Both the position numbers and the translations under genes were made by a program. Positions 1 to 22,587 of a stretch of DNA of 22,587 nt are shown piece after piece. Numbering within the stretch: position 1 is the stretch's first letter; each line of letters begins with the position of its first letter. Where the stretch lies: positions 1-22,587 of IMG/VR virus record IMGVR_UViG_3300043464_001693. One strand, written 5' to 3'. The DNA comes from a virus. The notes beneath the pieces were generated by a model. The model did not search any database, had not been told where the DNA came from, and was given only the letters and a program-made list of their open reading frames with translations.

Positions 1-2
1 TT

Positions 3-1325
3 TTTCCTATTCCAGTTGTTGGTAACATTATAGAAAGATTTCCAGTTACAAAATTACATTATGGTGAAAGAGAATTATTACCATTTAGAGACTTTACTCT
101 TACTAATACAACTGAAGCCATTATTGAGCTTGATCCACTAGCTGAGTTTAACATTGCTAGGGAACTTGTAACAGATCACAACCTATCATTTAGAGATGGT
201 CATTACGATGTATCGTCATCTGCTAATGCTGATTTAAGAACAATTATTAAGCCAGGCGACTTCATTAGACCAACTACACAAAATAATGAAAACTGGTATG
301 AAGTGCATCATGTAGGGCCACAAATTGTATGGCTTAAAACTCCATTTTCTAACCTTGGCTCAAACTCAAATCATCCTGCTAGAATTAAGTCTGTTAATAC
401 AATATCGGATGATTCACTTATTACTGTTGATTGCTATGGCAAAGATACCGATTCAACTTGGATGCGAACGGCTTCAGATTGCGTAAAAGACTTAGTTATA
501 AACGATGCTGGATTTACTGCAATCGATACAAGTTCTTTTATTCAAGCTAAGGACGACTGTAAATATACAATCTCCATGGTTATTCCAGAGAATATCGGCG
601 ACGAAGCACCATCAATTAGAGATACTATAAGTAAAATCAATCAATCGGTTTTTGGATCCCTTTACGGAAACTCATCTCAAGAAATAGCCTACTCAATCGT
701 TAATACAAGAAGACCACCTACAATGGCAGCCTTAAGGGACGATGATATTCTTTCGTGGGACGTTCAAACCAATCAAAAGATAGTAAACAATGTTAAAGTT
801 AATTATTCACCTTTTGTTGATAAGGTTACTGGTGAGAATGGGTTTAGTGTTATTGTTTACCAAAATTCTTTTGTTAATCAAAATATTGGAATTCAAAACA
901 CTATTGAAAAGACTTGTTACTTATTTAATGATTCTGATGCGGAAACAATAGTCCAAAGAATAGCGTTCTATTATTCATTATCTCAGTCTATTTTAACGCT
1001 TAAGGCAAAAGCTAACTTCTTTACATCATCTGTAAATGACAGGGTTTATATTGACCTAGATAGGCTTTATGCTCGCTATGGCGGTAAGTCCGCTATGAAG
1101 ATCGGGGTTATTTCTGGGGTTAAAAAGTCAGCATATAACTCTGAAATCATTATGAACGATTTAGGGAATATCTTTAATAGATGCCCTGCGATTGCTCCAA
1201 ATAATACGGATAGTTTTACAAATTCAACTGATGATGAAAAAATAAAGTTCGGATACATACTAGACCCTGACACCTTAATCCCTGGAAACGACGAAGAGGA
1301 TTTGGGTTCTGGTTTAATAGGATAA
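3..1325 (+). CDS. Phage tail-tip/baseplate-type structural protein (5' end outside window)
   Basis: The reading frame is open from base 3, so the gene starts before the window; the GTG at 303 is internal. About 440 residues are visible. The part around 480-700 reads like a small domain in which the protein assigns a segment to a hub (DCVKDLVINDAGF, then VFGSLYGNSSQ), a pattern I associate with tail-hub/baseplate proteins of siphophages. The C-terminal region has repeated beta-type segments (DRVYIDLDRLYARYGG). It is followed three bases later by another virion-type gene and then lysis genes, the usual place for the distal tail proteins. The structural role is a context-based inference; the exact tail component is not established. 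Confidence 0.6.
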   Translation, partial: FPIPVVGNIIERFPVTKLHYGERELLPFRDFTLTNTTEAIIELDPLAEFNIARELVTDHNLSFRDGHYDVSSSANADLRTIIKPGDFIRPTTQNNENWYEVHHVGPQIVWLKTPFSNLGSNSNHPARIKSVNTISDDSLITVDCYGKDTDSTWMRTASDCVKDLVINDAGFTAIDTSSFIQAKDDCKYTISMVIPENIGDEAPSIRDTISKINQSVFGSLYGNSSQEIAYSIVNTRRPPTMAALRDDDILSWDVQTNQKIVNNVKVNYSPFVDKVTGENGFSVIVYQNSFVNQNIGIQNTIEKTCYLFNDSDAETIVQRIAFYYSLSQSILTLKAKANFFTSSVNDRVYIDLDRLYARYGGKSAMKIGVISGVKKSAYNSEIIMNDLGNIFNRCPAIAPNNTDSFTNSTDDEKIKFGYILDPDTLIPGNDEEDLGSGLIG

Positions 1326-1328
1326 AAA

Positions 1329-1838
1329 ATGGCATTTAACCCAATTGATAATAACACAATTAAAGTTGGCGATCCTATCACTAAGGATATTCTTGATCTA
1401 ATTAAGGCTAACTTTGATGATCACGAATTAAGAATTAACTCATTGGCAACAACTGGTGGGACTGTTTTTATCTTTAATGGTGACGTAAGTTTTTTAAATT
1501 ACTCGTCATTAAGACCTGATATTTTTTATTATACTGCAAGACAAGATTTCTCAGTAAATGACTTTAGAGCAAGATTATTTACTAAGGATGGGATTACATC
1601 AGGAAGTTTAACGCTTAGACTAGAAAAATCTAATGATCCAAATGATGCTAACTTTTTGTCTATTTTAACGGCGGATCTTTCTTTTAACTTTGCCACAGAT
1701 GCGAACTACACAGAAAAGATTGCATCTTTAAATGCTTCTTTAAATGACATAACTACTGGTCAGATATTAAGAGTTAAGATTATGAATGTTCCTTCTGGGT
1801 TTACTGGTAAAATTCTTTTATCAATAGGGGCGCAATAA
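1329..1838 (+). CDS. Small virion-associated protein, probably tail/fibre accessory
   Basis: 169 residues. The N-terminus (VGDPITKDILDLIKANFDDHE) is a helical segment of the type that starts small phage fibre or baseplate accessory proteins. The rest is rich in N, T, S and aromatic residues in alternating beta-like patterns and ends in a predicted beta-sandwich-like tail. There is no signal peptide or membrane segment. It starts three bases after the tail gene and overlaps the next gene by one base (TAATG), so all three are translated together. I recognise no named family; the virion role rests on composition and position. Confidence 0.7.
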   Translation: MAFNPIDNNTIKVGDPITKDILDLIKANFDDHELRINSLATTGGTVFIFNGDVSFLNYSSLRPDIFYYTARQDFSVNDFRARLFTKDGITSGSLTLRLEKSNDPNDANFLSILTADLSFNFATDANYTEKIASLNASLNDITTGQILRVKIMNVPSGFTGKILLSIGAQ

Positions 1839-2275
1839 TGAGTTTAATTTCATTTCCATTTGATTTTGGGTTATTAAAAAATAATATTTTTAACGATGCT
1901 ACCCCATCTTCATACATTCCACCTGGTTATTCTTCTGGATTAAGAGCCACATATTCTTATACTGTACCAGCCGCAACAAAGACTTTGGTTAATTTTAATT
2001 TAAATGCAAGTGGTTTAGTTCAAAATCTTGGAACAAATAAGGACGTTACAACAATTTTTAATAGGTCAATGACATTAACTTTTCCTGGTGCTGCTAATGA
2101 TGTTTTTGTTGGGTTTTCTGAATCTTACAGTAATGCTTCTAGTATAGTTTATAATTTTGTCATTTTAAAAAATGGTGTAACTGTTTTTTCTTTAACACAA
2201 AGCTTTTCAGACTCTACTGTAAACAAGAAAAATTCCGCTAATTTATTAATACAGTGTTTGGAATATAACCAATAA
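1838..2275 (+). CDS. Hypothetical virion-type protein
   Basis: 145 residues, no recognised family. The sequence is rich in S, N, F and V with alternating hydrophobic residues, which suggests an all-beta protein such as a small fibre or decoration protein. The ATG shares its A with the stop codon of the upstream gene (TAATG), so translation is probably coupled. The endolysin ATG follows directly after its TAA. There are no cysteines of note, no signal peptide and no membrane helix. A role as the last tail/fibre gene before the lysis genes is inferred from position only. Confidence 0.65.
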   Translation: MSLISFPFDFGLLKNNIFNDATPSSYIPPGYSSGLRATYSYTVPAATKTLVNFNLNASGLVQNLGTNKDVTTIFNRSMTLTFPGAANDVFVGFSESYSNASSIVYNFVILKNGVTVFSLTQSFSDSTVNKKNSANLLIQCLEYNQ

Positions 2276-2665
2276 ATGATCCTTTTTAAAGAAAATCAGG
2301 CTAAGGAATTAAAGATTGAGTTCACTCAAATAGAACCAGTCTTGAGAAAATTACTTATTGAGATGGCGCAATGGGTTACGTCAAAAGGTCATAAGTTTGT
2401 TATTACTGACTTATTAAGTGAGAAATTAGAAGACGAGAAGCTTAAAAGAGTGTCAAAGAGCCACCAGGAAGGAAGGGCTGCAGACATAAGGGTTAGGGAC
2501 TGGCCAAAAGACTTTAGAAAGCTGTTTGAAGAATACTTTAAAAAGCGTTATTCTCATATTGCGGCGATCTCTAAAAAGAGCGGAACACCCAATCTTATAG
2601 AGATTCATGACAATGGAAACGGAATTCATTGCCACATACAAGTCAGAAAACAAAAAAAGGATTAA
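2276..2665 (+). CDS. Endolysin, M15-type peptidoglycan peptidase
   Basis: 129 residues, typical for a single-domain M15-type phage lysin. It carries the SHQEGRAADIRV segment (His63 and Asp70, the first two zinc ligands in the H-x6-D spacing) and the late HCH element at 118-120 (third ligand), with acidic residues just before it (about 109-112). Family members are zinc D-Ala-D-Ala or L-Ala-D-Glu peptidases that cut the peptide stem of peptidoglycan. No signal peptide or membrane anchor is visible, so it would need a holin for export. It lies directly before a holin-like gene, which supports a lysis role. The exact bond cut cannot be read from the sequence. Confidence 0.85.
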   Translation: MILFKENQAKELKIEFTQIEPVLRKLLIEMAQWVTSKGHKFVITDLLSEKLEDEKLKRVSKSHQEGRAADIRVRDWPKDFRKLFEEYFKKRYSHIAAISKKSGTPNLIEIHDNGNGIHCHIQVRKQKKD

Positions 2666-2668
2666 TTT

Positions 2669-2890
2669 ATGGAAGAGTTATTAGCAAAAATTTTAGAATT
2701 ACTTTCAAGCGTTGAGGGTGCATCTGTAACTGTTGCAATCGTGCTTGATTTCGTTTTTAGAATGATCCCATCTAAAAAGCCAGTTGGTGTTCTTCACATG
2801 ATCGCATCAAGCGCAAAACTACTTGGTGAAGCACTTTTAAAACTTGCTGCTTTACTAGACAAAGTTCTTCCTCAAAAGATTAAAGAATAA
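2669..2890 (+). CDS. Small hydrophobic protein, holin candidate
   Basis: 73 residues with one moderately hydrophobic segment at about 17-33 (VTVAIVLDFVFRMI), a Pro/Lys turn at 34-38, and a second long amphipathic-to-hydrophobic helix at about 39-68 ending in a basic tail. Size, two helical segments, charged C-terminus and placement three bases after the endolysin stop fit a small holin. The hydrophobic stretches are weaker than in classical holins, so another membrane-associated lysis or structural role is possible. Its stop overlaps the next start by one base (TAATGG). Confidence 0.55.
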   Translation: MEELLAKILELLSSVEGASVTVAIVLDFVFRMIPSKKPVGVLHMIASSAKLLGEALLKLAALLDKVLPQKIKE

Positions 2891-3120
2891 TGGATTTATC
2901 CTTAACGCTTGGGCTTCTTAAAGAGGGGCTCAAGCTATGGAACAATAAAGAAGCTACAAAGTACATTGATAGAGTTATCAAGTTAGAAAAGGCATATCAC
3001 GATGAAATGGCAAAACCACTTGATGAGCGTTCTGATCTTCGCATTAACGATGTCTTGCTCCAACTTAGAGTCCTCTCCCAAAGTTTCATCCAATACCCTG
3101 GCAAAAACAGAGTCGAGTGA
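2890..3120 (+). CDS. Hypothetical helical protein in lysis cluster
   Basis: 76 residues, largely helical (LLKEGLKLWNNKEATKYIDR, then a charged helix), with no clear membrane segment or signal peptide. It shares a base with the upstream stop and its last 119 bases are overlapped in another frame by the lipoprotein gene at 3002. That overlap looks like an Rz/Rz1 spanin pair, but an inner-membrane spanin should begin with a membrane helix, and this protein does not. It may be a soluble partner in lysis or an unrelated small protein. Function unknown. Confidence 0.6.
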   Translation: MDLSLTLGLLKEGLKLWNNKEATKYIDRVIKLEKAYHDEMAKPLDERSDLRINDVLLQLRVLSQSFIQYPGKNRVE

Positions 3121-3340
3121 GCTTGTTCAAATAGCGCCAAACATTCCATTTAATACTGATGAGGCATTTTTCCCCTTGAGGCAACGTGAGGATGGGAAAA
3201 TTCTTCCTAGTTACCAGTGGAGAGAATGCACAAAAAGATTCGTCGTTTGCGTTAAATGGGAAAAGAAAAGAGTCTATTTTGAAGACCTATCTTGGTTTTT
3301 ATCTAATGGATTTGGATTAAGTAAACAAAGAAAACCTTGA
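3002..3340 (+). CDS. Out-of-frame overlapping lipoprotein, o-spanin candidate
   Basis: 112 residues. The N-terminus has the n-region (Lys2, His6), a hydrophobic run (LMSVLIFALTM) and a lipobox ending at Cys19 (TMSC), followed by a Ser/Asn/Pro-rich linker, as expected for a lipoprotein processed by signal peptidase II. The C-terminal half is charged and aromatic and has two cysteines in WRECTKRFVVCVKW. It overlaps the preceding gene by 119 bases in a different frame, the arrangement seen for Rz1-type outer-membrane spanins. It is longer and less proline-rich than classical Rz1. A plausible AAGG lies about 9 bases before the ATG. Confidence 0.6.
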   Translation: MKWQNHLMSVLIFALTMSCSNLESSPKVSSNTLAKTESSELVQIAPNIPFNTDEAFFPLRQREDGKILPSYQWRECTKRFVVCVKWEKKRVYFEDLSWFLSNGFGLSKQRKP

Positions 3341-3471
3341 AAAAGAAAGAAGAAAGCGATCAAGCTATTCAAGAGCAATATCTTCAGGCAAAGTTAAAAG
3401 GCGACACCAAGCTTGCTAAAATGCTTGAGGCGATCATGAAAAGACTAGGAATAAAGATCCCTAGAATCTAG
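3337..3471 (+). CDS. Small basic protein with TTG start
   Basis: 44 residues starting at a TTG whose last bases overlap the lipoprotein stop (TTGA), a coupling also used by the exonuclease gene in this window. The product is charged and helical (KKKEESDQAIQEQ, then a Lys-rich segment ending KIPRI). No membrane segment is present. It is the last rightward gene of the lysis block; its stop lies only 8 bases from the convergent RusA stop. No family recognised; support comes from the coupled start, the coding-like composition and the filling of an otherwise empty gap. Confidence 0.45.
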   Translation: MKKKEESDQAIQEQYLQAKLKGDTKLAKMLEAIMKRLGIKIPRI

Positions 3472-3479
3472 TGTTATGT

Positions 3480-3875
3480 TTAATTCTCAAGAGTATTGCG
3501 ACTAAATTTGATAACAGTCTTGTCATAGTAACCTCTCTGTTTTGTAACCACTAATCTCGTAATAAGCGAATCATCTAAACCAATCTCAGCAAACACAGTG
3601 TCCAGTGTTGCCTTTAATAGGTTATCGCAATCAAGATACCTTTTCCTGATATTTCCGTTCTTCGTGTAAAATCTATTCGAATGAAAATTAATCTCAACCT
3701 CTAAACCCTCTGACTCGGTAAACATTCCGTTAATTGAGCTGGTATCAAACCCAGAAAGTAATGCGCCAAGCGTCTTTTTAAACTCTCTTCCCTCTTTGGA
3801 AATGATCGTTCTTCCCCTAAATTGCCGATATAGCTTGTTTAAACTTATGGGAATTAAATCTAGTTCGATAATCAT
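3480..3875 (-). CDS. rusA: RusA-family Holliday junction resolvase
   Basis: 131 residues, close to the usual length of about 120. The family signature is clear: the catalytic segment with Asp82 and Asp84 in YLDCDNLLKATLD (also Asn85, Lys88 and Asp92), then GLDDSLI (Asp101, Asp102), then a basic beta strand. RusA dimers bind Mg2+ and cut four-way junctions symmetrically; in phages they resolve recombination or replication intermediates before packaging. It is the last gene of the leftward recombination operon that also holds Erf and SSB. AAGGA lies 8 bases before the ATG, and the start overlaps a 30-residue ORF by ATGA. Confidence 0.9.
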   Translation of the reverse strand: MIIELDLIPISLNKLYRQFRGRTIISKEGREFKKTLGALLSGFDTSSINGMFTESEGLEVEINFHSNRFYTKNGNIRKRYLDCDNLLKATLDTVFAEIGLDDSLITRLVVTKQRGYYDKTVIKFSRNTLEN

Positions 3876-3964
3876 TTGACTTGTCCTTGTCGCATTGAAA
3901 CAATAATTAAGTGGTCTGTCTTACCCACTCCGTCTATTTCCTGTCTGGATTTCCTCAGCTTCAT
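3872..3964 (-). CDS. Possible 30-residue basic peptide before rusA
   Basis: A short ORF between the metzincin-like gene and rusA, encoding MKLRKSRQEIDGVGKTDH and a 12-residue hydrophobic-to-basic tail. Its stop overlaps the rusA start by ATGA, which would couple their translation. It lies in the same frame as the upstream gene after that gene's TGA, so it could also be a remnant of a longer C-terminus or a readthrough extension. No good Shine-Dalgarno is placed before it. Reality uncertain. Confidence 0.3.
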   Translation of the reverse strand: MKLRKSRQEIDGVGKTDHLIIVSMRQGQVK

Positions 3965-3985
3965 GGATGAAGTTGGGGGAGTCCT

Positions 3986-4423
3986 TCATCTTTCATAGAT
4001 TTCTGAAACATGACGTTTGAATATGTTAGCCGTTAAATATGGAACAGTCCCCAAATTATACGCATTGACTCGGTTTCCTTTGTGGGAATAACCGCAAATA
4101 TGAGTCATTTCATGATAAAGATTTTCGACCCTATCAAGCCAATTTAAACCAAGCTTTCTGGTGTTAACATAAATAATATTATTCTCAGCATAACCAATAA
4201 CATTAGAGAAAGGGTTCAATGTTTTATAAGGTTTAATTATAACTGTAATATTCTTTGGAAATTTTTCTAAGACAGACGCAACGGTCACTGGTGAATGAAG
4301 AGTGTGGTTAAAAAAATCCTCCTCTCTTACCCTATTTAAAAAGTCTTCGTCGTTGTAATGCTTCATTAAAACTGATGCAGCCTTACGAATATTCTCGTCA
4401 TTTATCTCGCATATTATGCGCAT
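3986..4423 (-). CDS. Metzincin-like zinc metalloprotease-type protein
   Basis: 145 residues. The strongest feature is HEMTHICGYSH at 104-114, which matches the extended zinc-binding motif HExxHxxGxxH (His104, Glu105, His108, His114) of metzincin metalloproteases. The upstream part contains a beta strand (NIIYVNTRK) placed just before the helix, as in minimal zincin folds. No signal peptide is visible, so it should act in the cytoplasm. It belongs to the leftward replication/recombination operon between small membrane-protein genes and rusA. It could be an anti-defence or processing protease, or a structural SprT-like fold without known substrate. The start is preceded by the tiny gene at 4427. 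Confidence 0.7.
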   Translation of the reverse strand: MRIICEINDENIRKAASVLMKHYNDEDFLNRVREEDFFNHTLHSPVTVASVLEKFPKNITVIIKPYKTLNPFSNVIGYAENNIIYVNTRKLGLNWLDRVENLYHEMTHICGYSHKGNRVNAYNLGTVPYLTANIFKRHVSEIYER

Positions 4424-4426
4424 AAT

Positions 4427-4519
4427 TTACCACCCAATTTCTGTATGATATGAAATAATTCCAGCGCACACGAACATGACTAAAGCGTAAACAACCATGA
4501 TTAAATCTGATTTATTCAT
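4427..4519 (-). CDS. 30-residue single-pass membrane peptide
   Basis: ORF encoding MNKSDLIMVVYALVMFVCAG plus a ten-residue polar tail. Residues about 6-24 form one hydrophobic segment, with a basic/polar N-terminus. It overlaps the end of the 52-residue membrane protein gene by eight bases and ends three bases before the next gene's ATG. That tight fit between two neighbours, and the presence of other tiny membrane proteins in this operon, argue that it is translated. Function unknown; phage microproteins of this kind can act in membrane-level exclusion or inhibition of host proteins. Confidence 0.5.
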   Translation of the reverse strand: MNKSDLIMVVYALVMFVCAGIISYHTEIGW

Positions 4520-4670
4520 GGCGGATAATCGCTAGGCATTGTTGTAGAACTTGGTTCGACCTGACTCGATCATATTCAACCGAATCAACTCCATCTTGGA
4601 AGCCTAAAACTTTACCAGTGTGATAACCGAACACCAAAAACACAATATAAAGAATGATATTAAAATACAT
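4512..4670 (-). CDS. 52-residue membrane-anchored small protein
   Basis: The ATG at 4670 is chosen because GGAG lies seven bases upstream; a longer reading frame back to 4814 would run over the neighbouring gene. The protein has an N-terminal hydrophobic segment (YFNIILYIVFLVFGYHTG, residues 2-19) followed by a polar cytoplasmic or periplasmic tail of about 33 residues (charged, ending LAIIRHE). The ATG is inside the last codons of the upstream gene, in another frame. Family not recognised. Possible roles include anchoring or modulating a host membrane complex. Confidence 0.6.
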   Translation of the reverse strand: MYFNIILYIVFLVFGYHTGKVLGFQDGVDSVEYDRVRSNQVLQQCLAIIRHE

Positions 4671-5040
4671 TAAATATCTCCGTGTCCAAGTCCATTTCAA
4701 AAACCATATTGGAATTATCGGCACGACAAACCGCTTTTCCTGATGATGAAAGACCAACATAGGTGAAACCATAATTGTATTTATCAAAATCCTGAAGAGT
4801 AAAAACTGTCCCAATAGCCCATGATCGAGCTACTAATTGGGCAAGTGTTTTTGGATCATCACCTCGATACTTACCAGCAAATACCCTTATGAGAGAGGGC
4901 ACTACATAATGAGGAATGTCTTGCATTGAAAAAAGAAAAGATCGAACTTCAGTGTTGTTTGTTTCAAAACTCGTTAAGAGTTCTAAGGTTTGCTCTGGTG
5001 CTTTTTCGATTTCGTCGGCCAGTTGATTCATCGTTTTCAT
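4660..5040 (-). CDS. Hypothetical protein of recombination operon
   Basis: 126 residues from the ATG at 5040, picked because AGAGGTATTA (the recurrent SD cassette of this phage) lies directly before it; an in-frame ATG at 5070 is less well placed. The N-terminal half is helical and acidic, the C-terminal half is beta-rich (YGFTYVGLSSSGKAVCRAD). It overlaps the last 77 bases of the exonuclease gene upstream. No catalytic motif, signal peptide or zinc site is visible. Being cotranscribed with SSB and exonuclease suggests a DNA-metabolism or early-takeover role, but that is only context. Confidence 0.7.
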   Translation of the reverse strand: MKTMNQLADEIEKAPEQTLELLTSFETNNTEVRSFLFSMQDIPHYVVPSLIRVFAGKYRGDDPKTLAQLVARSWAIGTVFTLQDFDKYNYGFTYVGLSSSGKAVCRADNSNMVFEMDLDTEIFNVF

Positions 5041-5623
5041 TAATACCTCTTTCATAGTTGTAAAGCTCATCTCTATTGGTCATAGGAAGAAGCCTTTTTA
5101 TTATTTCCACGGTTGCTAAACAATCTGATTTAGCATTGTGGTGATTGAGTTTTATACCTAGTTTCTTGCATATATTATCTAAGGAATTTGATTCAAAAGT
5201 AAAGCGCTCATGTAATACTTTCGCAAGTGAATGGGTGGAGTATGGCCTAAGTTTATTAACTTCAAAGTATGGCAAATCGCCCATATTGAGCATTTGAAGG
5301 CGAAGAATTGCATAATCGTAAGGAACAATTTTACCATACATTTTGACGTTTGAATGACACCAGAACTCGGTGGCTTCAGTCATTCGGATAAAGCTTACAA
5401 TATCCTCGTAAACCTCGCTAAACTTCTTATACGTGCTTGCTTCACGTTCACTTATTCCATGAACTGCCTCAGCTTCTTTTGACCATTTCCAGGGACTGCA
5501 TTGTATGGACAATGTATTAACCACGTTAAACGAATCATCTAAACACGCAAAAAAGCCTGTAATAATTTCAGCTTCAAACACATTTAGACTCGTCGTTTCA
5601 AAATCACAAACGATTACACTCAA
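4964..5623 (-). CDS. DnaQ-like 3'-5' exonuclease (DEDDh)
   Basis: 219 residues. Exo I is CDFETTSLN (Asp7, Glu9), Exo II includes PYDYAILR (Asp103), and Exo III is HHNAKSDCLAT with His162 and Asp167, the DEDDh signature of DnaQ-type exonucleases that remove nucleotides from 3' ends with two metal ions. Such phage enzymes trim ends during recombination or proofread replication. The start is a TTG that overlaps the SSB stop (TTGA), with AAGGAA five bases before it; no ATG or GTG fits. The last ~30 residues are basic and lie in the overlap with the next gene. Confidence 0.85.
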   Translation of the reverse strand: MSVIVCDFETTSLNVFEAEIITGFFACLDDSFNVVNTLSIQCSPWKWSKEAEAVHGISEREASTYKKFSEVYEDIVSFIRMTEATEFWCHSNVKMYGKIVPYDYAILRLQMLNMGDLPYFEVNKLRPYSTHSLAKVLHERFTFESNSLDNICKKLGIKLNHHNAKSDCLATVEIIKRLLPMTNRDELYNYERGINENDESTGRRNRKSTRANLRTLNEF

Positions 5624-5934
5624 GCAACTTCCTTATCTGATGTAAATTGAGATTCAACCACTACAATTTGGGTTTTAGTAACACCGTCTTTTTCGTAGTA
5701 ATCAAGAGTCCCGTCCACGTAAAGCTCCTTACCGTCATGCAAATATTTTCCCAATATTTCAGCAAGCTTTCCATAGGCAACGCACGAGTGAAACAATGCT
5801 TTATCTTTTTCACCTTCACCCATGCGCTTATAAGTCGTGAGAGTGAAAAACGTAATTGGCTTTCCGTTTTTACTTGTCATTGTTTTAACATTGTAACACT
5901 TACCCAACAGGATAACTTGATTTACGCCTAACAT
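5620..5934 (-). CDS. ssb: Single-stranded DNA-binding protein
   Basis: 104 residues with the OB-fold pattern of bacterial/phage SSB: NQVILLGKCYN at the N-terminus, FFTLTT in strand 3, then FHSCVAYGKLAEILGKYLHDG and LYVDGTLDY. It coats ssDNA during replication and recombination and may recruit Erf, which is the gene just upstream. It lacks the long acidic linker and DDDIPF tail of host SSB, so it probably does not recruit partners that way. AAGGA lies eight bases before the ATG, and the stop overlaps the exonuclease TTG start. Confidence 0.9.
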   Translation of the reverse strand: MLGVNQVILLGKCYNVKTMTSKNGKPITFFTLTTYKRMGEGEKDKALFHSCVAYGKLAEILGKYLHDGKELYVDGTLDYYEKDGVTKTQIVVVESQFTSDKEVA

Positions 5935-5937
5935 AAA

Positions 5938-6627
5938 TTAATTCCTTTTCGCTTCACCAATGAGTCTTGATGCTTCATCTTTTGTTATGTCTTCATTAAA
6001 CTTAATGCCCATCTTTCTTAATGCGTTCTTTTGTGCATCACTAGCTGCACCTTGTAGTGGTCTTTGCTGACCAATGCCTTCGACCTGGAAAGTAGGTTTC
6101 ATAAACTCTTTAACTGGTGCTTTTACTGTTTGATGTGTTGTTTCCCACTGTTTTATAGCTGGTTCATTTTTCCAAGAATTTTCATAATCTCTAGATTCTT
6201 CATCGTCACAAGATTCCAGCATAAAAGTTTTTAGATAACAGTATTTAATGGCCATAGAGTAGGCTTTACCAGTTGCTTTATCGCCTGAGTCAATTGCGTA
6301 TGCAAAACACTGTGTCTGAAATTTCTCTGTTGGGTTATCACTGTTCATAAAAGTAACAGAAGCCCATACTTTGACCATATATGAACGGGAGCTAGTGGTT
6401 TGTCCATTGTATGATTTTTGAACTTCAAAAGATTCAAGCTCACAAGTTTCCATTCGAGCCATTGCAACGATACCAGCATTCGCAATAGGATCATGAAGCA
6501 ATCCGGTCACATCATCGTGAAGAACGGCAGAATAAGAAGACTTTTCGTTAATTTTAACCGTTCCGCCCTTGTGAACAGATTTTACTTGCTTTTGAATATC
6601 GTTGATTTTTTGATAAAGATTTTTCAT
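5938..6627 (-). CDS. erf: Erf-family single-strand annealing protein
   Basis: 229 residues from the ATG at 6627, chosen because GAGGGG lies seven bases upstream; an in-frame ATG at 6675 would overlap the upstream gene further. The N-terminal two-thirds shows the ERF pattern: a helix, a beta hairpin (YSAVLHDDVTGLL), long strands, then SGDKATGKAYSMAIKYCYLK. The C-terminal part (AQKNALRKMGIKFNEDITKDEAS) matches the small domain found at the end of many such proteins. ERF proteins anneal complementary single strands and help circularise phage DNA. SSB, DnaQ exonuclease and RusA follow in the same operon. Confidence 0.88.
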   Translation of the reverse strand: MKNLYQKINDIQKQVKSVHKGGTVKINEKSSYSAVLHDDVTGLLHDPIANAGIVAMARMETCELESFEVQKSYNGQTTSSRSYMVKVWASVTFMNSDNPTEKFQTQCFAYAIDSGDKATGKAYSMAIKYCYLKTFMLESCDDEESRDYENSWKNEPAIKQWETTHQTVKAPVKEFMKPTFQVEGIGQQRPLQGAASDAQKNALRKMGIKFNEDITKDEASRLIGEAKRN

Positions 6628-6814
6628 TTTTAACCCCTCTAAGTTTAATATTAAATCTTCTAGCAACCTCTTCAATTGCCTTATCTAGCTTTTCTTTTGT
6701 TAACCTTTTATAACAGCCGCACCTAGTTTGACTAACAATTTCTTCTTCATCGTTTATCGCTGAAATTAATTCATACTCTTGACGACAAATAGAGCAACGT
6801 ATTATTTCGCTCAT
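6554..6814 (-). CDS. Small putative zinc-binding protein
   Basis: 86 residues from the ATG at 6814 (GAGG five bases upstream; an earlier ATG lies inside the preceding gene). Four cysteines form a possible zinc site: CSIC (7 and 10) and CGC (32 and 34) on either side of an acidic loop. A helix follows, then a basic C-terminal tail. The gene overlaps the previous stop by ATGA and runs 74 bases into erf in another frame. Small Zn-ribbon proteins next to recombination genes often bind DNA or polymerase; here that is inference only. Confidence 0.65.
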   Translation of the reverse strand: MSEIIRCSICRQEYELISAINDEEEIVSQTRCGCYKRLTKEKLDKAIEEVARRFNIKLRGVKNEKSLSKNQRYSKASKICSQGRNG

Positions 6815-6981
6815 GGTGTCCTCAAGAATTTTTGAGCATACCAACCCACTGGCCCATGCTCATCGGCTCCAGCGTACCAAATACCTTCGTGGTCAATTTT
6901 TATTTCAGTAATTTCAAACATGAAACAAATCTTGTCTTTCTCAAATATAACCTCCTGACCGATCATAAATCGAGTTTCCAT
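6811..6981 (-). CDS. Hypothetical 56-residue protein
   Basis: The ATG at 6981 is preceded by GGGAGGTATTTA and overlaps the upstream lipoprotein stop by one base; the longer frame to 7032 lacks this SD. The sequence begins METRFMIGQEVIFEKDK, then alternating beta strands (CFMFEITEIKI) and a GIWYAG...GWYAQKFL end. This resembles a small SH3-like or OB-like barrel, such as those in phage proteins with a FxxGQxV motif that act as ligand-binding modules. No catalytic residues. The gene ends on ATGA of the next one. Role unknown. Confidence 0.65.
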   Translation of the reverse strand: METRFMIGQEVIFEKDKICFMFEITEIKIDHEGIWYAGADEHGPVGWYAQKFLRTP

Positions 6982-7175
6982 TAAATACCTCCCAAAGAGT
7001 AGCAGAAATCTGTTTGGTATTTTGGTGCGCAATAGACATTGGCCATATAACTAGATTCGCCAGTCTGAGCGATCCTAGTAGCAACGCAATAGTTAAGAGC
7101 TTCTTCTTTTGAATAGCATCTTTGGGTGGTGTTCTTGCCGCAGGAAATAAGTAACAATAAGGCTAGTAATTTCAT
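6981..7175 (-). CDS. Small cysteine-rich lipoprotein
   Basis: 64 residues. MKLLALLLLISCGKN is a classic short lipoprotein signal: Lys2, hydrophobic core, lipobox LISC with Cys12. After cleavage the protein would have about 53 residues, with four further cysteines (20, 30, 49, 58) that could form two disulfides in the periplasm. A membrane-anchored, early-expressed lipoprotein in a replication operon fits a superinfection-exclusion or receptor-blocking protein, as known for some phage lipoproteins; this is inference. The start follows the AAGAGGTATTAAATG cassette. Confidence 0.7.
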   Translation of the reverse strand: MKLLALLLLISCGKNTTQRCYSKEEALNYCVATRIAQTGESSYMANVYCAPKYQTDFCYSLGGI

Positions 7176-7185
7176 TTAATACCTC

Positions 7186-7383
7186 TTAATTCAAATGGAG
7201 CATTGAAACAAGTTCTTCTAGCTCATCTAGTGATTTTTTTGCCCTGGATAAATCTTTAATTGTTTCAATCTTTGGATCTTTCGATTCTATTTCGTCAGTT
7301 AATGCAAAATCAACATAAGTCCTGACATCGGCAAACTGACAGTCAATCAAATACAATACTTGCTTTAAATCTTTCTTTTTCAT
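7186..7383 (-). CDS. Hypothetical helical 65-residue protein
   Basis: A basic start (MKKKDLKQVLYLIDCQFADV) is followed by acidic helices with heptad-like leucines (LDELEELVSMLHLN), which suggest a small helical bundle or coiled coil. There is no membrane segment. The ATG is preceded by AAAGGGGTATAAA, the common cassette, and the cassette itself encodes the last residues and the stop of the upstream 50-residue gene. No family recognised; likely an early accessory protein that binds another protein. Confidence 0.65.
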   Translation of the reverse strand: MKKKDLKQVLYLIDCQFADVRTYVDFALTDEIESKDPKIETIKDLSRAKKSLDELEELVSMLHLN

Positions 7384-7384
7384 T

Positions 7385-7537
7385 TTATACCCCTTTAGTT
7401 TTATTTAATACCTCAATGCAATAATCAATCCACTTTTGAACTGATCCAAATAGCTTAATAATCTGGTCTTTTTGTTTTGGCTCTAGTCGGATAGACATTG
7501 GCCGTCTAACCTCAGAACCTTTACGCTTAGCTGACAT
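7385..7537 (-). CDS. Small ribbon-helix-helix-like DNA-binding protein
   Basis: 50 residues. The order is a basic N-terminus (SAKRKGSEVRR), a short strand (PMSIRLE, residues 13-19), a helix (PKQKDQIIKLFG) and a second helix (VQKWIDYCIEVLN). That is the ribbon-helix-helix layout of CopG/Arc-type repressors, which bind DNA as dimers through the strand. It starts inside the end of the upstream gene and ends KGV-stop, where GGGGTATAA is also the SD of the next gene. No strong SD of its own is seen, so coupling is likely. A candidate early regulator of this region. Confidence 0.6.
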   Translation of the reverse strand: MSAKRKGSEVRRPMSIRLEPKQKDQIIKLFGSVQKWIDYCIEVLNKTKGV

Positions 7538-7769
7538 AGTTTAAAACTCTGTTACAATAAATGCTATAAATATGCTTAGCTCTCTTTGTTGTTGGAACAG
7601 ATATTTTTAATTCTTGTAATATAAAAAAATCATGCTCGTCATTATCTAACCCAGTAGTTGCATAAAATTTAACACAATTAACTAGCCTGGATATTTCATC
7701 ATTTAAACTTTGTATTTCATCTTCTTTTGATTCAATAACATCGTATAATTCTTTTATTTGATCTTTCAT
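7527..7769 (-). CDS. Small coiled-coil protein
   Basis: 80 residues. Residues 1-35 (MKDQIKELYDVIESKEDEIQ and onward) form a clear charged coiled coil, followed by an acid-rich loop (GLDNDEHDF) and a beta/basic C-terminus. The ATG is preceded by GCGAGGTATAAA, the common SD cassette. It overlaps the start of the RHH-like gene by 11 bases. No family recognised. A role as an oligomerising accessory factor of an early operon is plausible but not shown. Confidence 0.65.
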   Translation of the reverse strand: MKDQIKELYDVIESKEDEIQSLNDEISRLVNCVKFYATTGLDNDEHDFFILQELKISVPTTKRAKHIYSIYCNRVLNYVS

Positions 7770-7770
7770 T

Positions 7771-7908
7771 TTATACCTCGCTTAGGTCTTTAACCCAAAA
7801 ACTAGATGCAGTCATTATTACTTTATAACCTTTTTTCCCTTTATAGACTTCAGCAAGAATAAATAATTGATTGTTTGAAAATGAGATTAATGTAAAAGTA
7901 TGTTTCAT
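7771..7908 (-). CDS. First gene of leftward operon, 45-residue protein
   Basis: The ORF encodes MKHTFTLISFSNNQLFILAE and then a basic turn and strand (VYKGKKGYKVIM), ending SFWVKDLSEV. It reads as a small beta-rich protein (a short antiparallel sheet), without signal peptide. Evidence for translation is the AAAGAGGTAATAA directly before the ATG, its place 25 bases after the predicted transcription start of the leftward promoter, and its final codons GAG GTA TAA, which form the SD of the next gene. Function unknown. Confidence 0.6.
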   Translation of the reverse strand: MKHTFTLISFSNNQLFILAEVYKGKKGYKVIMTASSFWVKDLSEV

Positions 7909-7939
7909 TTATTACCTCTTTGTTGTTTCGTATAAAAAC

Positions 7940-7968
7940 ATTATAAGCCTAAACGTGTTACGAATCAA
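7940..7968 (-). promoter_or_regulatory. Leftward sigma70-type promoter of the early operon
   Basis: On the minus strand TTGATT (7963-7968) and a perfect TATAAT (7940-7945) are separated by 17 bases. The predicted start is near 7933, about 25 bases before the ATG at 7908. This is the best promoter in the window and would drive the 45-residue gene and, because no terminator was seen, the whole leftward operon down to rusA. Confidence 0.75.
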
Positions 7969-7991
7969 GATAATATTTAACAATACCTCTA

Positions 7992-8020
7992 ATTATACCA
8001 AATTTTAGCTAGTTATATAA
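7992..8020 (-). promoter_or_regulatory. Possible second leftward promoter
   Basis: A second TATAAT on the minus strand (7992-7997, preceded by GG) has a poor -35 element (TTATAT, 8015-8020) at 17-base spacing. It is immediately followed by AGAGGTATTG, an SD-like sequence with no clear gene. It may add to leftward transcription or be a decayed start site. Confidence 0.3.
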
Positions 8021-8030
8021 AAAATACAAA

Positions 8031-8061
8031 GTACTATAATCGTACTGTACTAATATCGTAC
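8031..8061. promoter_or_regulatory. Tandem GTAC-N7-GTAC repeats, likely operator
   Basis: Two 15-base elements, GTACTATAATCGTAC (8031-8045) and GTACTAATATCGTAC (8047-8061), differ at two central positions and are spaced by one base. Each has GTAC half-sites 11 bases apart, about one helical turn. They lie between the leftward promoters and the rightward promoter at 8085, where a repressor could control both. The XRE-type protein (10781) or the RHH-like protein (7385) are candidate binders; no direct evidence links them. Confidence 0.5.
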
Positions 8062-8084
8062 TAAGTATTATCAATGGGTTACAC

Positions 8085-8113
8085 TTTACAGATCGATTTT
8101 GCGCTTTTATAAG
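8085..8113 (+). promoter_or_regulatory. Rightward promoter in front of structured RNA
   Basis: TTTACA (8085-8090) and TATAAG (8108-8113) are 17 bases apart, a good sigma70-type match. The predicted start is near 8119-8121, one to three bases before the GGGAA that begins the closing helix of the structured region. The coincidence supports transcription of that region as its own RNA. Confidence 0.6.
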
Positions 8114-8119
8114 AAAAGA

Positions 8120-8440
8120 ATGGGAACGTGAAAATTGCCCTTAGTGATAAGGTGTCGAGAGAAACAGGCGCATAGAGGAATCTAGCTGTACTTGGTAAAC
8201 GAGCGAGAAAGAACCAAGCGTAAGGCCCAGAAAGATTAATAAGATTCTTAGCAGTCTTATATTATCCGCCTATGAAGAATAGGACATAGTAGCCAGGAAA
8301 CAAAAAATAATCTGGTGAGTAGAATTTAACTTCCCTACAAAGATAGAGAAAAGTGTATTCTATGGGCTAAAATGTAAATTTAGCATATTCACTTTATTCG
8401 TGCGGTCGCACGTGGTCGCAGGGTAAAACCCATGCGCCCC
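8120..8440 (+). ncRNA. Candidate multi-branched structured RNA of unknown class
   Basis: No ORF of note lies here, yet nested complementarity is dense. A long-range helix joins 8122-8136 (GGGAACGTGAAAATT) with 8323-8335 (AATTTAACTTCCC): 5+2+5 pairs. Inside are hairpins 8139-8152 (CCTTA, GTGA tetraloop), 8173-8184 (TAGA, GGAA tetraloop) closed by 8164-8167/8186-8189, 8191-8196/8213-8218 (CTTGGT/ACCAAG), 8234-8244/8255-8266, and 8269-8273/8279-8283. Downstream are 8350-8371/8379-8395, 8399-8412 (CGTGC/GCACG) and 8414-8438. Two loops are GNRA type. A promoter sits directly in front. It does not match the conserved parts of RNase P, tmRNA, 6S or SRP RNA that I know. No U-run terminator was found, so the 3' end is open. 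Bases 8441-8528 are AT-rich with nothing recognised. Confidence 0.6.
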
Positions 8441-8528
8441 TTTGCTTATAAGAAAATTTAAATTACTAGGTTTACCTTGTTAATAGTTGCACCCAAAGAA
8501 TCTTGCTGAGTGCTTAACATTACATAAT

Positions 8529-8556
8529 TTGACTTAACTAGAATTGATTGTAACTA
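8529..8556 (+). promoter_or_regulatory. Promoter giving a possibly leaderless mRNA
   Basis: TTGACT (8529-8534) and TAACTA (8551-8556) are 16 bases apart. The predicted start, about 8562-8564, coincides with the ATG of the exonuclease gene. No Shine-Dalgarno precedes that ATG, which agrees with leaderless translation. The -10 is only moderate. Confidence 0.45.
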
Positions 8557-8563
8557 TTTAATT

Positions 8564-9535
8564 ATGACTAAGGTTACTTTTCATGATCTTGTAGTTCAAT
8601 TAAAAGAACTTGCTAAAGAGCTTGAACGTACTCCTACCCAAATTGAGTTTGTTAATTCTGGTGTGTCAAAGAGACAAATTCAAAAATACACTTACTCAAA
8701 GATTGTTGACGCAGCAGGATTAGAACCTAATAAGTTTGCTCAAAAAACTGCCCCTATAGAACCAGCAATAAGGCCACCTAAAATATTATTCTATGACATA
8801 GAAACTGCCCCTATTACTTCTTACGTATGGGGACTCTTTGACCAGAACATTGGACTAAACCAAATAGTCGAAGATTGGTTTATTTTATCTTTTGCTGCTA
8901 AGTTTCAAGGTGAGGATAATTACCATTACTTTGACCAGCGATCAGAAACACCTGTTCAGGATGACAAAAACTTACTTATTAGCGTTCATAAGCTATTATC
9001 CGATGCTGATGTACTAGTAGGCCACAATGCGATTAAATTCGATTTTAAGAAGCTTAATGCACGATTCATTAAACATGGTCTTGTTCCACTAAATAATTTT
9101 GTTAATATCGACACCCTTAAAATTGCTAGAAAGCATTTTGCTTTTACCAGTAACAAACTAAGTTACCTTGCTGAGTATCTTAAATGTGAGTCAAAAAAGT
9201 CTGAACATAAAAAGTTTTCTGGAATGGATATGTGGGTTGAGTGCCTTAAAGGAAACCAGGAAGCCTTCCAAGAAATGGAAGCATACAACAAAATGGATGT
9301 TGAGGTTCTTGAACAAGTCTACAATAAACTTGCCCCATGGGAGCCGACGATCAATTTTCAAGCATTTTACTTTGGAACAATTTGCTCATGTGGTCACACA
9401 AAGTTTTTTAAAGATGGCTTTCGCTATACTAGGCAAGGGAAGTTTCAAGTATTTAGATGTCATAACTGCGCAAAGACGTTCACTGCTAAGGAAAACTTAA
9501 TTGATAAGGATCTTAGAAAAAGCTTTTTTAAGTGA
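8564..9535 (+). CDS. RNase H-like 3'-5' exonuclease with HNH-repeat N-terminus and zinc ribbon
   Basis: 323 residues in three parts. Residues ~8-53 (LKELAKELERTPTQIEF and SKRQIQKYTYSKIVDAAGL) match the helical repeat seen in homing-endonuclease-associated proteins, a DNA-binding module. Residues ~73-256 form a DEDD-type fold: FYDIETAP (Asp78, Glu80), VGHNAIKFDFKKLNAR (Asp160), YNKMDVEVLEQVY (Asp245). Residues 274-302 make a zinc ribbon (CSC, then CHNC), like those of transposase- and recombinase-type proteins. It probably trims DNA or RNA 3' ends. It is the first rightward gene after the intergenic region, with no SD before its ATG. Substrate unknown. Confidence 0.8.
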   Translation: MTKVTFHDLVVQLKELAKELERTPTQIEFVNSGVSKRQIQKYTYSKIVDAAGLEPNKFAQKTAPIEPAIRPPKILFYDIETAPITSYVWGLFDQNIGLNQIVEDWFILSFAAKFQGEDNYHYFDQRSETPVQDDKNLLISVHKLLSDADVLVGHNAIKFDFKKLNARFIKHGLVPLNNFVNIDTLKIARKHFAFTSNKLSYLAEYLKCESKKSEHKKFSGMDMWVECLKGNQEAFQEMEAYNKMDVEVLEQVYNKLAPWEPTINFQAFYFGTICSCGHTKFFKDGFRYTRQGKFQVFRCHNCAKTFTAKENLIDKDLRKSFFK

Positions 9536-9589
9536 TTTAGTCTGACAATATTCTGTTTAATATCTAGTCGTTCTTGATACGATTAAGGA

Positions 9590-9913
9590 ATGAAAAAACT
9601 ACCTAAATCTGTGATGATTTTTGGCCGTAAGATTCCTGTTTTAACCCTATCCTCAGAAGAGATTAAAAAACTTTACCCTGATTTTACCCATGCGCCTCAA
9701 GGATTATGGGACTCTTGTCAAAGAACAATAATAATTAATAATGAATTTCCAGTTCAAGACCAGGGCTACACGCTTAAGCATGAAATTGCCCATAGTGTTA
9801 TGACCTTTGTTGGACTTGATTTAATCATTGATCCAAATGTGCAAGAGATAATCGTTCAAACTATGGCGACACTTCTAGAGGACGTTTTAAAGCAAGCGAA
9901 TAGCCTAAAATGA
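9590..9913 (+). CDS. Small HExxH metallopeptidase-like protein
   Basis: 107 residues. The zinc motif is HEIAH (His64, Glu65, His68), with Glu86 in VQEIIVQTMA in place for a third ligand in the gluzincin style. Before it, PQGLWDSCQRTIIIN is the strand that precedes the zinc helix in ImmA/IrrE- and SprT-like phage proteins. ImmA-type relatives cut or control repressors in mobile elements, so a role in switching the XRE repressor encoded downstream is possible but unproven. AAGGA touches the ATG with no spacer, an unusual start. The stop overlaps the next ATG (ATGA). Confidence 0.7.
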   Translation: MKKLPKSVMIFGRKIPVLTLSSEEIKKLYPDFTHAPQGLWDSCQRTIIINNEFPVQDQGYTLKHEIAHSVMTFVGLDLIIDPNVQEIIVQTMATLLEDVLKQANSLK

Positions 9914-10170
9914 GCGCAAGAGTTCTATTTATTAACACGGGCTATCTTCCAACGCATGACGAATGGGTTAGGCTAGAAAACATACAGCGAGAGATTTCTG
10001 GGTGGAGAGCAGAGCTTTTTCGAGAGTGGGAATTAAAGCGATTTACACCAGGTGAAAGATATTTATCAAAACAGAGATTTCACCATGGAGTCAGGGATAA
10101 CTGGCGGGTATTCGTGGGTTTCAGTATAAAAAATACAAACACCCTTTACTTGCCAAATAACTTGCCTTAA
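9910..10170 (+). CDS. Hypothetical aromatic- and arginine-rich protein
   Basis: 86 residues with many Arg and Trp (HDEWVRLENIQREISGWRAE, then FREWELKRF and DNWRVFVGF). It starts on the ATGA overlap with the HExxH gene, so translation is coupled and the pair may act together. There is no signal peptide, membrane helix or cysteine motif. Basic/aromatic composition suggests binding to nucleic acid or to a partner protein. I recognise no family. Confidence 0.6.
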   Translation: MSARVLFINTGYLPTHDEWVRLENIQREISGWRAELFREWELKRFTPGERYLSKQRFHHGVRDNWRVFVGFSIKNTNTLYLPNNLP

Positions 10171-10175
10171 GTTTT

Positions 10176-10198
10176 ACCCTACATAAAAATAGTGGGGT
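10176..10198 (+). promoter_or_regulatory. Hairpin covering the SD of the HTH gene
   Basis: ACCCTAC (10176-10182) can pair with GTGGGGT (10192-10198), seven pairs including one G-T, with loop ATAAAAATA. The GGGG of the second arm is the SD of the ATG at 10204, so the hairpin would limit its translation. It lacks a U-run and is unlikely to be a terminator. Confidence 0.4.
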
Positions 10199-10203
10199 TT
10201 AAA

Positions 10204-10800
10204 ATGGTTTATATTGATTACGTCAAAAGAGCTAAAGAATTACTAACACAAATTGAATGTCATCAGGTTGAAATAGCTTATCTTGCCACAATCGTTTGCG
10301 AAATAAAACATGGCGGAAGACAAACTTCTAAAGAATACAATTTAACAAAGTTTGCTAAAGACATTGGAGTCAATCGCAAAACCCTTTCAGGGTGGGTTTT
10401 AATTTATAAAAACATTATAAAAAAAATAGGAATACATTATAAAGAGGTAACAAAAGCTGACTGGGAAAAGGCTAGTTTAATTGACGAATACCTAAGGCAA
10501 GAGATTCGAATCATGCAAACAATCGAAGGAAACAAAAGAAAAAAAGGCGCATACAAAGAACTCTCAGAAGACTATATAAAAGATATATATGGAAAAGCCT
10601 ATTCAACTATTGAGTTGCAACAAAAAATAAATAATTGGAACAGATATGTAATCTTTATAAAAAACAACCTACAATCAAAAGATTTAAATTTAGTTAGCGC
10701 ATCGTCTTTGTTGTCCATAAAAGAAAACATGGATGCCGCATCGGATATCATATTAAGACATTTAACAATGGGGAAAAAGAATGATTCATCAATCAAATGA
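10204..10800 (+). CDS. HTH-containing putative regulator
   Basis: 198 residues from the ATG at 10204, chosen because GTGGGGTTTAAA (the cassette form) precedes it; a GTG at 10192 is less likely. The segment at about 46-68 (LTKFAKDIGVNRKTLSGWV) is a helix-turn-helix of the MerR/XRE-like kind. A long basic helical region follows (IIKKIGIHYKEVTKADWEK), then two further helical domains to the end. It could bind phage DNA as a regulator or replication accessory. The stop overlaps the start of the XRE gene by 20 bases, so the two regulators are cotranslated. Confidence 0.6.
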   Translation: MVYIDYVKRAKELLTQIECHQVEIAYLATIVCEIKHGGRQTSKEYNLTKFAKDIGVNRKTLSGWVLIYKNIIKKIGIHYKEVTKADWEKASLIDEYLRQEIRIMQTIEGNKRKKGAYKELSEDYIKDIYGKAYSTIELQQKINNWNRYVIFIKNNLQSKDLNLVSASSLLSIKENMDAASDIILRHLTMGKKNDSSIK

Positions 10801-11080
10801 AGTTGCTAAACTTATGAGAGAGAAACGAAGGGAACTTAAAATGTCTCAGAGGGAATTATCTTCTAGAGTTGGGTTCTCAACAAAGGAAGGACAATTTATA
10901 AGTAATGTTGAGCGTCAGAAATGCCAATTTCCTATTCGCTACATAAGTAAACTTGCAAATGCTCTTGAAGTTTCAGAACAAACCATCATAGATTTAATGG
11001 CTCAAGACTATAAGAACGCAATTATTAAAGAGGTATTAAATGCACATCAATTATTTAATCAAACAACTAATCAGCTATGA
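10781..11080 (+). CDS. XRE-family HTH repressor-like protein
   Basis: 99 residues. Residues 7-72 form a standard Cro/CI-type HTH: VAKLMREKRRELKMSQRELS (helices 1-2), then the recognition part FSTKEGQFISNVERQK, and ISKLANALEVSEQTIIDLM as the fourth and fifth helices. No peptidase or dimerisation domain is attached, so it resembles small phage repressors. Targets could be the GTAC repeats at 8031-8061 or the dyad at 12599-12624, both without proof. GGGG lies about eight bases before the ATG. Its end overlaps the next gene by 41 bases. Confidence 0.8.
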   Translation: MIHQSNEVAKLMREKRRELKMSQRELSSRVGFSTKEGQFISNVERQKCQFPIRYISKLANALEVSEQTIIDLMAQDYKNAIIKEVLNAHQLFNQTTNQL

Positions 11081-11240
11081 ATCAAAATTAGAAGATAAGC
11101 TTGATATGCTAACAGAAATAGCAATCATGACAAGTAATGATAAGGTATTAAAAGCAACTGAAGAGGTAAGAAATGAACTTGTTAATCAAGACGCAAAAGA
11201 CCACGATCATCCGAATCACATCAGTAATTTTCAGCTTTAG
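11040..11240 (+). CDS. Hypothetical 66-residue helical protein
   Basis: The ATG is preceded by AAAGAGGTATTAA, an exact copy of the shared SD cassette, inside the coding end of the XRE gene. The sequence is mostly helical (YESKLEDKLDMLTEIA, then KVLKATEEVRNELV) with a His/Asp-rich tail (DAKDHDHPNH) that could bind metal. No membrane segment. It may be an accessory factor of the repressor, given the coupled position, but no family is recognised. Confidence 0.55.
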   Translation: MHINYLIKQLISYESKLEDKLDMLTEIAIMTSNDKVLKATEEVRNELVNQDAKDHDHPNHISNFQL

Positions 11241-11249
11241 GAATGGCAA

Positions 11250-11882
11250 ATGATAGCCGTTTGGTTTAGTTCTGGTGCAGCCAGTGCGGTTGCAGCTAAG
11301 AAAACTATAGAAATCTATGGAAAAGATCACGAAATTAGGGTTATTAATAATCCAATTAAAGAGGAACATGAGGATAATTTAAGATTTCTTCGTGATGTAG
11401 AAAATTGGATTGGTAGAAAAATAGAATTTGCAGTAAACCCAAAGTTTCCAAATGCTTCAGCTTATGAGGTGTGGGAAAAAAGAAAATATATGTCTGGTGT
11501 TTCAGGTGCGCCATGTACTTTTGAATTGAAAAAGAAAGCAAGACAATTATGGGAAGAAACAAACAAACCTGACTTTCATGTTTTAGGATTTACTTTTGAT
11601 GAGATAAAAAGACATCAAAGATTTGTTACAAACGAGAGAGAAAATGTTTTACCAGTATTGATTGATCTTATGATTACAAAAGAAGATTGTTTTAAAATTA
11701 TCCAAGAAGCTGGAATCAAGCTTCCAGAAATTTATTCAATGGGCTATCCAAATGCAAATTGTATTGGATGCGTTAAGTCAACAAGTGCGACCTATTGGAA
11801 CCTTGTTAGATCAAAGCACCCAGAGGTATTCATAGAGAGAGAGACAATCAAGACACATAGGTGCAAGACTTGTGATTTATAA
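11250..11882 (+). CDS. PAPS reductase/ATP-PPase-like protein, frameshifted near its 3' end
   Basis: 210 residues as read. FSSGAASAVAAK at 6-17 is the PP-loop of adenine nucleotide alpha-hydrolase proteins, with SGAPCTFELKK at 85-95 and CIGC at 171-174. PP-loop enzymes use ATP in reductive or modification chemistry, and phage relatives are often placed with DNA modification, without a proven role here. The ORF ends after CKTCDL, but in the +1 frame the family C-terminus continues (see 11836-11985). The probable intact product has 244 residues and a four-cysteine zinc site. An (AG)5 repeat at 11834-11844 is the likely shift point. AGGA lies seven bases before the ATG. Confidence 0.75.
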   Translation: MIAVWFSSGAASAVAAKKTIEIYGKDHEIRVINNPIKEEHEDNLRFLRDVENWIGRKIEFAVNPKFPNASAYEVWEKRKYMSGVSGAPCTFELKKKARQLWEETNKPDFHVLGFTFDEIKRHQRFVTNERENVLPVLIDLMITKEDCFKIIQEAGIKLPEIYSMGYPNANCIGCVKSTSATYWNLVRSKHPEVFIERETIKTHRCKTCDL

Positions 11883-11985
11883 GGGAAAAAGAATCTTTTT
11901 AGATGAACTACCAGAGACAGCAAAGGGAAGAAGCTTAAAAAATCTAAACTTTGAGTGTGGTATTTTTTGCGAGGAGAAATCATGA
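11836..11985 (+). pseudogene. Displaced C-terminus of the PAPS reductase-like gene (+1 frame)
   Basis: In this frame 49 residues continue the family: SRHIGARLVIYKGKRIFLDE, then LPETAKGR and ECGIFCEE. The IGARL, KGKRIFLDELP and CGIFC elements are what I expect at the end of phage members, and the two extra cysteines complement CIGC of the main ORF. The frame ends at TGA (11983-11985) that overlaps the next ATG as ATGA, the coupling used by intact genes of this phage. A loss of one AG unit (or a one-base gain) would explain the shift; programmed +1 slippage and sequencing error are alternatives. Confidence 0.6.
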
Positions 11986-12359
11986 CACTAAGAAAAAGCA
12001 TAAGCCATCCAGAATTACTGGTTGGTTCTAATGGATCTATTTACCTTTCAACAACAGGTCAAAGAATTAATCTTATCCAGGATCATGGCACTACAATGCG
12101 AGGGCATATGATCGCTTATAGATACAACGGAAAGATAAAGCAATTATCAGTGCTAAGACTGGTATTTGAGGCGCATATTAAGAAAGCTAAAATACAGACT
12201 AATGACTATGTGGAAACAATAGATGGTAATGATTACAACCCTGATGCAAGTAATTTGACTTACGGCTCAAGATATAGGAAACCAGCAAAGAAAACTAAGG
12301 TTGATAAAAATGGCGAAGCCTATTCCACTTGGATGGGTATTGATGAAGTATACTGTTAA
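11982..12359 (+). CDS. Degenerate HNH-fold protein, probably catalytically dead
   Basis: 125 residues from the ATG at 11982 (GAGGAG five bases upstream). The layout matches the NUMOD4/HNH_3 homing endonuclease fold: VGSNGSIYLS at the start, then VLRLVFEAH and VETIDGNDYNP...NL. In active members VHRLV and VDHIDGN carry the catalytic histidines; here they are replaced by Leu58 and Thr79, while the framework (Ile80, Asp81, Gly82, Asn83, Asn91) remains. The basic tail (PAKKTKVDK) supports DNA binding. A domesticated DNA-binding derivative of a homing nuclease is the simplest reading. The neighbouring nuclease at 13845 keeps both histidines. Confidence 0.6.
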   Translation: MTLRKSISHPELLVGSNGSIYLSTTGQRINLIQDHGTTMRGHMIAYRYNGKIKQLSVLRLVFEAHIKKAKIQTNDYVETIDGNDYNPDASNLTYGSRYRKPAKKTKVDKNGEAYSTWMGIDEVYC

Positions 12360-12370
12360 AGGGGTATAAA

Positions 12371-12451
12371 ATGAACGATAAAGAAATTCTTTTAATTGGA
12401 ATATGGTGTATAAATATTGCTCTTTTACTTTACTTATTAGGAATAAGATAA
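12371..12451 (+). CDS. 26-residue membrane microprotein
   Basis: The product is a short acidic/basic start (MNDKE) followed by a continuous hydrophobic run (ILLIGIWCINIALLLYLLG) and ends IR. The ATG is preceded by AAAGGGGTATAAA, the same SD cassette that starts the 65-residue gene on the minus strand, which makes translation likely despite its size. Together with the 30- and 52-residue membrane proteins it adds to a set of tiny membrane proteins. Function unknown; membrane exclusion or toxicity are options. Confidence 0.5.
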   Translation: MNDKEILLIGIWCINIALLLYLLGIR

Positions 12452-12551
12452 TTAACGATAAATGCAAAAAAGCTAGAGAAGCAATAAAAGAAATACCAAT
12501 TGAGTAGCTTAAAGGCTTGGTTAAACAAAACTGCCGAGGTTTTGTGTGTGT

Positions 12552-12571
12552 CCCCATTGCTCATTATGGGG
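12552..12571 (+). terminator. Hairpin after microprotein operon, weak terminator candidate
   Basis: CCCCAT (12552-12557) pairs with ATGGGG (12566-12571) around the loop TGCTCATT. The bases that follow (AATATTTAACT) hold only three consecutive T, so termination would be weak. It stands between the 12371 gene and the promoter of the HNH gene, where a boundary is expected. Confidence 0.35.
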
Positions 12572-12597
12572 AATATTTAACTATAACAACCAATTAA

Positions 12598-12625
12598 TTG
12601 ATACTAAATAGCTTATATGTATCAT
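12598..12625 (+). promoter_or_regulatory. Promoter with dyad for the HNH gene
   Basis: TTGATA (12598-12603) and TATCAT (12620-12625) are 16 bases apart, with a predicted start near 12632, about ten bases before the ATG. An inverted repeat TGATAC (12599-12604)/GTATCA (12619-12624) spans the promoter, so it may be an operator. The spacing of the half-sites (centre to centre about 20 bases) suits a dimeric repressor. Confidence 0.45.
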
Positions 12626-12641
12626 TTATACGGTAATTAAG

Positions 12642-12923
12642 ATGAAAAACTACAAATCAAATAAGCCATGTATTGCGTGTGGAGAGTCTAAAGATGGATT
12701 CGTCTGTTTTCATCACGTGAAGACTAGAAAGTCAGGCGGAACAGATGAAGAACATAATCTAATGTCTCTCTGCGCATGGTGTCACACAACTATACACAAG
12801 ATTGGATTAGTTACTATGGCAAAAAAGCATGTCTCAATTCATAATTGGCTAGTAAAGAACGGTTGGGAGTTTCACATGGGCAAATGGATTTATAATTCAC
12901 AAGGGCTAGGTTCATCCGAATAG
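12642..12923 (+). CDS. HNH endonuclease
   Basis: 93 residues with an intact HNH core: FHHVKTRKSGG (His24, His25), EHNLMSLC (Asn39), WCHTTIH (His48, His52), and the zinc cysteines CIAC (10, 13) and CAWC (44, 47). Such small nucleases cut DNA with one metal ion. In phages they can act as homing nucleases or assist terminase at packaging sites; its place a little before terS is suggestive. The ATG follows a weak SD, and the mRNA leader would be about ten bases. The last 34 bases overlap the convergent gene at 12890. Confidence 0.8.
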   Translation: MKNYKSNKPCIACGESKDGFVCFHHVKTRKSGGTDEEHNLMSLCAWCHTTIHKIGLVTMAKKHVSIHNWLVKNGWEFHMGKWIYNSQGLGSSE

Positions 12924-13135
12924 ATAATAATAGTCTCTGGTAGGTTGTCGGGTGTTCCAAGCTCCCAATGATATGACTCAGCTTCCGATCCTTCATAACT
13001 TTCAGAATAACTTGATTCTATACTAGAATTAGTATTTTCTTCTTTTATACTGTAATCCGAATAAATAGCTTGTAATAGATAATCATTAGGGTAGAAAACT
13101 GGCATTGATAGAATAAAAACTATTATATTCTTCAT
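12890..13135 (-). CDS. Lone exported acidic Ser/Tyr/Glu-rich protein
   Basis: 81 residues. MKNIIVFILSMPVFYPNDYL could be a signal peptide or N-terminal membrane anchor; the rest is strongly acidic and rich in Ser, Tyr and Glu (SSIESSYSESYEGSEAESYH). It is the only leftward gene between two rightward blocks and its 3' end overlaps the HNH gene. No strong SD precedes the ATG; ATAGGGTTTATCC is nearest. It may be a moron-type gene that alters the host envelope, or not a gene. Low-complexity composition makes a shadow-ORF explanation less likely but not excluded. Confidence 0.4.
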   Translation of the reverse strand: MKNIIVFILSMPVFYPNDYLLQAIYSDYSIKEENTNSSIESSYSESYEGSEAESYHWELGTPDNLPETIIIYSDEPSPCEL

Positions 13136-13192
13136 TTTTATAGGATAAACCCTATTGACGAACCATGTAAAGATTACTTAGTCTGAGAATAA

Positions 13193-13226
13193 GAGTCGGT
13201 GACTCGCAACCAGAATCCAGTGGATT
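13193..13226 (+). other. Two tandem short hairpins before the packaging block
   Basis: GAGTC-GGT-GACTC (13193-13205) and AATCC-AGT-GGATT (13214-13226) are perfect 5-base stems with three-base loops, nine bases apart. They end right before the GAGG SD of the gene at 13238 and lie between divergent genes, just upstream of terS. A packaging-site or mRNA-leader role is possible; a weak TTGACG promoter element lies at 13155. Confidence 0.35.
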
Positions 13227-13237
13227 GAGGTTTATTT

Positions 13238-13417
13238 ATGGAAGAAATTGGTGCAATTAACGCTATTCTTAGCGCAATCAAGACACGTGTTGACGGTTCA
13301 GTCAGCATCACAATAGAAGCAAATCCAAGCGAAATAGAAGTAATTAATAAACTTATGCAGTCTTATTTAATTGATAAGAGAGTCTTTACTGTCGCATTTA
13401 TTCGGGTGGATGAATGA
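13238..13417 (+). CDS. Hypothetical 59-residue protein before terS
   Basis: The ATG follows TTGAGG by seven bases. The product starts MEEIGAINAILSAIK, then alternates strands and helices (SITIEANPSEIEVINKL, VFTVAFIRVDE), suggesting a compact alpha/beta protein. The stop overlaps the terS ATG (ATGA), so it is cotranslated with the packaging proteins. There is no recognised family; it may be a late regulatory or terminase-associated protein. Its length, SD and coupled overlap make it likely to be real. Confidence 0.6.
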   Translation: MEEIGAINAILSAIKTRVDGSVSITIEANPSEIEVINKLMQSYLIDKRVFTVAFIRVDE

Positions 13418-13848
13418 AAAAGCATCCAGGTGGAAGACCTTCAGATTACGATCCTAGACATATAACTGAAATGTTAGAGTTCTTTCAAAATTGGGAACCA
13501 TTCAGAGAAGTTGAAAAAGAAATTGCCTCAGGTGGGCGAAAGGTTGTGATTAAAGAACGACTTGTAAACTATCCACCAACACTTAACAAATACGCAATTA
13601 AGCTTGGAATAGACAGAACCACTCTTAAAAGATGGGCGGAAGAACACCCAGAGTTTTGCATCACATATAAAGCATGTAAGACAATTCAGGAAGAATGGCT
13701 GTCAGACAGGGGAACCACTGGTGAGTATCATGCAGGGTTTACTCAGTTAATGCTAACAAATCATTCAGATATTAAGCAAAAGATCACGCATGAAGTAGAA
13801 TCTTCAAAGATTGAAATTAACATTGATAAGAAAGATAGTGATTTATGA
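13414..13848 (+). CDS. terS: Terminase small subunit
   Basis: 144 residues. The N-terminus GGRPSDYDP is common in phage TerS proteins, with an HTH at about 56-81 (TLNKYAIKLGIDRTTLKRWA), then EEWLSDRGTTGEYH and a basic/acidic C-terminal tail. TerS recognises the packaging start and regulates TerL ATPase and nuclease activity as a ring. The next packaging gene, terL, lies 480 bases later, beyond an inserted HNH gene. It begins on ATGA overlap with the 59-residue gene and ends on the ATGA overlap with the HNH gene. Confidence 0.85.
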   Translation: MKKHPGGRPSDYDPRHITEMLEFFQNWEPFREVEKEIASGGRKVVIKERLVNYPPTLNKYAIKLGIDRTTLKRWAEEHPEFCITYKACKTIQEEWLSDRGTTGEYHAGFTQLMLTNHSDIKQKITHEVESSKIEINIDKKDSDL

Positions 13849-14324
13849 TTGAAACATGGAAAAGAATTAATGAAACAGACTATGAGGTTTCTAGTTTTGG
13901 TTTGGTAAGACATATAAAAAATGGAATTAAAAAAATAAACATTCACAAAAATGGTTATGCATCAGTCTCTATTTGGTCAAAAGGAAAAGAAAAGAGGCTA
14001 CTAGTTCATAGATTGGTTGCAATGTCTTTTATTGGGGATATTAAAGATTTGGAAGTAAATCATAAAGATTTTAATAAGCTTAATAACTCTGTTGATAACT
14101 TGGAAATTGTAACATCGGCTCAAAACATTAAACACGCAAAAGACGGTAAACGATTTAAGGGAAACAAATTGATTTCTGGAGAAAAAAATCCTTCAGCAAA
14201 ACTAACAATTGAAGAAGTCTTGATAATTAAAAAAATGAAATCTAATGGCTCCAAATATGCTGAAATTCTTTCAAAGTTTAATATAAAAAAATCACAGCTT
14301 ACAAATATAGTTTCTGGGAAATAA
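13845..14324 (+). CDS. NUMOD4/HNH homing endonuclease between terS and terL
   Basis: 159 residues. N-terminal NUMOD4-like part WKRINETDYEVSSFGLVR; HNH core with LLVHRLVAMSF (His55), LEVNHKDFNKLNN (Asn72, His73) and NLEIVTSAQN (Asn85); a basic HTH-like C-terminal part (KLTIEEVLIIKKMKSNG) ends in SQLTNIVSGK, similar to the DNA-binding region of I-HmuI-type enzymes. It starts on ATGA overlap with terS with only a weak SD, and terL begins seven bases after its end. Freestanding homing nucleases in packaging modules cut homing-negative relatives and spread. Both key histidines are present, so it may be active. Confidence 0.85.
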   Translation: MIETWKRINETDYEVSSFGLVRHIKNGIKKINIHKNGYASVSIWSKGKEKRLLVHRLVAMSFIGDIKDLEVNHKDFNKLNNSVDNLEIVTSAQNIKHAKDGKRFKGNKLISGEKNPSAKLTIEEVLIIKKMKSNGSKYAEILSKFNIKKSQLTNIVSGK

Positions 14325-14331
14325 TGGAAAA

Positions 14332-15597
14332 ATGTTCCAGTTTAAAAAAACTGATAAACAGATAGAGGCAATAAACAAGCTTTCTGGCAAAGCTAGACAC
14401 ATAATGCTTTATGGTGGATCTAGGTCTGGAAAAACATTCATATCAGTTTACGCAATCATTGTTAGAGCTTGCAAAATAAAATCTAGGCACGTTATTTTAA
14501 GGCTAAACTTTAACCACATTAAGACTTCAATTTGGCTCGATACTCTTCCAAAGGTTTTAAAGATTGCATTTCCAAACTTACCAGTTGAATGGAATAAATC
14601 AGATTATTACGTCACACTTCCAAATGGTTCTGAAATATGGGTTGCTGGATTGGATGACGAGAAAAGAGTAGAAAAGATTTTAGGTAAAGAATATTCGACA
14701 ATTTATTTTAATGAATGCTCTCAAATACCGCACAAATCAATTCAAATTGCTCTTACCAGGTTAGCTGAAAAGAATGATTTAAGAAAAAAAGCTTACTATG
14801 ACGAAAATCCGCCATCAAAAAAGCATTGGTCATATTGGTTGTTTATTAAAAAACTAGATCCTGTTGATAACGTACCGATAGAATCAGATAAGTATGATTC
14901 ACTAATAATGAACCCTAAAGATAATATTGATAACATTGATGAAGATTATATTTCTGAAGTTTTAGATAACTTATCGGAAACACAAAAGAAAAGATTTAGA
15001 GATGGCGAGTTTACATCTGATGATGACGGGGTTGCATACTATTCTTTTGATAGAGAAAAGCATGTTTGCGAGATACCTAAAAAGGCTCTGGTTGGTCAAA
15101 GACTTGTGGGTATGGACTTTAACGTACAGCCAATGACTGCCGTTGTGTGTCATTATTCCAACAAGATATTTCATATATTTGATGAAGTGTTCTTGGAAAA
15201 CTCTGATACTTTTAAGATTACCGATCATTTGATAAGAAACGGTCATAAAGGGGCCAGTATTTTCCCAGACTCAACAGGAAAAAATAGAAAGACTTCAGGT
15301 AAGTCGGATCATCACATTTTACAGGAAGCGGGATTTAATGTTCAATATACTAGAAACCCATTAGTAATTGATCGGGTTAATAATATAAACAGGCTTCTCA
15401 TGGAAGGTAGAATTGTGATTTCTCCAAACTGTAAAAAGTTAATAAATGACCTTGAGAAAGTTAGTTGGAAAGATGGTCAGTTAGACCAAAAAACAGATAA
15501 GATGCTTACACATATTACGGACGCTCTAGGGTATTTATGTTGGGCAATTGAACCACTTAAAGAAAAGCAGCCTGAATCTAAATTTACTCAACTATAG
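14332..15597 (+). CDS. terL: Terminase large subunit
   Basis: 421 residues. Walker A is GGSRSGKT at 28-35; Walker B-like segment STIYFNE ends in Asn127-Glu128, as in other TerL proteins with NE. The nuclease domain has GMDFNVQPMT (Asp262), FPDST (Asp313) and HITDALGY (Asp397) as the acidic triad for metal-dependent cutting. TerL drives DNA translocation into the prohead and cuts at the end. It is followed by portal nine bases downstream. Between 84 and 127 residues the ATPase core contains a PLPNGSEIWV-like strand set typical of the PBSX/Terminase_3 lineage. Its start ATG has a weak GGAAAA SD. Confidence 0.92.
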   Translation: MFQFKKTDKQIEAINKLSGKARHIMLYGGSRSGKTFISVYAIIVRACKIKSRHVILRLNFNHIKTSIWLDTLPKVLKIAFPNLPVEWNKSDYYVTLPNGSEIWVAGLDDEKRVEKILGKEYSTIYFNECSQIPHKSIQIALTRLAEKNDLRKKAYYDENPPSKKHWSYWLFIKKLDPVDNVPIESDKYDSLIMNPKDNIDNIDEDYISEVLDNLSETQKKRFRDGEFTSDDDGVAYYSFDREKHVCEIPKKALVGQRLVGMDFNVQPMTAVVCHYSNKIFHIFDEVFLENSDTFKITDHLIRNGHKGASIFPDSTGKNRKTSGKSDHHILQEAGFNVQYTRNPLVIDRVNNINRLLMEGRIVISPNCKKLINDLEKVSWKDGQLDQKTDKMLTHITDALGYLCWAIEPLKEKQPESKFTQL

Positions 15598-15605
15598 GAT
15601 TAAAT

Positions 15606-16949
15606 ATGCTTAAACAGAAAAGAAAACAGATTATCGAATACATCAAAGCTCATCGTGAGTTTTTAAAACTTAACTCAGAAGCTTTAGATATTTACGAAGG
15701 CAATTTACTTCCTTACGTTGATAATATTTTAAGGTCTTCATTATCCGCCACTTACTATAATTCAATTAAAGATAGAGTATTGCCTATTAATATCCTACAA
15801 AGGTTCATTGATAAGGTATCAACTACCTATTCGAAACCACCAATTAGATCGGCGGAAGATGAAAGAACATCAGAGTTTGTTAGCTTCTATGAAAAAGCAT
15901 TAAACATTAATAACTCTGGGAATATTGCCGATGTTTACTCGCACCTATTTAAAGGGTTTGCATGGGAGCCGTACATCAACAAGAACGGTAAACCAGCATT
16001 AAGAGAACTTCCTTTTAACTCTTTCCTAGTCATGTCCGACTCTATGGTTAACCCAGAAGAAGAGACAGTCTTCATTAAGTTTATGGGTAAACAAACTAAT
16101 GACGATGATTCAATGCTATTGTTCGTTTATACGGATGAAGAGTTCGATGCTTTTTATATGAACGGAACTGAAGCATCTCAGTACTTAGTAGAAAACCAGG
16201 GTGTGAATGTAATCGGAACAATCCCATTTATTTATGGAAAGAGGCAAAAGAATAGACTAATACCAGTGATTGACACTGATATGCTTGCGATAACTAAAGC
16301 TATTCCATGCATGATTACTGACGGGGCAGGAGCCCAGCTTTACCAGTCATTCAGCATCATTTTTGGTATCGATATTTCTGCAGAAAATCTAAAAATGTCA
16401 CCAAATGCGCTTTGGTCTATTAAATCAGATAGGGAAAGTGACAAGAATCCACAGCTAGGAATATTACAACCAAGTGCTGACACCGATAAGATTCTTCAGT
16501 TCATCTCAACTACATTTGCTCTCTGGTTAGAGACTAAGGGTGTTCGTGTTGGTTCTGTTGGGACAACCGATGGGGCAAATTTGTCTAGCGGTATCTCTAA
16601 GATCATTGATGAAATGGACGTTTGGGAGCTTAAAAAGAAATCTCAGGCTTGGTTCAAGCAAGATGAAGAAGAACTTTGGAATATTAAACTTCCTAAGATT
16701 CACAACTACTGGATTAAGTCAGGTCAAGTTCAACCGTCATTGTTGCCTCCAATTATGCCTGAAGAGTTAGAGGTTAGTGTTGACTTTGAAGCACCTAAAC
16801 CGATGATCTCAAGGTCTGAAGAGATTGCACAAATTAAGTCTGAACTAGAACTAGGAACAATGACAATCGAGCAAGCAATTAAGAAGCTACACCCAGAAAT
16901 GGACGATGCAATGATTGCCGAGACTGTTGGGAATAGAGCGTTATTGTAA
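15606..16949 (+). CDS. Portal protein
   Basis: 447 residues, the usual size for a short siphophage-type portal. Evidence is position directly after terL, the long alpha-helical stem region (KKKSQAWFKQDEEELW), the mixed wing region, and the acidic C-terminal part (ISRSEEIAQIKSELELG). The dodecamer forms the DNA channel at the head vertex. The segment GTTDGANLSSGISKIIDEM is the typical GxSSGxAL-like stretch of portal proteins before the stem. AGGA lies six bases before the ATG; the stop overlaps the next start by one base. Confidence 0.85.
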   Translation: MLKQKRKQIIEYIKAHREFLKLNSEALDIYEGNLLPYVDNILRSSLSATYYNSIKDRVLPINILQRFIDKVSTTYSKPPIRSAEDERTSEFVSFYEKALNINNSGNIADVYSHLFKGFAWEPYINKNGKPALRELPFNSFLVMSDSMVNPEEETVFIKFMGKQTNDDDSMLLFVYTDEEFDAFYMNGTEASQYLVENQGVNVIGTIPFIYGKRQKNRLIPVIDTDMLAITKAIPCMITDGAGAQLYQSFSIIFGIDISAENLKMSPNALWSIKSDRESDKNPQLGILQPSADTDKILQFISTTFALWLETKGVRVGSVGTTDGANLSSGISKIIDEMDVWELKKKSQAWFKQDEEELWNIKLPKIHNYWIKSGQVQPSLLPPIMPEELEVSVDFEAPKPMISRSEEIAQIKSELELGTMTIEQAIKKLHPEMDDAMIAETVGNRALL

Positions 16950-17464
16950 TGGCAAAACTTTCTATCAAGATCCCATTTACTCAGCCAATTAAGCCCAAAG
17001 AAAGGGTGAAGATTGCTGATGCACTACTGACTCACATTGTTGGTAGAACGATGGCTGGACTTGATAGAGACAATAATAAGTTTGCTAAATACACAAAGAA
17101 ATATGCAAATGAGAAAGGTGTTGGTGTCAGTGATGTTGATCTTCTTTTATCTGGTGAAATGCTTTCGGAACTACAAGTTTTAAAAGTAGATGCAAATGGT
17201 GTTGAGATTGGTTATAAGGGAAGCAAAGACCTAATTGGAAAGGTCGAAGGAAATATATTAGGAACTTATGGACAACCAGAACCAATACCAGGGAAAGCAC
17301 GTGACTTTCTCGGAATATTGCCAGACGACGTGGAAGTTATCATTGACTCATATATTGACGAGGATCTTAAGGATCTTTCTGAAGAAGAACTAGATGCAAT
17401 TGCCAGGGATGCAGCGAGAGAAATATTAGGCGACATACAATTCGATACGGATATTGATGAGTAA
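16949..17464 (+). CDS. Virion morphogenesis/HK97 gp10-like protein A
   Basis: 171 residues. The pattern TMAGLDRDNNKFAKYTKKYA, then VDLLLSGEMLSELQVL and KARDFLGILPDD, followed by helices, is that of phage virion-morphogenesis (Mu gpG-like) and HK97 gp10-like proteins, which act at head-tail joining or tail completion. The C-terminus is very acidic. It shares a base with the portal stop and overlaps the next gene, which has the same pattern of landmarks. Function at the neck or tail top is inferred from family and position. Confidence 0.7.
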   Translation: MAKLSIKIPFTQPIKPKERVKIADALLTHIVGRTMAGLDRDNNKFAKYTKKYANEKGVGVSDVDLLLSGEMLSELQVLKVDANGVEIGYKGSKDLIGKVEGNILGTYGQPEPIPGKARDFLGILPDDVEVIIDSYIDEDLKDLSEEELDAIARDAAREILGDIQFDTDIDE

Positions 17465-17945
17465 GAAATTAGAGCAACTATCTAAACAACTTCAGGTGAA
17501 GATTAAACTAGCACAAGTAAAAGCTGCTAGGGAAATTGCCGCATTGATTCCAGAGTTAATTAAGTTAAGAACAAGAGGTGCTGGCGAGGGTGTTGATGGC
17601 CCATTAAAAGCACTTGAACCATCCACAAAGAAATCTAGGGAAAGATACAAAGATAATCTTCATCCCGATACCTCACCAAACGAATCAAACTTGACAGCTA
17701 CTGGTCAGTTACTCGATTCTATTAAAGGTAAGAACATAGGAACTAAAGTTATTATTGAACCATCTAAAGGTAAACGCAAAGGCGAGCTTTATGGTGGCAA
17801 ATCAACGCTTTCTAACAAGGAAGTTTTGAAATATGTCGAGCTTAATGGACGAAAGTTTCATGAGCTATCGAAGGAAGAAAGAGAAGAGATTATTAAAATA
17901 GTTGAGCAAATAATTAAGGATGAGATTAGTAGTGTCATAAAATAA
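17457..17945 (+). CDS. HK97 gp10-like protein B (head-tail joining)
   Basis: 162 residues from the ATG at 17457; the TTG just before is not needed. Landmarks are REIAALIPELIKLRTRGAG, then SNLTATGQLLDSI (compare VDLLLSGEMLSEL in protein A), basic strands, and RKFHELSKEEREEIIKIVEQ at the end. The same order as in protein A suggests two related domains in tandem. It is basic, unlike A. It could be the tail-completion component while A acts at the neck. GGA lies five bases before the ATG, in the coding end of A. Confidence 0.7.
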   Translation: MSKKLEQLSKQLQVKIKLAQVKAAREIAALIPELIKLRTRGAGEGVDGPLKALEPSTKKSRERYKDNLHPDTSPNESNLTATGQLLDSIKGKNIGTKVIIEPSKGKRKGELYGGKSTLSNKEVLKYVELNGRKFHELSKEEREEIIKIVEQIIKDEISSVIK

Positions 17946-17978
17946 TTGACACCTTACCGAAACAGGGGGATTCTATTT

Positions 17979-18572
17979 ATGTCAGATCAAACAGGAGTCA
18001 GTGACTCCACTCAAGTGAACAGTGTTCAGACTGAGACAAGAACTGCGAACGATGTTGTTAAGTATGAGACTTACTCAAAAGTCTTATCTGAAGCAAAAAA
18101 GCTCAAAGAGAAAGTCAAAGAATATGAAACTGTTCTTCAGCAATCTCAAGAGCAAAAACTTAAAGAACAAAATGAATGGAAGGCTTTAGCTGAGCAATAT
18201 AAGTCAAAGCTAGACCAAACATCACACGTTCTACAAGAGCAAGAAAAGAGCATCGTTAATGGTTTAAAGTTTCATGAATTTGAGAAGCATTTGGGCGGTA
18301 AACTTAAGGATAAAGATTACGCTACATTTGTTGAGTTTGATAGGATTGTACTGAACCCAGAAACAAAACAAGTTGATGAGGACTCAGTGAAAACGGTTGC
18401 AGCGGATTTCATTAAGAAACACGCAAGTTTAGTGGATTTTCAGGGTTCTGGAAAACTACCAAACCAAGCAGCAAAAAACTACGTTCCAATGGGTAAATCA
18501 GTAAGTGATATGTCATCGGAAGAATTACAAAAACACATCCTGCAATTAGCAGCGATTGGAAAAATTAAATAA
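17979..18572 (+). CDS. Capsid scaffolding protein
   Basis: 197 residues from the ATG at 17979 (GGGGG nine bases upstream; TTG at 17946 would add 11 residues without an SD). A Ser/Thr/Gln-rich start is followed by a long coiled coil (about residues 28-85, VLSEAKKLKEKVKEYETVLQ and QSQEQKLKEQNEWKALAEQ), then a mixed region with KDKDYATFVEFDR and a helical, hydrophobic end (EELQKHILQLAA). It lies immediately before the capsid gene. Scaffolds guide prohead assembly and leave before packaging. It has no protease. Confidence 0.82.
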   Translation: MSDQTGVSDSTQVNSVQTETRTANDVVKYETYSKVLSEAKKLKEKVKEYETVLQQSQEQKLKEQNEWKALAEQYKSKLDQTSHVLQEQEKSIVNGLKFHEFEKHLGGKLKDKDYATFVEFDRIVLNPETKQVDEDSVKTVAADFIKKHASLVDFQGSGKLPNQAAKNYVPMGKSVSDMSSEELQKHILQLAAIGKIK

Positions 18573-18589
18573 CAAATAGGGAGACAAAT

Positions 18590-19447
18590 ATGTCTGATTT
18601 GATTACTGGTAACACAGAACTAGGTTCTACAAAAGAAAGCCTTATAGCTTCAGTTGTTCAAAAAGAACTTGCGTTCCAAGCTAAACTTACTCCATTCTTC
18701 ACTGACCTTTCTAGCCTTGCAACTCCAGGCTACGATAGAATTTCTGTTCCTAAGCTTTCTAGCTTTACAGTAATTGATCGTGCTGAAGGTGCTTATGGGG
18801 ATTCGTCTCAATTAACAGCTTCTGTTGATACAATGCTTCTAGACAAGAACGCTTATGTTTCTTGGATCATTGACTCAATGACTGCTGTTCAGTCTAACAT
18901 TCCAGCTCAACTTGAGTTCGCAAAAAGAGCTGCCGCAGCTCAAGCAAGATATGTTGACAGCGCAATCATCTCTGAACTTGGTTCAGTTGCTCACGCTTTC
19001 ATCAATGTTGGAACTGATGCTAACGTTACGTATGCAAACGTTCTTACTATGGTTCGTGAGCTAGAAGAGAATGAAGCTAATATGGCAGACTGCGTATGGC
19101 TAGTTTCTCCTGCTCAAAAAGAAGCTATCTTTGGACTTGCTGAGTTCAAAAACTTCCAACAATTTGGTCAAGCAATTCTTCCTGGTGGAGTAATTGGTCA
19201 AATCCTTGGTATTCCTGTTGTAATGCACTCTGGACTTGTTTCTTCTCAAGTTTACCTTGCTGAAAAATCTGGTCTTGCTTTTGCTTTCCAAAAGAATGCT
19301 TCTTACGGAGAACAAGACGAGATCGGCTATGGGGTAGGGGCTAAAAAAGCGGCTATCGACCAGCTTTTTGGGGTTAAAGGCATGCAGCTTGGACAAAAAG
19401 GTGCTGCTTCTGGTAAGTCTCCACTTGTTATCGGTCTAAATGACTAA
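18590..19447 (+). CDS. Major capsid protein
   Basis: 285 residues. Position after the scaffold, a strong GGGAG SD six bases before the ATG, frequent GCT/CTT-type codons unlike its neighbours, and a terminator right after the gene fit the most expressed virion protein. Sequence cues of HK97-like capsids are LATPGYDRISVPKLS and the AAAAQARYVDSAIISEL spine-helix region, then VWLVSPAQKEAIF and GQILGIPVVMHSG, the P-domain strand followed by the A-domain loop. No protease gene or N-terminal delta domain is seen. Mature capsids would contain several hundred copies. Confidence 0.85.
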   Translation: MSDLITGNTELGSTKESLIASVVQKELAFQAKLTPFFTDLSSLATPGYDRISVPKLSSFTVIDRAEGAYGDSSQLTASVDTMLLDKNAYVSWIIDSMTAVQSNIPAQLEFAKRAAAAQARYVDSAIISELGSVAHAFINVGTDANVTYANVLTMVRELEENEANMADCVWLVSPAQKEAIFGLAEFKNFQQFGQAILPGGVIGQILGIPVVMHSGLVSSQVYLAEKSGLAFAFQKNASYGEQDEIGYGVGAKKAAIDQLFGVKGMQLGQKGAASGKSPLVIGLND

Positions 19448-19466
19448 TTAAGTTTTTTACTTTACG

Positions 19467-19495
19467 GGCTACTCAGAAATGGGTAGCCTTTTTTT
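19467..19495 (+). terminator. Rho-independent terminator after the capsid gene
   Basis: GGCTACTC (19467-19474) pairs with GGGTAGCC (19481-19488), eight pairs including one G-T, with loop AGAAAT, followed by seven T (19489-19495). This is the strongest terminator in the window. The next start codon begins at 19496, directly at the end of the T-run. Confidence 0.9.
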
Positions 19496-19702
19496 ATGAC
19501 TAAGAAACCAACGCACGTTAAGCATTACTTAAAGAGTAAATCTCCTGAAACGCTTAGAGTGTTGATGCTGAAGAATAACATAGAAAAGAAATCTTATTTC
19601 GATTACCATGTTGTTCATGACGGCCAAAACTGGTTTGCTTGGTATGAGTTTGACTCAGATTCTCTAGAGGAAATGGTGAAACTGAATGAAATCGAATCTT
19701 AA
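19496..19702 (+). CDS. Hypothetical protein starting at a terminator
   Basis: 68 residues (MTKKPTHVKHYLKSKSPETL, then YFDYHVVHDGQNWFAWYEFD and an acidic end). It is a mixed alpha/beta protein without membrane segments. The ATG follows the terminator T-run at once, and any SD (GGGTAG) would be inside the hairpin stem. It can be translated only from readthrough transcripts, or the true start is downstream. It overlaps the next gene by 17 bases. Likely a minor head or neck protein, expressed at a low level; inference from position. Confidence 0.5.
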   Translation: MTKKPTHVKHYLKSKSPETLRVLMLKNNIEKKSYFDYHVVHDGQNWFAWYEFDSDSLEEMVKLNEIES

Positions 19703-19949
19703 CGATAGAGAGTTTGATAAGTTCAGGGAAGCCGAAAATGATAAATCATCTGTTTCTGTTTCTGTTGATGCTGCACTTCCTATTGAATCTGCTGGAGTTG
19801 ATTGGGACGAAATAATCACAACATTTCCTGCAAATCAACAAGAGCTTTACACGTATAAAAAGAACTCTGTAACTGTTCAAACTGTTCTAGTTACGTATCA
19901 GAATGGCGATAAGAAAACTATAACTAACATGATTAGGACGAGGTTTTAA
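19686..19949 (+). CDS. Small virion-type protein with C-terminal beta domain
   Basis: 87 residues. The second half LYTYKKNSVTVQTVLVTYQN and the end KKTITNMIRTRF is a repeated beta motif found at the end of several short phage structural proteins. The first half is acidic and polar (SSVSVSVDAALPIES). It starts inside the preceding gene with a GGTG-type SD, and the next gene's ATG follows its TAA directly. A head decoration or fibre-attachment role is possible, without evidence beyond composition and place. Confidence 0.6.
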   Translation: MKSNLNDREFDKFREAENDKSSVSVSVDAALPIESAGVDWDEIITTFPANQQELYTYKKNSVTVQTVLVTYQNGDKKTITNMIRTRF

Positions 19950-20138
19950 ATGCCTTGGAAGTTTGACCCTCAATCATTAGAACTAGTTTTTGTTAGTTCA
20001 ACTTCACAACTTATAGAGTCAGGTTCGCTTGATTTTGGTGACGAATTAACTAGCGATTTATCCTTAGATTCTGGGGATAGGTTAAATGACTCATCAATAG
20101 TTGATGGTGGTTTAAGGGTTATAGATGGCAGTATTTAA
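19950..20138 (+). CDS. Short virion-associated protein
   Basis: 62 residues (MPWKFDPQSLELVFVSSTS, then repeated Asp/Ser/Gly segments with SGSLDFGDELTSD and SLDSGDRLNDSS). The start MPWKFDP is common in very short phage structural proteins before fibre genes. The ATG has GAGG six bases upstream, in the last codons of the previous gene (AGG TTT TAA). Low complexity of D, S, G and L suggests a flexible or beta-arch peptide. It overlaps the next gene by 14 bases. Confidence 0.6.
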   Translation: MPWKFDPQSLELVFVSSTSQLIESGSLDFGDELTSDLSLDSGDRLNDSSIVDGGLRVIDGSI

Positions 20139-20505
20139 AGTCCCAAAAATAACAGCATCACAGAGAGAGCAATTAATTCTGGCTAGTGCTGAAATTGTTT
20201 ACGACACAACGGAAGGTATTTATTATGGAGGAAATGACACACTACAAGGTGGGTTTCCTTTGGGTAGTGGTGGCGGAACATCAAATGTTGCAACCATTAC
20301 ACTAATACAACAAGATATTGATAATAAAAAAGTAACTTTATCAACCGAGCCTTTTTATCCCGATGCAGTCACCATGACTATCGTTGGCGGTATTTCTCAG
20401 GTCAACGGTATTGATTTTGAAGTCATAGGAAGTGACATAAGTTGGGATGGATTAGGTCTCGATAATTTTTTAGAAGTTAACGACATTTTAATCATCCAAT
20501 ACTAA
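20125..20505 (+). CDS. Fibre-associated protein with Mtd-like N-terminus
   Basis: 126 residues. After a basic start (VFKVPKITASQREQL), EIVYDTTEGIYYGGNDT and GGFPLGSGGG resemble the short attachment segment found at the beginning of fibre and receptor-binding proteins of many phages. The remainder is beta-rich (VTLSTEPFYPDAVTMTIVGG) and acidic. It directly precedes the large fibre gene by 13 bases, so it is probably the adaptor or chaperone-like partner for it. AGGG lies six bases before the ATG. Confidence 0.65.
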   Translation: MAVFKVPKITASQREQLILASAEIVYDTTEGIYYGGNDTLQGGFPLGSGGGTSNVATITLIQQDIDNKKVTLSTEPFYPDAVTMTIVGGISQVNGIDFEVIGSDISWDGLGLDNFLEVNDILIIQY

Positions 20506-20518
20506 CAAGGAGACAAGG

Positions 20519-22546
20519 ATGGCTCAACAAATTAAGAAGAAGTTTTTAGCCCCAGAGGTTATTGACTACTTCGACAATCAAATTAGCTCAGTTGAACAAT
20601 CAGTTGAAGCAGAAAGTGGAAAAATTGATCAGGAAATTCTTGATAGAGTTCAAGGCGATTCTGATTCACTTCAGGCTGCAAAAGATTACACTGATGCAGA
20701 AGTTTTAGAAGAAAAAGGCTTAAGAGAAGCTGCTGACACTGCCCTTGATGGTAGGATTACTTCATTAGAGGGACAAGTCGGGGAAGATTTACAACAAGCA
20801 ATCTCTGATCTAGAAGCCGATATTGCTGCTGAGGCCTTAGCCAGAAGCAATGCTGATACCGCATTACAGGGTCAAATTGATGTTTTAAAAACTTTTGGTT
20901 TAGATCAAGTTATTCATGTTGCTAAAAATGGTCTTGATACAAACTCTGGAAAACAACATTCACCATTTTTAACAATCACGGCTGCTTTAAATGCAATCTC
21001 CGATGCGTCACCTACAAAAAGATACGCATTAAAAGTTGCGCCTGGTAATTATTCTGAAGCTATTTCACTTAAAGCTAACGTATTTATTGTTGGTGAAGGT
21101 CAAAAAGAATCAGTAAGAGTTACTGGTGCCATTTCAATGCACAGTTCTTTTTCTGGAACTGGTGACCACAGATCGGGTTTCTCTAATGTAACTCTTTTAA
21201 CTGCTGCTGACTTTAACTGGGCAACAGTTACATCAGGTGCAGGAAAACTTTATTTCAATGAAACTGTTTTTGCATCAACCGTTAATATGTACGGACACAA
21301 CAATGCGATTGCTCAAGCTCAGTTTAATGCGTGTATTTTATTTGGTAACTTAACAGTATCAGGCATAAACCTCGGTGTTTTCACCAATAACGTATGTTAT
21401 GCCAATATCAATCTTAACCAACATCCAAATGGCGGTATGGCGACAATATTTGTTGCTACTGGTGGGTATTGCCAAGGAACAATCACTCAAACAGCTTCAG
21501 TTAATGACTTTAATAGAAGATCCGCTTCTTTCTTAAGACATTTTAATTGTGAACAGCTTGTTTTAAATGGCCCATCTGTTTATGCTGACGTTGATCTTGT
21601 TTCTCAAGGAAAGCAATTACCATCGATTTCAAACAGCGCATCTCTTATAGCTCTTAATCCAACAATCAATCATGACTTAACATCACAAATGATTGTTCCA
21701 AAAGCTACCAACACTCACAATATGGGTGATTGGGGAAAACAATGGAATTGGAACTTTGGCTATGTTCACGCTTCTACTGGGACTGATTTATATTTGATTT
21801 CTTACCCAGCTTCTTTCGCACCTGATTCTTCAGGTAAGTCTATCGGTATTTATACTGATGGGGCAGGGTTACAAGAAAATGTAAACGGCGGTAGCATTGA
21901 ATTGGCAACAGCATCCGTAAGTGGAACTGGTGTTCGTGGAAAAATTATCCTTAATGCAAAAGAAATTGATGTTACTAGTAAGCAAATTAAAAACCTTGCT
22001 GATGGTACCTTGTCAACTGACGCTGTTAACAAAGGTCAATTAGATGCAGCAATTGCAGCAATTCCAGAAGTTGATCTTAGTGGTTATTATAATAAAACAG
22101 AAATTAATACTAAAGAAACATCGCTAGACTCAAAAATCACAACTGAAAAAGAGCGCATTGACGCAATTCTTTTAGCTGCGGACGCTGACAAAAATTCATT
22201 TGCTGAAATTGTTTCATTAATTAACTCTGTTGACACTGAGAATGACACCGCATTTGCTGGTTATGTTACTTCTAACAATGCAAGAGTTGATGCACTTGAG
22301 GCAAAAGGTTATTCAAAAGGATCGGTTGTAGTTGGCGCAGAACTTGGATTTGTTGAATTAGATAGAGTTTACTCTGTTCTTTTATCTGTTTCAGTTGGAA
22401 GATTGGCAGTTCACGAAGGTGAAGATTATACAACTTCTGTAGTGGCTGGAAAAACTCGTCTTACATGGATTGGCTCTTTAGTTAATCCTGGAGGGTCTGA
22501 AGCAATCGAAACAGGCGACAAAGTTTTTTACTCAGGCGCATTTTAA
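20519..22546 (+). CDS. Large trimeric fibre/tailspike-type protein with beta-helix
   Basis: 675 residues. Residues about 20-125 are a stalk-like coiled coil with repeated LREAADTALDGRI and RSNADTALQGQI units. At about 133 a right-handed beta-helix-like region begins: HVAKNGLDTNSGKQHSPF is the typical first turn (xxNGxDxxxG...PFxTI), followed by many parallel-strand repeats to about 400. KQIKNLADGTLSTDAVNKGQ near 485 is a second stalk junction, then a coiled part and a C-terminal knob (about 595-675). It likely binds host glycans; no catalytic pair is identifiable. AAGGAG lies six bases before the ATG. Confidence 0.82.
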   Translation: MAQQIKKKFLAPEVIDYFDNQISSVEQSVEAESGKIDQEILDRVQGDSDSLQAAKDYTDAEVLEEKGLREAADTALDGRITSLEGQVGEDLQQAISDLEADIAAEALARSNADTALQGQIDVLKTFGLDQVIHVAKNGLDTNSGKQHSPFLTITAALNAISDASPTKRYALKVAPGNYSEAISLKANVFIVGEGQKESVRVTGAISMHSSFSGTGDHRSGFSNVTLLTAADFNWATVTSGAGKLYFNETVFASTVNMYGHNNAIAQAQFNACILFGNLTVSGINLGVFTNNVCYANINLNQHPNGGMATIFVATGGYCQGTITQTASVNDFNRRSASFLRHFNCEQLVLNGPSVYADVDLVSQGKQLPSISNSASLIALNPTINHDLTSQMIVPKATNTHNMGDWGKQWNWNFGYVHASTGTDLYLISYPASFAPDSSGKSIGIYTDGAGLQENVNGGSIELATASVSGTGVRGKIILNAKEIDVTSKQIKNLADGTLSTDAVNKGQLDAAIAAIPEVDLSGYYNKTEINTKETSLDSKITTEKERIDAILLAADADKNSFAEIVSLINSVDTENDTAFAGYVTSNNARVDALEAKGYSKGSVVVGAELGFVELDRVYSVLLSVSVGRLAVHEGEDYTTSVVAGKTRLTWIGSLVNPGGSEAIETGDKVFYSGAF

Positions 22547-22558
22547 GGGAGAAAAATT

Positions 22559-22587
22559 ATGATACCAAAGCCACCAAAACCAGAACC
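22559..22587 (+). CDS. Start of a proline-rich protein (3' end outside window)
   Basis: GGGAG lies seven bases before an ATG that opens MIPKPPKPEP and runs off the window. The Pro/Lys start is common in small phage virion or fibre accessory proteins. Nothing more can be said. Confidence 0.5.

Follow-up and report, generated by a model that had tools for sequence, protein, structure and literature searches.

A structured RNA in a phage control region and its apparent exchange with a second, unrelated RNA class

Known structured phage RNAs and the control region of the new locus

GOLLD and ROOL are large and elaborate noncoding RNAs of phages with no known function, and ROOL contains pseudoknots (PMC12286853). 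The put RNA of phage HK022 (about 70 nt, two stem-loops) is found in one copy per early operon, with putL located just downstream of the early promoter (PMC9378689). The RNA described here, termed class A, is found in a 22,587-base virus record (the window, i.e., the whole stretch of DNA analyzed), at positions 8120–8440 of the plus strand (presumed ends). Its slot is intergenic, between divergent gene groups, and it was recognized by homologs and compensatory changes. Like GOLLD and ROOL, class A is a large, elaborately folded, phage-encoded noncoding RNA, but its length is about 320 nt compared to more than 800 nt for many GOLLD RNAs. GOLLD and ROOL are often located near tRNA genes whereas class A has no tRNA gene nearby: ARAGORN detected no tRNA or tmRNA in the window or in the related loci L003, L007, and L017 (these records are fragments). 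Unlike GOLLD and ROOL, class A is tied to a control region and is exchangeable with another RNA. Like putL and putR of HK022, it is a structured RNA whose start lies at a phage promoter within a divergent control region.

The earlier note on this DNA could not assign the RNA to a class, and no Rfam 15 family matches it. At gathering scores, the window and nine loci of relatives were unmatched except for a tRNA in L002; the models of GOLLD, ROOL, group I introns, and 6S RNA gave no match, and the E-value mode applied to the window and L017 yielded chance-level hits only. In blastn searches of GenBank phages, the window and class B (the second RNA, see below) were unmatched. One match of L017 covered 11% of the query and was judged to be chance. 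Class A is a structured phage RNA of a known kind (cf. GOLLD and ROOL) that belongs to no known family.

Immediately upstream of class A is a promoter, accompanied by operator-like repeats. The promoter consists of TTTACA (8085–8090) and TATAAG (8108–8113) on the plus strand with a 17-base spacer, as reported in the earlier note. Hexamers and spacing are constant in L007, L003, and L017 (CATAAA in L017) while the spacer sequence drifts. Upstream of it, between the divergent promoters, are two tandem GTAC-N7-GTAC repeats at 8031–8062 (GTACTATAATCGTACT and GTACTAATATCGTACT), the window's sole GTAC-N6-8-GTAC sites. They are kept in relatives and are putative protein-binding sites; the HTH protein encoded at 10781–11080 is a candidate binder. 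A leftward promoter-like site on the minus strand (TTGATT-17-TATAAT, 7940–7968) scored 10/12 in a consensus scan. The control region also varies on its left side: window positions 7401–8024 correspond to a far shorter stretch in L007 and L008, in which the small leftward genes of the window are missing.

The leftward genes encode a RusA-like resolvase, a polymerase exonuclease subunit, SSB, and an Erf-like annealing protein. The rightward group starts with a DNA polymerase exonuclease subunit homolog (8564–9535, plus strand; phrog_403, 1.3e-87), which forms the right flank of the RNA cassette, followed by the HTH regulator, PAPS reductase, HNH proteins, terminase, and the major head protein. 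The PAPS (phosphoadenosine phosphosulfate) reductase homolog, an auxiliary metabolic gene, is located at 11250–11882. The exonuclease gene is preceded by a separate promoter-like site on the plus strand (TTGACT-17-AACTAT with TG before the second hexamer, 8529–8557), which persists in relatives carrying class A or class B RNA and also in the RNA-less L006. It ends six bases before the ATG and there is no Shine-Dalgarno sequence; the form is similar in relatives. A transcript starting so close to the ATG would be leaderless, and the exonuclease mRNA is therefore probably of this type.

Relatives and folded structure of class A

The IMG/VR database was searched with the neighboring exonuclease and terminase proteins, which gave 5 and 33 loci, respectively. 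Class A RNA is present in three further records (L007:1456–1786, L003:2788–3122, and L017:102–430); L004 and L049 duplicate the record of L017, and L051 duplicates that of L003. Over the RNA the identity to the window is 97% (L007), 87% (L003), and 83% (L017). Identity over the adjacent exonuclease gene is lower than that of the RNA in each case (71%, 80%, and 76%, respectively). Three pattern scans of IMG/VR found no class A members beyond these three. The other hits of one scan were mostly a single unrelated coding sequence, and none of the extra hits fits the class A profile. Model R1, run on the whole records of 35 relatives, matched L007, L003, and L017 only. Class A is a narrow family within the data searched, where absence of the RNA from a record is weak evidence since the records are fragments.

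A 65-pair structure was drawn up manually on alignment A4 (window, L007, L003, and L017), and its pairs were then counted. Standard pairs occupy 97.3% of the structure cells on the plus strand (253/260), a percentage that is favored by deriving the structure from the same four sequences. At least one compensatory change was found in 13 pairs, compared to 4.9 in shuffled alignments (sd 1.6; none of 500 shuffles reached 13), and these pairs are spread over seven different helices. When one strand was shifted by one to three columns, the paired cells fell to 32–48% and the compensated pairs to zero to two. Twenty-five cells are G-U; the complementary strand pairs in 229 of 260 cells compared to 253 on the plus strand. 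G-U cells pair on the plus strand only, so the plus strand is the structured one. Invariance is as high in unpaired columns (78%) as in paired columns (75%), which would be expected if the RNA is folded and its loops are functional. A formal covariation test needs more than four sequences, and the closing helix and a possible second long-range helix accordingly rest on near-invariant pairs.

The earlier note described a closing helix of 12 pairs. The helix is real and is found in four of four sequences, but it has nine standard pairs, which flank a C.C/G.A internal loop: 8122–8126 pairs with 8331–8335 and 8129–8132 with 8325–8328 (strands 8122–8132 and 8325–8335). It is almost invariant (one G-C to G-U change) and carries little covariation as a result. 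The two GNRA hairpins reported inside it hold up well, the GNRA form being retained despite sequence change. In the hairpin at 8139–8152 (one compensated pair) the loop GTGA is replaced by GCAA in L017; in the hairpin at 8173–8184, part of a two-part hairpin at 8164–8189 with two compensated pairs, GGAA is replaced by GAAA in L003 and L007. This retention makes tertiary contacts via the loops possible. The other enclosed hairpins that had been proposed are likewise retained among the relatives. The hairpin at 8191–8218 has an invariant 16-nt loop (AAACGAGCGAGAAAGA) and one compensated pair, while the one at 8234–8266, with its inner stem 8239–8246/8253–8260, shows one-sided changes only. The hairpin at 8269–8283 (loop GAAGA) contains three compensated pairs and that at 8292–8316 (A-rich loop) contains two. 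The possible second long-range helix pairs 8224–8228 with 8364–8368; it is near-invariant and hence unproven.

A helix between 8319–8324 and 8358–8363, with two compensated pairs, was absent from the earlier description, as was the RNA exchange reported below. This helix and the closing helix cross each other, and L003 shows compensation in the former; class A RNA is therefore pseudoknotted. Three hairpins had been drawn downstream of the closing helix. Two of them are retained as stems: the hairpin at 8399–8412, whose sequence differs among relatives with a few mismatches in the stem, and the GC-rich terminal hairpin at 8414–8439, where sequence varies but the loop TAAAA and most of the stem are kept, again with a few mismatches. 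The inner part of the third (8350–8395) was over-read, as L003 and L017 are unable to form it. The minimum-energy fold of the window, pairing 8162–8173 with 8432–8443, was also rejected; it is impossible in L003 and L017.

The region contains no coding frame, as the earlier note had stated (stops break all six frames of 8114–8447), and its G+C content is 41% compared to 25–26% in the flanking intergenic DNA, which fits an RNA gene. Folding of single sequences is only moderately unusual (z = −2.46 for the window, −2.53 for L003, and −1.77 for L017), and the complementary strand of the window folds about equally well (z = −2.29). The similarity of the two strands would suit a DNA element or a chance structure with no RNA gene at all. 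This explanation is extremely unlikely given the compensatory changes in seven helices, the G-U pairs confined to the plus strand, and the conserved promoter. The case for the RNA rests on the strong comparative support. The earlier note had also pointed to uncompensated drift of paired positions as a check; run on the relatives, its outcome favors structure, and the comparative data back the prediction that the phage encodes a noncoding RNA of about 320 nt which begins at the promoter. It was concluded from the alignment that a genuine structured RNA encoded at 8120–8440 (plus strand) is confirmed.

A second RNA class in the same slot

In L008 and L002, the flanks of the window are found without class A RNA, and the space between them is occupied by another conserved RNA (class B, about 235 nt). 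Class B is found in eight phages: L008:3044–3276, L058:4689–4917, L062:4484–4714, L069:3713–3945 (minus strand), L002:4660–4877, L061:24–244, L059:4041–4261, and L073:7350–7569. All eight matches of a class B pattern scan are class B members; three hits of the pattern in MAGs, where any similarity is confined to the pattern and its immediate surroundings, were taken as chance. Class B has no Rfam match. In all eight phages a pseudoknot helix of 7–8 bp joins the loop of the first hairpin to a segment further downstream. Its strands vary almost everywhere, yet they pair (CTTGTTTC/GAAACAAG, GCCTATTC/GAATAGGC, and ATCACTTC/GAAGTGAT). The helix at the 5' end is likewise retained through sequence changes. 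Classes A and B are alike in their slot, their flanks, their start just after the promoter, and the presence of a pseudoknot, but they differ in length and helices and show no sequence or covariance-model similarity. Grouping them into one family was rejected, as model R1 with filters off gave at most 5.9 bits on class B, which is not significant.

Phages carrying different RNAs can be very close relatives. Most proteins shared between the window and G007, the class B phage of L008, are 86–99% identical, and the class A phage of L007 is equally close to the window over the portion of the record compared. L017 (class A) and L058 (class B) are near-identical from the left through the −35 box and unlike over the RNA; near-identity resumes before the exonuclease promoter. 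The same clean exchange is seen on the left between L003 (class A) and L008 (class B), and on the right between L007 (class A) and L008. L007 carries a window-type RNA, but its exonuclease is 59% identical to that of the window and the exonuclease start is identical to that of L008; the RNA thus changes independently of its neighbor gene. Both exonuclease alleles are found together with class A, and the gene after class B may be the exonuclease, HNH, or another one. Since the same flanks carry the unrelated class B in close relatives, these phages appear to swap alternative RNAs.

HNH endonuclease-like genes are found in or beside the RNA slot in L006 (upstream of 5001) and downstream of class B in L059 and L073, which suggests a recombination-prone site. 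Their presence in or adjoining the slot would also fit an RNA of a mobile element, for example an HNH homing endonuclease-associated intron that is degenerate or unusual, and the closing and pseudoknot helices of class A do cross in an order resembling P3/P7 of the group I intron core. The likeness is of topology only, with no conserved core sequence recognized. Class A differs from group I introns in having no P4–P6 arrangement and no interrupted gene: its slot is intergenic, between divergent genes, with its own promoter upstream. Neither group I nor other introns were matched in Rfam, and the loops are too conserved for a dead element. We regard a mobile-element RNA as very unlikely.

Proposed function of the exchanged RNAs

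We favor, with modest confidence, an autonomous RNA gene that is probably repressor-controlled and probably trans-acting, at a locus whose alleles are two unrelated RNA classes. Transcription would start at the promoter at 8085–8113, behind the operator-like repeats. The RNA of about 320 nt would fold into the pseudoknotted, many-hairpin structure and end in the hairpin at 8414–8439. It would act in trans, as a folded RNA or an RNA-protein particle, during phage development, and would be neither an antisense RNA nor the leader of one particular gene. The conserved fold and loops, the RNA's own promoter, the terminal hairpin, the promoter-like site of the neighboring gene, and the exchange point to such an autonomous, trans-acting gene. 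Transcription, the RNA start and end, early timing, and trans action are all inferred, the early timing of the promoter from gene content. Antisense action on the exonuclease start was considered and rejected, as a 27-nt complementarity in the window is not kept in relatives. No partner protein confined to class A was seen among the proteins compared and no target was found. Scans of bacterial genomes with the exonuclease and the class B pattern revealed no relative of the exonuclease and no host.

The main rival is a cis-acting leader, most likely a put-like antiterminator, in which the nascent RNA would bind RNA polymerase and read through terminators, with A and B as alternative modules. 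Lambdoid phages exchange antitermination modules, so the swap itself fits this explanation. The RNA also begins at its promoter in the manner of HK022 putL (PMC9378689), and no strong terminator follows it: the GC-rich terminal hairpin is terminator-like, but its tail is only moderately T-rich and it is not among the terminators listed by a terminator scan, so that read-through into the exonuclease gene is possible. On the other hand, the hairpin closes the RNA, a separate promoter-like site precedes the exonuclease gene in every relative, and class A, at about 320 nt and with a pseudoknot, is set apart from the two stem-loops and about 70 nt of put. It is also located on one side only. On balance a put-like antiterminator is rather unlikely.

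A replication-linked RNA, serving as a primer or origin RNA like RNA II of ColE1 in principle, appears less probable still. The slot, in a divergent region, adjoins genes for replication and recombination, and two distinct origin modules could be interchangeable. No iterons were seen beyond the two operator-like repeats, however, and no linked initiator gene was seen; we consider this role unlikely.

Returning to the autonomous RNA gene, the comparisons of flanking DNA suggest that phages may exchange structured RNAs as functional cassettes for the same or an analogous job. They also suggest that having one such RNA outweighs which one it is, or that the choice itself is selected. We propose tentatively, at a little short of an even chance, that two unrelated and previously unknown pseudoknotted RNA classes are alleles of one control-region gene, expressed from the same operator-bearing promoter and exchanged when near-identical phages recombine, making up an RNA-only specificity locus. 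Such a locus would be analogous to exchangeable immunity or antitermination modules, except that folded RNAs are exchanged. No description of two unrelated structured RNAs replacing each other at one locus was found in open-access papers, and we know of none. Large structured phage RNAs are few and mostly without known function, and two classes are added here. Near-identical phages that carry A or B at one place behind the same promoter provide a natural comparison and a clean experimental handle. With these loci, RNA genes would join the modules that phages exchange.
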